This document shows, in pieces, positions 1-64,000 of a DNA stretch of 64,000 bases. A program made the translations under genes and the position numbers. Position 1 is the first letter of the stretch, and every line of letters starts with the position of its first letter. The stretch lies in the NCBI GenBank assembly GCA_014804695.1, contig JAAUZJ010000010.1:124933-188932 (forward strand). The letters run 5' to 3'. Under the pieces are notes generated by a model. It was not told the origin of the DNA and did not search any database. It saw only the letters and a program-made list of their open reading frames with translations. This stretch comes from Lachnospiraceae bacterium (GTDB lineage Bacteria > Bacillota > Clostridia > Lachnospirales > Lachnospiraceae).

Positions 1-13
1 TGGAGAGTAAAAT

Positions 14-568
14 ATGGAAAATAATAAGAAAGACGTTTTAGTGAAATATAGAACCTTATATGCGGATGAAATTTGTCCGGATTTATTTAGTAATTTTACC
101 AGACATCAGGTGGTTACGAAATGTTGGAGAAAAGAAAACGGCAAATGGATAATCAAGGACGCTCCTTTTATTGATGACTGGAAGGAAGCGGAGTATAAGA
201 TATTAGTTTCATGCCTTAAAAATACGATTGCTACTGGCGGTATGGTATACGCAGCATTTTATAATGAAAAACTGAAAGGCTTTGTTTCGGTCGAGGCTGG
301 ATTATTTGGAGACGAGCATAAATATCTTGACCTTTCAAGTATTCATGTGTCCGAAGATATGCGGGGGATGGGAATAGGTAAGGTGCTTTTTCTTGAGGCT
401 AAGAGGTGGGCAAAAGAAAATGGTGCAGGGAAGCTGTATATATCTGCCCATTCTGCGGTTGAAAGCCAAGCTTTTTATAAGAAAATGGGTTGTGTTGAAG
501 CGATGGTATATAATCAGGAACATGTTGAAAGAGAGCCTTATGACTGCCAGTTGGAATGTGAAGTGTAG
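14..568 (+). CDS. GNAT-family N-acetyltransferase
   Basis: The 184-residue protein has the acetyl-CoA binding motif A of GNAT enzymes (RGMGIGK, residues 117-123) preceded by the usual hydrophobic strand LDLSSIHV. The C-terminal motif B region (ESQAFYKKMGC) is also typical. It should transfer an acetyl group from acetyl-CoA to a small molecule or protein amine; the substrate cannot be read from sequence. A GGAGAG ribosome-binding site lies just upstream of the ATG. The gene is followed after 35 nt by a metallo-hydrolase gene on the same strand, so the two may be co-transcribed. The family call is firm and the specific role unknown. Confidence 0.9.
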   Translation: MENNKKDVLVKYRTLYADEICPDLFSNFTRHQVVTKCWRKENGKWIIKDAPFIDDWKEAEYKILVSCLKNTIATGGMVYAAFYNEKLKGFVSVEAGLFGDEHKYLDLSSIHVSEDMRGMGIGKVLFLEAKRWAKENGAGKLYISAHSAVESQAFYKKMGCVEAMVYNQEHVEREPYDCQLECEV

Positions 569-603
569 GGCTTGTAATTGCCTAATAAATAGGAGGAGAA
601 AAA

Positions 604-1485
604 ATGTACGAATTAATACAACTAACAGAAAAATGTTATTACATAGACTGTCCTGCTAAGATTGGCGTCTATCGCGCAAATGAGAATGATGTCTATCTGA
701 TTGACAGCGGAAACGATAAAGAGGCAGGGCGTAAGGTCAGGCAGATTTTAGAGAAAAATAATTGGAGGCTGCTTGGAATCCTAAACACGCATTCCAATGC
801 TGACCATATCGGCGGAAACAATTATCTTCAAAAGCAGACAGGCTGTAAGGTTTATTCATCCGGCATAGAGGCGGCTTTTACAAAATATCCGGTACTGGAA
901 CCCTCATTTCTTTATGGCGGCTATCCATTCAAGGATTTACGGCATAAATTTCTTATGGCGCAGGAAAGTGAGGTCACCGATTTTTCGGATGACAGTTTCC
1001 CTAAAGAAATTGAAGTGATACCATTATATGGACACTTTTTTGATATGGCTGGTTTCCGTACTTCCGATGGGGTAGTGTTCCTTGCAGACTGTATCAGCAG
1101 CAAGGCTGCGCTGGATAAGTATGCGGTGTCCTTTATCTATGATGTGGAAGCTTATTTAAAAACGCTGGATATGGTAGAAGAGATGGAAGCGGTAATGTTC
1201 GTGCCAGCCCATGCACCAGCCACTGATAACATAAAGGAGCTTGTCTGCTATAACAGGGAAAAAGTGCATAGCATAGCCGAAAAGATTGCAGATATTTGCA
1301 GGAAACCTAAGAATTTTGAAAAAATTTTGCAGGAAATCTTTCATGAGTATGAACTTGCAATGAATTTCGAGCAGTACGTTTTAGTCGGCAGTACAATACG
1401 TTCTTACCTTTCATGGATGAAAGATAATGGGAGGATAAGCAGCGTGTTTGAGGATAATATGTTATTGTGGCAGGCTGAACGATAA
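604..1485 (+). CDS. MBL-fold metallo-hydrolase
   Basis: The 293-residue protein has the metallo-beta-lactamase fold layout: LIDSGNDKEAG near the N terminus, the metal motif THSNADHIGG (residues 62-71), a later GH (YGHFFDMAGF), LADC, and PAHAPAT for the last His. The canonical motif is HxHxDH; here the second His is Asn65, which may alter one metal ligand. Members include glyoxalase II-like hydrolases and many uncharacterised enzymes, so the substrate is open. An AGGAGG site precedes the ATG. The gene converges on the response regulator gene and the two stops are only about 10 nt apart, sharing a 12-bp palindrome at 1484-1495. Confidence 0.88.
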   Translation: MYELIQLTEKCYYIDCPAKIGVYRANENDVYLIDSGNDKEAGRKVRQILEKNNWRLLGILNTHSNADHIGGNNYLQKQTGCKVYSSGIEAAFTKYPVLEPSFLYGGYPFKDLRHKFLMAQESEVTDFSDDSFPKEIEVIPLYGHFFDMAGFRTSDGVVFLADCISSKAALDKYAVSFIYDVEAYLKTLDMVEEMEAVMFVPAHAPATDNIKELVCYNREKVHSIAEKIADICRKPKNFEKILQEIFHEYELAMNFEQYVLVGSTIRSYLSWMKDNGRISSVFEDNMLLWQAER

Positions 1486-1494
1486 ATACGTATT

Positions 1495-2109
1495 TTAACA
1501 AACAGGAGGAATATACCCCATTTGAATAGCCTTTGTTACAGCTTCAACCGATGAGGTGACACCGAGTTTTTCAAATATATGCTGCAAATGATTTGATAGA
1601 GTACGCTCACTTATGTAGAGTGTATTTGCGATATCTTTTCGCTTCATGCCACCAGCTATAAGCTTGAGGATTTGTTTCTCACTGTCGGTTAATTCCTCAA
1701 AATATGGGATTTTAGTATTAAAAATAATTGCGCCCTGTAAAATTTGGGAAAGTAGTGATATTAGTTTTTCAGGTTCTGTATTTTTATTAATAAAACCCTT
1801 TGTACCGATTTTCTTTGCTTCACTGCGATATACTGGTAAATCATATCCGGACAAGATTACTATTTTTTGCTCCGGATAACGGCATAGTATCTGCTTTGCT
1901 AATGCTAAACCATCTTCGGATGCTATGTTTTTTAGGTTTATATCCATGAGAATGATGTCTGGTCTATTTACTTCAATGTATTCATCTAATGTTGAGATAT
2001 CATTTATACTTTTAAATTTCTTAATTTCTGGATGATCCGACAATGCAATTTCTAAACTCTTTGAAAATAAAGCGTGGTCATCGACTAACAAAATATTGAT
2101 AAGAAACAT
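1495..2109 (-). CDS. NarL/LuxR-type response regulator
   Basis: The 204-residue protein has an N-terminal receiver domain with acidic pocket D10/D11 and phosphoacceptor Asp56 (IILMDINL). A C-terminal LuxR/GerE helix-turn-helix (LTDSEKQILKLIAGGMKRKDI and following, roughly residues 138-200) completes it. It is the DNA-binding partner of the sensor kinase encoded just upstream. The start lies inside the 3' end of the kinase gene (32-nt overlap) and the AAAGGAG is immediately next to the ATG, so translation is probably coupled to the kinase. Likely target: the ABC transporter genes of the same module. Family call is firm; the stimulus is unknown. Confidence 0.93.
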   Translation of the reverse strand: MFLINILLVDDHALFSKSLEIALSDHPEIKKFKSINDISTLDEYIEVNRPDIILMDINLKNIASEDGLALAKQILCRYPEQKIVILSGYDLPVYRSEAKKIGTKGFINKNTEPEKLISLLSQILQGAIIFNTKIPYFEELTDSEKQILKLIAGGMKRKDIANTLYISERTLSNHLQHIFEKLGVTSSVEAVTKAIQMGYIPPVC

Positions 2110-3640
2110 CTCCTTTCATTGGCAAAGTGATCTGTATGCAGATTCCCTGCGGAAAATTATTTGATATCTTTATGGAGCCGTCCATGCCCTCAACCTGGTC
2201 AGTGATCAGTGCAAGCCCTCTGTGCTTTGATTTATCGGCGGATATCAGAGCGTCTGCATCAGCATTTCCATTGTCCCTAACACAAAGTGTTATAATACCG
2301 TTATTCTGTGTAAGCGCTATACCTGCATTTTCCCCAGCCGAGTGTTTGTAAATGTTGGTAACAAGCTCTTTTATCAGACGATATATGAAAATATCATATG
2401 GTTCGACTAAAAACAGCGAATCCGGACAATCAAAAATAACACGTATATTACGGTGTGGAAATGATTGTGAAATATATTCAAGCAGGTTTTGATAATTTTC
2501 TTTAATAGTAAGCTTGGTGAGCAGCACAGGATGATAATCATGCATACGCCTGCGAATATAAGTGTTCATGTTATCAAGAGTTTCCGTAATGATTTTTTGT
2601 ATATTAGGCCGGTCGGCTTTATTTATCATGTTTTTTATGGAAAGCAGGTCTTGGAGAATGTCATCATGAAGAAAATTTGCAAATTCAAGATTTAGCTGTT
2701 CTTCCTTCTGCATTTGACGTAGTGCGGCATGATATTTACTTTCTTTGATAATCTCATTTTTCCCATGCTTTAAATTGAATTCCAATGCAATATTACAGAC
2801 GTATACAAAGACGGACATAGCATCCAGCATAAGGAAAAGAGTCGGCAGGCCAAGGTTCAAAGTCATTGTGATGAGGCCGCAAATGACTGTTCCGAAAAGC
2901 AGGATTAACAGTAACTGACATCTGCTGAATATGGTTGACAATGGAAAACTGTTATGTTCTTTCAGTATAATACTGTGGATACTCATAGAGAAGAGCAAAA
3001 CAGGAATGTATATTCCGAAATTTGAAAGATGTCCCTTTATTCCCATGGTGATAAAATTATATGCAAGAAATAAAATGATTGTTATTACAAAGGAAAAAAG
3101 AATACTTTTACTTTCTGCTTTAAAAACAAAGGAAACTCTTTTTCTATGATACGCAACAATAAAAATAAAGCCAAGCCAGCTTACCAATAACTGAATGCCA
3201 TAAAGAAGGGCAAATACCCGGTCTGACACCAAAATGCCGGTAAGGGAGCAGATACAGCTTCCTGTCAGGCAGATGTTCATTGCCTTTTGGAATTTATATC
3301 TGCTGCCCTGAAACAGGAACATGAGTATAAAATATATGGAAACACACCATATGACCGGGCCTAGAGCAGAAAAAACCTTATAGCTCACGGCATTGTACGA
3401 AATTAATAAAAGTATATACCAGCTATCCAATACCAACAGGCCGCAGAAGAGGGAAATGACTTTATTTTCCCTGATATTGCAGGAACTTATATAAGTAATA
3501 TCTATCAATATCAGAGAGGACAGGAATATGGGCATGGTTTCCATGATATTGAATTGTGCACAATTAATTGTCATCCCCATATATAAAATGAATAAAATAA
3601 AGTTTGCAAAAAGTAGAAATTTTAACAGGATATGCTTCAT
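2078..3640 (-). CDS. multi-pass membrane sensor histidine kinase (HisKA_3 type)
   Basis: The 520-residue protein starts with about eight or nine hydrophobic segments (residues 5-290). A cytoplasmic kinase follows, with a phosphoacceptor motif FLHDDILQDL (His325), an N box (KELVTNIYKHS) and a DNG box. This arrangement resembles ComP/DegS/NarX-like kinases that pair with NarL-type regulators, which fits the adjacent regulator gene. AAGGAGA lies 6 nt before the ATG. The kinase sits between an FtsX-type ABC permease and the regulator on one strand, so it probably senses something linked to that transporter, such as an envelope-active compound. That link is inferred from context only. Confidence 0.9.
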   Translation of the reverse strand: MKHILLKFLLFANFILFILYMGMTINCAQFNIMETMPIFLSSLILIDITYISSCNIRENKVISLFCGLLVLDSWYILLLISYNAVSYKVFSALGPVIWCVSIYFILMFLFQGSRYKFQKAMNICLTGSCICSLTGILVSDRVFALLYGIQLLVSWLGFIFIVAYHRKRVSFVFKAESKSILFSFVITIILFLAYNFITMGIKGHLSNFGIYIPVLLFSMSIHSIILKEHNSFPLSTIFSRCQLLLILLFGTVICGLITMTLNLGLPTLFLMLDAMSVFVYVCNIALEFNLKHGKNEIIKESKYHAALRQMQKEEQLNLEFANFLHDDILQDLLSIKNMINKADRPNIQKIITETLDNMNTYIRRRMHDYHPVLLTKLTIKENYQNLLEYISQSFPHRNIRVIFDCPDSLFLVEPYDIFIYRLIKELVTNIYKHSAGENAGIALTQNNGIITLCVRDNGNADADALISADKSKHRGLALITDQVEGMDGSIKISNNFPQGICIQITLPMKGDVSYQYFVSR

Positions 3641-3726
3641 AGCCGGTCTCCTTATTCAAAGGAAAGCAAATGTCTCATTCGGGGCCGTTTGTTTTCATTT
3701 GTGTTTTTTATAGTGTAACATAGTTT

Positions 3727-5733
3727 TTATTTTTTCATAATAGTTTTACAGCATGTATGGACAGTCATAAGGTAATAAATCAAATAAATTATTAATGTCA
3801 ACATAACAGCGATCATCACCGGTGTATATAGTGCAAGGCTGTTTTTCAGAAGATTCTGCATAAGGGCTGTTTTGTATACTAACGTAGCAAATATACAGTC
3901 TGTCAGACCGAATAAAAAGGGGATACTGAAAAATGTTACAGCCTGCTTTTGAATGATTCTTTTGATTTTTTTATTTGTATAGCCCATTTTTATCAGTGTG
4001 TCATAATCAGACTTTGAGTCGGTTATGGCTGAAATATTATTAAAGTAAAGTATACTTCCGGCTGCGATAAAGAACAACACTACAAGAAAGCCTATCAACA
4101 GAAAAGTGGAACTGTTTAAGGACATCACTTCATGTATCCTGTGAGAGTTACCCTGTAGATAAGGACTGTCGTTTAGATATTCGGACAGTGCTTTAAAAAG
4201 ATTCTCATTATTTGCAATGGACTTTCCGTTAATGCTGATAATTTTTGTTTCCGGGGCGGCATTTTCGGCTATTCTGTAATATAGATCATCACTTACGATC
4301 AATGTGCCGACACTGTTTGCGAATGAAATAGGGTTATCCAATGTAGTCATGGTTACTATAACGGGTACTTCTTCATTGTTTATGATAAGTGGATATATGT
4401 CGCCGGTTTCATCCTCGCCGGAAGCTGGCTGATATCTTACAAAAATACATTCATTGCTGTTTAATACGGCTAGCCGGTCTATAATTTTTTGCCTTCCCTG
4501 AGCTTTTAAGAGGGCAGTATAGTCTGAGTATGAGATACATTCAAATCCCGCATTCCGCAGGATTTTTTCATTATCTGCGTCGCCTTTTGAAGTTCCAACA
4601 CCATACTCCATAGGGAGCTGCTTAGCCGTAGAAGTGACCTTATAGATATCGGTCTGCAGGATGGTGATATCGTCCCCGGATGCATATTCGCTTATGAGCT
4701 GTCTGATTGAGGATATATCGCGTTCTTTTTCAATCCTGCATTCAATTTCCGATGGTGCAATGCGGGATACCGCAGCTATCGGATAATACAGGGAGAGTGC
4801 CATTACGCTTGAGACAGTCAGGGTAGCGGCCGATAATAGCGTAAGCATGATCAGTGTTTTGGAATTTGAACGCATACGATATATGAAATTAGGAGAAGTG
4901 ATAATTTTTATCGCTGTATAAAATTTCCGCTTGTTTCTTTTAGCTGTCTGTACTGCATAGGGAAGAAAGGACGCAATAAAAAGCACTGTACCAAAGAGGA
5001 CGAGCATAAGCGTCAGCATTCCGACAGGGGAAAAGCCGACTGTGATCCAGACAGATTTTTTCCCTCTTAATATATCAAGTGCAAGGCAATATCCTGATAT
5101 AACGGACAAAAGGCCAATGATGGATGGAACCGCATGAAATGTCGGCTGTTTTTCAGCACTCTTTTCAAATCGCACTAAATCCATGAGGGATGCCCTGAAA
5201 AGAAATATGCTGTTTGACAGGGCTAATATGATGACAACTACAAAAACAAAACAGGCTGTCTTAATAATAGCATTCGGATTAAAAAGTGGTATCTCTGAAA
5301 GATTGACTGCTAAAGTCAATAATCTTGTAATACCAAATACTATGCCTTTATGAAACAGGCCGCCTAAAAGGATTCCGATTATAAAGGCTGCGAAACAGGA
5401 GAGTAGATTCTCCGCTGTCAGTAAAGATAATATTGTAGATTTTCGGTATCCTAATAATGCGTAAATACCCAGTTCTTTTGTACGGCGGCGTAAAAAGAAA
5501 CGGTTTGAATATGACATATAAAAAACAACAAATGACATGAGAAACAGCGAAATAGTGTTGCACATTGTTTCCACACGCCCGTCACCTGATATTTTTTCAA
5601 GCATGACCGTATTCATGGAAAAAGAAGTAAATGCAAAGTAAATCGTTATGACGAATGAAACGGATAATAAATAAAGGGCGTAAAACGAGAAATTATTTTT
5701 TAGATTTTTAACTGCCATTGATAAATTTTTCAT
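3727..5733 (-). CDS. FtsX/MacB-type ABC transporter permease
   Basis: The 668-residue membrane protein has an N-terminal segment, a first FtsX-like helix block (residues ~55-290), a large extracellular domain (~320-525) and C-terminal helices (~535-660). The FxLGYRKSTI coupling-helix-like stretch (ELGIYALLGYRKSTILSL) is typical of permeases of the BceB/MacB group. It pairs with the ATPase encoded 12 nt upstream. BceAB-type transporters usually protect against cell-wall peptides. Here the neighbouring two-component system is of the NarL class rather than the usual BceRS class, so a peptide-resistance role is plausible but not shown. Confidence 0.88.
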   Translation of the reverse strand: MKNLSMAVKNLKNNFSFYALYLLSVSFVITIYFAFTSFSMNTVMLEKISGDGRVETMCNTISLFLMSFVVFYMSYSNRFFLRRRTKELGIYALLGYRKSTILSLLTAENLLSCFAAFIIGILLGGLFHKGIVFGITRLLTLAVNLSEIPLFNPNAIIKTACFVFVVVIILALSNSIFLFRASLMDLVRFEKSAEKQPTFHAVPSIIGLLSVISGYCLALDILRGKKSVWITVGFSPVGMLTLMLVLFGTVLFIASFLPYAVQTAKRNKRKFYTAIKIITSPNFIYRMRSNSKTLIMLTLLSAATLTVSSVMALSLYYPIAAVSRIAPSEIECRIEKERDISSIRQLISEYASGDDITILQTDIYKVTSTAKQLPMEYGVGTSKGDADNEKILRNAGFECISYSDYTALLKAQGRQKIIDRLAVLNSNECIFVRYQPASGEDETGDIYPLIINNEEVPVIVTMTTLDNPISFANSVGTLIVSDDLYYRIAENAAPETKIISINGKSIANNENLFKALSEYLNDSPYLQGNSHRIHEVMSLNSSTFLLIGFLVVLFFIAAGSILYFNNISAITDSKSDYDTLIKMGYTNKKIKRIIQKQAVTFFSIPFLFGLTDCIFATLVYKTALMQNLLKNSLALYTPVMIAVMLTLIIYLIYYLMTVHTCCKTIMKK

Positions 5734-5745
5734 GAGTATTTCCCC

Positions 5746-6495
5746 CTATCTTTCCGTATCTAATTTGGCGACTTCCTGCGCAATCGATTCATAGAATGAA
5801 CGTCTGTCGTTATTCTGTTTAAGCAGCTCCTGTAGTATATTGCCGTCCTTAAAAATTAAAATGCGGTCAGCGAAGCTTGCAGCATAGGCATCGTGTGTGA
5901 CCATTAGTATTGTGGTATGAAATTTTTCATTTGATTCTTTCAGTGTGTTTAGTAAATCTGTCGCAGAAGCAGAGTCTAATGCTCCTGTCGGTTCATCAGC
6001 AAATAGAATAGACGGTCGTTTTACAATAGCCCTTAAAGCCGATGCCCGCTGTCTTTGCCCGCCCGAAAGTTCACACGGATACTTATTTAACTGCGAGTCA
6101 ATGCCGAATACTTTTGCCATACTCTGAATCATATTTTCTATTTTTTTCGGTGGAAGTTTCTGCAGCGTAAGAGGAACGGCAATATTTTCAAGAATAGTGA
6201 GGCTGTCAAGCAGGAGGTATTCCTGAAAAATAAATCCCAGATAATCTCTGCGGAAATCAGCCGCGCCGGTATCGGTTAGATTTTTAATATTGACACCGTT
6301 TATCGTTATACTGCCGCTTGTAGGTGTATCAATTGTGGAAAGCACATTAAGCAATGTAGTCTTTCCAGACCCTGAAGCCCCCATGATGGCAATAAATTCA
6401 CTTTCTGCTACGCTGAATGATACCTTATTCAGACTTGGATGATGTGCTTTGGCGTAGATTTTTGTTACTTCTTTTGCTTCTAATAATGTAGACAT
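5746..6495 (-). CDS. ABC transporter ATP-binding protein (LolD/BceA type)
   Basis: The 249-residue ATPase has Walker A (GASGSGKTTLL), a Q-loop (FIFQEY), the signature LSGGQRQR, Walker B (ILFADEPTGALD) and the H-loop (MVTHD). The EPTGALD form is characteristic of the MacB/BceA/LolD subfamily that works with FtsX-type permeases. I chose the ATG at 6495 because AAAGGAG lies 8 nt before it and the family N terminus (LLEAKEVTKIY) follows. The longer open frame reaching 6594 lacks such support. First gene of a reverse-strand module with permease, kinase and regulator. Confidence 0.94.
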   Translation of the reverse strand: MSTLLEAKEVTKIYAKAHHPSLNKVSFSVAESEFIAIMGASGSGKTTLLNVLSTIDTPTSGSITINGVNIKNLTDTGAADFRRDYLGFIFQEYLLLDSLTILENIAVPLTLQKLPPKKIENMIQSMAKVFGIDSQLNKYPCELSGGQRQRASALRAIVKRPSILFADEPTGALDSASATDLLNTLKESNEKFHTTILMVTHDAYAASFADRILIFKDGNILQELLKQNNDRRSFYESIAQEVAKLDTER

Positions 6496-6539
6496 ATTTG
6501 AATCTCCTTTCAGTTGATAGAAGTAGTGTACTATTTCAG

Positions 6540-6568
6540 ATAACAAATAAAATGAGTAAATTAGGCAA
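6540..6568 (-). promoter_or_regulatory. candidate sigma-A promoter for the ABC/two-component module
   Basis: Read on the reverse strand: -35 TTGCCT (6568-6563), 17-nt spacer, -10 TGTTAT (6545-6540). It sits about 45 nt upstream of the ATPase start. The match is moderate, 4/6 at each hexamer. Confidence 0.45.
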
Positions 6569-6624
6569 AAATTTGTCTCGCAGAGCTGGAGCAAAATGAA
6601 TATATAGAAATAAAGATAAAAACA

Positions 6625-6633
6625 TGTTATAAT
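6625..6633 (+). promoter_or_regulatory. extended -10 promoter element upstream of the APH-like gene
   Basis: TGTTATAAT is a perfect extended -10 (TGnTATAAT). No good -35 is visible 17 nt upstream, as expected for extended -10 promoters. It lies about 170 nt before the APH-like start, in the divergent region shared with the ABC module. Confidence 0.45.
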
Positions 6634-6803
6634 AATTTAGAGCGTAAACTTTATCAACAACCACCGCTTATAAGTGAATGAAAGTCATCGTATTTCATGC
6701 GTATGCGTTCTTTTGATCAATCTGGCAGACAGTGGCTGAATACTTCATGCTGTTTTGCCATTTTTTTATGTATGGAAAAACGTTAATGATCATGGAGGAA
6801 AAC

Positions 6804-7598
6804 ATGTTTTTACCTGAAAAGATACACAATCTGATTCCGGAAGAAAATTATAAAATAGATAATATCGGCATGTCAGGCTCAGATATTTTAATCTACGAAA
6901 ACAGGGTTCTAAAGGTGCAGGAATATAATGAAGAGGCAGAAAACGAGTATCGTATGCTGCAATATCTGCAAAATAAACTCCCTGTTCCGTTGATATGTGC
7001 CTATGAGATATCAGACGACAAATCATATTTGTTAATGAGTAAATGTAAAGGGCAAATGGCATGTTCGCATGAATACATGACAAATCCAACATTGTTATGT
7101 AAACTACTTGCAGATGGCCTGAATAAATTATGGAGCATAGATATATCAGATTGTCCGTCAGACCAGAGATTGTCCAACAAACTTGTTATGGCCGAATATA
7201 ATATAGAGAACGGTTTGGTTGATTTAGATAATGTTGAGCCTGAAACATTTAGTGAAAACGGTTTCAAAAATCCCGCTGAATTATTGCAGTGGCTATATGA
7301 TAACGAACCGGAAGAGGAACCGGTTTTATCCCATGGGGATTTCTGTCTTCCAAATATATTTGGCGTTAATGATGAAGTGACAGGTTATATAGATTTAGGC
7401 AGGGCAGGCATAGCTGATAAATGGTGCGATATAGCGCTATGTTACCGGAGCTTATCGCATAATTTTAGCGGGAAATACAAAGGTCAGGAAAATAGTACGT
7501 ATTCGGATTATGATGAATTACTTTTATTTCGTGAACTTGGTATAAAGCCGGACTGGGAGAAAATACGATATTATATTTTGCTGGATGAGTTGTTTTAG
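6804..7598 (+). CDS. APH(3')-like aminoglycoside phosphotransferase
   Basis: The 264-residue protein matches the length and layout of APH(3') enzymes. It has an LLMSK-type hinge, the catalytic loop HGDFCLPNIF (Asp and Asn for phosphotransfer and Mg), the Mg-binding IDLGRAG, and an ending PDWEKIRYYILLDELF almost identical to that of APH(3')-IIIa as I recall it. The middle is clearly diverged, so it is a homologue, not a recent copy of a known resistance gene. The ATG at 6804 has GGAGG 5 nt upstream; an upstream in-frame ATG at 6732 lacks this. It leads an apparent three-gene operon with two membrane proteins. Whether it phosphorylates aminoglycosides is unproven. Confidence 0.85.
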   Translation: MFLPEKIHNLIPEENYKIDNIGMSGSDILIYENRVLKVQEYNEEAENEYRMLQYLQNKLPVPLICAYEISDDKSYLLMSKCKGQMACSHEYMTNPTLLCKLLADGLNKLWSIDISDCPSDQRLSNKLVMAEYNIENGLVDLDNVEPETFSENGFKNPAELLQWLYDNEPEEEPVLSHGDFCLPNIFGVNDEVTGYIDLGRAGIADKWCDIALCYRSLSHNFSGKYKGQENSTYSDYDELLLFRELGIKPDWEKIRYYILLDELF

Positions 7599-7618
7599 GG
7601 AAAGGAGAAAAGTAACTA

Positions 7619-8296
7619 ATGAGTAAAACTGAACTTGCAAAGCGTTACATACTGTTTATAATCAGCCTGTTTTTTGCTGCATTGGGAGTGGCATTTACTA
7701 AGCATGCTGAACTAGGAGTATCACCTATTTCATCGGTTGCAAATGTTATGAACAGCAGGTTTGATTCACTTTCGTTAGGAACATGGCTGATAATCTGGAA
7801 CTGTGTTCTGATCCTCGGACAGATAGTGATCCTTCGTAAAGATTTTCAGCTGATACAGCTTTTACAGATTCCGTTGTCATTTCTTTTCGGCGTGTTTACC
7901 GATTTAGGCATGTGGATTGTAGCGCCCATTCCGGCGGATTTTTATCCGGTACGTTTGCTTTTGGTTATTGTAGGAATTATTATACTTGGTTTTGGAGTTG
8001 CGCTCTCCGTTATTGCAAATGTTATCATGAATTCAGGTGAGGCGTTTGTGAAAGCGGTTTCAGATAAGATTCATAAAGAATTTGGAAATGTAAAAATAGC
8101 GTTTGATATTATCTGCGTTATTATGGCGATTGCCTTATCACTAATATTTTTTGATTTTTCAATTGTGGGCACGAGAGAGGGCACTGTAATTTCAGCGTTG
8201 TTGACAGGTGTGGTTGTAAAATTTTTTGACAGGAAGTTAAATCACCATTTAACATTGTTGTTACAATCAGAAAAAGAAGGTGGAGTGGAAAACTAA
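7619..8296 (+). CDS. YczE/YyaS/YitT-type integral membrane protein
   Basis: The 225-residue protein has about five or six membrane segments and the early motif ALGVAFTKHAELGVSPISS, which is typical of the YczE-like membrane family (FTKHAxLGxSPxSS). Transport is suspected for the family but substrates are unknown. AAAGGAG lies upstream of the ATG. It starts 20 nt after the phosphotransferase gene and its stop is immediately followed by the next start, so it is almost certainly co-transcribed with both. Confidence 0.82.
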   Translation: MSKTELAKRYILFIISLFFAALGVAFTKHAELGVSPISSVANVMNSRFDSLSLGTWLIIWNCVLILGQIVILRKDFQLIQLLQIPLSFLFGVFTDLGMWIVAPIPADFYPVRLLLVIVGIIILGFGVALSVIANVIMNSGEAFVKAVSDKIHKEFGNVKIAFDIICVIMAIALSLIFFDFSIVGTREGTVISALLTGVVVKFFDRKLNHHLTLLLQSEKEGGVEN

Positions 8297-9157
8297 ATGA
8301 AAAAGGGATTAAACGCAAAGGCCATGCTAAGTATTTCCATGGCTATTTTCGGAACACTTGGTCTTTTTACCAGAAATATTTCAGTAAGTTCAGGCGAATT
8401 GGCATTATACAGGGCAGTTTTAGCTGCCGCATTAATTATAGTTTATCTGGTGGTTTCAAAGCAGAAAATTGATTTCAAGGCGATAAAAGGGGAAATTCTA
8501 CTTTTATTTTTATCCGGTATTGCAATGGGTATTAATTGGATTTTGCTTTTTCAGGCATATAAATATACTACAATTTCCGCTGCAACGTTGAGCTACTATT
8601 TTGCTCCGGTCATCGTGACCGTTGTATGTCCTTTTTTGTTTCACGAAAAATTGACAGGAAAGCAGATTGTGTGTTTTTGCATGTCAACGTTGGGATTGAT
8701 TTTGATTATCGGAGTCGGCGGAGCAGGGCAGGGCGGAAATGATGTGTTGGGTATTCTATTTGGCCTTGGCGCAGCGGCTTTTTATGCGACGGTTATCCTG
8801 CTTAATAAATTCATCAAAAATGTGACAGGTATACACCGGACGCTTTTACAATTTTTTGCAGCAATCGTTATTTTAATACCATATGTGGCATGTACAGGAG
8901 GCGTGCATCTGGCAGAGTTAGATGGCGTAGGCTGGGGCTGTCTTTTAGCTGTGGGGCTTATTCATACGGGAGTTACTTATTGTATGTATTTTTCCGCTCT
9001 GAAGGAATTAAAAGGTCAGGAGGCAGCTATCTTAAGTTACATAGATCCTCTTATGGCAGTTGTTGTTTCAGTAGCGCTTCTTGGGGAGAGTATGACTTTA
9101 GCGCAGCTATTTGGTGGGATTCTGATTCTTGGTTTTACGTTGTGGAATGAACGGTAA
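8297..9157 (+). CDS. EamA/DMT-superfamily transporter
   Basis: The 286-residue protein has ten predicted helices arranged as two EamA repeats (residues ~8-140 and ~150-285). Landmarks are SGIAMGINWILLFQAYKYT in the first repeat and YIDPLMAVVVS with LGES in the second, both characteristic of the drug/metabolite transporter superfamily. The start abuts the stop of the preceding gene and follows GGTGG, indicating translational coupling. Third gene of the APH-like operon. The exported or imported compound cannot be predicted. Confidence 0.9.
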   Translation: MKKGLNAKAMLSISMAIFGTLGLFTRNISVSSGELALYRAVLAAALIIVYLVVSKQKIDFKAIKGEILLLFLSGIAMGINWILLFQAYKYTTISAATLSYYFAPVIVTVVCPFLFHEKLTGKQIVCFCMSTLGLILIIGVGGAGQGGNDVLGILFGLGAAAFYATVILLNKFIKNVTGIHRTLLQFFAAIVILIPYVACTGGVHLAELDGVGWGCLLAVGLIHTGVTYCMYFSALKELKGQEAAILSYIDPLMAVVVSVALLGESMTLAQLFGGILILGFTLWNER

Positions 9158-9241
9158 ACCGTAGATTTATGCACAAATATTATTATGTTAAAACAAAACC
9201 ATTAATCTATACAGCCATTAATCGGGACAGGAGCGCATGAC

Positions 9242-9270
9242 TTGCAAAAATCCGCTTATCGTGATAAAAT
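9242..9270 (+). promoter_or_regulatory. sigma-A promoter for leuCD
   Basis: -35 TTGCAA (9242-9247), 17-nt spacer, -10 TAAAAT (9265-9270), about 33 nt before the leuC ATG. The resulting leader is too short for a T-box or peptide attenuator. Confidence 0.65.
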
Positions 9271-9303
9271 TATCTTTAAATCTTAAGACAGGAGGAAAAC
9301 GAG

Positions 9304-10566
9304 ATGGGAATGACGATGACCCAGAAAATACTGGCGGCTCACGCAGGACTTGAAAGTGTTGAAGCCGGACAGCTTATTGAGGCAGATCTGGATTTGGTGC
9401 TTGGCAATGATATTACAAGTCCGGTTGCTATTAAAGAAATGGATAAAATGAAAGTGGACGGAGTTTTTGACAAGGATAAAATTGCGCTTGTACCGGACCA
9501 TTTTGTACCTAATAAAGACATTAAATCAGCAGAACATTGTAAGTGTGTAAGGGAATTTGCTTACCGCAATGAGATCACCAATTATTTTGAAGTAGGGGAG
9601 ATGGGAATTGAGCATGCGCTGCTTCCGGAAAAAGGACTTACTGTTGCAGGTGATGTGATCATTGGTGCGGATTCACACACTTGTACTTACGGTGCGCTTG
9701 GCGCATTTTCTACAGGCGTTGGAAGTACCGATATGGCGGCAGGTATGGCTACCGGAAAGGCATGGTTTAAGGTGCCTTCGGCAATTAAGTTTAATATAGT
9801 CGGAAAGCCGGATAAATGGGTAAGCGGCAAGGATGTTATCTTACATATAATAGGTATGATTGGCGTTGACGGCGCCTTGTATAAATCAATGGAATTTGTC
9901 GGTGAGGGAATTAAGAACCTTAGCATGGACGATCGTTTTACGATTGCCAATATGGCAATAGAAGCAGGCGGAAAGAACGGAATTTTCCCAGTGGATGAGC
10001 TTGCAATTTCTTATATGAAAGAACATTCCAATAAAACGTACACAATTTATGAAGCAGATGAAGATGCCGTATATGATGAAGAGTATACCATTGACCTTAG
10101 CACGCTTCGTCCGACCATAGCATTTCCTCATCTGCCGGAAAATACTAAAACAATTGATGAAATTAAAGACGATATTAAAATAGATCAGGTTGTTATAGGC
10201 TCATGTACGAACGGAAGACTGGACGATTTACGAATTGCTGCAGAAGTTTTAAAGGACAGACATGTAGCAAAGGGAATGAGATGCATTGTTATTCCTGCAA
10301 CACAGAAAATTTATATGCAGGCAATGGAAGAGGGACTGTTAAAAACTTTCATAGAGGCAGGCGCGATTGTAAGTACACCGACCTGTGGTCCATGTCTTGG
10401 CGGCTATATGGGTATACTTGCGGCAGGAGAACGCTGCGTATCAACTACGAATCGTAATTTTGTTGGCAGGATGGGACACGTAGATTCCGAAATCTATCTT
10501 GCAAGTCCTGCAGTTGCAGCAGCAAGCGCTGTTATGGGAAAAATTTCCTGTCCTTGCAAACTGTAA
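9304..10566 (+). CDS. leuC: 3-isopropylmalate dehydratase large subunit
   Basis: The 420-residue protein is of the aconitase superfamily, short LeuC/HacA type. The three cysteines that bind the [4Fe-4S] cluster lie in [11 protein letters not shown] and [10 protein letters not shown]. Substrate-side signatures [16 protein letters not shown] and [10 protein letters not shown] are present. With LeuD it isomerises 2- to 3-isopropylmalate in leucine synthesis. A GGAGG site is 8 nt upstream. leuD follows after about 50 nt; leuA and leuB are not in this window. Confidence 0.96.
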
Positions 10567-10617
10567 CGACAAACAGATAAAAAACAGACTATAATACGTT
10601 TATAATGGAGGTATGAG

Positions 10618-11106
10618 ATGAAAGCGGCTAAAGGATTAGTTTTTAAATATGGCGATAATGTTGATACAGATGTAATCATTCCTGCTCGTTACTTAAATTC
10701 TTCCGACCCGAAGGAATTAGCAACGCATTGTATGGAGGATATTGATAAGGAATTTATAAACAAGGTTAATGAAGGCGATATAATTGTTGCAACCAAGAAT
10801 TTCGGCTGCGGTTCTTCTAGAGAGCATGCGCCTATAGCGATTAAGGCGGCGGGCGTAAGCTGTGTCATTGCCGAGACATTTGCACGAATTTTTTATCGCA
10901 ACGCAATTAACATCGGGCTTCCTATAATTGAGTGTCCGGAAGCAGCAAAAGGAATTGATGCAGGAGATACAGTAGAAGTTAATTTTGACACCGGCGTTAT
11001 CACGGATGTGACAAAGAACACTACATATCAGGGACAGGCATTTCCTGAATTTATGCAAAAAATTATTGCTGCCGAAGGTCTGGTTAATTACATTAATCAG
11101 AAATAG
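10618..11106 (+). CDS. leuD: 3-isopropylmalate dehydratase small subunit
   Basis: The 162-residue swivel-domain subunit contains the diagnostic [12 protein letters not shown] motif and the N-terminal [15 protein letters not shown]. It completes the active site of isopropylmalate isomerase with LeuC, encoded directly upstream. Its length is normal for the short bacterial/archaeal type. A GGAGG site precedes the ATG. It is followed after 20 nt by an unknown gene that may be read through from the same promoter. Confidence 0.96.
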
Positions 11107-11126
11107 AATGGAGTTTATATTATTTT

Positions 11127-11912
11127 ATGGTAAATAGAATTGACGGAAACAATTACTATGATTATCAAAAGTTAAAAAATGTCAATATTCCCGATGCAAG
11201 CGAGAAATTCAGCCTGGACTATAAGCAAAATGAATTGCAGTCCGAAGCAAAGGATAAAAAGGATAAATCTGAAAAAACGGCTGATGAACAAAAACTGTCT
11301 TCAGATAAAAGCGGAGTAAAATTAGAACTATCGAGCAGAGGGCAGAGCGCGGCAGCCGGAAGGTCATATAGTGGTCTGTCCAAACCGGAGGCTAAGTCTG
11401 AGAGCCAGTCTCTGGTTGATACAATAAGATCATTTGTTTCTACTGCCATTGAAGCTGTTAAGGACTTTTTCTATAAATTATGGTATGATGACACGAAGCC
11501 CGAGGATTCAGGCAGCATAGAAACTATGGGATTAGATGCTTTGGAATCGGAAACTTTGGAGTCAGAGTCAGCGGCGACTATAGATGCGTCAGAAACAGTC
11601 GGATATGCGGAGACTGAGGTGCTTTCAGATATTGCAGGAATAGAAGATGAATTCGGGTTAAATATACAGGAAATAGATGCAGGAACTGCTTACCGCATGG
11701 ATGTTGAGAAACGTCACCGTGAGATTCAACCGTATCTTCGCAAGGGAGATATAAATCAGGTTATTAATCTTCTTACTGATGAGGGGAGAAAGACTATTGC
11801 AAGAAATTCAAGTCTTCTGACTTACTATGATAAGAATGGAAGAATGGTAGAACCAAATGCCTCAGACCGAGAAAGAATTCTTCATGGGGATGGCAATGTA
11901 AGAAAATTATAA
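11127..11912 (+). CDS. hypothetical acidic, low-complexity protein
   Basis: I do not recognise this 261-residue protein. Residues ~30-100 are rich in Lys, Asp, Ser and Glu and probably disordered. A short amphipathic stretch (TAIEAVKDFFYKLWYD, ~110-125) follows, then an acidic Ser/Thr/Glu region. A more ordered C-terminal part (~175-261) is rich in Arg and contains EKRHREIQPYLRKGDINQVI. There is no signal peptide or membrane segment. GGAG is 15 nt from the ATG, a weak site. The position behind leuCD suggests shared transcription, not necessarily shared function. Confidence 0.6.
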   Translation: MVNRIDGNNYYDYQKLKNVNIPDASEKFSLDYKQNELQSEAKDKKDKSEKTADEQKLSSDKSGVKLELSSRGQSAAAGRSYSGLSKPEAKSESQSLVDTIRSFVSTAIEAVKDFFYKLWYDDTKPEDSGSIETMGLDALESETLESESAATIDASETVGYAETEVLSDIAGIEDEFGLNIQEIDAGTAYRMDVEKRHREIQPYLRKGDINQVINLLTDEGRKTIARNSSLLTYYDKNGRMVEPNASDRERILHGDGNVRKL

Positions 11913-11914
11913 AA

Positions 11915-11939
11915 ATGGCCCGCATATTATGCGGGTCAT
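11915..11939. terminator. terminator hairpin between convergent genes
   Basis: An 11-bp stem (11915-11925 with 11929-11939) closes a 3-nt loop. Read on the reverse strand it is followed by a T5 tract, so it should end the GGDEF gene transcript. On the forward strand the T-run is poor. Confidence 0.75.
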
Positions 11940-11956
11940 TAATAGTTGATGCTTTA

Positions 11957-13057
11957 TTATCTATCATATGGGGATACAACCCTGTTCTTACCGTTTTGTT
12001 TTCCGTAATATAATCTGCTGTCTGCATGAGTGATAGTATCTTCAATTGTAGAGCCATTTGTATGCGAGGCGATTCCAAGAGTAAGTGAACAATGTATTGT
12101 TGTATTATGTAAACTGAAAGAATGTTTTTCGACATTGCTGCGAATATCTTCCGAAACCTTACAGGTATCATCAACGCTTCCAATATACAAAATCAATATT
12201 TCCTCGCCGCCCCAACGGCATACATAACCGTTAGTGTCTACAAGCTGCTGTATAATGTGGGCAATATCTCTTAATACAACATCCCCGAAATCGTGTCCAT
12301 AGGTATCATTGACTCTCTTAAAATTATCAATATCACACATAACAAGTGAGAACGGCTCGTCTGCTTCAGCGGCAGCATCCAAGAATGTATGCATACTGCG
12401 GCGGTTATACAATCCGGTCAGGGGATCTATGTTTGCCATATTATCCAACATGGCATTCTGTATATGCAGTTTATTGGTAGTTATCTGCACATCCGCAACA
12501 AAGATAAGTGTAACCATAAACAGAAAAGCAAAATTGCAGGTAGCATTATAGGAATAAATCAGAGATTCTGTAGTATCGGATACATCTAATTGATATAGAC
12601 AGCCGATGAAGCCTGTGATCATACGGCAGGCAATAAATGAAGCATACGAAATAAAGCCTAAAATAGTGGCAATAACGTATTTTTGTTTACCTTTCATCAT
12701 TGTAACGCAGATATAATAACCGAAAGGAACAAGTCCGATTAAGTAATGCGGAAAGCCAAACTTCCAACCAATGCAGATAGTGGCAACAAAGGCATGTACG
12801 ATAATTTCAATATAAGTGGCATAAAAAGTATAAATAATATTCTTCTCATAACCATATTTGATAACGCTGGCACAGATTATGTATGTGGTAACGCTGCCTA
12901 TGTTGAAAATAACCATAGGAAAGACTCCCAGTAGGGCAAATAGCGCGATAAAGCTTACATGTACTGCGCAGACAGCATATATAAACAGACCATATTTAAA
13001 TCTGTTAGACGACATATTGTTAACAACAAATTCTGCCAATTTTGCAATAGTTTTCAT
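11957..13057 (-). CDS. membrane diguanylate cyclase (GGDEF)
   Basis: The 366-residue protein has an N-terminal block of about six membrane segments (residues ~20-190). A GGDEF domain follows (~195-365), with DPLTGLYNRRSM, DIDNFKRVNDTYGHDFGD and the active-site loop RWGGEEILIL (GGEEI form, compatible with activity). It should make c-di-GMP from two GTP. No RxxD inhibitory site is obvious before the loop. It lies directly downstream of an EAL-domain gene on the same strand, with its own promoter between them. Confidence 0.92.
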   Translation of the reverse strand: MKTIAKLAEFVVNNMSSNRFKYGLFIYAVCAVHVSFIALFALLGVFPMVIFNIGSVTTYIICASVIKYGYEKNIIYTFYATYIEIIVHAFVATICIGWKFGFPHYLIGLVPFGYYICVTMMKGKQKYVIATILGFISYASFIACRMITGFIGCLYQLDVSDTTESLIYSYNATCNFAFLFMVTLIFVADVQITTNKLHIQNAMLDNMANIDPLTGLYNRRSMHTFLDAAAEADEPFSLVMCDIDNFKRVNDTYGHDFGDVVLRDIAHIIQQLVDTNGYVCRWGGEEILILYIGSVDDTCKVSEDIRSNVEKHSFSLHNTTIHCSLTLGIASHTNGSTIEDTITHADSRLYYGKQNGKNRVVSPYDR

Positions 13058-13125
13058 TAATTCTACAAACCTCTATAGTAAAGACATAACATCTATATAT
13101 TTTTTATATAATTGCATATACAGTA

Positions 13126-13154
13126 ATTATATATTAAAAAGCAAATAATGTAAA
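13126..13154 (-). promoter_or_regulatory. sigma-A promoter for the GGDEF gene
   Basis: On the reverse strand: -35 TTTACA (13154-13149), 17-nt spacer, -10 TATAAT (13131-13126), 69 nt from the start codon. Confidence 0.65.
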
Positions 13155-13208
13155 CAAGTTATATATAACCTAGGGTTTACCAAGGTACTATAATTTGCAG
13201 ACCTTACT

Positions 13209-16133
13209 TCAGCTATTAGAGGCGGTATTTTCTTCCAGCATCTTCTCAAACACATCCTCCGGTACCGGTTTACAGTATAGGTAACCCTGTGCCACATAAG
13301 CACCAATCTCCATCATAAGTTCAGTATCGTTCTTTGTCTCCACGCCCTCACAGACCACTTGGGCATTCAGATCTTTGGCAAGATTTACGATATTCTTCAT
13401 GATCTGAACCTGTCTGATACGATTTTCGTTATTAAGCAGGAAAGAACGATCCAGCTTAATAACGGAGGCCGGTATCTGTTCAAATACTCCCAGAGAAGAG
13501 TACCCTGAGCCGAAATCATCTATGGAGAGATGCACGCCATTTTCGCGCAGGATGTCTACGGTCTCCTTGACTTTCTGCTGCTGCACATCCTCTACCACAA
13601 GTGTCTCTGTAATCTCCACCTCGATCAGTTCTTTAGGAATCTTATATTTGTCAATAATGGATACAAATCTTTCCGGGAAACCATCCTCCGTAAAATGCAT
13701 TCTGGAAAAATTGCACGACACAGGCACAACGTTCCTGCCTGCATCAATACGGCGGCGCAGCATTTTACACACGCTTTCCATAACAAAGAAATCAATCTCC
13801 TTAATCCAGCCGGTGCGCTCATAATAGGGTACAAAGAACCAAGGTGTGCGAATGGCTCCATCCGCTGTGGGATCCTTGAAGCGTATCAACGCTTCAGCGC
13901 CTACGATATTTTCATTACGAATATCCACCTTTGCCTGATAATAAGCCACAAAGTCCTTATTGATATCGGCAGATTCCAAAAGCTTTTCCCGCTCGTGCGT
14001 CTCTTTCAGCTGTGCCCGCAGTTTGTCATCATAAATCTGCACCGCGTTGCCATAGCTGCTCTTTAAAGAATCTACCAACTGTATACCTTCAGACAAAGCA
14101 CGCTGTAAATCGTCGTCACCATTCTCCAGACAACCTACACCTATAGCCAGTGACATATGAGTATCTACCTTATCGTGGATTCGTGAGGATATTTTGTCAG
14201 CAATGTCCATCAGACGGCTTCGCAGAGCTTCCACATCTTCATACTTCATAAAAAGTACGAAATGGCTTCCATAGCTTCTGGCGTAGAGTTCGTTTTTAGC
14301 ATCTATTTCCTCGGATAGTGTCTCTATGACTAATTCCAGTATGTGCTGCCCCGCATTCCAGCCATATAAGGCGTTGTAACTCTTAAATTGACCGATATCC
14401 GTGTAGGCAACAGCATAATTACTGTTTTTGTCCACTGCCAGTTTCTGTGTTGCACGATACCTTAAATAATGAAGATTCCAAATATTAAATTCCGTATCCT
14501 TGTACATCAGTTTCTGAACACGGATACTGTTACGCAGTAAAAAGAACAGCACCAGAATGATTGCCACAGCACAGCACGATAGAACAAGGATAATCGGAAT
14601 ACTATGATCGCTGATAAAGTTTGCCATACTCATCTTGGAATAGAAATTGTCCTGGAGCATATAGTCATTGACCATCTTGTCGCTGACATCAAGCAGCTCT
14701 TTATTTAAAATACCGAGAAGAGGTGAATCCTCATTATCTGACACAAGCATACAGATGCTGTGGACGTCACTAAGCACACTGTGTATCTCCATTTTGTTGA
14801 AACGAAGCCCAGAACCGAGCAGATACTCCGCCAGATATCCGTCACATATGGAAGCGTCTGCCTCGCCGGACCTCACCGCATTCAAGCTCTCAAGTTGTGT
14901 GGAATAGAGTAGAAGACGCGTATTCTCATCAATGAAATTCTGCACTGCCTCCCCTGAAGCGTAACTTTCTTCCACAGCCACGACATTTATCGAATCTGAT
15001 TTGTTATTCCTCCTCATAATAATGACTTGTGGTACCTGGGCATACTCTTTTGTAGCTGCCAGTCCATCTGACTGCATCCGTTGAACCGTCTCACCGCAGT
15101 AGCTTAGAATATCGATACTACCGGTTTTTAAGGCTTTCTTAGCATCCTCCATGTTTTCCAGTTTCACATAGTTAAAGAGGATACCTGTGCTCACAGACAC
15201 TTCCTCCAACATTTGTTTGGAAAGCCCCGTATAGACTCCGTCATTTTCGTAGGAGAACGGATAGTAACCATCTAAATATCCCACGGTCAATGTACCTTTT
15301 TCAGCAATATATTGCTTCTCACTATTTGTCAACAGAATTGTCTGGTCCAGTCTGTTGTCATAGTGTTTTACCATCAGTTCATTTTCCAATCCCGGACGGT
15401 TCATCTTCAAGTCTGCGATTCCCTGATTAAGTTCCCGTATAAGATCATTGTTACTCTGATAGGTAATGTAATAAAAAGGCATGGGTGCAAACCTGCCGAC
15501 CACACGCTGTCCTTCACGAACCTCTGTCAGGGAATGTACGAGAGCATCAATCTCTCCGGCATTCAATGCTTCATGCAAAGCTGCCGTATTTTCGTATTCC
15601 CTCACCTTTGGACTGAGAATACCGTGATCTGCCATATATTCGTAAAATTCGTCTTTTCGTATGTAAGTGCCTACAACACCAAAGGAGGCATCGCGCATTG
15701 CGTCAAAGTCTTCATATGCAAATGTGCTGTCGCCATTTACAGCAATCACACCAAAGGTATATCCGCTGGCTAAGTCCGCATACTGGTACAGCTTTGCCCG
15801 TTCCGCGGAATACTGCGCAGAACCCACCAGATCTATCTCCTCATTCAAAAGCATAGTCAGGGCGTCGTCCCAGCTTTCGCAATCCACATACTCAATATTC
15901 CAGTTAACATAATCGCTCAGCTCATCCAGGTACTCAACATCCATACCGGTGCGGCTGCCATCCGCTTTGGTCTCATTGTAACCTTCCATAGGGAAAAAGC
16001 CAACACGGACTGTGCGCTTTTCCGCGCCTTGTACAACTTTGGTGTTCCCAATTGATGTAAGAAGCGCCGCTACAAGCATAAAAGCAAGAAACCTGCTTGC
16101 CCTGCCAAAAGTTCTTTTTTGTATATTCTCCAT
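13209..16133 (-). CDS. double solute-binding domain, degenerate GGDEF and EAL protein (c-di-GMP phosphodiesterase)
   Basis: The 974-residue protein begins with a signal/anchor segment (~12-35). Two extracellular family-3 solute-binding domains follow (~40-265 and ~275-500), each with the amino-acid-binding-protein look (RVGFFPMEG; LTVGYLDGYYPFSYEN). A membrane helix lies at ~515-540. The GGDEF-like domain has the catalytic loop replaced (SYGSHFVLF instead of GGDEF), and the EAL domain is C-terminal. The EAL domain retains EALIRF, DDFGSGYSS, IKLDRSF and CEGVET, so phosphodiesterase activity is likely. I infer a sensor that changes c-di-GMP breakdown when it binds an extracellular amino-acid-like ligand. 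Confidence 0.9.
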   Translation of the reverse strand: MENIQKRTFGRASRFLAFMLVAALLTSIGNTKVVQGAEKRTVRVGFFPMEGYNETKADGSRTGMDVEYLDELSDYVNWNIEYVDCESWDDALTMLLNEEIDLVGSAQYSAERAKLYQYADLASGYTFGVIAVNGDSTFAYEDFDAMRDASFGVVGTYIRKDEFYEYMADHGILSPKVREYENTAALHEALNAGEIDALVHSLTEVREGQRVVGRFAPMPFYYITYQSNNDLIRELNQGIADLKMNRPGLENELMVKHYDNRLDQTILLTNSEKQYIAEKGTLTVGYLDGYYPFSYENDGVYTGLSKQMLEEVSVSTGILFNYVKLENMEDAKKALKTGSIDILSYCGETVQRMQSDGLAATKEYAQVPQVIIMRRNNKSDSINVVAVEESYASGEAVQNFIDENTRLLLYSTQLESLNAVRSGEADASICDGYLAEYLLGSGLRFNKMEIHSVLSDVHSICMLVSDNEDSPLLGILNKELLDVSDKMVNDYMLQDNFYSKMSMANFISDHSIPIILVLSCCAVAIILVLFFLLRNSIRVQKLMYKDTEFNIWNLHYLRYRATQKLAVDKNSNYAVAYTDIGQFKSYNALYGWNAGQHILELVIETLSEEIDAKNELYARSYGSHFVLFMKYEDVEALRSRLMDIADKISSRIHDKVDTHMSLAIGVGCLENGDDDLQRALSEGIQLVDSLKSSYGNAVQIYDDKLRAQLKETHEREKLLESADINKDFVAYYQAKVDIRNENIVGAEALIRFKDPTADGAIRTPWFFVPYYERTGWIKEIDFFVMESVCKMLRRRIDAGRNVVPVSCNFSRMHFTEDGFPERFVSIIDKYKIPKELIEVEITETLVVEDVQQQKVKETVDILRENGVHLSIDDFGSGYSSLGVFEQIPASVIKLDRSFLLNNENRIRQVQIMKNIVNLAKDLNAQVVCEGVETKNDTELMMEIGAYVAQGYLYCKPVPEDVFEKMLEENTASNS

Positions 16134-16166
16134 AATACTTCGACCTTTCTGATTATTCTATCTTTA

Positions 16167-16196
16167 ATTATAAGTTAACAAGCCTACAAGATGCAA
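16167..16196 (-). promoter_or_regulatory. candidate promoter for the EAL gene
   Basis: On the reverse strand: -35 TTGCAT (16196-16191), 18-nt spacer, -10 TATAAT (16172-16167), about 33 nt before the start codon. Confidence 0.55.
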
Positions 16197-16235
16197 GTGT
16201 TTTGCGTTGTCTTATAGGATAAACTTATGCGGAGT

Positions 16236-16265
16236 TTGACAGTTGAATAATAGAAAAGTTATAAT
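16236..16265 (+). promoter_or_regulatory. consensus promoter for the nuclease-like gene
   Basis: TTGACA (16236-16241) and TATAAT (16260-16265) separated by 18 nt, about 31 nt upstream of the ATG at 16297. Both hexamers are perfect. Confidence 0.75.
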
Positions 16266-16296
16266 AGGGTGAAAAATTTAAATAAAGGAATATACA

Positions 16297-17034
16297 ATGG
16301 ATAAGGAAGCGTTTGAACAGGCAAAATTAAAAGTCCTTTTAAAGCAGCATGACCCACATGGTTTTGGAACATTACAGGAAAAGACAGTACATGCTGTGAT
16401 GAAACTATATTATGAACCAAACATAGACTATCATGAAGTCCCGATAGAAGGATATATAGCGGACATATATACAGGAAGCCTAATTATAGAAATTCAAAAC
16501 GGAAATTTTAACAGACTCAGAGAAAAACTTAAAGCCTTTTTGCCAACCTATAAAGTCATGGTAGTGCTGCCGATTCCACATAACAAGTGGCTGATATATA
16601 TGGACGACGAAAGCGGGGAACTTTCCCCAAGACGAAAATCTCCGGTAACAGGCAGCATATACAGCGCTTTCCCGGAACTATACAAAATAAAGGACTATCT
16701 GACGCATCCAAACCTTTCCTTCGCATTTCCGCTTATTGACATGGATGAGTACAAACTACTTCAGAAACAGGGAAGAGGCAGACGAAAAAAAAGCACCCGC
16801 TATGACAGGATGCCAATTGCCTTATATGATGAAATAATATTTGAAAGAGTCGAAGATTTCATTCAGGTAATCCCATACGAACTGGATGAGCAATTCACCA
16901 CCAAAGAATTTGCCGCCGCCGCCCACATCCACCGCGACTTCGCGCAGCTGACGTTGCATATCCTATACCATATGAAGCTGGTTGACAGAGTAGGAAAGCG
17001 GGGACGTGAATACTTATATGAAGTACTATTATAA
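16297..17034 (+). CDS. putative PD-(D/E)XK nuclease-like protein with C-terminal winged-helix-like region
   Basis: I cannot name this 245-residue protein. The N-terminal half carries YIADIYTGSLIIEIQNGNF, in which Asp56 and Glu65-x-Gln67 have the spacing of the D...ExQ/ExK core of PD-(D/E)XK nucleases. It looks like the CoiA-type core (ADV...IEIQ). The strand after it (YKVMVVLPI) is also consistent. The C-terminal third (TKEFAAAAHIHRDFAQLTLHIL...) resembles a winged helix. The gene has its own consensus promoter and is followed by palindrome copy 1. A DNA-processing role is an inference from the motif only. Confidence 0.6.
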   Translation: MDKEAFEQAKLKVLLKQHDPHGFGTLQEKTVHAVMKLYYEPNIDYHEVPIEGYIADIYTGSLIIEIQNGNFNRLREKLKAFLPTYKVMVVLPIPHNKWLIYMDDESGELSPRRKSPVTGSIYSAFPELYKIKDYLTHPNLSFAFPLIDMDEYKLLQKQGRGRRKKSTRYDRMPIALYDEIIFERVEDFIQVIPYELDEQFTTKEFAAAAHIHRDFAQLTLHILYHMKLVDRVGKRGREYLYEVLL

Positions 17035-17050
17035 ATTCATTTGCCAATAC

Positions 17051-17141
17051 CCAGAACTTAGGACAATATAAATAAAAACGGGGCGACCTTCGCTCCCGCG
17101 GTTCGAGCCCCGTTTTTATTTATATTGCCCTAAGTTCGTGG
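17051..17141 (+). repeat. palindromic repeat family, copy 1 (forward)
   Basis: Two 31-nt arms (17054-17084 and 17107-17137) pair with a single mismatch around a 22-nt loop. The inner stem is GC-rich (CGGGGC) and is flanked by an A tract on the left and a T5 tract on the right, so it resembles an intrinsic terminator in both directions. The variable arm base reads TATAAATAAAA, paired with TTTTATTTATA. The outer ends CCAGAACTTAG and CTAAGTTCGTGG are shared with the other copies. An 11-bp tandem duplication (17134-17155) follows. It lies between the nuclease-like gene and the gyrB-like promoter. Confidence 0.85.
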
Positions 17142-17170
17142 CATGTTCGTGGCATTTAAATAACACCCTT

Positions 17171-17199
17171 TTGCAATTTAAATCTTTTTATGGTAAAAT
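17171..17199 (+). promoter_or_regulatory. sigma-A promoter for the topoisomerase pair
   Basis: -35 TTGCAA (17171-17176), 17-nt spacer, -10 TAAAAT (17194-17199), 43 nt upstream of the gyrB-like ATG. It uses the same hexamers as the leuCD promoter. Confidence 0.65.
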
Positions 17200-17242
17200 A
17201 TGCAATAATATCAAGCGATAAAGAAAGGCATGGTTACTTTTT

Positions 17243-19165
17243 ATGTCAAAAGAAAACAAGTACGACGCGTCCAGCATAACCGTCTTAGAAGGCTTAGAGG
17301 CCGTCAGGGTAAGACCGGGTATGTATATAGGAAGCGTTTCTACCAAGGGACTTAATCATTTAATATATGAAATTGTAGATAATGCAGTGGATGAGCATCT
17401 TGCGGGCTATTGTAATACTATTTATGTTACGTTAGAAGCGGATGGCTCCGCAACGATAGAAGATGACGGCCGCGGTATTCCGGTAGGTATGCATGAAAAA
17501 GGCATGAGTGCGGAGAGACTGGTATTTACGACACTTCACGCGGGCGGAAAATTTGATAATGAAGCATATAAGACAAGCGGCGGTCTGCATGGCGTGGGTT
17601 CTTCGGTTGTCAATGCTTTGTCTGAATGGCTGCATGTGACGGTCAAGACGGAAGGTTTTATTTATGAAGATAAGTATGAGCGCGGTATACCGACGCTTGA
17701 GTTAAATAACGGTCTTTTGCCTGTGATCGGAAAGACAAAGGAGACCGGAACCAAGATTACGTTCATGCCGGACGATACGATTTTTGACAAGACTAGGTTT
17801 AAGGAAGATGACGTTAAGAGCCGTCTTCATGAGACTGCATACTTAAATCCAAATTTAACAATTGTCTTTGAAGACAAAAGAAAAGAAGAAACAGAGCATG
17901 TTGAATTTCATGAGCCGGAAGGAATTGTCGGTTTTGTAAAAGACATGAATAAGTCCAAAGAGAGTATTCATGATGTAATTTTCTTTAAAGGCGAAGCAGA
18001 AGGCATTACCGTCGAGGGCGCTTTTCAGTATGTTAATGAATTTCATGAGAACGTTTTGGGCTTTTGTAATAACATATATAATGCCGAGGGGGGAACACAC
18101 CTCACCGGCTTTAAAACCATGTTTACAAATGTAATAAACAATTACGCAAGAGGTCTTAATATTCTTAAGGAAAAAGACGTCAATTTTACGGGCGCGGATG
18201 TAAGAAATGGTATGACTGCCGTTATATCGATCAAGCATCCAGATCCAAGGTTTGAAGGACAGACCAAGACTAAACTGGACAATCAGGATGCCGCAAAAGT
18301 CGTATCGAAGGTTACGGGAGACGAAATTGTCCGTTATTTTGACAGAAATCTGGAAACCTTGAAAAACATCATAGGATGTGCGGAAAAGGCTGCAAAAATC
18401 CGTAAGGCGGAGGAAAAGGCCAAGACCAATATGCTTACAAAGCAGAAATTTTCCTTTGATTCCAATGGGAAATTAGCAAATTGTGAGTCCAAAGATCCTT
18501 CTAAATGTGAAATATTCATTGTAGAGGGTGATTCCGCGGGCGGCAGCGCCAAAACTGCAAGAAACCGTATGTTTCAGGCAATTTTGCCAATCCGCGGTAA
18601 GATTTTGAATGTGGAAAAAGCAAGTATTGACAAGGTTCTTGCCAATGCGGAGATCAAGACCATGATATATGCTTTTGGCTGTGGATTTTCGGAAGGATAC
18701 GGCAATGATTTTGATATTACCAAGCTGCGCTATGATAAAATAATCATTATGGCAGATGCAGATGTGGATGGCGAACATATATCAAACCTGCTCCTTACCT
18801 TGTTTTACCGCTTTATGCCTGAGCTTATTTATGAGGGGCATGTCTATATAGCAATGCCGCCTCTTTATAAAGCGATGCCATCTAAGGGAAAAGAAGAATA
18901 TCTATATGACGATAAAGCGTTAGAAAAATATCGTAAAACCCATAAAGGACCATTTACATTACAACGATATAAGGGACTTGGAGAAATGGATGCCAACCAG
19001 CTGTGGGAGACTACGCTTGATCCGGAAACAAGGCTGCTTAAGTTGGTAGAAATTGAAGATGCGCGTATGGCATCCGAGGTTACTGAAATGCTGATGGGGA
19101 CAGATGTTGCTCCGCGTAAACAGTTTATATATAATAACGCACAGGATGCTGAGTTGGATATATAA
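17243..19165 (+). CDS. type IIA DNA topoisomerase subunit B (GyrB/ParE-like)
   Basis: The 640-residue protein has the GHKL ATPase (VDNAVDE, DDGRGIPV, GGLHGVGSSVVNALS), the transducer and the TOPRIM domain (EGDSAGGSAK, MADADVDGEHI). The C-terminal tail QRYKGLGEMDANQLWETTLDPE is also present. It forms the ATP-driven half of a DNA gyrase or topoisomerase IV with the subunit A encoded 30 nt downstream. No dnaA, recF or dnaN lies nearby, and the TOPRIM stretch DGEHISNLLL departs from the usual DGxHIRTLLL. It may therefore be a second, non-origin topoisomerase. Gyrase versus topo IV cannot be settled from this subunit. Confidence 0.9.
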   Translation: MSKENKYDASSITVLEGLEAVRVRPGMYIGSVSTKGLNHLIYEIVDNAVDEHLAGYCNTIYVTLEADGSATIEDDGRGIPVGMHEKGMSAERLVFTTLHAGGKFDNEAYKTSGGLHGVGSSVVNALSEWLHVTVKTEGFIYEDKYERGIPTLELNNGLLPVIGKTKETGTKITFMPDDTIFDKTRFKEDDVKSRLHETAYLNPNLTIVFEDKRKEETEHVEFHEPEGIVGFVKDMNKSKESIHDVIFFKGEAEGITVEGAFQYVNEFHENVLGFCNNIYNAEGGTHLTGFKTMFTNVINNYARGLNILKEKDVNFTGADVRNGMTAVISIKHPDPRFEGQTKTKLDNQDAAKVVSKVTGDEIVRYFDRNLETLKNIIGCAEKAAKIRKAEEKAKTNMLTKQKFSFDSNGKLANCESKDPSKCEIFIVEGDSAGGSAKTARNRMFQAILPIRGKILNVEKASIDKVLANAEIKTMIYAFGCGFSEGYGNDFDITKLRYDKIIIMADADVDGEHISNLLLTLFYRFMPELIYEGHVYIAMPPLYKAMPSKGKEEYLYDDKALEKYRKTHKGPFTLQRYKGLGEMDANQLWETTLDPETRLLKLVEIEDARMASEVTEMLMGTDVAPRKQFIYNNAQDAELDI

Positions 19166-19195
19166 AATTAGAAACAAAGAGGTAATAGATATTTT

Positions 19196-21433
19196 ATGAA
19201 CGACAGAATAATCAAAACGGAATACTCCGAAGTAATGCAGAAATCTTTTATAAACTATGCCATGAGCGTCATAATTGCCAGAGCGCTTCCGGATGTAAGG
19301 GACGGACTTAAACCCGTACAAAGAAGAACTCTTTATGATATGTATGAGCTGGGAATCCGTTATGACAGACCATACCGTAAGGCGGCGCGTATCGTCGGAG
19401 ATACTATGGGTAAGTATCATCCGCATGGCGACAGTTCAATTTATGACGCGCTTGTCGTTATGACTCAGGATTTTAAAAAGGGGCTGCCCCTTGTGGACGG
19501 GCATGGTAACTTCGGCAATATCGAAGGTGACGGTGCTGCTGCGATGCGTTATACGGAAGCAAGGCTTGAGCGCATTACACAGGAAGCTTTTCTTGCCGAT
19601 TTGGATAAGGATGTTGTGGATTTCGTACCTAACTTTGATGAAACAGAGAAAGAGCCGAGCGTTCTTCCGGTCAAAATCCCTAATCTGCTGATCAACGGCT
19701 CGGAGGGTATTGCTGTCGGTATGGCGACCAATATACCGCCTCATAACATGGTGGAAATAATAAACGCCACCAAAGCCTATATGAATGATGAAAATATTAC
19801 GACCAGAGAGCTTATGCGCTATGTCAAAGGCCCAGATTTCCCGACCGGCGGCATTGTCATCAATAAAGACGAGCTGCTTGAGATTTATGAGACCGGAATG
19901 GGTAAGATCAAGATCCGAGGAAAAGTGGAAGTAGAGAAGGCAAAAGGCGGCAGAATCAATCTGGTAATTACGGAAATCCCATACACTATGATAGGCGCCA
20001 ATATCGGTAAATTTTTAATGGATGTGGCTAATCTTGTGGAAAGCAAGAAGACACAGGATATAGTTGACATAACAAACCAGTCTTCCAAAGAAGGCATACG
20101 TATTGTTATAGAACTTAGAAAAGACGCCGATGTTGAGAATTTTAAAAACCTTTTATATAAGAAAACAAGGCTCGAAGACACCTTCGGTGTAAATATGCTG
20201 GCAATTTCCGATGGCAGGCCGGAAACTATGGGCTTAAAGCAGATTCTTGCGGCAAACGTTAAGTTCAGCTTTGAGGTGACAACCAGAAAATATAAGAACC
20301 TGCTTGAAAAAGAGCTTGATAAAAAGGAAATTCAGGAAGGCCTTATTAAAGCCTGCAATGTAATAGATTTAATTATTGAAATCCTTAGAGGCTCCAAAGA
20401 CAGAAATATGGCCAAAGCCTGTCTTGTTGAAGGTAAGGTAGACGGAATTAAATTCAGAAGCAAGGAATCCAAAATCATGGCGACACAGCTTCTTTTTTCC
20501 GAAAAACAGGCAAACGCCATTCTGGAAATGCGCTTATATAAATTAATCGGATTGGAAATAGAAGCGCTTATTAATGAGCATGAAGATACAATGGCGAATA
20601 TATACCGTTATGAAGATATCCTTGCAAGACGCGATTCCATGGCGCAGGTTATTATAAACGAGCTTGATGAGATAAAAGAAAGCTATGGCCGCAAGAGAAG
20701 AACCGAAATTACAAATGCAGAGGAAGCCGTCTATGTTGAGAAAAAGGTAGAAGAGATGGACATTGTCTTTCTCATGGACCGTTTTGGTTATGCCAGAACG
20801 ATAGATTTACAAACCTATGAACGAAATAAAGATACTGTACATGCGGAAAACCGATATGTGTTCCAGTGTAAGAATATGGGAAAAGTATGTATTTTCACAA
20901 ATACCGGACAGCTTCATACGATAAAAGCTTCGGATATACCTTTCGGAAGATTCAGGGACAAAGGTATTCCTATTGATAATATAAGTAATTATGATTCATC
21001 TAAAGAAAGCATTATCTATGCGGCAAGCCAGACCGATTTAAACCTTTATCGTGTAATTTTTGCCACCAAGCAGGCAATGCTTAAGATTGTTGACGGAGGC
21101 GAGTTCGATGTAGCCAAAAGAACCGTTGCTGCAACCAAGTTACAGGATGGCGACGAGGTTGTAAGCGTTGTTACGTATAAGGAACAGCAGAATATAATTT
21201 TGCAGACTAAAGACGGTTACTTCCTAAGATTTCCGGTGGCCGATATTCCCGAGAAGAAGAAGGCTGCTGTAGGCGTACGCGGCATGAAACTGGGTGCAAA
21301 TGACGAGCTGGAAGCTGTATATTATACCAGAAGCACCGATGACAGCACCATTGAATATAAAGAGAAGACTATTGAGTTAAATAAGCTTAAATTAGGTAAT
21401 AGAGATACCAAGGGCGTTAAAGTGAGGGTATAA
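19196..21433 (+). CDS. type IIA DNA topoisomerase subunit A (GyrA/ParC-like)
   Basis: The 745-residue protein has the catalytic tyrosine Tyr119 in AMRYTEARL, the DNA-gate motif [14 protein letters not shown] and a C-terminal beta-pinwheel region (~500-745). The positions equal to E. coli GyrA Ser83 and Asp87 are Ser80 and Asp84, the fluoroquinolone-sensitive residues. I found no GyrA box (QRRGGKG-like) in the C-terminal domain. That argues for a topoisomerase IV-like decatenating or relaxing role, not true gyrase supercoiling. It follows the subunit B gene by 30 nt and shares its promoter. The stop codon lies inside a perfect 19-bp tandem duplication. Confidence 0.9.
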
Positions 21434-21453
21434 TGTTAAAGTGAGGGTATAAT
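21416..21453 (+). repeat. perfect 19-bp tandem duplication at the subunit A stop
   Basis: The 19-nt unit beginning GTTAAAGTGAGGG occurs twice head to tail (21416-21434 and 21435-21453). The first copy contains the last codons and TAA stop of the topoisomerase subunit A gene; the second is non-coding and ends next to the AAGGAGA site of the next gene. It looks like a recent slippage duplication. Confidence 0.9.
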
Positions 21454-21468
21454 AAGGAGACGATAGAA

Positions 21469-22284
21469 TTGAGTTTTACGGAAACATTTGCGTCTGCATT
21501 TCTTATATTATTGATTGTAGCATTGGTGATCAGTGCTGTAGGATTTTATAAGTATGTATATTTTATTTCATTGGGATACGGATTTTCAATAGCGGGCCTC
21601 GGAGTGACAATGTTAATTGTTTTCCGAGATAATTTAAACATAATAACGGTTATAGCCTGCGTGCTATTTATTATTTATGGATGCAGGTTGGGCGGATATT
21701 TATTGATTCGCGAGATTAAAAGCGCCTCTTACCGCAACACGATGAAAAAAGAGATTAATGACGGTTCCGGTATGAAGCTTGTGGCCAAGCTGGCGATTTG
21801 GATCAGTTGTTCATTACTTTATGTATTGCAGGTTTCTCCGGTTTTCTTCAGGCTGCAAAATGACGGCATCGCGGACGGATTTGCGTATACCGGTATCGTA
21901 ATTATGATATGCGGTGTAGTTTTAGAATCACTGGCAGACATACAAAAATCTGAAGCAAAAAAGAAAAATCCGAAACGTTTTTGTGATAGTGGATTATATA
22001 AGCTTGTTCGTTGTCCAAATTATCTGGGAGAAATTTTGGTATGGACCGGCGTACTCGTTACAGGTATAGGTACACTTTCAGGCGGTTGGCAGTGGGCGAC
22101 GGCAATCATTGGCTGGGAATGTATCGTATACATTATGTTTGGCGGTGCAAGACGGCTGGAAATCCGGCAGAATAGAAACTATGGCGCAGACAAAGAGTAT
22201 CAGACCTATGTAAAAAAGACACCGATTTTGATTCCGTTTGTACCTCTTTACAGTGTGGAGAAGTACAAATGGCTGTTGGGATAG
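21469..22284 (+). CDS. DUF1295-family membrane protein (steroid 5-alpha-reductase-like)
   Basis: The 271-residue protein has about six membrane helices. The C-terminal motif KRFCDSGLYKLVRCPNYLGEILVWTG is the signature of DUF1295 / steroid 5-alpha-reductase-like and isoprenylcysteine methyltransferase-like membrane enzymes (RxPNYxGE). The start is TTG, supported by AAGGAGA 8 nt upstream and by the in-frame hydrophobic N terminus. Substrate unknown. It sits between the topoisomerase pair and rsmD on the same strand. Confidence 0.82.
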   Translation: MSFTETFASAFLILLIVALVISAVGFYKYVYFISLGYGFSIAGLGVTMLIVFRDNLNIITVIACVLFIIYGCRLGGYLLIREIKSASYRNTMKKEINDGSGMKLVAKLAIWISCSLLYVLQVSPVFFRLQNDGIADGFAYTGIVIMICGVVLESLADIQKSEAKKKNPKRFCDSGLYKLVRCPNYLGEILVWTGVLVTGIGTLSGGWQWATAIIGWECIVYIMFGGARRLEIRQNRNYGADKEYQTYVKKTPILIPFVPLYSVEKYKWLLG

Positions 22285-22331
22285 GATTGTGGAATAAGAA
22301 ACCGGAATATTAAGGGAAAGGAACACTACAG

Positions 22332-22880
22332 ATGCGTGTTATTGCAGGGAAGGCACGAAGCCTTAAATTAAAGACACCGGAAGGTCTTGATACAAGACCG
22401 ACTACGGATCGTATAAAAGAGACTTTATTTAATATGCTTCAGCCATATCTTCCGGACGGTATTTTCATAGATTTATTCAGCGGCAGTGGCGGAATTGGAA
22501 TAGAGGCACTTAGCCGCGGCGCAAAGCATGCTTATTTTATAGAAAATAATAAGAATGCAATCGCCTGTATTCTGGACAATCTGAAATTTACCAGATTAAC
22601 TGAGGATGCAACGGTGTTAAAGCAGGATGCTTTAAGCGCCCTTTCCGGAATTCATGAAAAAGAGGCCGACGTTATTTTTATGGATCCACCGTATGGGCAG
22701 GAGTTTGAAAAACAGGTGTTGGCGCTATTAAAAAATATGCCGTATGTGACGGAGAATACGCTTATTGTGGTGGAAGCTATGCGCGATGAGGATTTCTCGT
22801 ATGTGGAAGAGCTGGGGTATGAGATAGTTAAGGATAAGAGGTATAAGACTAATAAGCATGTGTTTTTGAAACTTATATAG
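22332..22880 (+). CDS. rsmD: 16S rRNA (guanine966-N2)-methyltransferase
   Basis: The 182-residue protein opens with MRVIAGKARSLKLKTP and TRPTTDRIKETLFNML. It has the SAM-binding motif FIDLFSGSGGIGIEALSRGA and the catalytic N-methyltransferase motif FMDPPYG, all diagnostic of RsmD. It methylates G966 of 16S rRNA in the assembling small subunit. In Bacillus the neighbour is coaD (ylbH-ylbI); here coaD lies 3.9 kb downstream because accessory genes intervene. A good terminator follows the stop. Confidence 0.95.
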   Translation: MRVIAGKARSLKLKTPEGLDTRPTTDRIKETLFNMLQPYLPDGIFIDLFSGSGGIGIEALSRGAKHAYFIENNKNAIACILDNLKFTRLTEDATVLKQDALSALSGIHEKEADVIFMDPPYGQEFEKQVLALLKNMPYVTENTLIVVEAMRDEDFSYVEELGYEIVKDKRYKTNKHVFLKLI

Positions 22881-22884
22881 AAGA

Positions 22885-22910
22885 AAAAAGACGGTATTGA
22901 CCGTCTTTTT
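22885..22910 (+). terminator. intrinsic terminator of rsmD
   Basis: An 11-bp stem (22885-22895 with 22900-22910), 4-nt loop, with an A5 tract before and a T5 tract at the end. It can work in both directions. Confidence 0.9.
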
Positions 22911-22920
22911 CCATCTTAAT

Positions 22921-23084
22921 GTGTCTGGATTTACGCATAAATGCAACCCTGTACACCCGTCTTACTATATGCATTTTGTTCATATAATATGTGTCTGGGT
23001 TTACGTTATAAAATTAACAACCCTGTACACCCTTGTCAATATAAGTAACGGCTGGATTTATGTCCATATAGTAAAACTACCCTT
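22921..23084. repeat. two or three short imperfect palindromic repeats
   Basis: Units at 22921-22958 and 22991-23032 both begin GTGTCTGG(A/G)TTTACG and end CAACCCTGTACACCC. Each can fold on itself because GTGT-CTGG pairs imperfectly with CC-CTGTACAC. A third, decayed unit (GGCTGGATTTATG...CTACCCTTCC) lies at 23050-23084. They fill the gap between the rsmD terminator and the 3' end of the MazF-like gene. Confidence 0.6.
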
Positions 23085-23757
23085 CCGTTGCGTTCACTTT
23101 AACATATTTTGATTTTAAGGTCAATAGTCTCTTTTCCGTATTTGCCACAATAATAGATATATTTTTATCATCCATAAAGACTTTGTAGTTATGTCTGTTA
23201 AAATATATATTTATAATATCATATAATTCTTGTATCGAAATATTATTTGTGTAACTTTTGTCAAAGGAAAAAATACATTCATTTTGTGTAAAAAAAACTG
23301 ATATAAAGGATTGTTCATTGGAATGTATACCAAAAATTTTTTCAAATTCTTTTGTAAGTTGCTCAGTGTTTTTCTGAACCTTTTTATATTCGTTTTTTCC
23401 TAGCGAAAAACTTGATTTAAAATACGCCAGAGCATTATTTATTACATTTTGCAAATCTTCTGGTTCTGGTATTAATAGCTTTCCATTTTCCCGCCACCTA
23501 TTTTTTATTTTACCGGATGAGATGATTTCCATTTTATCAATTCTGGCAATAGAGTTTGTTGAAATGGATCTACAGCACATATATTTCTTTAGTTTTTGCC
23601 ATTTTTCTTTTGTGTATGTTGTAAAAGGTATGGCGATATACATTTCCTTTTCCATTTTTGTTCTAATAACAAGAGTTGGGTGTTCACCATCAAATTCAGA
23701 TGTATTTTCACCTTCTAAATCTACGTTATATAGAGCTGCATTAACATATTTAAACAT
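23077..23757 (-). CDS. PemK/MazF-like domain protein with long C-terminal extension
   Basis: This 226-residue protein is AT-rich compared with its neighbours. Residues ~8-105 have a PemK/MazF-like pattern: a variable start (LYNVDLEGENTSEFDGEHP), the strand TLVIRTK, IAIPFTTY, then SISTNSIARIDKMEIISSGKI. This resembles the MazF stretch with conserved Ser-Val and a following dimer/active-site helix. If so it may be an endoribonuclease of a toxin-antitoxin system. The remaining ~120 residues are unlike any MazF I know and no small antitoxin gene is adjacent. An XRE regulator lies 300 nt upstream on the same strand. This is a tentative call. Confidence 0.5.
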   Translation of the reverse strand: MFKYVNAALYNVDLEGENTSEFDGEHPTLVIRTKMEKEMYIAIPFTTYTKEKWQKLKKYMCCRSISTNSIARIDKMEIISSGKIKNRWRENGKLLIPEPEDLQNVINNALAYFKSSFSLGKNEYKKVQKNTEQLTKEFEKIFGIHSNEQSFISVFFTQNECIFSFDKSYTNNISIQELYDIINIYFNRHNYKVFMDDKNISIIVANTEKRLLTLKSKYVKVNATEG

Positions 23758-24057
23758 ATTATCATCCTATAGTATTTTAGTATAATCACTATACACAAGC
23801 TGGAATATTAAGTGAACAATAAGAGTAAATGCAAAGTATTTACTTTATGGCATGCTTGCGAAGAAGTATAAACAATCTCTGAACTTTATTTTTAGTGTTA
23901 TGGATTGTTCATTATTAGAAAAATAGATTGAAAAATCAATAAACGGTATTTCCTTAATTAGTTTATACCATATCATTAAGAATAATGCAATGAATTTTAT
24001 AAATTATCATATGATTTACATAATCTATAAATGTTTTCAGTAAGACAACTGAAAGTT
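23758..24057. other. gene-free 300-bp AT-rich gap
   Basis: I see no open frame above about 15 codons on either strand. It holds an inverted pair TGAACAAT (23813-23820) and ATTGTTCA (23904-23911), and a small hairpin near 24038-24055 (TTTCAGT...ACTGAAA) that may end the XRE transcript. The promoter of the MazF-like gene must lie at its left end but is not clear. Confidence 0.5.
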
Positions 24058-24408
24058 TCACATATTTTCCATATAAGCCTTAATCATATGGTAAAAAAGC
24101 TGTTGCTCTTTTAAGGGCAGCTTTTTATATAGTATATAGAAATCATCGGTGATTTGAGGATTTAAATCATTAATTTTTGGAACGGTGTATGCCAGTTGAG
24201 AATTGTTAATTATATCTCCGGCGGAACATTCCAGAAAATCACAAATGTTAATTAAGGTATCAAAACTCATTCTGCATACTCCGCGCTCTATCTGGCTTAC
24301 AAAGCCGGCTGACAAGTCAAGTGCTTCTGCAAGTTGTTCCTGAGTAATATTCTTTTGTTTTCTGAAATATTTTATGTTTTTTCCAAGTTTTATATAATCA
24401 ATTCCCAT
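24058..24408 (-). CDS. XRE-family transcriptional regulator
   Basis: The 116-residue protein has an N-terminal helix-turn-helix of the Cro/C1 type (GKNIKYFRKQKNITQEQLAEAL, LSAGFVSQIERG; residues ~8-62). A C-terminal ~45-residue tail with the sequence PLKEQQLFYHMIKAYM may dimerise. AAAGGAG lies 6 nt upstream of the ATG. It is divergent from the potassium-channel gene and upstream of the MazF-like gene on the same strand. Either could be a target, but no operator was identified with confidence. Confidence 0.88.
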   Translation of the reverse strand: MGIDYIKLGKNIKYFRKQKNITQEQLAEALDLSAGFVSQIERGVCRMSFDTLINICDFLECSAGDIINNSQLAYTVPKINDLNPQITDDFYILYKKLPLKEQQLFYHMIKAYMENM

Positions 24409-24545
24409 GTGGAACTCCTTTTTATTTTATAACAATTTATATTATTCTCAATTAAGCTAAATTATATAAACAGATGTTATTTGTCATATTTTGGTAAAAG
24501 TACGTATTTGCTACAATGGGTAAAGTTTAAGTAAACACAAAACTA

Positions 24546-24597
24546 TAGACAACATGATAAAAATAATATAAATTATTATATTATGTAGAAATCCATA
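24546..24597 (+). repeat. promoter-bearing direct repeat, left copy
   Basis: About 52 nt closely similar to 26693-26745 upstream of coaD. It contains a sigma-A-like promoter: TAGACA (24546-24551), 17-nt spacer, TAAATT (24569-24574). It ends about 50 nt before the potassium-channel ATG. The two copies bracket the channel and LRAT-like genes. Confidence 0.75.
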
Positions 24598-24648
24598 GAT
24601 ATTAGAGAAATTGGCGGAACTACAAAGAAATGGAAAGGCATTTAAAGT

Positions 24649-25830
24649 ATGAATATGACTAAAAAAATGGCTGCCGTTAAGAGGCGCGTGTTTAAAATCA
24701 TACAGATTGGTAACATGTCGGATATTCCGAGCATGTGTTTTGATATTTTTATCATAATTGTAATACTGGCCAATATTTCCGTCACTTTTTTTCAGACATT
24801 TGAAGAATCAGCCGGATATGAGGGCATGATTGCGACGGTTGAGCTTGTTACCATGCTTATTTTCCTTATAGAATATATCTTAAGGATATGGACGGCTGAC
24901 TGTCTTTATCCTGAAAAGTCGTATCCGGTGGCGGTGTTGCGATTTGCGGTGTCATTTTATGGCGTGGTAGATCTGCTGACGATCCTTCCGTATTTTTGTC
25001 CATTTTTTATTCCAAGCGGAGCAGTTGCCTTCCGCATGCTCCGGGTGGTGCGTATCCTGCATCTGTTTAGGATTAATTCACGGTATGATGCTTTTAACGT
25101 AATTACTGAGGTATTAAGGGAGAAAAGGAACGCTTTAGTATCTTCGATTTTTCTGGTGTTGATTCTGATGCTGGCCTCGTCTTTATGCATGTATGGTCTG
25201 GAGCATGAAGCGCAGCCGGAGAATTTCTCCAATGCCTTTTCCGGAATATGGTGGTCCGCAGCCACACTCCTTACAGTCGGTTATGGGGATATTTATCCGG
25301 TAACGATAGGAGGGCGGATCATGGGGATAGTCATTGCCTTTCTCGGGGTAGGTATGGTCGCTATTCCCACAGGTATAATTTCCGCCGGTTTCGTGGAGTA
25401 TTATACGAAAATTAAAGTAGGAAGCTATTCTCAGCATAACGCGGATTTCATTACGATCAATATTGTCAATGGGCATCCATATATGGGGCTTAGGTTAAAG
25501 GATGTGGAGCTGCCGCAAGGACTTTATCCGGCAGTTGTGCTTCGTGGGGATGATGTGTATACACCCCATGAGAGTCTGGTAATGGAAGCAGGAGATAGTC
25601 TGCTGTTAGGAACTACCAGCACAAAAATGCTTGAGTGCCGCATTGATGAGATGTGTCTGGAGGCGGATCATAGCTGGATTGGACACAGGATAAAGGATCT
25701 GGATATTTCCCGAAGGGTATTTGTGGTAATGGTGAAGCGCGGAAATAAAAATATATGTCCTCAGGGTTCTACACTGCTTTTGGAGGGAGATGTGGTACTG
25801 TTGCTGGAAAGGCAGGTAAAGAATGCGTGA
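24649..25830 (+). CDS. voltage-gated-type potassium channel with two TrkA-C domains
   Basis: The 393-residue protein has six membrane segments. The fourth resembles a voltage sensor (FRMLRVVRILHLFR, with Arg129, Arg132, Arg135 and Arg141). Between the fifth and sixth segments lies the K+ selectivity filter TVGYGD (209-214). The cytoplasmic tail contains two RCK_C/TrkA-C-like domains (~265-325 and ~335-393; VVLRGDDVYTP and VMVKRGNKNICP), usually ligand-binding gating modules. No NAD-binding RCK_N domain is present between them. The ATG follows AAAGGCATTTAAAGT. The gene overlaps the next by 8 nt. Confidence 0.92.
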   Translation: MNMTKKMAAVKRRVFKIIQIGNMSDIPSMCFDIFIIIVILANISVTFFQTFEESAGYEGMIATVELVTMLIFLIEYILRIWTADCLYPEKSYPVAVLRFAVSFYGVVDLLTILPYFCPFFIPSGAVAFRMLRVVRILHLFRINSRYDAFNVITEVLREKRNALVSSIFLVLILMLASSLCMYGLEHEAQPENFSNAFSGIWWSAATLLTVGYGDIYPVTIGGRIMGIVIAFLGVGMVAIPTGIISAGFVEYYTKIKVGSYSQHNADFITINIVNGHPYMGLRLKDVELPQGLYPAVVLRGDDVYTPHESLVMEAGDSLLLGTTSTKMLECRIDEMCLEADHSWIGHRIKDLDISRRVFVVMVKRGNKNICPQGSTLLLEGDVVLLLERQVKNA

Positions 25831-26608
25831 AGCGGGATGTAGGGCTAAAAAATTTATAAAGTATGGCGCAGTTGTTTTGATAGTGGTTTACCTTTGTCTA
25901 TGTTTTTTAATACACCTTTCGACGAGGGCTTCTTCTTTTACTGAAGGCAGCTATATGTTGTATTATATAGTGAATGCAGACGGTATGAAAGGTCTGGGGC
26001 ACAGTATTATAATGATTGTGGATGAAAAAGGTTGTGGAACGGTATTAAGTTATAATGGAATGCAGAGAACATTATGGGAAAGTCTCCTGGGAAAGAGCGG
26101 CATCGGGAAAATGAGCATAGGGACGATGAATGTCGCGGATACGGAAGCATTTTTACATACAGGTAATTTGCATATAGACGGAGATCAGCTTACAGACAAT
26201 TATGATTATGCGTTATACAGATCGATTACAGCAGAGGATTACAATTCTATACTAGAACAGACGGTTCCATATCTTGATGCAGAGAAACAGTTTGCGGCTT
26301 TATATGAAGAATGGGCAATGGAAGAAGATGAAGGCAAAAAGATTGAATATGAACATAATCTGGAGCAGATGGGGCAGGATGATAGCTTACCGGTATATCA
26401 GATTTATAAAAATAATTGCGACCATGTAGCAAGAATGCTGGCTTCTTCGATTGATTCAGAACTGCAGAATTATACAAATAGTGCGTGGCGTATGACGCCA
26501 AACGGAAATTTTAAATCCTTTGGAAGAAGAGCACAGGATTGGGGCGTTATGACATTGGGGAAACAGTCGCCGGTGGAAAGAATACTTATGTTTCTGATGA
26601 TTTTCTAA
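25823..26608 (+). CDS. membrane-anchored LRAT/permuted NlpC-P60-like protein
   Basis: The 261-residue protein has one N-terminal membrane anchor (~14-35) followed by an outward-facing domain. The early GLGHSIIMIVDEKG (His60) and late YKNNCDHVARML (Cys199) give the His-then-Cys order of circularly permuted NlpC/P60 (LRAT-like) papain-fold enzymes, where the NNCxHx motif carries the nucleophile. It may cleave or transfer acyl or peptide bonds at the envelope; the substrate is unknown. The start overlaps the channel gene by 8 nt, so the two are translationally coupled, an unusual pairing. Confidence 0.65.
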   Translation: MREAGCRAKKFIKYGAVVLIVVYLCLCFLIHLSTRASSFTEGSYMLYYIVNADGMKGLGHSIIMIVDEKGCGTVLSYNGMQRTLWESLLGKSGIGKMSIGTMNVADTEAFLHTGNLHIDGDQLTDNYDYALYRSITAEDYNSILEQTVPYLDAEKQFAALYEEWAMEEDEGKKIEYEHNLEQMGQDDSLPVYQIYKNNCDHVARMLASSIDSELQNYTNSAWRMTPNGNFKSFGRRAQDWGVMTLGKQSPVERILMFLMIF

Positions 26609-26692
26609 CAGAAATTTGGGAGTTTATAAAATCGATTTGACAATGAAATTTGCCTGAAAAAATGTATTAAGTCATTATAATTACAAAGTTAG

Positions 26693-26745
26693 TAGACAAT
26701 TTGATAAAAATAATATAAAATTATTATGTTATGTTAATATCCATA
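26693..26745 (+). repeat. promoter-bearing direct repeat, right copy (coaD promoter)
   Basis: Near-copy of 24546-24597. It contains -35 TAGACA (26693-26698), 17-nt spacer, -10 TAAAAT (26716-26721), correctly placed for coaD at 26775. This copy has the better -10 and is presumably the ancestral one. Confidence 0.75.
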
Positions 26746-26774
26746 CAGGCTGAGGGAAAGGCACGGTTATTGAT

Positions 26775-27263
26775 ATGAAGACAGCAATTTATCCAGGCAG
26801 TTTTGATCCGGTTACGTTTGGACATCTGGATGTTATTAAGAGAGCCTCTGAAATTTTTGACGAATTAACGGTGAGTGTGTTAAATAATAACACAAAGACT
26901 CCATTGTTTTCTGTTGAAGAACGTGTTAGAATACTAGAAGAGGCGACTAAAGATATACCTAATGTCAAGGTGGACTCTTTTAGTGGACTTTTGATCGATT
27001 ATGCGAAGCGCAAGGGTGTGAATGTAGCAATCAGGGGGCTTCGAGCGATAACGGACTTTGAATATGAACTGCAGATAGCTCAGACCAATAAGAAACTTTC
27101 CGGAGGAGAACTGGATACGGTATTTTTGACAACAAGCCTTGAATATGCTTATCTTAGTTCGTCCAGCGTCAAGGAAATTGCCAGTTTTAATGGGGATATA
27201 TCGCAATGTGTTCCGGATTTTGTCGGTAAATTGGTCTATGAAAAATATGGTCATGTAAGATAG
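26775..27263 (+). CDS. coaD: phosphopantetheine adenylyltransferase
   Basis: The 162-residue protein has the nucleotidyltransferase motif [15 protein letters not shown], the [16 protein letters not shown] region and the ISSS-like [11 protein letters not shown], all diagnostic of CoaD. It transfers AMP from ATP to 4'-phosphopantetheine in coenzyme A synthesis. AAAGG lies 13 nt before the ATG, a long gap; the same leader words recur before obgE. The conserved N terminus [12 protein letters not shown] fixes the start. A coiled-coil gene follows 8 nt later. Confidence 0.97.
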
Positions 27264-27271
27264 GAGTAGAT

Positions 27272-27889
27272 ATGAGCAGTAAAATCGAACAATTAATTGA
27301 TGAGATTGAAGATTATATTGACGGATGTAAGTATCAGCCGCTTTCTAAGGTGAATATTTTAGTCAATAAGGAAGAGATTGATGAGCTTTTGCGGGAACTT
27401 CGTATGAAAACGCCGGATGAGATCAAGCGTTATCAGAAGATTATTTCCAATAAAGAGGCAATTTTGAATGATGCCCGCGCCAAGGCGGAGACTATTATTA
27501 ATGAAGCGACTGTACATACCAATGAGCTGATCAACGAGCATGAGATTATGCAGCAGGCTTATGCCCAGGCGAATGAAGTAGTTACGCTTGCAGCACATCA
27601 GGCTCAGGAAATACTGGATAATGCGACTAATGAAGCTAATGGCGTCAGAAGTTCGGCTATGCAGTATCTTGACGATATGTTGTCCAATCTTGAAAATATA
27701 ATGACAAATTCGCTCAATGCCGCGTCTGCTCATTATGAGAGTTTTTATAATGCAATTAATGGTTATAATGAGGTAGTCAAGGCTAACCGAGCGGAACTTA
27801 AACCGCATGAGGTTGAACAATTGCTTAAAGAGGTAGATTATGATGACCATGCCGAAGAAGCAATTAATTTAGATATGATAAAAAGTTGA
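27272..27889 (+). CDS. coiled-coil protein (DivIVA / ATP-synthase b-like)
   Basis: The 205-residue protein is mostly helical. Residues ~60-150 form an Ala/Glu-rich coiled coil (ARAKAETIINEA, AHQAQEILDNATNEAN) like ATP-synthase b subunits or DivIVA-type scaffold proteins. The N-terminal ~50 residues (KIEQLIDEIEDYIDGCKYQPLS...VNKEEIDELLRELR) also resemble DivIVA-like cell-division proteins. I infer a structural or division-site role. It sits 8 nt after coaD and overlaps the amidase region, linking it to a cell-wall enzyme. Confidence 0.7.
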   Translation: MSSKIEQLIDEIEDYIDGCKYQPLSKVNILVNKEEIDELLRELRMKTPDEIKRYQKIISNKEAILNDARAKAETIINEATVHTNELINEHEIMQQAYAQANEVVTLAAHQAQEILDNATNEANGVRSSAMQYLDDMLSNLENIMTNSLNAASAHYESFYNAINGYNEVVKANRAELKPHEVEQLLKEVDYDDHAEEAINLDMIKS

Positions 27890-27906
27890 AAGGCATGATT
27901 AATGAT

Positions 27907-29421
27907 ATGATACATAATTTCATAATAAGCCGATTTTGCAGGAAAGACGGATTATTATCAAACTTAAGGACAGTTCGCAGCGCGTACTGTCCGTTGTTTT
28001 TCACAATAAATTTTATTTTGATACTTGCCTGTACCGGAGAAGTTATGGCACAGGCGGAAGGCGGATGTATGGTTTATGCGGCCGAAAAAGGTGATGGAGA
28101 AGTTTCCGGAGAAACGGCTGAAAATGAGCCTGTCTCCGACGAAGCAGGCGAGGAGCTGTCTTCGGAGGAAAACTCTGATATTGTGGTGGTAATAGATCCT
28201 GGGCATGGTGGTAAAAATCTTGGCGGACAATATGAAGACTATACCGAAAAAGAGATGACTTTAATCGTTGCCAATGCCATGAAAGAAGAACTTGAGAAGT
28301 ACGAAGGCATTACAGTTTACCTGACAAGAACCGGTGATAAGGATATGGATTTGGACGAGCGGTGCGAGTACGCAAAAAGTGTCGGCGCAGACTTTTTGTT
28401 CTGCCTGCATTTTAATCTGTCCGAGTATCACACCTTGTTTGGGGCTGAAACTTGGATTTCCGCATATGGGGAACAGTACAGCAGGGGCTATGCTTTTGCA
28501 AACATTGAAATAGGACTTTTAGAGGATCTTGGTCTGTATTCGCGTGGTATTAAGACAAGGTTAAATGAAAAGGGTGAGGATTACTATGGCATTATACGTC
28601 ATTCTACGGAAAGAAACATGCCCTGTGTGCTGATTGAGCACTGCCATCTGGATCAGGAGAACGATAAGCCTTTTTATGACCATAAAGAGAAACTGGAAAA
28701 ATTCGGAAGACTGGACGCAGAGGCTGTTGCAAAGTATTATGGGCTTAAGTCGGACATCCTTGGAAAAGATTACCGTGGGTATGAGAAAACTGACGTAGCT
28801 ATACCTAATCATGTAGTGAGTCCTGATAAGACGGAACCTGATGTATGCATTATAGAACTTGTAGAACAGAATAAGAAAAGCGGAGATGTGACGCTGCGTG
28901 TGTCTGCGGCTGATTATGACAGTGGGATGCTTTATTATACCTATAGTTACGACGGCGGAGAGAATTTTTCCGAACTGCAAAGATGGCCGGATAAGTCGAG
29001 AGACACCTTTGAATTCACATTTAAGGTTCCTTCGGGGATTGTACCGCAGGTGATGGTTAATGCATACAACGGATATGATTTATATACTACAAGCAATGCT
29101 CTTAACCTTGCATCGACCAGCTATGACGTGGCAAACGATGAAGATGAAGCTGCCGATTTTCAGAGTGAAGAAAATGACAGCAACGATTCACAGTCGTCGG
29201 CAGATGCTTTAGAAACGACCGGTCAGGCGATTTCTAAGAAAGATTATGAAGAGATATCTTATCATTCGCAAAAAGAAAGTGAAGAGCAAAAACCTGTTAC
29301 AATGGTATATTTTATAAAGGTCTGTCTAATTGGTGTAATTATTGTACTTGCCATGATGTGGACAATACTTATTGCCATAAGGCATAATAAGAAGAAAAAG
29401 CGAAGACGAAAAAGTAAATGA
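27907..29421 (+). CDS. membrane-anchored N-acetylmuramoyl-L-alanine amidase (Amidase_3)
   Basis: About 504 residues. The protein has an N-terminal hydrophobic segment, an acidic linker and an Amidase_3 catalytic domain (~95-285). This has the zinc and catalytic residues in VVVIDPGHGG, YTEKEMTL, FLFCLHFN and VLIEHCHL. A beta-rich region and acidic linker follow, then a C-terminal membrane helix with the basic tail NKKKKRRRKSK. It should cut the amide bond between MurNAc and the stem peptide. I chose the ATG at 27907 by analogy with coaD and obgE (AAAGG 13 nt upstream); in-frame starts at 27886 and 27895 are possible. The 3' end overlaps ylbJ by 53 nt, convergently. Confidence 0.88.
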   Translation: MIHNFIISRFCRKDGLLSNLRTVRSAYCPLFFTINFILILACTGEVMAQAEGGCMVYAAEKGDGEVSGETAENEPVSDEAGEELSSEENSDIVVVIDPGHGGKNLGGQYEDYTEKEMTLIVANAMKEELEKYEGITVYLTRTGDKDMDLDERCEYAKSVGADFLFCLHFNLSEYHTLFGAETWISAYGEQYSRGYAFANIEIGLLEDLGLYSRGIKTRLNEKGEDYYGIIRHSTERNMPCVLIEHCHLDQENDKPFYDHKEKLEKFGRLDAEAVAKYYGLKSDILGKDYRGYEKTDVAIPNHVVSPDKTEPDVCIIELVEQNKKSGDVTLRVSAADYDSGMLYYTYSYDGGENFSELQRWPDKSRDTFEFTFKVPSGIVPQVMVNAYNGYDLYTTSNALNLASTSYDVANDEDEAADFQSEENDSNDSQSSADALETTGQAISKKDYEEISYHSQKESEEQKPVTMVYFIKVCLIGVIIVLAMMWTILIAIRHNKKKKRRRKSK

Positions 29422-30379
29422 TCGCGGTTATTATTGTCTGGATACATTTGTGCATGAAGTATCTGGAAATGGATAAGTTGGTATCCTTGATCATACTATA
29501 GGTCTGCGCTATACAGGAAAGACCGCCAAACGGAAGTAAGATCAGAATCATATAAAAACCAGAAGGTCCTATGCGGTTTATTCCGCTGGTGATCTCTAGT
29601 ATGCAGTTACATAGTGCAAGAAACTTGTCAGACAGCGCAGAAAAAGGTATAAACATCACATTTAACAGATTAAAAAATACCATGTAACCACCCAGTTTTC
29701 CGATGCCTATAAGCCCTGAGATGACGGAATCATCGATTGCTGAGAGAAGTGACGGTGTGGGATGGTTTTCGGCTGATTGAGCCTTTAGTGCATTATTGCC
29801 TGAGTAAGATATGTATGTATATGATTGTTTCTTTTTTAAAAAATAGCATAATGCCTTTTTTATGTAAACCATATAATGCAAAAAGCATCCATAGACAAGC
29901 GGTACACCGTACATTATAATAAACGGAATATAGTTACCGGACAAAGAGAGCGTACCCATTACAAAACTTATAAAATATATCGGCCCTATATTGTTACAGA
30001 AGGCAAGTAGATATGCGCCTTCATCTTCGGAAAGTTTACCGGCATGGCATAGTTCGCCGATTACCCTTGCACCCATAGGGAAGCCGCATAACATGCCCAT
30101 AAGTATTACGTATGAACCGTTTAGAGATGTTCCCCAAAGTATATGAAATAGGGGATGAAAGCATCTAGCAAAGCGCTCAGTCAGATTCATGCGTACCATG
30201 ATGCCGGACAGTATCATGAAGGGAAGAAGCGTGGGTATCATTTTTTTAAACCATAGATCAAGACCTATAGAGGCGTACTCAAGAGACTGCTTCGGATAGT
30301 GCAGGAGCAGATAGGTAAGGTATAATGCAAGCAGCGTAAAGAGAAGCTTAGTAAATGAGTCGTATAATTTTTTGATCAT
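29369..30379 (-). CDS. ylbJ: sporulation integral membrane protein YlbJ-like
   Basis: About 336 residues with eight or so membrane segments. The motifs MIPTLLPFMILSGIM, GFPMGARV and LLAFCNNIGPIYF match YlbJ/nucleoside-recognition (gate) proteins. In Bacillus, YlbJ is made in the mother cell, needed for heat-resistant spores and encoded next to coaD, as here. A GTG at 30388 and an ATG at 30379 are both possible starts; neither has a strong ribosome-binding site. Its 3' end overlaps the amidase gene on the other strand. Confidence 0.85.
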   Translation of the reverse strand: MIKKLYDSFTKLLFTLLALYLTYLLLHYPKQSLEYASIGLDLWFKKMIPTLLPFMILSGIMVRMNLTERFARCFHPLFHILWGTSLNGSYVILMGMLCGFPMGARVIGELCHAGKLSEDEGAYLLAFCNNIGPIYFISFVMGTLSLSGNYIPFIIMYGVPLVYGCFLHYMVYIKKALCYFLKKKQSYTYISYSGNNALKAQSAENHPTPSLLSAIDDSVISGLIGIGKLGGYMVFFNLLNVMFIPFSALSDKFLALCNCILEITSGINRIGPSGFYMILILLPFGGLSCIAQTYSMIKDTNLSISRYFMHKCIQTIITAIIYFFVFAFSSYYALWQ

Positions 30380-30433
30380 AAATTGCACCGTAAATAACTG
30401 TTATACTAGTATATGAAAAAAGGATGAGTGGAT

Positions 30434-31096
30434 ATGCGTCCGGATAAATTGTCGCTTGACGGAGTAGAAGCCGTAATTTTTGATTTGGATGGTTCCCTTG
30501 CGGATTCCATGTGGATATGGTCTGCAATTGATGTTGAATATCTTGGAAAATTCGGTATCAAGCCGCCGGCTAACCTACAGTCGCTTATCGGAGGCAGGAG
30601 TTTTAGTGAGACTGCTTTATTTTTTAAGGAAACCTTTGCGATTCCTGACGAATTAGACCAGATTAAGGCTGACTGGAACCGAATGGCATGGGATAAATAC
30701 AGCTATGAAGTTAAATTAAAAGAAGGCGCACAGACCTTTATCAATCTCTGCATAGAGAAAAAGATCAAACTTGGCATAGCAACAAGCAATTCAAGAGAGT
30801 TAGTGGAAAATTTTGTGTCCGTACATAGCCTTAATTCACATTTTGACTGCATAATGACGGGATGCGATGTGGAAAAAGGCAAACCGGCGCCGGATATATA
30901 TCTGGCAGTGGCCAAAGCACTTGGCGTATCAGCGGCAAACTGCCTTGTATTTGAAGACATAGTTCCGGGCATTATGGCAGGTAAGTCCGCAGGGATGAGA
31001 GTATGTGCGGTATATGATGCTGCGTCTAAGGCGCATGAGGAAGAAATAAGGGCTGCGGCGGATTATTATATTCATGATTTTAGGGAACTAGGGTGA
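30434..31096 (+). CDS. HAD-superfamily hydrolase (beta-phosphoglucomutase-like)
   Basis: About 220 residues with HAD motif I VIFDLDGSLADSM (Ser replaces the usual Thr after DxDG). Motif II (IATSNSREL), Lys in VEKGKPAPDIYL and the acidic motif VFEDIVPGI are present. The helical cap between motifs I and II places it in the beta-PGM/phosphatase group. It probably dephosphorylates a small metabolite. I prefer the ATG at 30434 over a GTG at 30428 because of spacing from AGGA. A TGTTATACT extended -10 lies just upstream. The stop is part of a 24-nt palindrome. Confidence 0.88.
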   Translation: MRPDKLSLDGVEAVIFDLDGSLADSMWIWSAIDVEYLGKFGIKPPANLQSLIGGRSFSETALFFKETFAIPDELDQIKADWNRMAWDKYSYEVKLKEGAQTFINLCIEKKIKLGIATSNSRELVENFVSVHSLNSHFDCIMTGCDVEKGKPAPDIYLAVAKALGVSAANCLVFEDIVPGIMAGKSAGMRVCAVYDAASKAHEEEIRAAADYYIHDFRELG

Positions 31097-31143
31097 AAAA
31101 TAAATTTTTCACCCACGAGTTTGTACAGGCGTTGATAACGCCT
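31091..31143 (+). repeat. two adjacent hairpins after the HAD gene
   Basis: A perfect 24-nt palindrome (11-bp arms, 31091-31101 and 31104-31114) spans the HAD stop codon. A second hairpin follows at 31127-31143 (AGGCGTT/AACGCCT, 3-nt loop). Neither has a long T-run, so termination strength is doubtful. Confidence 0.55.
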
Positions 31144-31183
31144 TTGCCCAAACGTCGCAGGTTGAGTCAGGATGGAGGATTAA

Positions 31184-33163
31184 ATGGGATTTTTACCGAT
31201 TTCAAGAGAGGATATGAAAAAGGCCGGAATAGAACAGCTTGATTTCGTTTATGTTATTGGTGACGCCTACGTGGATCATCCTTCTTTTGGAGCGGCGGTT
31301 ATCAGCAGGGTATTGGAGGCAAACGGCTACAGCGTGGGGATCATCTCGCAGCCTGACTGGAAGGACGATGACAGCATAACGATTCTTGGCAGGCCGAGAC
31401 TTGGTTTCTTAGTTACCTCAGGCAATATGGATTCTATGGTAAATCACTATTATGTCTCCAAAAAGCATAGGACAAGCGATGCCTATACCGCAGGCGGTGA
31501 GCCTTATAAACGTCCGGATCACGCGACGGTTGTCTATGGTAATCTGATCCGTAAAACATATAAAGATGTGCCAATCATAATAGGCGGCATAGAAGCCAGT
31601 CTTCGCAGGATGGCACATTATGATTATTGGTCGGATAAATTAAAACATTCCATTCTGCTTGACAGTCAGGCCGATATTATTTCATATGGAATGGGAGAAA
31701 AATCTATTGTAGAGATTGCCGATGCATTATCAAGCGGTATCGACGTAAAAGATATTACTTTTGTGGCGGGAACGGTTTACCGCACAAGAGATATCTCCGG
31801 CATATATGATGCAATTTCTCTGCCGCCTTACGAAGACCTTGAAAAAGATTCTGAGTTATATGCGAAGAGTTTTGCAACTCAATATGAAAATACGGATCCA
31901 TTTACAGGAAAAGTACTTATAGAAGAATATCCGCATCAGGTCTATGTGGTACAAAATCCGCCGCAGAAACCGCTTACAACGCAGGAAATGGACGCAATTT
32001 ATGAACTTTCATACATGCGGACCTATCATCCAAGCTACGAGGATAAGGGTGGTGTTCCGGCCATTTCGGAGGTTAAGTTTTCCCTGATAAGCAATAGAGG
32101 GTGTTTTGGCGGCTGTAATTTTTGCGCACTGACATTTCATCAGGGGAGGATAGTCCAGACAAGGAGTCATGAATCCATTATAAAAGAAGCGGAGCTTATG
32201 ATAAAAGAGCCTGATTTTAAGGGGTACATTCATGATGTAGGAGGTCCTACGGCGAATTTCAGGCATCCGGCTTGTGAGAAACAGCTTAAACATGGCGTAT
32301 GTAAGAACAAGCAATGCCTTTTTCCTAAACCGTGTACTAACCTATACATAGATCATTCCGACTATCTTAGTCTTCTTAGGAAACTGCGCGCTCTGCCCGG
32401 GGTAAAAAAGGTCTTTGTCCGTTCCGGACTTCGTTTTGATTATCTGTTAACAGATAAAAATGATACGTTTTTCCGTGAACTTGTAGAGCATCATATAAGT
32501 GGGCAGTTAAAAGTGGCGCCGGAGCATATTTCGGATGCAGTGCTTTCTAAAATGGGAAAACCTAAGCGAGAGATTTATGAGCAGTTTGTCCGAAAATATG
32601 GTAAAATAAATGAAAAGTTAAGTAAAAATCAGTTTCTTGTGCCATATTTGATGTCGTCGCATCCCGGCTCGACGCTTAAAGAAGCTGTAGAGCTTGCCGA
32701 ATACTTAAGGGATTTGGGATATATGCCGGAACAGGTTCAGGATTTTTACCCTACGCCTTCAACGGTTTCTACAGTCATGTACTATACCGGAATAGACCCA
32801 AGGAACATGGAAAAAGTGTATGTATGCAAAAATCCTCATGAAAAGGCGATGCAACGTGCATTGATCCAGTACCGCAGCCCGGATAATTACGAACTTGTAA
32901 AAGAGGCTTTGGTTAAGGCCGGCAGGGAGGATTTAATCGGCTTTGACAAAATGTGCCTGATTCCACCAAGGAAAATCGCAGCGAAATCAAGGAAAAGCAC
33001 AAAAGGTAGTAATAATTCCAAACAAGATAAAAACGCAAGAGCAGAAAAAGGTTCTAAATCGGCTAAAAACACAAAAACATATAAAAATCTAAATCAGATT
33101 AAAGACACAAAATCGAATAAATATGCAGCAAATGCGGGGAGAAATAGACGCAAGAAAAAATAA
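31184..33163 (+). CDS. YgiQ-family radical SAM protein
   Basis: The 659-residue protein matches the UPF0313/YgiQ family. It has the N-terminal [24 protein letters not shown], the 4Fe-4S motif CFGGCNFC (Cys307, Cys311, Cys314) and the YgiQ C-terminal region [19 protein letters not shown]. The reaction is not known to me. The last ~65 residues are a Lys/Ser/Asn-rich basic tail typical of this family's variable end, possibly nucleic-acid binding. GGAGG precedes the ATG. Confidence 0.93.
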
Positions 33164-33229
33164 AAAAGCATTTAGACGGTTGCAAAAGTAAAACTTTGCA
33201 ATTACTTATATGAAGAGAGGGGCGATTTT

Positions 33230-34003
33230 GTGAACATAGCGATTATTACCGGAGCATCATCCGGAATGGGAAAAGAATTTGCAACGCAGCTTGCAACAAC
33301 ACTCGTAAAAACTGATGAAATCTGGCTTTTAGCTAAAAGAAGAGAACCGTTAGAAGAACTGGCGCTTGAACTTACAAAGGAAATTGAACTTAAAAAATGT
33401 AGAGATAAATCACATAAAGCACATGAAATTAAGATTAGGACAATATCCATTGATATTTCAGATGAAAGCAAGCTTGCGCATTTTGCAGAAGTTCTGATGA
33501 TACGCAATCCGGCGATTTCGGTACTGGTCAATTGCGCAGGCACAGGAATTTATGGCGCATTTGATAAACAGAGCAGAACTGAGGTGTCACAAACGGTCCG
33601 ACTCAATGTGCTTGCTCTCACGCAGATGACTAAATATTGTCTGCCCTATATGAGAAAGGGCAGTAGAATTATACAGATGGCCTCAGCCTCAGCCTTTTCA
33701 TCGCAGGCGAATTTTGCGGTGTATGCGGCATCGAAGTCATATGTATATTCTTTTAGCAAAGCGCTTGGAAAAGAGTTAAAGTCTAAGGGCATATCAGTTA
33801 CAGTGGTCTGCCCGGGACCGGTGGATACGCCGTTTTTATCACATGCCTATGGAAGATACGGAAAAATGAACTTTTTAAAGAAACTTACGATGGCTAAACC
33901 CGAAAAGGTTGTATACAAGGCACTTTTAGACAGTAAGAAGAAAAAGAGAATATCAATTTACGGAATACCGATGAAGGTTGTGTATGTTTTTACAAAGCAC
34001 TAG
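33230..34003 (+). CDS. short-chain dehydrogenase/reductase
   Basis: The 257-residue protein has the Rossmann motif TGASSGMGKEFA, NCAGTGIYG, a catalytic Ser in QMASASAFS, and the Tyr-x3-Lys pair YAASK. The later PGPVDTPF supports a classical SDR that uses NAD(P)H. The substrate is unknown. The start is GTG, following GAGAGGGG. It lies between YgiQ and a small membrane protein on the same strand. Confidence 0.92.
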   Translation: MNIAIITGASSGMGKEFATQLATTLVKTDEIWLLAKRREPLEELALELTKEIELKKCRDKSHKAHEIKIRTISIDISDESKLAHFAEVLMIRNPAISVLVNCAGTGIYGAFDKQSRTEVSQTVRLNVLALTQMTKYCLPYMRKGSRIIQMASASAFSSQANFAVYAASKSYVYSFSKALGKELKSKGISVTVVCPGPVDTPFLSHAYGRYGKMNFLKKLTMAKPEKVVYKALLDSKKKKRISIYGIPMKVVYVFTKH

Positions 34004-34033
34004 GATTACATATATGAGAGGAATAGCACTATA

Positions 34034-34603
34034 ATGGCAAAACGAATATACAAAGGCGGCTACGGCTATATCGAATATCAGAAAAAATTTTCCATAGCAA
34101 GGACTATCCTTTTCTTCGCAATATCGTTGGCAGTATATGGAATAGGCTATTTTACTACAGGGAGCAGTAAAAATTTACTTACGGTGGTGGCGGTGTTAGG
34201 CTGCCTTCCCGCTTGTAAAAGTGCGGTCAATGTGGTGATGTTTTTAAGGGCCGTAGGGTGTAGTGCGTCGGCGCATGAGAAGATATCCGAATATGATGAC
34301 AAACTTACTGGCTTTTATGATATGTACTTTACATCTTACCAGAAAAACTTTCCGATCAGCCATATGGTTCTAAAAGGCAATATGGTATGTGCTTATGCTG
34401 ATGATAAAAACTGCGACTGCAACGCCGGAGAAAAACACATAGAGCAGATGCTTAAACAGGACGGATACAAGAATATGACCGTCAAAATCTTTGATAATCT
34501 GGATAAGTATATTGACCGAATGCGTCAGTTGACAGAATTGGATATAGAAGAAAGCAAAGACAGAGATGATATGATCAGGATGTTTTATTCAATTACGTTG
34601 TGA
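34034..34603 (+). CDS. hypothetical two-helix membrane protein
   Basis: I do not recognise this 189-residue protein. Two hydrophobic segments (~23-43 and ~50-75) follow a basic N terminus. The soluble C-terminal part (~80-189) includes ADDKNCDCNAGEKHIEQMLKQ. The gene overlaps the next start region (RluA-like) and follows the SDR gene by about 30 nt, so it is probably in an operon with both. Its function cannot be inferred from this. Confidence 0.7.
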   Translation: MAKRIYKGGYGYIEYQKKFSIARTILFFAISLAVYGIGYFTTGSSKNLLTVVAVLGCLPACKSAVNVVMFLRAVGCSASAHEKISEYDDKLTGFYDMYFTSYQKNFPISHMVLKGNMVCAYADDKNCDCNAGEKHIEQMLKQDGYKNMTVKIFDNLDKYIDRMRQLTELDIEESKDRDDMIRMFYSITL

Positions 34604-34614
34604 GGAATCTGGTA

Positions 34615-35667
34615 ATGTATAAAAGGACTATAACCGAGCGTGAGGCCGGACAGCGCTTTGATAAATATCTGCATAAACTGCTGCCGGAAGCTGGAAGCGG
34701 TTTTTTATATAAAATGCTGCGCAAAAAGAATATTGTGTTGAACGATAAAAAGGCTGACGGTCGTGAAAAACTTGTTTGTGGGGATACGGTATCGGTGTAT
34801 TTTTCGGATGAAACACTGCGTAAATTTATGGGAGAACAGCAGAAATTATGGACAGAGCATGTAGATACAACAAAAGAAGATGCGTTTAATATAGCTCATG
34901 TGAAAACCGGAAATTCATATTCAGCAAATATAGATGCAGTAGCCGCACATCCCGATGTTATTTATGAAAATACACACATTTTGCTTGCTAATAAACCGGC
35001 GGGCATGCTTACACAAAAAGCATCCCCCAAGGATTTTTCACTAAATGAATGGCTTATAAATTACCTGCTTGAATGTCACCAGCTAACAGAAGACGACCTT
35101 CAGACTTTCCGTCCCTCTGTCTGCAACAGACTGGATCGAAATACAAGCGGAATCGTGCTCTGTGCTAAAACAGTTCAGGGCGCACAGTTTTTAAGTGAGG
35201 CGCTTCGGGCACGTGGTTTACATAAGTATTATCTTCTTTATGTAAAAGGCAGTATTACCGAGGAAAAATTATTGGAAGGGTATCTTGTCAAGGATGAGAA
35301 AAGTAATAAAGTGGAGGTATTTTCCTCATTAATGGAAGGTATGGACAGGAAAGCCTATATTTGTACAAGGTATATTCCAATAAGGCAGGAGAAGGATAAG
35401 ACTTTACTTGAGGTCGAACTTATTACCGGAAAATCCCACCAGATCAGGGCACATCTGGCAAGCATCGGACATCCGCTGCTTGGCGACTATAAATACGGCG
35501 ACAGGGCATGGAATGATGAATATAAAAAAACATTTGGCGTAGAACATCAGCTTTTGCACGCATATAAAGTAGTTTTTGGAGAAAGTATTTCTCCATTTGA
35601 AGATATAAACAATAGGGAGTTTACGGCTCAGTTGCCGGAAATTTTTATTGAAGTGTCAATAAAATGA
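34615..35667 (+). CDS. RluA-family pseudouridine synthase
   Basis: About 350 residues: an N-terminal S4 RNA-binding domain (~1-75) and the RluA catalytic domain with NRLDRNTSGIVLCAKT (catalytic Asp in RLDR). The RluC/RluD-type ending GKSHQIRAHLASIGHPLLGDYKYG is present. It should convert specific uridines in 23S rRNA to pseudouridine. GAGGAA lies 7 nt before the ATG at 34615, preferred over a GTG at 34600. An insertion of about 45 residues between S4 and catalytic domain is compatible with the family. Confidence 0.92.
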   Translation: MYKRTITEREAGQRFDKYLHKLLPEAGSGFLYKMLRKKNIVLNDKKADGREKLVCGDTVSVYFSDETLRKFMGEQQKLWTEHVDTTKEDAFNIAHVKTGNSYSANIDAVAAHPDVIYENTHILLANKPAGMLTQKASPKDFSLNEWLINYLLECHQLTEDDLQTFRPSVCNRLDRNTSGIVLCAKTVQGAQFLSEALRARGLHKYYLLYVKGSITEEKLLEGYLVKDEKSNKVEVFSSLMEGMDRKAYICTRYIPIRQEKDKTLLEVELITGKSHQIRAHLASIGHPLLGDYKYGDRAWNDEYKKTFGVEHQLLHAYKVVFGESISPFEDINNREFTAQLPEIFIEVSIK

Positions 35668-35954
35668 TGGTGTTACAAATATATGATAGATTTTATTGAC
35701 GAAAAACCGATAATACTTGCACGTGATAATTTACTATGATATACTCTAATAAAAGCATATTTTCTATAATACAGTGCATCCTGACATGATGTCTGTGTTT
35801 CAGATAACCATTCTTCTGCCTTCAAGGCAGTTCTATATGCGGTATATATTTTAAATTTACTAAACCGCAAACCGGAAAATCCATGCTTTTAAATCCATAA
35901 AAAATAAAAGCAGGGGTTTGGGACAGGACTCCTGCGCATACAGGAGGAGAAAAT
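35668..35954 (+). promoter_or_regulatory. promoter and 200-nt leader of the Rpn-like gene
   Basis: A promoter TTGCAC (35717-35722), 17-nt spacer, TATACT (35740-35745) lies about 210 nt before the start. The leader has no credible open frame. Near its end GCAGG (35910-35914) can pair with CCTGC (35931-35935), while TCCTG (35930-35934) can instead pair with CAGGA (35941-35945), the first half of the CAGGAGG ribosome-binding site. Confidence 0.5.
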
Positions 35955-36992
35955 ATGAAAAGTGATATCAGTTGGAAAGCATATTTCTCAGATGATGAGA
36001 GGTATGCTGACATTATCAATGGTATTGCATTCGGCGGAGTGCAGGAGGTGTCAGGAGATAATATCTATGAGGCGGACAGTCAGAGTGGATTCTTGAGTAT
36101 GGCAAGCTTCATGAAAAGAAAAGGAGATTATAATGAAAGTCTTTTCATGAGGAAACTAAAAGAAGGAAGACGCACAAGACGTATCAAAGTGCGGGACACG
36201 GTAAGGAAAGTTGCATTTGGAGTTAATTTTGTCATTATAGGAATTGAAAATCAGGGGATAACGGACTATTCCATGCCGCTAAGGAACCTTTCCTATGATA
36301 CAGGGGAGTATGAGAAGCAGGCTGCGAAGATACGCAGGGAAGTAAGACGGGGAATAAAGGGTAACACACACATAAAAGCCAGACCGGGCGAGTATCTGTA
36401 CGGTTTTCTGAAGAAAAGCCGCTTAAAACCGGTTGTAACTTTCATCCTATATTCAGGAATTGAGGAATGGGATGGACCGCAGTCGCTCCATGATATGATT
36501 GATTTTACAGATATACCGGAGACACTTAGAAATATGGTTTCGGATTACAGAATAAATCTTATTGAGATAAGAAAGCTTAAGGATACAAGCATGTTCAAGA
36601 CGGATGTCAGACAGGTATTTGATTTCATACGCCTGTCAGAAGACAAAACTGCATTGGTTAAATTAGTAGAGAATGATGATTACTATAAGAACATGGAAGA
36701 AGATGCGTTTGAGGTGGCGGCACATTATACCAATGCGCAGGAACTGATAGAAACTGGAGATAATTATAGTGGAAAGGACGGTAAAATAGATATGTGTAGG
36801 GCGATAAAAGAATTGATAGCGGATGGCAAGGCGGAAGGAAAGGCAGAAGGAATGGTAGAAGGAATTACACAGGGTATTTATGCAGTAATCACAATCTGCC
36901 GCGAGCTTAATTGTTCTGATGAAATAATAAGAAAAAAGCTGATGGATAATTTTACGCTTACAGAGGAAGAGGCAGGGAAGTATTTAAAGTAG
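35955..36992 (+). CDS. Rpn/PD-(D/E)XK nuclease-family protein
   Basis: The 345-residue protein begins with WKAYFSDDERYADIINGIAFGG. It contains FVIIGIENQG, the ExQ part of a PD-(D/E)XK core, as in the recombination-promoting Rpn/transposase_31-like proteins common in Lachnospiraceae. The C-terminal ADGKAEGKAEGMVEG is the glycine-glutamate repeat hinge seen at the end of many of these proteins. It may cleave DNA and promote RecA-independent recombination, but this is inferred from the family. CAGGAGG precedes the ATG. It is followed by recU, another nuclease gene, with its own promoter. Confidence 0.8.
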   Translation: MKSDISWKAYFSDDERYADIINGIAFGGVQEVSGDNIYEADSQSGFLSMASFMKRKGDYNESLFMRKLKEGRRTRRIKVRDTVRKVAFGVNFVIIGIENQGITDYSMPLRNLSYDTGEYEKQAAKIRREVRRGIKGNTHIKARPGEYLYGFLKKSRLKPVVTFILYSGIEEWDGPQSLHDMIDFTDIPETLRNMVSDYRINLIEIRKLKDTSMFKTDVRQVFDFIRLSEDKTALVKLVENDDYYKNMEEDAFEVAAHYTNAQELIETGDNYSGKDGKIDMCRAIKELIADGKAEGKAEGMVEGITQGIYAVITICRELNCSDEIIRKKLMDNFTLTEEEAGKYLK

Positions 36993-37029
36993 GATTGTTT
37001 ATCTTACTTCGCACAAATCATTAATCTAC

Positions 37030-37058
37030 TTGACATAAAAATCATGATTTCATATAAT
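37030..37058 (+). promoter_or_regulatory. consensus sigma-A promoter upstream of recU
   Basis: Perfect TTGACA (37030-37035), 17-nt spacer, perfect TATAAT (37053-37058). Transcription should start near 37065, only about 10 nt before a strong terminator hairpin. Confidence 0.85.
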
Positions 37059-37073
37059 ATTATTAAAAATAAG

Positions 37074-37100
37074 AAGGTTGTCCGAAAGGACAGCCTTTTT
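37074..37100 (+). terminator. intrinsic terminator inside the recU leader
   Basis: A 10-bp stem (37074-37083 with 37088-37097, one G-U pair), GAAA tetraloop and T5 tail. It lies between the consensus promoter and the recU start and ends directly at an ATG (37101). It may serve the upstream Rpn-like gene, attenuate recU, or both. Confidence 0.85.
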
Positions 37101-37124
37101 ATGGTAAAAGAGGATTTACGCATC

Positions 37125-37661
37125 ATGGCAACCTGGAATTCAAGAGGTCTGCGGGGTTCTACTTTAGAGGAACTGATAAACCGCACTAATGAAAAATATT
37201 TAGAAAACGGACTGGCCTTAATTCAAAAAATACCAACCCCGATCACGCCAATCAACATTGATAAGCAGAGCCGGCATATAACTCTGGCGTATTTTGAGCA
37301 GAAAAGTACGGTAGACTACATAGGGGTAGTTCAGGGGATTCCGGTCTGCTTTGATGCCAAGGAATGTGCGACTGATACTTTTGCGTTGCAGAATATCCAC
37401 GAGCATCAGGTTGACTTTATGAGTCAATTTGAAAAACAAAAGGGCATAGCCTTTTTTCTGATTTACTACACTCATAAGGATGTATTTTACTACCTGCCTT
37501 ATGAAATGCTACGCTTTTTCTGGGACAGGGCAAAGGACGGCGGCAGGAAGAGTTTCAGGTATGAAGAACTTAATCCGGAGTATATTTTACCGAAGAAACA
37601 TGGAATTTTAGTGCCTTATCTGGACATGCTTCAGAAAGATTTAGATGACAGGGTGGATTAA
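37125..37661 (+). CDS. recU: RecU-like Holliday junction resolvase
   Basis: About 178 residues from MATWNSRGLRGSTLEELIN. The core has Asp in STVDYIGVVQG and DAKEC (PD-(D/E)XK catalytic residues), then QNIHEHQVDFM, as in RecU. It resolves four-way junctions in recombination and chromosome segregation. AGAGGA is 11 nt upstream of the chosen ATG; ATG codons at 37101 and 37044 are in frame, but the latter is upstream of the terminator. RecU is normally near penicillin-binding protein genes; here it lies alone before the his operon. Confidence 0.85.
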   Translation: MATWNSRGLRGSTLEELINRTNEKYLENGLALIQKIPTPITPINIDKQSRHITLAYFEQKSTVDYIGVVQGIPVCFDAKECATDTFALQNIHEHQVDFMSQFEKQKGIAFFLIYYTHKDVFYYLPYEMLRFFWDRAKDGGRKSFRYEELNPEYILPKKHGILVPYLDMLQKDLDDRVD

Positions 37662-37722
37662 AAGTGTTAAAGTATGTCTGTGGGATTAAATTATACGCAA
37701 ATAAAGGAGTATCATACTAATA

Positions 37723-38838
37723 ATGAGTAAACAGCTGGTACATACACCTGAGGGTGTGAGAGATATTTATGGTGATGAGAGGGAACGGAAGCTGGAAGTT
37801 GAGAGGCTTCTTGGGGAGCGTATTCATTCTTATGGATATCGCGATATTCAGACACCAACTTTCGAGTTTTTTGATGTGTTTTCCAAGGAAGTGGGCACGA
37901 CCCCTTCTAAGGAATTATATAAATTTTTTGATAAGGAAGGCAATACGCTTGTGCTGAGACCGGATTTTACGCCGTCTATTGCCAGATGTGCCGCTAAGTA
38001 TTTCATGGATGATGATGTGCCTATACGCTTTTGCTATAAAGGAAATACTTTTACCAACACATCCAATCTGCAGGGTAAGTTAAAGGAAACCACGCAGATG
38101 GGGGCGGAGCTTATAGGGGATGACTCCGTTTTTGCGGATGCGGAGATGATCGCAATGACTATAGAATCGCTCCTTCATGCAGGATTAAAGGATTTTCAGG
38201 TGAGTATAGGCAATCTTGAATATTTTAAGGGCATCTGCGCGCAGGCTGGTTTAGACGAGGAGACTGAACTTACGCTTAGAGAGCTTATTTCGGGCAAAAA
38301 TTATTTTGGGGCGGAAGATTTGCTCACGCATAAGAATGTAGAAGAAAAGGACAGAGAGGCGTTATTAAAAACCAACGATTTATTCGGTTCTGTGGATGCG
38401 CTTGACGAGGCGGAGAAGTTAGTTAATAATGAACGTTCCAAACAGGCTATCGACAGGCTTAAGAAGGTATATCAGGCGCTTTGCGATTACGGAGTGGAAA
38501 AATATGTTTCTTTTGACCTGACAATGCTTAGCAAGTATAATTATTATACGGGGATTATTTTTAAGGGTTACACCTATGGAGTGGGAGATGCGATTGTTAA
38601 AGGCGGAAGATATGATACATTGCTTGGACGTTTTGGAAAAGAAGCGCCTGCAATCGGCTTTATGATAGAGGTGGACGAGCTGCTTTTGGCAATGGAAAGA
38701 CAGAATGTAGTTATAGAATGTCCGGAAAAACGTATACAATTGTACTATGATAAAGGTGATTTTAAGGATAAACTAAGGGAAGCAAAAAAGCTTCGCGCTG
38801 ACGGATGGAGTGTCGAGCTTTTACCGAATAACGAATAG
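37723..38838 (+). CDS. hisZ: ATP phosphoribosyltransferase regulatory subunit
   Basis: The 371-residue HisRS-like paralogue has motif 2-like LRPDFTPSIARC, YRDIQTPTFEFFDVF and a late GGRYDTLLGRFG, but no anticodon domain. It is needed for activity and histidine feedback of short-form HisG, encoded 15 nt downstream. AAAGGAG precedes the ATG. It is the first gene of a hisZ-hisG-hisD-hisB-hisIE run. Confidence 0.93.
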   Translation: MSKQLVHTPEGVRDIYGDERERKLEVERLLGERIHSYGYRDIQTPTFEFFDVFSKEVGTTPSKELYKFFDKEGNTLVLRPDFTPSIARCAAKYFMDDDVPIRFCYKGNTFTNTSNLQGKLKETTQMGAELIGDDSVFADAEMIAMTIESLLHAGLKDFQVSIGNLEYFKGICAQAGLDEETELTLRELISGKNYFGAEDLLTHKNVEEKDREALLKTNDLFGSVDALDEAEKLVNNERSKQAIDRLKKVYQALCDYGVEKYVSFDLTMLSKYNYYTGIIFKGYTYGVGDAIVKGGRYDTLLGRFGKEAPAIGFMIEVDELLLAMERQNVVIECPEKRIQLYYDKGDFKDKLREAKKLRADGWSVELLPNNE

Positions 38839-38853
38839 GAGAGACACTGATAG

Positions 38854-39498
38854 ATGAGTGAAGACAGATATCTTACCTTTGCGTTAGCGAAGGGAAGGCT
38901 TGCAAACAAGACTATGGAATTACTTGAAAAAATCGGAATTACCTGCGAGGAGATGAATGATAAGACTTCCAGGAAGCTGATTTTTGTAAATGAGGAGAGG
39001 AAGCTTAAATTTTTTCTTTCTAAAGGACCGGATGTGCCGACTTATGTAGAGTATGGCGCGGCGGATATCGGTGTGGTAGGCAGCGATATAATCATGGAAG
39101 AAAACAGGCGCGCTTATGAGGTCCTTGATTTAGGCTATGGAAAATGCCGTATGTGCGTTTGCGGACCTAAGTCTGCGGGTGAGCTTTTAAAACACCATGA
39201 AATGATTCGTGTGGCAAGCAAGTATCCAAACATTGCCAAGGATTATTTTTATAATAAGAAGCATCAGACCGTAGATATAATTAAGTTAAACGGTTCTGTG
39301 GAGTTGGGACCGATAGTGGGGCTTTCCGATGTTATTGTGGATATCGTGGAAACCGGTTCGACGCTTAAAGAGAACGGCCTTGAAATACTTGAGGAAATCT
39401 GTCCGTTGTCTGCGCGTATGATAGTTAATCAGGTGAGTATGCAGATGGAGCCTGAGCGGATTAAGAGGCTCATTACGGAGCTTAAGGCGCATGTATAA
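38854..39498 (+). CDS. hisG: ATP phosphoribosyltransferase, short form
   Basis: The 214-residue protein is the short HisG that lacks the C-terminal regulatory domain and needs HisZ. Motifs LTFALAKGRL, YVEYGAADIGVVGSD and the PRPP loop VDIVETGSTLKENGLE are clear. It catalyses the first step of histidine synthesis (ATP + PRPP). The presence of hisZ immediately upstream agrees with the short form. Confidence 0.96.
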   Translation: MSEDRYLTFALAKGRLANKTMELLEKIGITCEEMNDKTSRKLIFVNEERKLKFFLSKGPDVPTYVEYGAADIGVVGSDIIMEENRRAYEVLDLGYGKCRMCVCGPKSAGELLKHHEMIRVASKYPNIAKDYFYNKKHQTVDIIKLNGSVELGPIVGLSDVIVDIVETGSTLKENGLEILEEICPLSARMIVNQVSMQMEPERIKRLITELKAHV

Positions 39499-39584
39499 TT
39501 TATCTATAAAACTGCGAGCGAGTTCTGGTAATTACAAATGCATTTAAAAATTGCTTATTAATATTTAACAGGAGAATAAAAGAC

Positions 39585-40874
39585 GTGAGAACCGTAAAAT
39601 TAACTGCCGAAACCCAGAAAGATTTATTAAACACTCTTTTAAAAAGGAGTCCTAATAATTATACCCAGTATGAAGAAACCGTTGCGGAAATTGTCAGTAA
39701 TGTAAGGGAAAACGGGAATAAGGCTGTTTTTGAATATACTAAGGAATTTGATAAGTGGGATATTGACGAGTCTAATATAAGAGTGAGTGAGTCTGAAATC
39801 AAAGAAGCATATTCTAAGACCGATGCAGAGTTTATAGAAGTGCTTAAACGCTCTGCCGCAAATATTGATGAGTTTCACCGTAAACAGTTACATAACAGCT
39901 GGATAGATACGAAACCGGACGGCTCAATTCTCGGTCAGAAGATTCTTCCGATTTCAGTTTCCGGCGTATATATACCGGGCGGAAAGGCAGCTTATCCAAG
40001 CAGTCTTCTTATGAATGTGGTTCCGGCGAAGGTTGCAGGCGTTAAGAAAATAATTATGACAACGCCGGCAGGTTCGGACGGAAAAGTTAATCCGGCGACT
40101 CTTGTAGCCGCTAAAATAGCGGGAGTTGATGAAATTTATAAGGTCGGAGGCGCACAGGCAATTGCAGCTATGGCTTTTGGCACCGAAAGTATTCCGAAGG
40201 TGGATAAAATCACGGGGCCAGGCAATATTTTTGTGGCTCTTGCTAAAAAAGCCTGCTTCGGTTACGTCGGAATTGATTCGATCGCAGGTCCCAGTGAGAT
40301 TCTCGTAATTGCGGATGAGAGCGCTAATCCAAGATATGTGGCTGCGGATCTGCTTTCACAGGCTGAGCATGACGAGCTGGCAAGCGCGATTCTGGTTACG
40401 ACAAGCGAAAATCTGGCAAAAGAGGTGTCAGCTCAGATTGATGGCTTTTTACAGGAATTATCAAGAAGTGAAATTATAAAAAAATCCTTGGAACAGTACG
40501 GTTACATTCTGCTTGCCGATTCGATGGATGATGCCGTGGCTGCCGCAAATGCGATTGCGTCTGAGCATCTTGAGATTCTGACAAAGGATCCTTATAATGT
40601 GATGACTAAGATTGAAAATGCAGGAGCAATCTTCATAGGGGAATATTCTTCGGAGCCGCTTGGAGACTACTACGCAGGTCCTAACCACATATTGCCGACA
40701 AACGGAACTGCAAGGTTTTTCTCACCGCTTAACGTGGATGATTTTATGAAAAAGACAAGCATTATTTCTTATTCGAGACAGGCTCTTGAAGCTGCACATA
40801 AGGATATTGAGCTTTTTGCAAATAAAGAAGGGCTTACGGCGCACGCTAATTCAATTAAAGTAAGATTCGAGTAG
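39585..40874 (+). CDS. hisD: histidinol dehydrogenase
   Basis: The 429-residue protein carries YIPGGKAAYPSSLLM, KVGGAQAIAAMAFGTE, GPGNIFVALAK, DLLSQAEHDE and the catalytic region ASEHLEI. It oxidises histidinol to histidine in two NAD-dependent steps. The start is GTG with GGAGAA upstream. The length is normal. Confidence 0.97.
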   Translation: MRTVKLTAETQKDLLNTLLKRSPNNYTQYEETVAEIVSNVRENGNKAVFEYTKEFDKWDIDESNIRVSESEIKEAYSKTDAEFIEVLKRSAANIDEFHRKQLHNSWIDTKPDGSILGQKILPISVSGVYIPGGKAAYPSSLLMNVVPAKVAGVKKIIMTTPAGSDGKVNPATLVAAKIAGVDEIYKVGGAQAIAAMAFGTESIPKVDKITGPGNIFVALAKKACFGYVGIDSIAGPSEILVIADESANPRYVAADLLSQAEHDELASAILVTTSENLAKEVSAQIDGFLQELSRSEIIKKSLEQYGYILLADSMDDAVAAANAIASEHLEILTKDPYNVMTKIENAGAIFIGEYSSEPLGDYYAGPNHILPTNGTARFFSPLNVDDFMKKTSIISYSRQALEAAHKDIELFANKEGLTAHANSIKVRFE

Positions 40875-40891
40875 AAGGGATGTGATATTAT

Positions 40892-41482
40892 ATGGCAAGG
40901 ACAGCAACAATTAAACGCAAAACTAAAGAGACAGACATTGCTTTAACGCTTGATCTGGATGGAAAGGGTAAGGGCAGGATAGAGACTGAAATCGGTTTTT
41001 TTAATCATATGCTTGAGGGTTTTGCAAAGCATGGTTTCTTTGATCTGACTGTATCGGTTCATGGAGACCTTGAGGTGGACGGGCATCATACTGTGGAAGA
41101 CACAGGTATAGTGCTTGGACAGGCGATTAAGGAAGCTGTTGGGAATAAAGCCGGTATAAAGAGGTTTGGCTCCTTTTTACTGCCTATGGATGATGCGCTG
41201 TGTTTATGTGCCATAGATTTATGCGGAAGGCCTTATCTTAATTTTGATTGTGATTTTAAGGCGGAACGCGTGGGGGAATTGGAGACCGAGCTTGTTAAGG
41301 AATTTTTCTATGCGGTGTCCTACAGTGCGGGCATGAATATACATATCAAGATGCTTTCAGGGGAAAATACGCATCATATGATAGAAGCTATGTTTAAGGC
41401 GTTTGGAAAGGCATTGGACGAAGCAACGTGTAAAGATGAACGGATTACCGATGTACTCAGCACAAAAGGGAGTTTGGCGTAG
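40892..41482 (+). CDS. hisB: imidazoleglycerol-phosphate dehydratase
   Basis: The 196-residue protein contains the metal-binding repeats FFNHMLEGFAKHG and DGHHTVEDTGI, with the later pair GENTHHMIEAMFKAFGKAL, all diagnostic of IGPD. It dehydrates imidazole glycerol phosphate. It follows hisD by 17 nt. Between it and the hisIE gene lies palindrome copy 2, a possible terminator within the operon. Confidence 0.97.
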   Translation: MARTATIKRKTKETDIALTLDLDGKGKGRIETEIGFFNHMLEGFAKHGFFDLTVSVHGDLEVDGHHTVEDTGIVLGQAIKEAVGNKAGIKRFGSFLLPMDDALCLCAIDLCGRPYLNFDCDFKAERVGELETELVKEFFYAVSYSAGMNIHIKMLSGENTHHMIEAMFKAFGKALDEATCKDERITDVLSTKGSLA

Positions 41483-41508
41483 AGGATTGCGAAAGGGCTT
41501 GTTTATAG

Positions 41509-41599
41509 CCACGAACTTAGGCAATATAAACAAAAAACGGGGTTCGACCGCGGGAGCGAACTCACCCCGCCTTTTTGTTTATATTGTCTAAGTTCTGGA
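41509..41599 (-). repeat. palindromic repeat family, copy 2 (inverted)
   Basis: Arms at 41513-41542 and 41565-41595 pair over about 30 bp around a 22-nt loop. The variable arm base reads TATAAACAAAA on the left, paired with TTTTGTTTATA on the right. The loop TTCGACCGCGGGAGCGAACT is the reverse complement of the copy 1/copy 3 loop, so this copy is inverted. The inner CGGGG/CCCCG stem ends in a C-C-T5 tract. It lies in the 175-nt hisB-hisIE gap. Confidence 0.85.
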
Positions 41600-41657
41600 T
41601 ATCGAAAATGGGGTTCGCAATCATCTAGGGAAGTCTGGCGTAAAGAGAGGAAATATA

Positions 41658-42938
41658 ATGTACAAGAAATTGATACCATGTATTTATTTATATAAGGGGA
41701 ATGCAGTTAAAGGTTTTTCAGATAATACTATTATAAATACAAATCCCATAGCGCTTGGGAAGTTTTATGGGGATAATAATGCGGATGAGTTGATTGTTTA
41801 TGATCTGTCGGATAATGATACTGAGCATGAAGAAGCGCTTGATATCATTAAAAGCATATGTTCTGAGACGGAAATTCCGGTGATTGGCGCTGGAAACGTA
41901 CATCGGATGGAGGATATTAAGAAGCTGCTTTATGCGGGCTGTAAAAAGGCTGCGCTTAATTACTCCAAGCAGGAAAATATAGAGATTACCGGAGAGGTTT
42001 CACTGAAATTTGGTAAAGACAAGATCGTTGCATGTATTTCATCGGCGAATGAGATTGTTAAAAATGAAGAAATTATAGGGGAGTATGTGGAGGAGCTTAT
42101 TCTTGTTAAGGAGCATGGCATTAAAGAAGCGGCTTCAATTTCGAGATTTCCTGTGATTGTGTCTGTTCCGGAGGTTTCTTTGGATAAAATACTGGAAATG
42201 CTCTCTAAGGAGAGTATCTGCGGTATTTCTGGAAATGCAATAAATGAAAATGCTAAAGAGCTTTTGGCTATTAAATCTTTATGTCAGGCGAACGGCATTG
42301 CGGTAAATACTTTTGAAGCAAGGATTCCCTGGAAGGATTTTAAATTAAATTCTGACGGTCATGTAACGGTAGTTGTTCAGGATTATAAGACAGATGAGGT
42401 TCTTATGGTCGCTTACATGAACGAAGAAGCGTACAATATGACGCTTAAAACCGGTAAGATGACCTACTATAGCAGAAGCCGTGATGAACTTTGGATAAAA
42501 GGCGAGACAAGCGGACATTATCAGTATGTTAAATCTTTAACAGCCGATTGTGACAAAGACACGATTCTTGCGAAGGTGTCCCAGATTGGAGCGGCGTGCC
42601 ATACAGGCTCTCATTCCTGCTTTTTTAATGAGATTATGAGCAGGGAGTATGAGGTAGATAATCCGCTTAAGGTGTTTGAGCAGGTATTTGGCGTTATTCA
42701 GGATAGAAAGGTGCATCCGAAGGAAGGATCTTATACAAACTATCTTTTTGATAAGGGAATAGACAAGATTCTTAAAAAGTTAGGCGAAGAGGCAACCGAG
42801 ATCGTTATTGCGGCTAAGAATCCCAACGCCAATGAGATTAAATATGAAATCTCCGATTTCCTTTATCATATGATGGTGCTTATGGTGGAAAAAGGCGTTA
42901 CATGGGAAGAAATTACTACGGAATTGTCCAAAAGGTAG
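41658..42938 (+). CDS. hisIE: HisF-like pseudo-barrel fused to phosphoribosyl-AMP cyclohydrolase / phosphoribosyl-ATP diphosphatase
   Basis: The 426-residue protein has three parts. Residues 1-~215 resemble HisF (KKLIPCIYLYKGNAVKGF, NADELIVYDL, VIGAGNVHRMEDIKKLL), but both catalytic aspartates are lost: the position of HisF Asp11 is Tyr10 and that of Asp130 is Ser128. Residues ~220-330 are HisI with YYSRSRDELW, ADCDKD and CHTGSHSC (zinc ligands). Residues ~335-426 are HisE (KLGEEATEIVIAAKN). The HisI and HisE parts look active and carry out the second and third steps of histidine synthesis. The barrel may be structural or regulatory. GAGAGG precedes the ATG. Confidence 0.9.
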   Translation: MYKKLIPCIYLYKGNAVKGFSDNTIINTNPIALGKFYGDNNADELIVYDLSDNDTEHEEALDIIKSICSETEIPVIGAGNVHRMEDIKKLLYAGCKKAALNYSKQENIEITGEVSLKFGKDKIVACISSANEIVKNEEIIGEYVEELILVKEHGIKEAASISRFPVIVSVPEVSLDKILEMLSKESICGISGNAINENAKELLAIKSLCQANGIAVNTFEARIPWKDFKLNSDGHVTVVVQDYKTDEVLMVAYMNEEAYNMTLKTGKMTYYSRSRDELWIKGETSGHYQYVKSLTADCDKDTILAKVSQIGAACHTGSHSCFFNEIMSREYEVDNPLKVFEQVFGVIQDRKVHPKEGSYTNYLFDKGIDKILKKLGEEATEIVIAAKNPNANEIKYEISDFLYHMMVLMVEKGVTWEEITTELSKR

Positions 42939-43027
42939 ACTGCGTATTAGATAAGTTTAGAATACACGTTCTTTTTTGACCTTGGTTCTCATAAAATGCT
43001 TTAAAAGAATATATCTTGGAAAAGCAT

Positions 43028-43489
43028 ATGCAGATTATAAAATCATTACAAAATCAGACCGAACAGGACAGGGAGCAAAAAAGACAAGTGCCGGTAGAGA
43101 AGAAAATGAGGCTGGTGCAATCAATACGTGCGGAAAATATGGATAACCGTATGAAGATAAGGCAGAGGGAGCGTTTATTATACGGAACAGAGAGTAGTGC
43201 GGTGCCGCTTTGGAGTAAAGGGGAACCTATGCAAATGGCGGACGGTTACCCAAACGGCGAAAATCCGGAGGAAATGGCACCTGGGGCAAGTACATTTAAA
43301 CTGCGTATGGCGGCGGCAATTATATTATTCGTTGCATTTCTCTTATGCGACGTGGGAGGCTATAAGTTCTGGGGGTATTCCATGAATGATATTTATGGAT
43401 TGATCCGCGAAGATTATTTCCAAATTTATAATAATAAGAATGTAGAAGAACTGCCGCAGTTGACGGAGCTTTTAAAGCTTGATGATTGA
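43028..43489 (+). CDS. hypothetical single-pass membrane protein
   Basis: I do not recognise this ~153-residue protein. A charged, Gln/Arg/Lys-rich N-terminal region (~1-90) precedes one membrane helix (AAAIILFVAFLLCDVGGYKFW, ~100-120) and a short tail ending in acidic residues. A GGA lies 7 nt before the ATG at 43028; a TTG at 43016 is a possible alternative. It sits just before the radical-SAM gene, where Clostridia often have a small variable gene. Confidence 0.6.
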   Translation: MQIIKSLQNQTEQDREQKRQVPVEKKMRLVQSIRAENMDNRMKIRQRERLLYGTESSAVPLWSKGEPMQMADGYPNGENPEEMAPGASTFKLRMAAAIILFVAFLLCDVGGYKFWGYSMNDIYGLIREDYFQIYNNKNVEELPQLTELLKLDD

Positions 43490-43534
43490 AATATTTAAAT
43501 TTACTTAATATATTTAAACAAGAAAGGTCCACGT

Positions 43535-45403
43535 ATGAAAAGAAAACTGGCATTATCGGACGAAATCTTAATGCAGGTAGAAAAACCGGCCCGTTATATC
43601 GGAAATGAAGTTAATTCTGTCATGAAAAATAAAGAAGAAGTGGACATCCGTTTTTGTATGTGTTTTCCTGATATTTATGAAATCGGTATGTCGCATCTTG
43701 GGATTCAGATACTATACAGTATGTTCAATTCATGGGATGACGTATGGTGCGAACGTGTGTACTCACCCTGGGTGGACTTGGATAAAATTATGCGCGATAA
43801 GGAGATTGCGCTGTTTGCCTTAGAGTCGCAGGAGCCTGTTAAAAACATGGATTTTCTTGGTATAACCATTCAATATGAGATGTGTTATACCAATATTTTG
43901 CAGATATTGGATCTGTCGCAGATTCCACTGTATGCAAAGGACAGGAGCGAAAATGATCCTATTGTGATAGGCGGAGGCCCCTGCAGCTACAATCCGGAAC
44001 CGATTGCAGATTTTTTTGATTTATTTTATATCGGAGAGGGCGAGACACAATATCGCCTGCTCTTAGACACCTATAAGGAAAATAAGAAAAATGGCGGCAC
44101 ACGTCGTGAATTTTTAGAAAAAGCAGCTCAGATTCCGGGCATTTATGTACCTTTGTTTTATGAAGAAGAATATAAACTGGACGGCACCGTAAAAGGCCGC
44201 AAAAAGCTGTATGACAAAGCGCCTGACACGGTACTTAAGGAAATTGTAATGGAGGTATCTGATACATACTATCCGCTAAAGCCGATAGTGCCTTTTATTC
44301 AGGTAACTCAGGACAGGCTTGTTTTGGAAATACAAAGGGGCTGTATAAGGGGTTGCCGTTTTTGTCAGGCAGGTCAGTTATATCGTCCTGTCAGGGAAAG
44401 GGACGTGGAGATTCTTAAAAAGTATGCAGTGGAGATGTTGAATAACACCGGTTATGATGAAGTTTCCCTAAGTTCTTTAAGTTCCAGTGATTATTCTAAA
44501 TTAAATGAACTGCTCGAATTTCTGATTGGATACTGCAATAACCGTTATATTAATATTTCTCTGCCTTCGCTTCGTATAGACGCCTTTTCGCTGGATGTTA
44601 TGGGAAAGGTACAGGATGTGAAGAAAAGCAGTCTTACATTTGCACCGGAAGCGGGCAGCCAAAGGCTTAGGGATGTTATAAATAAGGGATTAACCGAGGA
44701 TGTTATTTTAGACGGCGCGGCTCTTGCCTTTGAGGGTGGATGGACAAGGGTTAAGCTGTATTTTATGTTGGGACTGCCTACGGAGACGGAAGAAGACATT
44801 TTAGGCATAGGAGATTTATCTAATAAAATAGCGGCAGTCTTCTTTGATACAGTACCAAAAGAGAAGAGAGTAAACGGTAAAGTCCAGATTGTAACAAGCA
44901 CCTCTTTCTTCATTCCCAAACCTTTTACGCCGTTTCAGTGGGCAAAGATGTGTACCAAGGAAGAGTTTATCGAGAAGGCTTACCAGACCAAAAAGGGTAT
45001 AATGTCGCAGCTTAATCAGAAGAGTATTAAGTATAACTGGCATGAAGCGGACGTAAGTGTGCTTGAAGGAATTCTTGCAAGAGGTGACAGGAAACTTGCA
45101 AAGGTGATTTTGACGGCATATAAAAAGGGCTGTTTGTTTGATTCATGGAGTGAATGTTTCCATAATGACGTCTGGATCTCTTGTTTTGAGGACTGCGGCA
45201 TTGATATGGACTTTTATACTACCCGTGAGAGAAACGAAGACGAAATATTCCCCTGGGATTTTATAGATTGCGGCGTTACTAAGGAATTTCTTTTAAGAGA
45301 GTGGAAAAAGGCGATGAAAGGCGAAACTTCCCCCAACTGTAGGAGCCAGTGTCAGGGATGCGGCGCAAACCGTTTCGGGGGCGGAGTGTGTTTTGAACGC
45401 TGA
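43535..45403 (+). CDS. radical SAM protein of the TIGR03960 type
   Basis: The 622-residue protein has a cobalamin-binding-like N-terminal domain (~20-230) followed by the radical SAM domain with GCIRGCRFCQAG (Cys270, Cys274, Cys277). The C terminus has a cysteine cluster CRSQCQGCG...C. The family is regularly encoded next to DUF2344 and RNase E/G in Clostridia, exactly as here. The reaction is unknown to me; an RNA or cofactor modification is likely by context. AAAGG is 7 nt before the ATG. Confidence 0.92.
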   Translation: MKRKLALSDEILMQVEKPARYIGNEVNSVMKNKEEVDIRFCMCFPDIYEIGMSHLGIQILYSMFNSWDDVWCERVYSPWVDLDKIMRDKEIALFALESQEPVKNMDFLGITIQYEMCYTNILQILDLSQIPLYAKDRSENDPIVIGGGPCSYNPEPIADFFDLFYIGEGETQYRLLLDTYKENKKNGGTRREFLEKAAQIPGIYVPLFYEEEYKLDGTVKGRKKLYDKAPDTVLKEIVMEVSDTYYPLKPIVPFIQVTQDRLVLEIQRGCIRGCRFCQAGQLYRPVRERDVEILKKYAVEMLNNTGYDEVSLSSLSSSDYSKLNELLEFLIGYCNNRYINISLPSLRIDAFSLDVMGKVQDVKKSSLTFAPEAGSQRLRDVINKGLTEDVILDGAALAFEGGWTRVKLYFMLGLPTETEEDILGIGDLSNKIAAVFFDTVPKEKRVNGKVQIVTSTSFFIPKPFTPFQWAKMCTKEEFIEKAYQTKKGIMSQLNQKSIKYNWHEADVSVLEGILARGDRKLAKVILTAYKKGCLFDSWSECFHNDVWISCFEDCGIDMDFYTTRERNEDEIFPWDFIDCGVTKEFLLREWKKAMKGETSPNCRSQCQGCGANRFGGGVCFER

Positions 45404-45416
45404 GAGGAGTAACACA

Positions 45417-46196
45417 ATGAAAATCAGGATTAAGTTCGCAAAATACGGAACTCTTAAATTTATTGGGCATTTAGACGTCATGCGTTTCTTTCAGAAGGCA
45501 ATCCGCAGGGCCGGTATTGATATTAAGTATTCGGAGGGGTTCAGCCCCCACCAGATTATGTCTTTTGCCGCGCCGCTTGGCGTAGGAATGGAAAGTATGG
45601 GTGAATATCTCGATATAGAGGTTAATTCGATTACATCCGTTGAGGACATAAAAGCTGCCCTTAATAAAACTATGGTGGATGGTATAGAAGTATTGTCAGT
45701 AAAAATCCTGCCGGATTCAAGCAAAAATGCAATGGCAAGCGTGGCTGCAGCTGCTTATACCATTTCATATAAAGAGGGGAGCTTCCCGATAGAGGATATG
45801 CAGCAGAAACTTGCTGATTTTTATGCAAAAGAAAGTATTGTCGTTACCAAAAAGACGAAAAAAAGTACTATGGATATGGATTTAAAACCCGGAATATTTG
45901 AGCTTAAAATGGACAAGTCTCTAAATATCTTAAGTGATCATGCAGATAGTTCGCAAGATTATCACATGGAACATTTGCAAAACAAACAGATAACGCCTGT
46001 TATATACATGCTGGTAGATGCAAGCAGCAGCGGAAATATTAAGCCTTCTATGGTGCTTGACGCATTTTGTGCTTATTGTAACGTGGAGCTTGAACCGTAT
46101 TCTTGTCAGATTACCAGACTGGATACTTATACCAGAATTACAGGTGAACAAGGAGAGGAAAAGTTAGTTCCGTTGGAGGAAGCCGGGCATGAATGA
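45417..46196 (+). CDS. DUF2344 / TIGR03936 protein
   Basis: About 259 residues, starting MKIRIKFAKYGTLKFIGHLD and containing YSEGFSPHQIMSFAAPLGVGMES, the hallmark of DUF2344. It is often fused to, or encoded beside, the preceding radical SAM protein, so it probably acts with it. GAGGAG is 7 nt upstream of the chosen ATG. Its end overlaps the RNase E/G start by 8 nt, showing translational coupling. Confidence 0.9.
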   Translation: MKIRIKFAKYGTLKFIGHLDVMRFFQKAIRRAGIDIKYSEGFSPHQIMSFAAPLGVGMESMGEYLDIEVNSITSVEDIKAALNKTMVDGIEVLSVKILPDSSKNAMASVAAAAYTISYKEGSFPIEDMQQKLADFYAKESIVVTKKTKKSTMDMDLKPGIFELKMDKSLNILSDHADSSQDYHMEHLQNKQITPVIYMLVDASSSGNIKPSMVLDAFCAYCNVELEPYSCQITRLDTYTRITGEQGEEKLVPLEEAGHE

Positions 46197-47472
46197 GAAT
46201 GAAAAGGGTAAAATCCTTATTCTGGAATTAAATAACAACCTGTTTTCAATTCTGATACGTGGCAATCGTATACTTTTGATACAGTCACAAAACTTGCCTA
46301 GGCAGTCCAAAGTCCTTCCCAAGCAATCACAAGCCAATTCTATGCAATTATTGACCGATATTTATTCAAATAATAAACTTCCAACCGATAATAATTTTGC
46401 GGTAGGAAGTATACATGTGGGCAGGGTAGCGAATGTAGCCGTTAATATAGGAGCGGCATTTGTGGAATTACAAAATAACGAGATGACTTTTTTTCCGCTT
46501 GCGGAGCTAAAGGACGCCATAATCACAAACAGAAAGCCGGACGGCAGACTTAAGTCAGGTGATGAGCTGCTTGTCCAGATTGTAAAAGAGCCTGTTAAAA
46601 CCAAGCTTGCCAGCGTGTCTTCAAAGCTTTCGCTTACCGGTTCTTATGTAATAGTTGAGTATAAGCAGAATGCAGACAGACAGATCAGGATTTCTTCAAA
46701 ACTTGGCGCAAAATATAATCATCTTTATAAAAATCTGGAGCCGCTTAAGGAAATTACGGAAAAATTCAACATAATCATCCGCACAAATGCCGAAAACGCC
46801 GAAGATATTTCGGATGTTATCGACGAAGCCCGCCTGCTGTCGGATAAGTTATCCCATATATTAGAGATTGCCGATAAAAGAACGTGCTTTAGCTGTCTAT
46901 ATAAATGTGAAGAAGAATATATCACTTTTATTAAAAATTGTTACCGATATGAATACGATGAAATTATAACTGATAAAAGGGAAATATATGACAGCCTGCT
47001 TGAAGATGGTATGTTAAAAACTTTAAAAATCCGTTTATATGAAGATAAAATGCTGCCTTTATATAAGCTTTACTCCATAGAAACCAGAATCCGCGAGCTG
47101 ACGGAAAAGAAAGTCTGGCTTAAATCAGGGGCCTATATCATTATCGAACAGACCGAAGCGTTGATTGCGATAGACGTAAATACCGGCAAATATGAATCCC
47201 GCAAAGACAAAGAAGAGACTTATTTCAAAATAAATCTTGAAGCAGCCGAAGAAATTGCGTTTCAACTGCGTGCAAGAAATCTTGCAGGGATGATTTTGGT
47301 AGATTTTATCAATATGACAGAGGAAGAACATGTGGAACGGCTTACGCAGCGCATGAAAGAATTGTTGAAAAATGACGCAATTCCTGCAAATGTAGTTGAC
47401 ATAACTGGGCTTGGCCTTATGGAAATCACCAGAAAAAAGAAGGGGAAACCGTTTGCAGAACAGGGGGTATAG
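46189..47472 (+). CDS. rng: ribonuclease E/G family protein
   Basis: The 427-residue protein has an S1-like domain with an internal insertion (~30-125) and the catalytic DNase-I-like part with IAIDVNTGKYE and GMILVDFINM (metal-binding Asp residues). RNase E/G process rRNA and mRNA 5' ends. The protein ends at LGLMEITRKKKGKPFAEQGV and lacks the CPxC zinc-link found at this point in E. coli RNase E/G, so it may assemble differently. GGAGG precedes the ATG. In the usual clostridial order rplU follows; here five accessory genes intervene. Confidence 0.92.
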   Translation: MNENEKGKILILELNNNLFSILIRGNRILLIQSQNLPRQSKVLPKQSQANSMQLLTDIYSNNKLPTDNNFAVGSIHVGRVANVAVNIGAAFVELQNNEMTFFPLAELKDAIITNRKPDGRLKSGDELLVQIVKEPVKTKLASVSSKLSLTGSYVIVEYKQNADRQIRISSKLGAKYNHLYKNLEPLKEITEKFNIIIRTNAENAEDISDVIDEARLLSDKLSHILEIADKRTCFSCLYKCEEEYITFIKNCYRYEYDEIITDKREIYDSLLEDGMLKTLKIRLYEDKMLPLYKLYSIETRIRELTEKKVWLKSGAYIIIEQTEALIAIDVNTGKYESRKDKEETYFKINLEAAEEIAFQLRARNLAGMILVDFINMTEEEHVERLTQRMKELLKNDAIPANVVDITGLGLMEITRKKKGKPFAEQGV

Positions 47473-47474
47473 CT

Positions 47475-48020
47475 ATGAAGTTATTAAATTTTAAAAAAGT
47501 TCGGGATGGAAAGTACCTTAAAAACTATGAACTGACTTATTTAAATAAAAAAGGTAATGAAAAGGTCTACGAAATTGTCAGCAGACATGAAATAGAGGAT
47601 GAAAATTCACTGGGAAAGACTGTCAGTGGTGTTTCTATTGTGGCTTATTACGAAGATAAGTTACTGCTGCTCAGAGAATTTCGTATGGGTGTGAACCGCT
47701 ATGTTTATAATTTATGCGCAGGTATGATAGAGGAAGGAGAATCTCTTGAGGAATGCATAGAGCGCGAATTATACGAAGAGACCGGACTTAAAGTAAAGAA
47801 GATTTTGCAGATTTTGAAGCCATCCTATGCCGCAGTTGCCTTTTCGGATGTCAAGACACAGATTGCTTTTGTAGAAGTAGAGGGGGGATTTGAGGACCAT
47901 TCCTCGGAAAATGAGGTAATTGAAGCCAAATTCTACAGCAAAGAGGAAGTCCGCGAGCTGTTAGAGACGGAAGAATTCAGCTCAAGGGCACAGATGGCGG
48001 CGTATTTCTTTGTTAAATAG
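47475..48020 (+). CDS. NUDIX hydrolase (ADP-ribose pyrophosphatase-like)
   Basis: The 181-residue protein has a full Nudix box (GMIEEGESLEECIERELYEE followed by TGL; GX5EX7REUXEEXGU) and an N-terminal strand region typical of ADP-ribose pyrophosphatases. It should hydrolyse a nucleoside diphosphate linked to another moiety. It starts 2 nt after the RNase stop, so it is probably translated with it. Substrate assignment is by family only. Confidence 0.92.
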   Translation: MKLLNFKKVRDGKYLKNYELTYLNKKGNEKVYEIVSRHEIEDENSLGKTVSGVSIVAYYEDKLLLLREFRMGVNRYVYNLCAGMIEEGESLEECIERELYEETGLKVKKILQILKPSYAAVAFSDVKTQIAFVEVEGGFEDHSSENEVIEAKFYSKEEVRELLETEEFSSRAQMAAYFFVK

Positions 48021-48138
48021 GTGGTAAATATTGAAAGTTCGCACCTCCATTTTATATGATAAAATTTTTATATAATAAAATATAGTTGACATAAAGTTAC
48101 TTGCAAAACACTTAATCAACTATTATATGGAGGTACTT

Positions 48139-48306
48139 ATGAGCGCTAGAACGATCAACATATTAGTAGGAATACTCTTTTCACTTTCAGGCTGTTTTAC
48201 CTTACTCGACGGTATTTATAATACCAGGGCATCGAATCTTTTTATTGGAGTATGTTTTGTAGTAGTGGGGTGCCTGTATTTTGTAAGGAAGCGGGAACGG
48301 CAGTAA
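48139..48306 (+). CDS. small two-helix membrane protein (55 aa)
   Basis: The 55-residue frame begins MSARTINILVGILFSLSGCF, has a second hydrophobic stretch (FIGVCFVVVGCLYF) and a basic end RKRERQ. GGAGG lies 6 nt before the ATG and an intrinsic terminator begins at its last codons, so it looks like a real gene with its own transcript. A TTGACA occurs about 50 nt upstream, but no good -10 is seen at the right spacing. Function unknown. Confidence 0.7.
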   Translation: MSARTINILVGILFSLSGCFTLLDGIYNTRASNLFIGVCFVVVGCLYFVRKRERQ

Positions 48307-48333
48307 ATATGCCGTTCCTTTTCTGTTTTTTCG
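48294..48333 (+). terminator. intrinsic terminator of the small membrane protein gene
   Basis: GGAACGGC pairs with GCCGTTCC around a short loop that includes the stop codon, followed by a T-rich tail (TTTTCTGTTTTTT). Confidence 0.85.
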
Positions 48334-48420
48334 GACGATACGCTATAGTCTCTCTGTTCCAAACGCGTTGCCATAAATGTTTTGTATTGAAATTCCGTAT
48401 TTCGTCCTGTCACCATATCG

Positions 48421-48478
48421 TTTACATGTAAAATTAAGATGTTTCTTTATAAACCCAACATTATGTATTACACTGTAA
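48421..48478. promoter_or_regulatory. two TTACA/TGTAA palindromes upstream of an XRE gene
   Basis: TTTACATGTAAA (48421-48432) and TTACACTGTAA (48468-48478) share half-sites TTACA/TGTAA. They lie 44-100 nt before the XRE-family start and could be its operators. Confidence 0.4.
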
Positions 48479-48521
48479 TAAATAATCAAGCCGAATGCAA
48501 ACGAAGGAAGGTAGATAATTT

Positions 48522-49376
48522 ATGATGGAGTTTGGGGAAAAAGTAAAGCAGATAAGAGAAGAGCGGGGAATGACGCAACAGACATTAGCAGATAAATTAT
48601 ATGTTACAAGGCAGGCTGTTTCGCGCTGGGAGCGCGGTGCGCGGTATCCGGAGCTTTTGACTGCCAAAAAAATTGCCATAATATTAGATGTCTCCTTGGA
48701 TGAGCTTCTGTCTGGCGAAGAATTGAAGGAAAACATAGGAAGGGAGCCAATACTGGCACGCTCACGGGAAAATATTGTGCAGACCATACTATATACGGTT
48801 GTGATAATTGCATATTTGCTGCTGTGTATGCTAAGCGTTTATTCATTTCTTCGGTCAAATAAAGCCTTGAGCAATACTCCTGCAGGGAAAATCACCATGA
48901 TAACAATGGCTTCGGATATAACTAGATTTATATATCTGATAGCAGCCGCGATTGGCTTGATTTTATCCATAAAAAATAAGTTGACTGCTAAAATAACAGG
49001 ATATATTATGTGTCTTCCATATATTTTGTCGTTTTTGTATGTTTTAATAACGTATATTGATATGCGGATGAACGATAATGGGCATGTGGGTATTTTTGAA
49101 ATGTTCATAGATTTTACAGTACCGCTCATATTCGCGTTGTGTGTTCTGGTATTTTTTGTACTAAAGGAAAGCCGGGTACCACTGGCAATTATCATGGGAA
49201 TATGTATACTTGCAATTGTTCGTATGGGGTATATATATAAAATCATGTTCATGCGTTTTACTGATATGAATTTTATGGCGGCGACAATACAAATGATAGG
49301 GGGAATAAGCATGTATGTCTTGCTGGGATATCAGGCATATGTCTGGGATAAAAAGAAGCATAATGCCTGTGCATGA
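48522..49376 (+). CDS. XRE-family regulator with membrane domain
   Basis: The 284-residue protein starts with a Cro/C1 helix-turn-helix (VKQIREERGMTQQTLADKL, YVTRQAVSRWERG; ~8-65). It continues into a hydrophobic region with about six membrane segments (~92-275). Such HTH-membrane fusions probably sense membrane or small-molecule signals. A purine-rich AGGAAGG lies upstream; ATG codons at 48522 and 48525 are equally possible. It is part of the accessory insertion between rng and rplU. Confidence 0.87.
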   Translation: MMEFGEKVKQIREERGMTQQTLADKLYVTRQAVSRWERGARYPELLTAKKIAIILDVSLDELLSGEELKENIGREPILARSRENIVQTILYTVVIIAYLLLCMLSVYSFLRSNKALSNTPAGKITMITMASDITRFIYLIAAAIGLILSIKNKLTAKITGYIMCLPYILSFLYVLITYIDMRMNDNGHVGIFEMFIDFTVPLIFALCVLVFFVLKESRVPLAIIMGICILAIVRMGYIYKIMFMRFTDMNFMAATIQMIGGISMYVLLGYQAYVWDKKKHNACA

Positions 49377-49406
49377 TTGCCTATGATTATTTAAGGATGT
49401 GGTAAT

Positions 49407-49875
49407 ATGAAAAATTGTAAACTACTTTTGTTCGATTTGGACGGAACTTTACTTCGAAATGATAAGACCATTTCACAAAAAACGTTAAAAACTCTACAGA
49501 ATTGTAGGGGAAAGGGCATATTAATCGGGGTGTCAACATCCAGAGGCGAACAAAATGCATTATGCTTTATAGATGAATTACAACTGGATGTATTGATTGC
49601 AAGCGGCGGGGCTTTGGTAAAATATAATGGCGAATACATATACAAGGCTGAGTTTTCCGGCGAAGAAACGAAAAGAATGAGTCTTTAAAAATGTGTGTAG
49701 AGATTTAATTATAGCTTTTGGTGATGATTATGCTGATATCGGAATGCTTAAATTATGCGGAAGAGGTATTGCTATGGGGAATGCTATAAATGAGGTCAAA
49801 GAAGAAGCGGATTGTGTAATTGGCAGTAACGATGAAGATGGGATTGCAGAGTATTTAGCTGCAATAAAGATTTGA
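49407..49875 (+). pseudogene. collapsed HAD (Cof-type) hydrolase pseudogene
   Basis: The first part (49407-49688, 93 codons) has HAD motif I LLFDLDGTLLRND and the motif II region GVSTSRGE. The second part (49693-49875), in another frame, has the motif IV region IAFGDDYADIGML and the ending GIAEYL. In an intact Cof-type hydrolase about 100 residues of cap domain lie between these. Here the cap is gone and the two halves are out of frame at ~49688-49693, so the gene is dead. Confidence 0.8.
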
Positions 49876-49896
49876 TAACAGGAGGAGTGTACAAAA

Positions 49897-50274
49897 ATGG
49901 AACTTATTATGCAGACATCTTTTACAACGTGTGGTCAGGCATGTATTGCAATGATTACAGGAAAAAGTATAGAGGAAGTAATAAAAGATATGAAAACAAG
50001 TGGACCTACAAGTATAGGACAGTTGATTGAAATATTGGACTTTTACGGAGTGAAACATGCGGAGAAGAATATACGTATTTCAAAAAAGAACCCTACGCCA
50101 TATGAATACTCCATTTTAACAGTGCATACAAATGAGGGATACACTCATTGGACATTGCTATATGATAATAAATATTACGACCCTGAATTTGGGATAATTG
50201 ATGGCGAATATACATATGGAAAAATAACGTCATTTTTGGGAATTTATATTGACAAACTTAACCAAAAAGTATAA
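49897..50274 (+). CDS. C39-like papain-fold protein
   Basis: The 125-residue protein has a peptidase C39-like core: QTSFTTCGQACIAMI (Gln6, Cys12), YTHWTLLY (His84) and YYDPEFG (Asp95). The order Gln, Cys, His, Asp matches an intact papain-type catalytic set. There is no signal peptide, ABC or membrane domain, unlike bacteriocin-processing C39 transporters. It may be a small cytoplasmic cysteine protease or a deamidase-like protein. AGGAGG precedes the ATG. Confidence 0.7.
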   Translation: MELIMQTSFTTCGQACIAMITGKSIEEVIKDMKTSGPTSIGQLIEILDFYGVKHAEKNIRISKKNPTPYEYSILTVHTNEGYTHWTLLYDNKYYDPEFGIIDGEYTYGKITSFLGIYIDKLNQKV

Positions 50275-50373
50275 AATGTTTGAGTATGCCGCACAGTGAG
50301 GTATAAGTATGGAAACATCACCGAAGCTGGCGAGTAATTATGAACAGGTGTTCATAAGAATAGGAGGTGCCAT
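50275..50373 (+). promoter_or_regulatory. rplU leader region
   Basis: The 99-nt gap upstream of rplU contains a perfect 16-nt hairpin (ATGAACA-GG-TGTTCAT, 50339-50354) just before the AGGAGGTG site. It could be part of an L21 autoregulatory leader, but I cannot match it to a known motif. Confidence 0.35.
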
Positions 50374-50679
50374 ATGTACGCAATTATTGCAACAGGCGGA
50401 AAACAGTATAAGGTTTCCGAAGGAGACGTGATTAAGATTGAGAAATTAAACGTCGAGGTAGGAGCTACTGTTACATTTGACCAGGTAATCGCAATCAGTG
50501 ACAAAGAGCTTAAGGTAGCAGGCGATGTTGCAGGTGCAACCGTATCCGGAACAGTTATGGATCAGGGACGCGCTCGTAAAGTTATCGTTTACAAGTATAA
50601 GAGAAAATCCGGCTATCATAAGAAAAACGGTCATAGACAAGCATACACTCAGGTAAAAATTGATAAGATTAACGCATAA
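50374..50679 (+). CDS. rplU: 50S ribosomal protein L21
   Basis: The 101-residue protein starts MYAIIATGGKQYKVSEGD and ends with YKRKSGYHKKNGHRQ, standard for bacterial L21, which binds 23S rRNA. An AGGAGGTG site lies upstream. It starts the rplU-prp-rpmA-obgE run typical of Firmicutes. Confidence 0.98.
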   Translation: MYAIIATGGKQYKVSEGDVIKIEKLNVEVGATVTFDQVIAISDKELKVAGDVAGATVSGTVMDQGRARKVIVYKYKRKSGYHKKNGHRQAYTQVKIDKINA

Positions 50680-50709
50680 TTTTTCCGGATAAATGCTTAA
50701 AGGTGTGAA

Positions 50710-51036
50710 ATGACAACAATAACATTTCATAAAACAAAGTCAGGAGAGTATACAGGTTTTACATGCAGCGGTCATGCTGGATTTGATGATTACGGTAAAG
50801 ATATCGTATGCGCATCGATTTCCGTGCTGATAATCAATACGATCAATTCTTTGGATGAGATCGTACATGAAAGGATGTCGGTAAAGACTGATGAACAAAG
50901 CGGTTATATTGCATGTGAGTTTAAAGGTCCTTTAAAAGAAGGCTCGAAAGTATTAGTAGACTCTCTGGTGCTTGGAATTTCCCAGATTGCTAAACAATAC
51001 GGGGAAGAATATTGTAAATTAGAATTTGAAGTCTGA
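50710..51036 (+). CDS. prp: ribosomal-processing cysteine protease Prp
   Basis: The 108-residue protein has the catalytic pair His22 (CSGHAGF) and Cys34 (DIVCASISVL), as in Staphylococcus aureus Prp. It trims the N-terminal leader from L27, an essential step in Firmicutes. The neighbouring rpmA gene indeed encodes that leader. It lies between rplU and rpmA as usual (ysxB in Bacillus). Confidence 0.96.
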   Translation: MTTITFHKTKSGEYTGFTCSGHAGFDDYGKDIVCASISVLIINTINSLDEIVHERMSVKTDEQSGYIACEFKGPLKEGSKVLVDSLVLGISQIAKQYGEEYCKLEFEV

Positions 51037-51107
51037 GATGATTGTGAAACTCTGTTTTGGTTGGCAGTTTTACAATTTACAGTCTGAAAGAAAGGAGCAA
51101 TATAATT

Positions 51108-51395
51108 ATGTTAAATATGAACCTTCAATTTTTTGCACATAAAAAGGGTGTTGGTTCTACCAAGAACGGTAGAGATTCCGAATCCAAGAGATTAGGTGCA
51201 AAGAGAGCTGACGGACAATTCGTTAAAGCAGGAAATATCTTATATAGACAGCGTGGAACCAAAATTCATCCGGGTGTAAACGTAGGACTTGGCGGAGATG
51301 ATACTTTATTCGCATTGGTTGACGGTGTACTTAGATTTGAAAGAAAAGGAAGAGACAAAAAACAGGCTTCCGTATATCCTGTAGAGGGAAAGTAA
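51108..51395 (+). CDS. rpmA: 50S ribosomal protein L27 (with cleavable leader)
   Basis: The 95-residue L27 begins [20 protein letters not shown]. The nine-residue leader ending in QFF before AHKKG is the Prp cleavage signal. The mature N terminus reaches the peptidyl-transferase centre. I chose the ATG at 51108, with AAAGGAG upstream, because the leader begins there. Confidence 0.98.
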
Positions 51396-51505
51396 GAGAA
51401 TTTAACTCTTAAAATGCGAATGAATCGGGCTTCAAACATATCTTGTTTGGAGCCTTTTTTCCTAAGAGAGATTAGTGTGAATGATAGAAAGGCATGGTTA
51501 TTGAT

Positions 51506-52792
51506 ATGTTTGCAGATCGTGCAAAAATATATGTAAAAAGCGGAAAAGGCGGGGACGGTCATGTTTCTTTCAGAAGAGAGAAATATGTTCCTAACGGCGG
51601 ACCGGACGGAGGCGACGGCGGAAATGGCGGAAGCGTATATTTTGTTGTCGATGAAGGGTTAAATACTTTGACGGATTTCCGTCATATTCGCAAGTACTGT
51701 GCAGGAAATGGTGCAGAAGGCGGAAAACGTAACTGTGCGGGCAAAAACGGCGAGGATATTTATATTAAAGTTCCTGCCGGCACCGTTATCAAAGAAGCAG
51801 AGAGTGAAAAGGTTATTGCCGATATGTCCGGCGATAATAAGAAGCTGTTATTGTTAAAAGGCGGTAGGGGCGGCAGCGGTAATCAGCACTACGCAACCAG
51901 CAAGATGCAGGCGCCTAAATATGCACAGCCCGGTCAGCCCGCAATGGAGCTTGAGCTTATACTTGAGCTTAAGGTCATCGCGGATGTTGGTCTTGTCGGG
52001 TTTCCCAACGTAGGCAAATCCACCTTTTTATCAAGGGTTACGAATGCGACTCCTAAAATAGCCAATTACCATTTCACGACCTTAAGCCCGAACCTTGGCG
52101 TGGTTGACTTAGATGATGCTAACGGCTTCGTAATTGCTGATATTCCCGGATTAATAGAGGGGGCTTCCGAGGGCGTTGGGCTTGGTCATGAATTTCTGCG
52201 CCACATTGAGCGAACCAAGGTGATACTTCATATAGTGGATGCAGCTTCCACAGAGGGCAGGGCCCCGATTGAAGATATATATGCAATCAATAAAGAATTA
52301 GAGGCATATAACGCAGAAATCGCTTCAAGACCTCAGATTATCGCTGCCAATAAGATTGATGTCATTTATTCGGAGGATGATCCCATAGCCCGTATAAAGG
52401 CAGAATTTGAGCCTAAAGGCATTTCCGTATACCCGATATCGGCGGCAACCGGCAAAGGTGTAAGAGAACTTACTTATGCCCTTAGAAATATGCTGGATGG
52501 CTTAGACTCTGAACCAGTAATTTTTGAACCGGAATACGTACCGCAGGAGCATGTAAGCGATACAAACGAGCCTTTTACAGTCACATATGATGGCGAAAAC
52601 GACGAATACGTAGTAGAAGGACCACGAATTGAGAAAATGCTTTCATACACTAACCTTGAATCTGAGAAAGGTTTCCAGTTCTTCCAGAATTTCCTCAAAG
52701 AAAACGGCATTTTGAAGCAGCTTGAGGAGCTTGGAATAGAAGAGGGCGCTACAGTCAGGATGTATGGATTAGTGTTTGATTACTATAAATAA
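51506..52792 (+). CDS. obgE: GTPase Obg
   Basis: About 428 residues. The glycine-rich Obg fold (GKGGDGHVSFRREKYVPNGG) is followed by the G domain (GFPNVGKSTFLSRV, DIPGLIEGASEGVGLGHEF, NKID) and a C-terminal OCT domain (~350-428). Obg supports large-subunit assembly and stress control. I start at MFADRAKIYVKSGKGG, the conserved N terminus; an in-frame ATG four codons upstream is possible. AAAGG lies 13 nt before the ATG. Confidence 0.97.
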   Translation: MFADRAKIYVKSGKGGDGHVSFRREKYVPNGGPDGGDGGNGGSVYFVVDEGLNTLTDFRHIRKYCAGNGAEGGKRNCAGKNGEDIYIKVPAGTVIKEAESEKVIADMSGDNKKLLLLKGGRGGSGNQHYATSKMQAPKYAQPGQPAMELELILELKVIADVGLVGFPNVGKSTFLSRVTNATPKIANYHFTTLSPNLGVVDLDDANGFVIADIPGLIEGASEGVGLGHEFLRHIERTKVILHIVDAASTEGRAPIEDIYAINKELEAYNAEIASRPQIIAANKIDVIYSEDDPIARIKAEFEPKGISVYPISAATGKGVRELTYALRNMLDGLDSEPVIFEPEYVPQEHVSDTNEPFTVTYDGENDEYVVEGPRIEKMLSYTNLESEKGFQFFQNFLKENGILKQLEELGIEEGATVRMYGLVFDYYK

Positions 52793-52832
52793 ATTTGCTT
52801 ACTATTAATAAAAAGGTTGAAAGGATGGAAAA

Positions 52833-53126
52833 ATGACGAGTAAACAGAGAGCGTACTTGAAAAGTCTGGCAAGTAACCTTAATCCGATTTTTCAGATTGG
52901 AAAGGCGAGCCTGACTCCGGAGTTTACAGAGGCAATAAATGAGGCTTTTAATACTAAGGAATTAATTAAGATAGCGGTCTTAAAAAACTGTGCCGATGAT
53001 CCAAATGAAATTGCAGAAGTAGTTGCAGAACGAACCCACTCACAGGTCGTACAGGTCATTGGTAAGAAAATCGTGCTATACAAACCGGATAAGAAGAATC
53101 CGAAGATTGAGTTGGATAAAATTTGA
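52833..53126 (+). CDS. yhbY: YhbY-like RNA-binding protein (CRM domain)
   Basis: The 97-residue protein consists of one CRS1-YhbY (CRM) domain: TSKQRAYLKSLASNLNPIFQIG, FNTKELIKIAVL and GKKIVLYKP. It associates with pre-50S ribosomal particles in other bacteria. It is placed between obgE and nadD, as in many Firmicutes. AAAGGATG precedes the ATG. Confidence 0.95.
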   Translation: MTSKQRAYLKSLASNLNPIFQIGKASLTPEFTEAINEAFNTKELIKIAVLKNCADDPNEIAEVVAERTHSQVVQVIGKKIVLYKPDKKNPKIELDKI

Positions 53127-53267
53127 GAATTGCAAGACAATTGCAGGAAAAATTGCATAAAATTACAAATTTTCAAATAAGGCTTGCATAAAGTTATGTA
53201 AATCTGCATGAAAAATTGCACGAAATTCAAACAAGAACCCAAATAAAACTCAAATAAGAAAGAATAA

Positions 53268-53885
53268 GTGTGTAAACCATTGAAAAAAGTAGGAATCATG
53301 GGCGGAACATTTAATCCGATCCATATAGGTCATCTTATTATAGCAGAAAGAGCAAGAGAGCAGTTTGACTTGGAAGAAGTGCTTTTTATGCCCTGTGGCA
53401 TGCCTTATATGAAGGATACAAGCGAGTTGCTCCCCTCAGATATCAGGGCCAAAATGGTCTCTTTAGCAATTAAAGACAACCCCTTTTTCGCACTTTCTAC
53501 CATAGAAATTGAAAAAAAGGGCAGTACTTACACTTACGAGACCTTAGAAAAACTAAGATGCGAAAATCCTGACACCGAATATTATTTCATCCTGGGCGCT
53601 GACAGTCTCTGGACTATTTCCGACTGGAAAGAACCTGAAAGAATATTTGCAAATTGTCATATTCTAGCGGCAGTCCGCGACGACAAATCGGCTCAGGATA
53701 TGAAGAAGCGTATAAATTTTTTAAAAAATAAATTTGGCGCTGGCATTTCTCTGTTAAAAACAGGGCAAATAGAGATTTCTTCTTCAGTTATACGTAATTT
53801 GGTTAAAGAAAATATGTCAGTCCGTTATCTGGTGCCAAATACAGTATACGAATACATTGTTGAAAATAGATTATACAAAAACTAA
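53268..53885 (+). CDS. nadD: nicotinate-nucleotide adenylyltransferase
   Basis: The 205-residue protein has GIMGGTFNPIHIGHLIIAE and the SSSVIRN motif of NadD. It converts nicotinate mononucleotide to deamido-NAD. The start is GTG at 53268 with a weak AGAAAG upstream; a TTG at 53280 is possible. The 140-nt gap from yhbY is AT-rich with direct short repeats of TTGCA and no gene. Palindrome copy 3 lies between this gene and yqeK. Confidence 0.95.
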   Translation: MCKPLKKVGIMGGTFNPIHIGHLIIAERAREQFDLEEVLFMPCGMPYMKDTSELLPSDIRAKMVSLAIKDNPFFALSTIEIEKKGSTYTYETLEKLRCENPDTEYYFILGADSLWTISDWKEPERIFANCHILAAVRDDKSAQDMKKRINFLKNKFGAGISLLKTGQIEISSSVIRNLVKENMSVRYLVPNTVYEYIVENRLYKN

Positions 53886-53947
53886 TTATTTATTAAATCT
53901 GGGCAATTATATCAAATATAGTTAATGGTGAAATGGTATTTCCAATC

Positions 53948-54037
53948 CCAGAACTTAGACAATATAAAGAAAAAGGCGGGGTGAGTTACGCTCCTGCGTC
54001 CGAACCCCGTTTTTTCTTTATATTGCCTAAGTTCGTC
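53948..54037 (+). repeat. palindromic repeat family, copy 3 (forward)
   Basis: Arms at 53951-53981 and 54005-54034 pair over about 30 bp around a 23-nt loop. The variable arm base reads TATAAAGAAAA, paired with TTTTCTTTATA. Left-right asymmetries (GAC on the left arm versus GGC on the right-arm complement; GGCGGGG versus ACGGGG) match copy 2 in inverted orientation, which fixes this copy as forward. The right inner arm ends in CCCCG and T6. It lies in the 216-nt nadD-yqeK gap. Confidence 0.85.
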
Positions 54038-54101
54038 CCCTTGGACACCCCCTTTCACAATTCCTACATTTGAAACATCATGAAAGGAGTCCACTACCGT
54101 C

Positions 54102-54683
54102 ATGAAAACAATAAGCCTGAAAAAATTACGAAAAGCAATGGAAAGCGAATTGAACCCTAAGCGTTATGAACATACCTTGGCCGTGGCCTACACCGCCGCC
54201 AACCTTGCAATGGTACACGGCGTAGATACCAGAAACGCGACAATTGCCGGAATGCTGCATGATTGCGCCAAATGTCTTCCTGATCAAAAACTCATTTCCA
54301 TATGTAAGAAAAATTCCTTAGATATTTCGGAAATAGAGTTACATAATCCATCAGCCCTGCTTCATGCAAAGGCGGGAAGCGTTCTGGCACATAAAAAATA
54401 CGGCGTTAATGACGAAGATATTTTAAATGCCATAAAATATCATACAACCGGCCGTCCTAATATGAGTAAACTGGAGAAAATACTATATATTGCCGATTAT
54501 ATAGAGCCGGACAGGAAACATGCGCCGAATTTAGCTCAGGTACGCCGTATGGCATATCAGGATTTGGACAAGACTCTTTTAAAAATATTGGATGACACCT
54601 TATCTTATCTAAACTCAACAGGTGGTCAGATTGATCCTATGACTAAGAAAACCTATGAATACTATAATAATATTTCAAAGTAG
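54102..54683 (+). CDS. yqeK: HD-domain hydrolase YqeK
   Basis: The 193-residue HD-domain protein has RYEHTLAVAYTA and AGMLHDCAK (His and His-Asp metal ligands) plus the later ADYIEPDRKH. YqeK homologues hydrolyse diadenosine tetraphosphate. It follows nadD as in Bacillus (with rsfS next). AAAGGAG is upstream. Palindrome copy 3 separates it from nadD. Confidence 0.93.
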   Translation: MKTISLKKLRKAMESELNPKRYEHTLAVAYTAANLAMVHGVDTRNATIAGMLHDCAKCLPDQKLISICKKNSLDISEIELHNPSALLHAKAGSVLAHKKYGVNDEDILNAIKYHTTGRPNMSKLEKILYIADYIEPDRKHAPNLAQVRRMAYQDLDKTLLKILDDTLSYLNSTGGQIDPMTKKTYEYYNNISK

Positions 54684-54698
54684 AAAGGAATGATTTAT

Positions 54699-55046
54699 AT
54701 GACTTCAAAAGAATTAGCAAAGCTTGCGATAGATGCATTGGAAGATAAAAAAGCGGAAGATATCCAGGTAATTGATATAAGCGAAATCTCCACAATTGCA
54801 GATTATTTTATAATAGCTAACGGTACCAATAAAAGCCAGATACAGACTATGACTGACAATGTTGCCGAAGTGCTCGGAAAGGCCGGTTATCCTGAAAAGC
54901 ATATAGAAGGATATCAGAGCGCAAACTGGATATTGATGGATTTCCATGACATTATCGTGCATATTTTTGACAAAGAAAACCGTCTGTTCTATGATTTGGA
55001 GCGAATCTGGAGAGATGGCATTATGATTGATAAAGATAGTCTGTAA
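54699..55046 (+). CDS. rsfS: ribosome silencing factor
   Basis: About 115 residues. MTSKELAKLAIDALEDKKAED, IADYFIIANGTNKSQIQTM, HIEGYQSANWILMDFHDIIVHIF and YDLERIW are diagnostic of RsfS/YbeB. It binds L14 and blocks subunit joining under starvation. The second ATG (54699) has the proper distance from AAAGGA. A strong terminator follows and closes the block. Confidence 0.96.
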   Translation: MTSKELAKLAIDALEDKKAEDIQVIDISEISTIADYFIIANGTNKSQIQTMTDNVAEVLGKAGYPEKHIEGYQSANWILMDFHDIIVHIFDKENRLFYDLERIWRDGIMIDKDSL

Positions 55047-55089
55047 CATTGAAAATCAGTAGAAGTGTGAGAGTAGTTATAATGTTAAA

Positions 55090-55133
55090 ATGAATCCCAA
55101 CAATGATATAATTTATGTTGGGATTCATTTTTT
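55090..55133 (+). terminator. bidirectional terminator after rsfS
   Basis: A 13-bp stem (ATGAATCCCAACA with its complement), 13-nt loop, T6 on the forward strand and T4 on the reverse. It ends the rplU-rsfS block and can serve the DUF378 gene from the other side. Confidence 0.9.
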
Positions 55134-55227
55134 AGTTAAATGTTCTTTAACTTGAATGATTCTTCTTACCTAAAGTTTAATACCTAAATATTAATTTAGT
55201 TATACATGTTTTGCCTATATTGCCTGA

Positions 55228-55446
55228 TTATTGCGATTCTTTCGACGTACCGCCTGCATACATATAGAATGTTATAATATATATACCTGCAATACCAACT
55301 AATGCATAGACAATTCTGGAAAGCCAAGACATATTACCAAAAATAAAGGCTACCAGATCAAAACTGAAGAAACCTATCAGTCCCCAGTTAATTGCACCAA
55401 TAATAGCAATAGTCAGGGCAAGACAATCCAATCCTTTATTATTCAT
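55228..55446 (-). CDS. DUF378 small membrane protein
   Basis: The 72-residue protein has two membrane segments with the DUF378 motif ALTIAIIGAINWGLIGFF and a second helix YALVGIAGIYIITFYM. The function of the family is unknown. GAGGGGA lies 6 nt before the ATG at 55446; upstream in-frame starts lack that spacing. Single-gene unit on the reverse strand. Confidence 0.88.
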   Translation of the reverse strand: MNNKGLDCLALTIAIIGAINWGLIGFFSFDLVAFIFGNMSWLSRIVYALVGIAGIYIITFYMYAGGTSKESQ

Positions 55447-55613
55447 GTTCATTCCCCTCTCCATAAGCATAAATATTGAAAGAAACTAATTAAAATAGCC
55501 CCAATCATATATGACAAAAACTTCTTTCATTTCATATTGTAAAGATAAAATATCGAGATGTTTTGTCATCATGTATTATTATATCTTATAAAAAGGTACG
55601 TATACTGGAAAAA

Positions 55614-56231
55614 TTAGTGGTATAAACGGAAAACGCCGAATACTTTACCAAGAATCTGGCAATCATCTACAATAATAGGCTCCATATAATCATTTTCAGG
55701 CTGAAGTCTGATATGTCCGTTTTCTTTATAAAAAGTTTTAACTGTAGCTGAATCATCTATAAGCGCAACCACAGTATCACCATTGTTAGCAGTATTGCAG
55801 CTGTTTACAAAAATCTGGTCTCCGCTGTAAATTCCTGCATTTACCATAGAATCGCCTTTTACTTTTAAAACAAAAGATTCTCCGGACGGAACCATATCGG
55901 CAGGAACAGGGAAGTAACTCTCAATATTTGCCTCTGCAAGTATCGGCTCACCGGCAGCAACACGACCGATAACAGGTAGCGACACCATTTCCGTACGAAC
56001 CATCTGGAAATTGTCATCGCAAATTTCAATTGCACGAGGCTTGGTAGGATCACGCCTTATATATCCGTTTTTTTCCAAAGTTTCAAGGTGCGAGTGGACA
56101 GATGAGGTGGATTTAAGCGAAACTGCCTCGCAAATCTCACGAACAGCCGGCGGATATCCTTTCTGTAAAATCTCATCTTTAATATAATCAAGAATTTCCT
56201 GCTGTTTCTTTGTTATTTTACCGTATCCCAT
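55614..56231 (-). CDS. lexA: LexA SOS repressor
   Basis: The 205-residue protein has the N-terminal winged helix ([41 protein letters not shown]). The cleavage site is Ala93-Gly94 (VAAGEP), and the peptidase dyad is Ser128 (KGDSM) and Lys165 (ATVKTFY). It represses SOS genes until RecA filaments trigger self-cleavage. AGGAGG precedes the ATG. It is divergent from a yneA-like gene with SOS boxes between them. Confidence 0.97.
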
Positions 56232-56302
56232 ATCGTCCTCCTTTATACGTTTTCAATATAAAAACTCATATTTTTTATAAGTTTAATTTATTTGCTGAAT
56301 CC

Positions 56303-56331
56303 ATCATAACACATCTTTTCACAAAAAGCAA
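56303..56331 (-). promoter_or_regulatory. lexA: candidate lexA promoter
   Basis: On the reverse strand: TTGCTT (56331-56326), 17-nt spacer, TATGAT (56308-56303). An SOS-like box lies just upstream (56343-56354). Confidence 0.45.
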
Positions 56332-56342
56332 ACATATATTCA

Positions 56343-56439
56343 GAATATTTGTTCGATTTTTTTGTTAAAAAGTATTGACATTCGAAAATATGTTCGATAT
56401 AATTGCAATATAAAGAACGAATGTTCGCAACGTTTGTTC
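56343..56439. promoter_or_regulatory. cluster of four SOS (LexA) boxes
   Basis: One perfect GAAC-GAAT-GTTC at 56415-56426 and three with an altered left half-site: GAAT-ATTT-GTTC (56343-56354), GAAA-ATAT-GTTC (56384-56395) and CAAC-GTTT-GTTC (56428-56439). They span the divergent lexA/yneA promoters. The second lies inside the yneA promoter spacer, and the last two lie just past its start point. Confidence 0.8.
56375..56403 (+). promoter_or_regulatory. consensus yneA promoter overlapping an SOS box
   Basis: Perfect TTGACA (56375-56380), 17-nt spacer, perfect TATAAT (56398-56403). The spacer carries the SOS box at 56384-56395, so LexA should block RNA polymerase directly. Confidence 0.9.
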
Positions 56440-56471
56440 GGGTGTATGAATTGATGGGGAGGAATTAGATT

Positions 56472-56843
56472 ATGAGTGATTACAGAAGCGAGAGAAGAAT
56501 AAGAAATAATAGAATAAGAAGACAGAAGGAGATGCGCAAGAATTTTTTACTGACAGTTATGACTATTTGTCTTGTTTTTACCTTTTCATTTAGTGTAAAC
56601 AGCTTTTTATCCAATGCGAAAGCGGAGAGTAGCCCGGTTGCTTACAAATATTACAAAAGTATTACAATTTCAAATGGCGAAACTCTTTGGTCTATCGCTA
56701 AAGATAATATGGATGATGAGCACTATGACTCGGTAAATGACTATATTAAAGAGGTAAAACAGGTTAATTCCTTAAAATCTGATACTATAAGTTATGGTGC
56801 GAATATTATTGTGCCTTATTATTCGTATGAGGTGGTTGAGTGA
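56472..56843 (+). CDS. yneA: YneA-like LysM cell-division inhibitor
   Basis: The 123-residue protein has a basic N terminus, one membrane helix (~25-45) and an outward LysM domain (ITISNGETLWSIAKDNM...NSLKSDTISYGANIIVP, ~65-117). The divergent lexA neighbour and SOS boxes match Bacillus yneA, whose product halts septation during DNA damage. GGGGAGG precedes the ATG. Confidence 0.85.
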   Translation: MSDYRSERRIRNNRIRRQKEMRKNFLLTVMTICLVFTFSFSVNSFLSNAKAESSPVAYKYYKSITISNGETLWSIAKDNMDDEHYDSVNDYIKEVKQVNSLKSDTISYGANIIVPYYSYEVVE

Positions 56844-57146
56844 TAGTGGAATATATATTATGTATATTGATGTAAGAATTGATTTCTTTTAAAAGAGAAT
56901 GATTGTATTATAGGTTTTGCCCCTGTTATGGCAGTTCGCATAAATATTATTATTTTGTGGACTGCCATTTATATTTTAACTTATATACAATCTACAATAT
57001 AGGGCAAAAAAAGGCAGAAAATAGGCATATAAAAAGCAAGTAAAAACTCAAATTAGATTGAAATAATATGCTAAATAATATATAATTTAAAAAAATATTT
57101 TTTATAAAATCCCAATTTAAAAATTAATTCAGGAGGAAATCTTATA
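56844..57146 (+). terminator. yneA downstream gap with terminator-like hairpin
   Basis: The 303-nt gene-free stretch holds a hairpin at 56928-56968 (ATGGCAGT/ACTGCCAT) with an AT-rich loop and a T-rich tail that probably ends yneA. The remainder is AT-rich. I see no clear promoter or sigma-D site for the chemoreceptor gene that follows. Confidence 0.55.
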
Positions 57147-58511
57147 ATGAAAAAACATGTAGCCTTTAAAATTATGTTACCATTAATTATCATTTTTCTC
57201 TTGACTATAACAGTCAACTCGACGACTACATCTTGTCTGCAGTCTATCCGTAGTGTTTTTAACGATATTTCATCCCGAAGTGAGATATCGGCAGATATAG
57301 CGGATATTGCAAATGAAAATGTTGAATTGATTTCTTCTCAATTATCACGTGATGGCCTTATTTCATCCATACAGCTTCTTTTGGTTATTGTGACAATTAT
57401 TATTACATACATATCTTTTGTAAAGCCTCTTAAAGATACTGAGAAGCAGTTAAATAATCTAATTGAAAATCTAGAGCATAATAACGGAGATTTAAACGAG
57501 CGTATTATAAGCAGTAAAGAAGACGAGATCGGTCATCTTGTTTTTGGTATCAATTTATTCCTAAATAAGCTTCAAAGCATTATGAAGGATATTCAGGGAC
57601 ATTCGAATTCGCTTGATGAATCATCAGGGAAGATCGTATCTAAGGTATCTGATTCTACAAAAAATATGAGTGAAGTATCAAACGCAGCAGATGAGCTTTA
57701 TAATCAGATGCAGATAATTTTGCAGACGATTGAAGAAATTAATTCTCACATGGGTTCCTTAAATAATAGCAGTGATGTTATTTCTAATTCTACCGTATCC
57801 GGTAAAGAATATGCCGGTGAAATGAAGAATCGTGCGATTAGCATCAAGGAACTTGCCATGAACAGTAAAAGTGAATCAGAACGGATAACAACTTCTTTGG
57901 CGGAGGTCCTTAGAGACTCAATGGAAAGCAGTAAAAGCGTAAATTCAATCCAGGATCTTACTGATGAAATCCTTTCCATTGCCAGCCAGACCAATCTTCT
58001 TGCATTAAACGCTTCTATAGAGGCGGCAAGGGCAGGAGAAGCAGGAAAAGGTTTTGCGGTTGTAGCCGATGAAATTAGAAATCTTGCTGATAACAGCCGT
58101 AATACAGCCAATAGTATCCAGCAAATCAGTAATAATGTTGTTTCATGTGTGGAAGAAATGGCAAATTCATCTAACCAGTTGTTAGAATTTGTCAATACAA
58201 ATGTTTTAGAAGATTATGACCGTTTTGTAGATGCCTCAGCGAAGTATTTAAGCGATGCCGATGCTCTGGAAAACATGATGATTGAATTCCAGGAGAAATC
58301 TTCTGAATTGTCATCTGTTTCCGACAATATAAACTCAGGAATTTCTCAGATTTCACAAGCTATAAATGATGAAAATGATAAAGTCTCAAGTCTATCTGAA
58401 ATTATGCAGGAATTATCAACCAATATGGAAGAAATTCAGGATTATACAGCCATAAATGATGAAGTTTCAAATGAACTGAAAAAAGAAATTAAAAAATTTA
58501 AAGCTATATAG
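57147..58511 (+). CDS. methyl-accepting chemotaxis protein with minimal sensor
   Basis: The 454-residue protein has a first membrane helix (~8-28), only about 45 extracellular residues, a second helix (~75-95), a HAMP-like segment, and the cytoplasmic signalling domain. Its hairpin tip contains [35 protein letters not shown] (over residues ~275-310). It signals to CheA/CheW. The tiny outer loop suggests it senses membrane state, partner proteins or internal cues. AGGAGG precedes the ATG. A large palindrome follows the stop. Confidence 0.92.
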
Positions 58512-58546
58512 TAATGCGTAGGGCTATATAGAACTATGCGCAAAAT

Positions 58547-58626
58547 CATTGTTTAACGAATAGTTGGTTCGGTAATGGATAATTAAGGCTATTTAATTAC
58601 CGAGCCAACTAGTTCGTTAAACAATG
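58547..58626 (+). repeat. long single-copy palindrome after the chemoreceptor gene
   Basis: Arms at 58547-58576 and 58596-58626 form about 30 bp of pairing (CATTGTTTAACGAA and AGTTGG blocks plus TCGGTAAT), interrupted by one bulged base and one wobble. The loop is about 19 nt and itself has AATTA/TAATT. No T-run follows, so it is not a simple terminator. Its sequence is unrelated to the three-copy palindrome family. Confidence 0.85.
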
Positions 58627-58719
58627 TGGATTATGGGTATTTTGTTAAATAATAAGTAAATATAACCATAATAATGAAAATGGTTTTTCCATAATAATAT
58701 TATAGGCAGGTGAATTTTA

Positions 58720-58965
58720 ATGTTTAAGGTTTTTATATTAATGGGAATTTTCATTGTAATTGTATATGTATATTCCTATGTGAAAATGAAAAAAAATAAA
58801 GAAAAAACAAGAAATATAGACTCAATAAGGGATTTTAATAATTCATATAATCATCTTAGAGATAAAAGAACACCTACGCGTTTAAATAACCAAAATAAAG
58901 ACAGCCGGTATAATCCATATATTACAAAGTACAACAGTGCTGAGGATTATCGCGAAAAATACTAA
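58720..58965 (+). CDS. hypothetical small membrane protein
   Basis: The 81-residue protein has one N-terminal membrane helix (FKVFILMGIFIVIVYVYSYV) and a charged Asn/Arg/Lys-rich tail. GCAGGTG precedes the ATG at 8 nt spacing. Its TAA stop overlaps the TAG stop of dtd on the other strand by 2 nt. I do not recognise it. Confidence 0.6.
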   Translation: MFKVFILMGIFIVIVYVYSYVKMKKNKEKTRNIDSIRDFNNSYNHLRDKRTPTRLNNQNKDSRYNPYITKYNSAEDYREKY

Positions 58966-59411
58966 AAAAGTTCGTCGGAATCTAATATAATTGTAAATGG
59001 ACCGTCATTTATTAAAGAAACCTTCATTTCAGCGCCGAATTCACCATGCTGCACATTATGAACGGTTTCTTTGCATTTTGTGATAATATATTCATACAAA
59101 TTATTGGCCATATCCGGATTTCCGGCATTAATAAATGATGGACGGTTTCCGTGCCTGCAATCTGCATATAATGTAAATTGTGAAATAATTAACAATCCAC
59201 CATCTACAGACATAAGATTCAGATTTGTTTTGCCGTTATTATCCTGAAAAATACGCAGATTTAGCAGTTTATGAACCATTTTATCCGCAATTTCTGTAGT
59301 ATCATTCTGGCTTATTCCGACAAATACAAGAAATCCTTTCCCTATACTTCCGATTATATTGGAATCTACCTTTACATCAGCCTTTTCAACACACTGAATT
59401 AGAAATTTCAT
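58962..59411 (-). CDS. dtd: D-aminoacyl-tRNA deacylase
   Basis: The 149-residue protein (typical Dtd length) from MKFLIQCVEKADVKVDSNII has SQFTLYADCRHGNRPSF and the cross-subunit NDGPFTIILDS (usually GPVT). It hydrolyses D-amino acids from tRNA and prevents mistranslation. The longer upstream frame overlaps a 30-bp duplication, so I use the conserved start; AAAGG lies 12 nt before it. It follows an AI-2E-family gene on the same strand. Confidence 0.93.
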   Translation of the reverse strand: MKFLIQCVEKADVKVDSNIIGSIGKGFLVFVGISQNDTTEIADKMVHKLLNLRIFQDNNGKTNLNLMSVDGGLLIISQFTLYADCRHGNRPSFINAGNPDMANNLYEYIITKCKETVHNVQHGEFGAEMKVSLINDGPFTIILDSDELF

Positions 59412-59428
59412 ATGGATGACATACCTTT

Positions 59429-59488
59429 CATAAGCTGAGAATTTGAGCCTGCTCGCTGCATAAGCCAAGAATTTAAGCCTGCTCTGCT
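59429..59488 (-). repeat. 30-bp tandem duplication between the AI-2E gene and dtd
   Basis: Two adjacent, slightly diverged 30-nt units (59429-59458 and 59459-59488), each containing CATAAGC...GAATTT(G/A)AGCCTGCTC. The right unit reaches the stop codon of the AI-2E-family gene; the left abuts the dtd ribosome-binding site. Confidence 0.85.
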
Positions 59489-60809
59489 ACTCTTCTGTTG
59501 ACGTATTAGATTTATCAGCATCAGTCTTAACTTTAACCCGTTTCTCCAGCGATTTCCGTTTCTTTTTCACAGGAGCATATTCTGTAAATGCGTTGCCGTT
59601 TTCGATTGAACCAACCATTAAATAAGGTCTGGTATCGGTCGGAAGGTCCTTTTTCGCTAACATTCTATTAACAAGTGCCTTAAATCCTGCATAAAGTACC
59701 GCAAAAATAGGAACACCGACAAACATTCCAAGAACGCCGAATATACCGCCGAAGATTGTTATTGAAAAGATAACCCAAAAGCCCGATAATCCCGTGGAAT
59801 CGCCAAGAATCTTGGGGCCTAATATATTACCGTCAAACTGTTGTATAACAAGAATCAGAATAATAAAATATAAACACTGAATCGGATTTACCATCAGAAT
59901 GAGTATTGCACATGGTATACCGCCCAGCCATGGCCCAAAAAACGGTATAATATTGGTCACGCCGACTACCACGCTTACTAAAATGGCATAAGGCGTGCCA
60001 ATAAGATTTGTGCAGATAAAGCAGATTATACCGATAATTATTGAGTCAATAATTTTACCGCTAATAAAACCTATGAACGTAGTGTGTATAAATCTGACAT
60101 TAGAAATAAGCTGGTTAGCCGTAGGCAGATCAAAAAACGCATAGGCGATTTTTTTCGCCTGTCCGGCAAAAACTTCCTTACTTCCCAATATATATATAGA
60201 AATTATAAAGCCAATGATCAAATTCCACATAGCCTTAAAGAAACCGATAACACTAAGCGAAAGTGTCCGGATAATACCGTTGACTCTGGGTAATACACTG
60301 CTTAAAAAGTTTGTAAGCATGGCGGAGTATTTATCAAGCAGTTCACTGACCATACTCTCCAGATTAGGGTTATTTTCAAGTAAACCTACCACCCAATCCG
60401 TAAGATTGCTGACATACGTAGGAAACTGGAAGATAATGCTCTGGATGCTCCTTATAAGTTCCGGAATGATCATGGAAAAAAATTCATAAAGGATAACCAA
60501 AACCAGTACTATAGTAGCCAAAATGGAAATCATACGTATTCTTTTTTTGCTTTTTTCATTCATTGGAATATTCGCTTTTACATAGATAGGCTTGATTACC
60601 TTGCCTTCCACCGTGTTTAATATTGGCGTCATCAGATAGGCCAAGATAAGACCGTCTATGATAGGCATGGAAATGGTTATAAACGAATGTACTACGCTTG
60701 AGAGGCTGTCGCTGTGAAAAAGAATATAATAGAACAATATTGCGCCGATTATCACCAAAAGCGCCGTCAAACCCCAGTATAAATATTTTTTGTTGAAATG
60801 AAATTTCAT
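59487..60809 (-). CDS. AI-2E/PerM-family transporter
   Basis: About 440 residues with eight membrane segments. A large loop (~130-215) separates the first three helices from the rest. The motif VVGVTNIIPFFGPWLGGIPCAIL and FDGNILGPKILGDSTGLSGFWV are typical of AI-2E/PerM proteins. Some export autoinducer-2, others act in ion antiport, so the substrate is open. AGGAGC lies 8 nt before the ATG at 60809; a start at 60866 is less likely. The tail is rich in Lys. Confidence 0.9.
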   Translation of the reverse strand: MKFHFNKKYLYWGLTALLVIIGAILFYYILFHSDSLSSVVHSFITISMPIIDGLILAYLMTPILNTVEGKVIKPIYVKANIPMNEKSKKRIRMISILATIVLVLVILYEFFSMIIPELIRSIQSIIFQFPTYVSNLTDWVVGLLENNPNLESMVSELLDKYSAMLTNFLSSVLPRVNGIIRTLSLSVIGFFKAMWNLIIGFIISIYILGSKEVFAGQAKKIAYAFFDLPTANQLISNVRFIHTTFIGFISGKIIDSIIIGIICFICTNLIGTPYAILVSVVVGVTNIIPFFGPWLGGIPCAILILMVNPIQCLYFIILILVIQQFDGNILGPKILGDSTGLSGFWVIFSITIFGGIFGVLGMFVGVPIFAVLYAGFKALVNRMLAKKDLPTDTRPYLMVGSIENGNAFTEYAPVKKKRKSLEKRVKVKTDADKSNTSTEE

Positions 60810-61125
60810 ATAGAATAGCTCCTGATTTATTTCTAGTATGTAAACAACGGTCAGCACGCTTCGCAAACTGTCCTTATGTTAAATAAAATGAGAAATTAAT
60901 TTATTATAAATTAAAAGTATATTATTAATTATATTAGATAATTATGGTATTTGCAATCATCTAAATTGATTATCTGATGAACATTTTTTATAATATAACC
61001 AAGAATTTATATACCGCAAAATTAAAATATGTTATATAATATTTGGAGGATTGCGCCGATCTTAACATACAAATGGATTGTTATGAAAATGATTTAAAAA
61101 TTAATAAGAAAAAGGACAGCACCCA
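60810..61125. other. divergent gene-free gap (316 bp)
   Basis: Very AT-rich, no open frame of note. A TATAAT at 61035-61040 could serve the TtcA-like gene but has no clear -35. I see no strong promoter for the AI-2E-family gene and no repeats. Confidence 0.4.
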
Positions 61126-61839
61126 ATGAAACTACAGCAGGTACTCAGCCTAACCCGAAAAGCAATTGATGACTATAATATGATTGAGGATGGAGACAAC
61201 ATTGCAGTTGGCATTTCCGGCGGCAAGGACAGTCTTACACTGCTCTATGCGCTGCATGGCTTGCAGCGTTTTTATCCTAAGAACTTCAACCTTCATGCTA
61301 TTACCGTTGACCTGGGCTTTGACAACCTGAATCTCGACGAAATTACCAGGCTATGTGCTGACATGGAAGTTCCCTATCATATTGTTAAAACCGATATCGG
61401 CAAAATTATTTTTGACGACCGCAAGGAGACCAATCCCTGTTCGCTGTGTGCCAAGATGCGCAAGGGCGCATTAAACACTGCAATCAAAGAACTAGGCTGC
61501 AACAAAGTGGCTTATGCCCATCATAAGGATGACGTTGTGGAGACCATGATGCTTTCCTTAATCTATGAAGGCAGGTTTCACACTTTTAGTCCGGTGACCT
61601 ACCTTGACCGCATGGACCTTACGGTGATCAGACCACTTATTTATATGCGGGAGGCGGATGTAATTGGCTTCATACATAAATATGACGTTCCGGTTGTCAA
61701 AAGCCCCTGCCCTGCCGATGGACATACTAAGCGTGAATATGCTAAAACACTTTTACAGGAAATAAATCGCGAAACTCCCGGCGTGAAAGAACGTATGTTC
61801 ACTGCTATTCAAAGCAGCATGGATAAATGGAGATTGTAA
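61126..61839 (+). CDS. TtcA/TilS-type tRNA sulfurtransferase (PP-loop)
   Basis: The 237-residue protein has the PP-loop ISGGKDSLTLLYAL and CSLCAKMRKGAL, the CxxC of TtcA-like enzymes. The second cysteine motif is SPCPADG. TtcA makes 2-thiocytidine at tRNA position 32 using an Fe-S cluster; related TtuA enzymes act on other bases. The exact substrate is not certain. It precedes a recombinase gene by about 50 nt. Confidence 0.85.
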   Translation: MKLQQVLSLTRKAIDDYNMIEDGDNIAVGISGGKDSLTLLYALHGLQRFYPKNFNLHAITVDLGFDNLNLDEITRLCADMEVPYHIVKTDIGKIIFDDRKETNPCSLCAKMRKGALNTAIKELGCNKVAYAHHKDDVVETMMLSLIYEGRFHTFSPVTYLDRMDLTVIRPLIYMREADVIGFIHKYDVPVVKSPCPADGHTKREYAKTLLQEINRETPGVKERMFTAIQSSMDKWRL

Positions 61840-61887
61840 ACTCCAACAAGTTTGATCCGCCACAATATTAACAAAGGAGCCTGCAGT

Positions 61888-62964
61888 ATGGAAAGCAAAA
61901 AGAACGACAACTACCATGATAAACAAAACATTCAGAATATACAGAAAATGCGTGATGTACTGGACACGCTTCCCGGTTTTTGCAAGCAGTTTTTCAGAGG
62001 AATAACCGATTACACTTCCACTCGGACAAGACTCGCCTATGCCTATGATGTGCGAGTGTTTTTTGAATATTTGCATGAGCGTAACCCCTACTGTGCCAAG
62101 ATGGAGATAACCGACTACCCTATTTCGCTCTTAGATCAGCTCACCAGGGAAGATATTGAAGAATACCTCGAATATTTGTCTTATTATGAAAAAGACGGTC
62201 AGATCTATACTAATGACGAACGCGGTAAGAAGCGCAAGTTATCGGCTCTGAGAAGTTTTTATAACTACTATTTCCAATCGGAACTTATTAAAAATAATCC
62301 GGCGGTGTTAGTGCCGCTGCCTAAGCTTCACGAAAAAGAAATCATACGTTTAGATGCTGACGAGGTCGCAATTTTGCTAGATCAGGTAGAGGATGGAAGC
62401 AATCTGACCGAAGCCCAGAAACGTTATCACCAGGTCACTAAAATAAGGGATGTTGCGCTGCTTACGCTTTTATTGGGAACGGGTATTCGTGTATCCGAAT
62501 GCGTGGGGCTCGATATAGATGATGTTGATTTTAAGAATAACGGAATTAAAATACGCCGAAAAGGCGGTTATGAAGCAGTTGTGTATTTTGGAGACGAAGT
62601 CGAAGCCGCCCTGTATGATTATTATGAAAAAAGAAAGCACGTCATACCCCAGACAGGTCATGAAAATGCCTTTTTCTTATCCATGCAGAACCGCCGTATT
62701 TCTGTTCGTGCTGTAGAAAATATGGTCAAAAAGTACTCTTCCACTGTTACAAACCTAAAGAAGATCACTCCGCATAAGCTGCGAAGCACCTATGGCACCT
62801 CTCTATACCGCGAAACCGGAGATATATACCTTGTTGCGGACGTACTGGGACATAAAGATGTCAATACGACCAAAAAGCATTATGCAGCACTGGAGGATGA
62901 AAGAAGGCGCTCGGCAGCCAATAAAGTCAGATTGCGGGAAAAACCTTCAAAGGAAGAACCTTGA
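61888..62964 (+). CDS. tyrosine recombinase (XerC/XerD-like)
   Basis: About 358 residues. The SAM-like N-terminal DNA-binding domain (~30-140) is followed by the catalytic domain with GTGIRVSE (Arg), TPHKLRSTYGT (His-x-x-Arg), LGHKDVNTT (His) and KKHYAAL (nucleophile Tyr). The set is complete. AAAGGAG precedes the ATG at 61888. With no phage or transposon genes nearby it is more likely chromosomal Xer-type than an integrase, but a dif-like partner site was not found. Confidence 0.88.
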   Translation: MESKKNDNYHDKQNIQNIQKMRDVLDTLPGFCKQFFRGITDYTSTRTRLAYAYDVRVFFEYLHERNPYCAKMEITDYPISLLDQLTREDIEEYLEYLSYYEKDGQIYTNDERGKKRKLSALRSFYNYYFQSELIKNNPAVLVPLPKLHEKEIIRLDADEVAILLDQVEDGSNLTEAQKRYHQVTKIRDVALLTLLLGTGIRVSECVGLDIDDVDFKNNGIKIRRKGGYEAVVYFGDEVEAALYDYYEKRKHVIPQTGHENAFFLSMQNRRISVRAVENMVKKYSSTVTNLKKITPHKLRSTYGTSLYRETGDIYLVADVLGHKDVNTTKKHYAALEDERRRSAANKVRLREKPSKEEP

Positions 62965-62981
62965 AATATATCGGCGGCCGC

Positions 62982-64000
62982 TCAGTCATACGGCTGCCAT
63001 ACCCTTTCCCGAAAGGAACTGGAACCATATATAATATCATAATTCACAACTTTAAAGTGTCTTATTGATTCTACCTGTGTTTCATTATATGTTTCTATCA
63101 GTTGACCGCGGCAGTCAATTGCAATTTTCGAATTGGCTCTTAATACGTTTCTTTGTTGTTTAATAATCCTGCTCATATCCGTTTCCGGAAGGTGTGAATA
63201 CTCAAGAACCATCTGTGGAAGATAATTGATATTTTCCCCTTCAAATACGATCTTTTTTGATTCAAAATTACTCCACAGCAGGACAGGTACAGAATACTTG
63301 CGCTGTATGGTTTCCGGATCAGTACCGTCTAACTGAAGCAGTGTCATGGCTTCTTGAGAAAAATAAGGCATATGATCGCCGAACATCAACAGCAACGTTG
63401 GTTCCTCTCTATTCTCAAAATAGGATACCAGCTGAGCAAAAGCTTCATTAGCCAGATTGATTCCATTAACATAATTTAACAAATCCGTGTATGCACTTTT
63501 GTCCAATTCTCCATTCAGTGTTACAGAAATAGAATAAGGGTAATTTTCGTCAAAATCGTATTTGGATTCCAATCCTCTTATATGATTCCCGATAGAAACA
63601 GCGAAAATAAACTTTTGCATATTTTCCATTTCTTCGTATTCCTTGATAATCTGCTTTGCAAGGCTTTCATCGGAGATATAGCCGTTATAAGCATCATTAT
63701 AATACATATCTTCCTCAAAGATTATTTTATCAAAGCCCATAGACGAATAAAGTATGTCTCTGTCATAAAAACTGCCATCGTATGGATGAATTGCAACTTT
63801 ATCATAACCCAGTACATCAAAATAATCTACGATGTTAGGAATCTTGCGTCCATGCTCTGTTATTTCCGTAGCAATTCCTGCGAAAGAAGTAAGGTATTTT
63901 ATGTTGAGTCCGGTCAAAAACTCCGTCTCGGAACCGAGTGTACCACCACCCAAAATATTGGTGGAAAGATTACCGGATGAGCAGCTTTCGGCAAGTCTGT
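62982..64000 (-). CDS. sulfatase / LtaS-like phosphoglycerol transferase (partial, cut at window edge)
   Basis: At least 339 residues remain, since the frame stays open to the window edge. The N-terminal end here reads NILGGGTLGSETEFLTG, whose Thr in GGGT is the catalytic position of LtaS-like sulfatase-superfamily enzymes. FAVSIGNH, MFGDHMPYF and YNETQVESIRHF follow. It probably transfers phosphoglycerol in lipoteichoic acid or glycan decoration. The upstream membrane helices and true start lie beyond 64000. It converges on the recombinase gene. Confidence 0.88.
   Translation of the reverse strand, partial: RLAESCSSGNLSTNILGGGTLGSETEFLTGLNIKYLTSFAGIATEITEHGRKIPNIVDYFDVLGYDKVAIHPYDGSFYDRDILYSSMGFDKIIFEEDMYYNDAYNGYISDESLAKQIIKEYEEMENMQKFIFAVSIGNHIRGLESKYDFDENYPYSISVTLNGELDKSAYTDLLNYVNGINLANEAFAQLVSYFENREEPTLLLMFGDHMPYFSQEAMTLLQLDGTDPETIQRKYSVPVLLWSNFESKKIVFEGENINYLPQMVLEYSHLPETDMSRIIKQQRNVLRANSKIAIDCRGQLIETYNETQVESIRHFKVVNYDIIYGSSSFRERVWQPYD

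Follow-up and report, generated by a model that had tools for sequence, protein, structure and literature searches.

Dispersed palindromes of a Lachnospiraceae genome as the hairpin cores of a MITE that appear to outlive its ends

The 64,000-nucleotide stretch of a Lachnospiraceae genome analysed here (the window) carries three dispersed palindromes, which raises the question of what these repeats are and why their two arms change in step. A sequence-only reading had placed them at 17051-17141, 41509-41599 and 53948-54037, had noticed that one arm position reads T, C and G in copies 1, 2 and 3 and is faced by A, G and C, respectively, and had argued from these paired changes that the hairpin itself is maintained. 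All three palindromes are present at these sites and the arm position is paired as claimed, reading UA 25, CG 24, GC 2 and UG 1 times over 52 copies; the arm asymmetries of copies 2 and 3 likewise agree once one of them is inverted. That these are true copies and not chance was confirmed with a covariance model built from 26 copies, 25 of them from the source genome of the window (G000; the three window copies included) and one from G011, which gave E-values of 2e-23 to 4e-20 for all three in the window and found there, up to E 10, only these copies and their reverse strands. In addition, the arm pattern had 43 matches in the 3.65-Mb genome vs. 0 with a reversed-pattern control, and five strands taken from four copies (copies 2 and 3 included) folded with z-scores of -7.8 to -12.3. 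With the core bounded by the initial G of GAACTTAG and the final C of CTAAGTTC, its limits (Table 1) lie a few bases inside the coordinates of the earlier reading. The repeat is nonetheless larger than had been described, with the palindrome being its core only.

Table 1. Features of the three copies and their neighbours in the window
Feature	Position	Strand	Basis or remark
Copy 1, neighbouring 245-aa ORF	end 17034		
Copy 1, hairpin core, 84 bp	17054..17137	-	covariance model
Copy 1, decayed terminal repeat on the far side, TTTTGCAATTTAAAT	17169..17183	-	motif score 7.6
Copy 1, neighbouring type II topoisomerase B subunit gene	start 17243		
Copy 2, neighbouring IGP dehydratase gene	40892-41482		
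Copy 2, left target-site duplication, GGGAGTTTGGCG	41468..41479	.	last codons of IGP dehydratase gene
Copy 2, whole element, 148 bp	41480..41627	+	terminal repeats, spacers, hairpin core
Copy 2, terminal repeats	41480-41494 and 41613-41627		
Copy 2, hairpin core, 83 bp	41513..41595	+	covariance model
Copy 2, right target-site duplication, GGAAGTCTGGCG	41629..41640	.	
Copy 3, neighbouring cytidylyltransferase-like gene	53268-53885		
Copy 3, decayed terminal repeat, TAGTTAATGGTGAAA	53919..53933	+	
Copy 3, hairpin core, 84 bp	53951..54034	-	covariance model
Copy 3, decayed terminal repeat, reverse complement GTAGGAATTGTGAAA	54053..54067	-	
Copy 3, neighbouring HD-domain gene	54102-54683		

The family extends far beyond three copies. 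The covariance model gave at least 54 matches in G000; within the 644,583 bases of this genome scanned with it, 110 strand matches marked 55 places, and a copy outside that scan (C14:95764, L028) brings the number to at least 56. Its presence in related Lachnospiraceae was likewise borne out, with matches at E <= 0.001 in 14 of the 77 genomes of the genus and in 7 of the 397 genomes of a family-wide draw, G000 included; a match in G074 was discarded as spurious, being a different hairpin on inspection. Among named genomes, the exact two-arm pattern was found in 7 stretches of three uncultured Lachnospiraceae assemblies. The earlier reader did not recognize the family, and Rfam returned 0 matches at the gathering score for the window and six loci. 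Of the two outcomes that the earlier reading had named as refuting it, a mere three copies lacking covariation and a match to a named repeat, neither occurred. Plasmid and phage collections had no match to copy 2 with its flanks, nor did viral contigs match the exact pattern of two ends 100-130 bp apart. A literature search, with subscription journals mostly outside it and hence weak support for an absence, found no description of this family, be it under its terminal-repeat strings or as a MITE or REP of Lachnospiraceae.

What surrounds the palindrome was revealed by its flanks. In G000, the element is ~145 bp long. Its terminal inverted repeat, TAGGYAATTGCGAAA(C), measures 15-16 bp and is followed inward by a ~17-bp spacer; the hairpin takes up ~83 bp and combines a long stem with an apical part that is conserved. 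When the G000 flanks were aligned on TAGGYAATTGCGAAA, 79 of 110 scored above 4, and 66 of these 79 did so at 15-19 nt from the core; the same procedure on 20 shuffled flank sets yielded 34-53 flanks above 4 and 2-16 at 15-19 nt. The terminal repeats are decayed in G000; of its 27 copies in which both ends could be scored, only 2 have a flanking duplication at a score of >=7, which arises in 0.43% of 3,000 mismatched flank pairs. Copy 2 retains recognizable terminal repeats on both sides and is bordered by a 12-bp duplication with 10 of 12 positions identical, and the stop codon of the IGP dehydratase gene next to it is the TAG formed by the first bases of the element (41480-41482). In copy 1, which has one extra base pair, in both arms, vs. 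most copies, the far-side terminal repeat lies at a distance of 31 due to an 11-bp duplication in the spacer, and the other terminal repeat has decayed beyond calling.

The same ends are found in other genera. In G248, 173 terminal-repeat matches with no more than one mismatch were found vs. 1 match of the reversed-pattern control. Among 46 end pairings from ~350 kb of this genome chosen for terminal-repeat matches (a few pairings overlap), 19 had 9-13-bp direct repeats at their borders vs. 130 of 20,000 mismatched flank pairs (0.65%), and in 23 the ends were 142-143 bp apart; the border repeats are 80% A+T. Three further genera (G436, G190 and G267) harbor the same ends with 9-14-bp duplications, some with one mismatch, and the interiors between these ends are other palindromes. 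A TA-only target duplication, as in IS630-like elements, had been considered and was dropped on seeing the 9-14-bp duplications. Terminal inverted repeats, a target-site duplication and a short, non-coding, multicopy form were thus all found, and because the ends are intact and the target duplications readable in other Lachnospiraceae genera, we are nearly certain that the family is a MITE, non-autonomous and ~145 bp in G000. The elements sharing these ends across genera are a MITE superfamily. At one G248 locus (L255:7672-8251), several elements form a row in which the 11-bp target duplications between neighbours are identical or almost so (ACAAAATGTCT, ACATAATGCCT), as though fresh insertions had repeatedly landed beside old copies. 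G267 has two 55-bp forms without the hairpin, 1.4 kb apart and with near-identical interiors (L333:200-254 and L333:1570-1624), hinting that this mini form may itself move and that the hairpin may not be needed for movement.

As a non-autonomous element, it would depend on a transposase acting in trans that recognizes the terminal repeats. The sequence-only reading had proposed looking for a RAYT or other transposase gene, and dispersed intergenic palindromes together with the one Y1 transposase in G000 do resemble REP sequences moved by a RAYT (Y1) transposase. This link found no support: the Y1 transposase occurs in 30 of the 77 genomes of the genus and had no match in G007, G021 and G077 despite 52, 22 and 44 element matches, respectively, in assemblies 94-96% (G007 and G021) and 84% (G077) complete. 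Furthermore, Y1 transposition is not known to make target-site duplications, which are present here, and the hairpin feet are AC and TG, with no GTAG at the 5' foot. Unlike REP sequences, the Lachnospiraceae element is also larger, has terminal repeats and lacks a RAYT association, so that an origin as a RAYT-moved palindrome is scarcely credible to us. More generally, no transposase with the ends of the element was found among PF01609 loci in nine genomes or beside unpaired ends in the G248 stretches, the transposase families searched being PF01609 and, across the genus, Y1. The intact PF01609 transposase of G000, which we take to be IS1182-like, was rejected as a partner, given that its element (L241:1-1490) has other ends (GGACCTGTTGACAAACT); a broken relative is found at L239. 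None of the PF01609 loci of G248, G011, G007, G267, G436 and G190, viewed up to at most 1.5 kb beyond each match, had the ends of the element as an inverted pair around the gene, with one G436 locus (L340) having a hairpin element to one side; PF01609 matches were absent from G052 and G243. Also rejected was a 3-kb stretch of G267 between two perfect ends, which comprises panC/panD/coaBC-like genes and separate small elements. The 14 largest clusters of similar neighbouring ORFs were made up of frames reading through the element, of ABC ATPases and of other widespread genes, with none like a shared transposase. We surmise that the partner may belong to another family than those searched or may have been lost.

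To return to the arms, we examined covariation in a structure-blind alignment that held 52 of the 55 copies (L100_14214 was left out for its Ns, L099_4791 and L107_7663 as divergent). The stem of 23 pairs is paired in 98.7% of cells, and 15 of the 23 pairs have double changes, for a total of 114 double-change cells vs. 18 one-sided cells (11 of them at one pair) and 16 unpaired ones. By our own count, of cells and not of events, 41 of the 114 have no G-U wobble bridge to the commonest pair. The covariation score was 0.305 vs. 0.098 for shuffled and 0.024-0.044 for slid alignments (0 of 500 shuffles). The part of the earlier argument stating that pairing is kept through compensatory changes is thus borne out over 52 copies; the further step, that paired changes show the hairpin to be maintained, does not follow from double changes alone. 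A single template-switching event can alter both arms, a mechanism for which PMC8794818 argues in the case of RNA genes, and since such switching can mimic covariation, covariation by itself is no proof of selection for pairing.

The fold does have features that are not a matter of pairing. Hardly any variation is seen in the AC of the 5' foot, the TG of the 3' foot and the apical CGC[GA]GGAGCG; throughout the 52 aligned copies the C preceding the stem is invariant, and the T that follows the stem almost is. An internal loop, GGG[CT]GA...GA[AG]CCC, follows the strict pattern in 48 of the 55 G000 copies (counted without a chance control), with a closing pair that is either C-G or T-A; it recurs at 20 of 42 loci of other species, a count in which the offset may miss some, including four other genera (G275, G243, G238 and G296). 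The foot of the stem is in turn hypervariable: in each of four G243 and three G275 copies the lower stem is paired and has a sequence of its own. Between loci, cores that belong to the same loop class are almost identical, and the lower stems in which they differ are specific to the locus. Additional concentric layers surround some copies, where GAACTnAGGCAAT, the foot string, or a relative of it recurs further out, in some of them on both arms (L095:1-330, L094:14040-14340, L103:9540-9840 and, in G021, L051); at L094, G000 shows two or three layers and G077 a single one, suggesting that layers are gained or lost quickly.

Whether the hairpin is held in place can be judged at loci shared with the sister species G077, which is 87-94% identical to G000 in pieces of one 9-kb region. 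Of the 55 G000 loci, 27 could be placed in G077, 13 with a core and 14 with none; for the other 28, the 1.11 Mb of G077 compared had no orthologous stretch. We read 12 of the 14 core-less sites (L080 and L085 left out). Four are deletion relics (L095_12067, L099_1631, L094_17824 and L086), and short direct repeats, GTTTC and TCTAA, can explain two of these; at L090_2431 the G077 stretch stops at a contig end, and none of the remaining sites is readable as a clean empty site. L095_12067, with outer repeats and no core in G077, had been considered an ancestral target and was re-read by eye as a deletion between GTTTC repeats. None of the 12 sites has a full-length copy with a core worn by substitutions, and therefore the result on the G077 side is not simply an effect of detection, whereas the G000 side is conditioned on detection, as copies were chosen for an intact core.

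At 11 of the 13 shared loci (L099_4638 and L099_4791 were left out as hybrid or rearranged), divergence was 21.1% outside the element (167/792), 21.4% in the terminal repeat (80/374) and 24.5% in the spacer (78/319) vs. 2/55 at the feet, 10.7% in the lower stem (33/308), 2.7% in the upper stem (6/220) and 5.0% in the apical part (19/383), figures that come from one species pair and of which the outside one is inflated by alignment gaps at a few loci. Because the core diverges far less than ends and spacers, the hairpin seems to be constrained in place, and on balance we lean toward a constraint acting on it after insertion. The slow apical change is a stronger sign of such constraint than the paired changes of the arms.

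Some of the same comparisons could be accounted for by mutation without function, i.e. a dead MITE in which pairing is neutrally kept by arm-to-arm template switching. Paired changes between G000 and G077 number three at L093, three at L103 and two at L081, the latter with a one-sided change between them, and at L102 one base has been inserted in both arms; multi-base changes and a symmetric insertion of this kind agree with that view, as do the published mechanism (PMC8794818) and deletions, L095_12067 and L099_1631 for example, that we read as bounded by short direct repeats. Pairing can also be lost, as at L033, where G077 has a foreign insert in one arm, and over ten shared loci we counted by eye ~12 paired and ~10 one-sided changes. 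Against mutation alone stand the unpaired features that have been kept, namely the C before and the T after the stem and the GA/GA internal loop (48 of 55, again without a chance control), as well as the 5.0% divergence of an apical region that is mostly not a simple stem vs. 21-25% in the ends. We consider a purely mutational origin unlikely.

Concerted evolution, with gene conversion among the many copies keeping cores alike without selection at each locus, appears rather improbable as well, a little more so. The near-identity across loci of cores of one loop class is in its favour, and a paralogue was nearer than the orthologue at 3 of 11 loci, while from the G077 side some G000 copy was nearer at 4 of 11 and none at 7. 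On the other hand, no G000 paralogue was nearer at 8 of 11 loci (ties at two), the loop class was kept at the ten shared loci viewed by eye save L102_3051, and lower-stem differences are locus-specific. The nearest-copy results speak against wholesale gene conversion, with some gene conversion being possible. At L099:4530-4990, G000 has two inverted copies 57 bp apart (4638-4733 and 4791-4886) and G077 apparently one hybrid hairpin; at 4791 the usual feet are missing, and the lower stem that holds the core is quite unlike the others.

If the fold is constrained, what might it do? Among 53 copies with two neighbouring genes, 43 lie in codirectional, 6 in convergent and 4 in divergent gaps; a stricter set of 39 gaps has 31, 6 and 2 vs. 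a background of 62/14/24% by intergenic length or 73/12/15% by number of gaps, a comparison made without a formal test and on ORFs called by length only. Over 38 codirectional cases, the median distance between the core and the stop codon of the upstream gene is 36.5 nt, which places this codon near the outer end of the terminal repeat; the repeat starts with TAG or TAA, and in 15 of the 38 the distance is 24-37 nt. By inspection, CCCCGTTTTT or a similar string occurs on both strands. A terminator scan of the three window copies (301-401 bases each) gave 0 sites, its loop limit of 8 excluding a hairpin of this shape. It is conceivable, albeit doubtful, that the hairpin has a role in the 3' region of transcripts in either orientation, be it termination or protection or processing of mRNA 3' ends. 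Element orientation in the 43 codirectional gaps shows no preference (20 vs. 23), which also bears on the idea of a non-mobile structured RNA gene family of Lachnospiraceae. Strong covariation and a conserved apical motif would suit such a family; the lack of preferred orientation, the terminal repeats with target duplications, the presence or absence of copies between sister species and the missing Rfam match do not, making this idea most improbable.

Taken as a whole, we believe the likely explanation to be a mobile MITE with a hairpin core constrained after insertion and arms rewritten by template switching. The element has spread through genomes by transposition, for which a transposase would act in trans; after insertion its ends decay and the hairpin core stays, the hairpin being deleted at some loci. 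The core would be constrained in place because the folded strand presumably has a cellular task, the most probable one being that of a hairpin in transcript 3' regions that could work in either orientation. We propose template switching because the arm changes are often paired, even as symmetric insertions, with few one-sided cells: new stem sequences would arise mostly through single events in which one arm serves as the template for the other, with fold-breaking variants being lost. In its strongest form, namely a transposon-derived hairpin that has become maintained by the cell, with spread, selection on the fold at each locus, rotting ends and arms rewritten by template switching, we hold this scenario only tentatively and short of an even chance.

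As a kind, the element is already known from palindromic MITEs such as ERIC, RPE and NEMIS. ERIC is a 100-150-bp imperfect palindrome with dozens of intergenic copies and no coding capacity, and by this description our element is alike in size, form, intergenic copies and lack of coding. It departs from ERIC and other palindromic MITEs, again by description, in its 9-14-bp duplications, its ends TAGGYAATTGCGAAA(C), a lower stem that is hypervariable but nearly always paired and a conserved apical internal loop. MITEs are reviewed in PMC10969869, which notes the Rickettsia palindromic elements (RPE) for in-frame insertion inside genes; these are 105-146 bp long with a predicted long stem-loop and terminal inverted repeats (PMC2229807). 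By description, the RPEs thus share size, stem-loop and terminal repeats with the Lachnospiraceae elements, which differ in lying between genes and in having readable target duplications in related genera. The Neisseria Correia/NEMIS element is likewise a MITE with a stem-loop, the transcribed form of which is proposed in PMC2229807 to undergo RNase III cleavage and thereby to regulate its neighbours. What appears to be new here are the terminal-repeat class, a hypervariable yet paired stem and a core that outlives its ends.

Covariation is widely taken as proof of functional RNA. In this family, paired changes at the same locus between sister species, in clusters of two or three or as a paired insertion, allow mutation and selection to be separated by experiment and comparison. 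If the strongest form of our scenario is true, the family would be a natural laboratory for the origin of compensatory base-pair changes, since each genome offers dozens of loci and the sister species are close. The terminal-repeat class, common to several Lachnospiraceae genera, is usable for annotation masking or as strain markers. G000 itself also harbors other palindromic families of 208-236 bp (L208:2215-2450, L217:1501-1728 and L230:1501-1708), with similar terminal repeats and different interiors.
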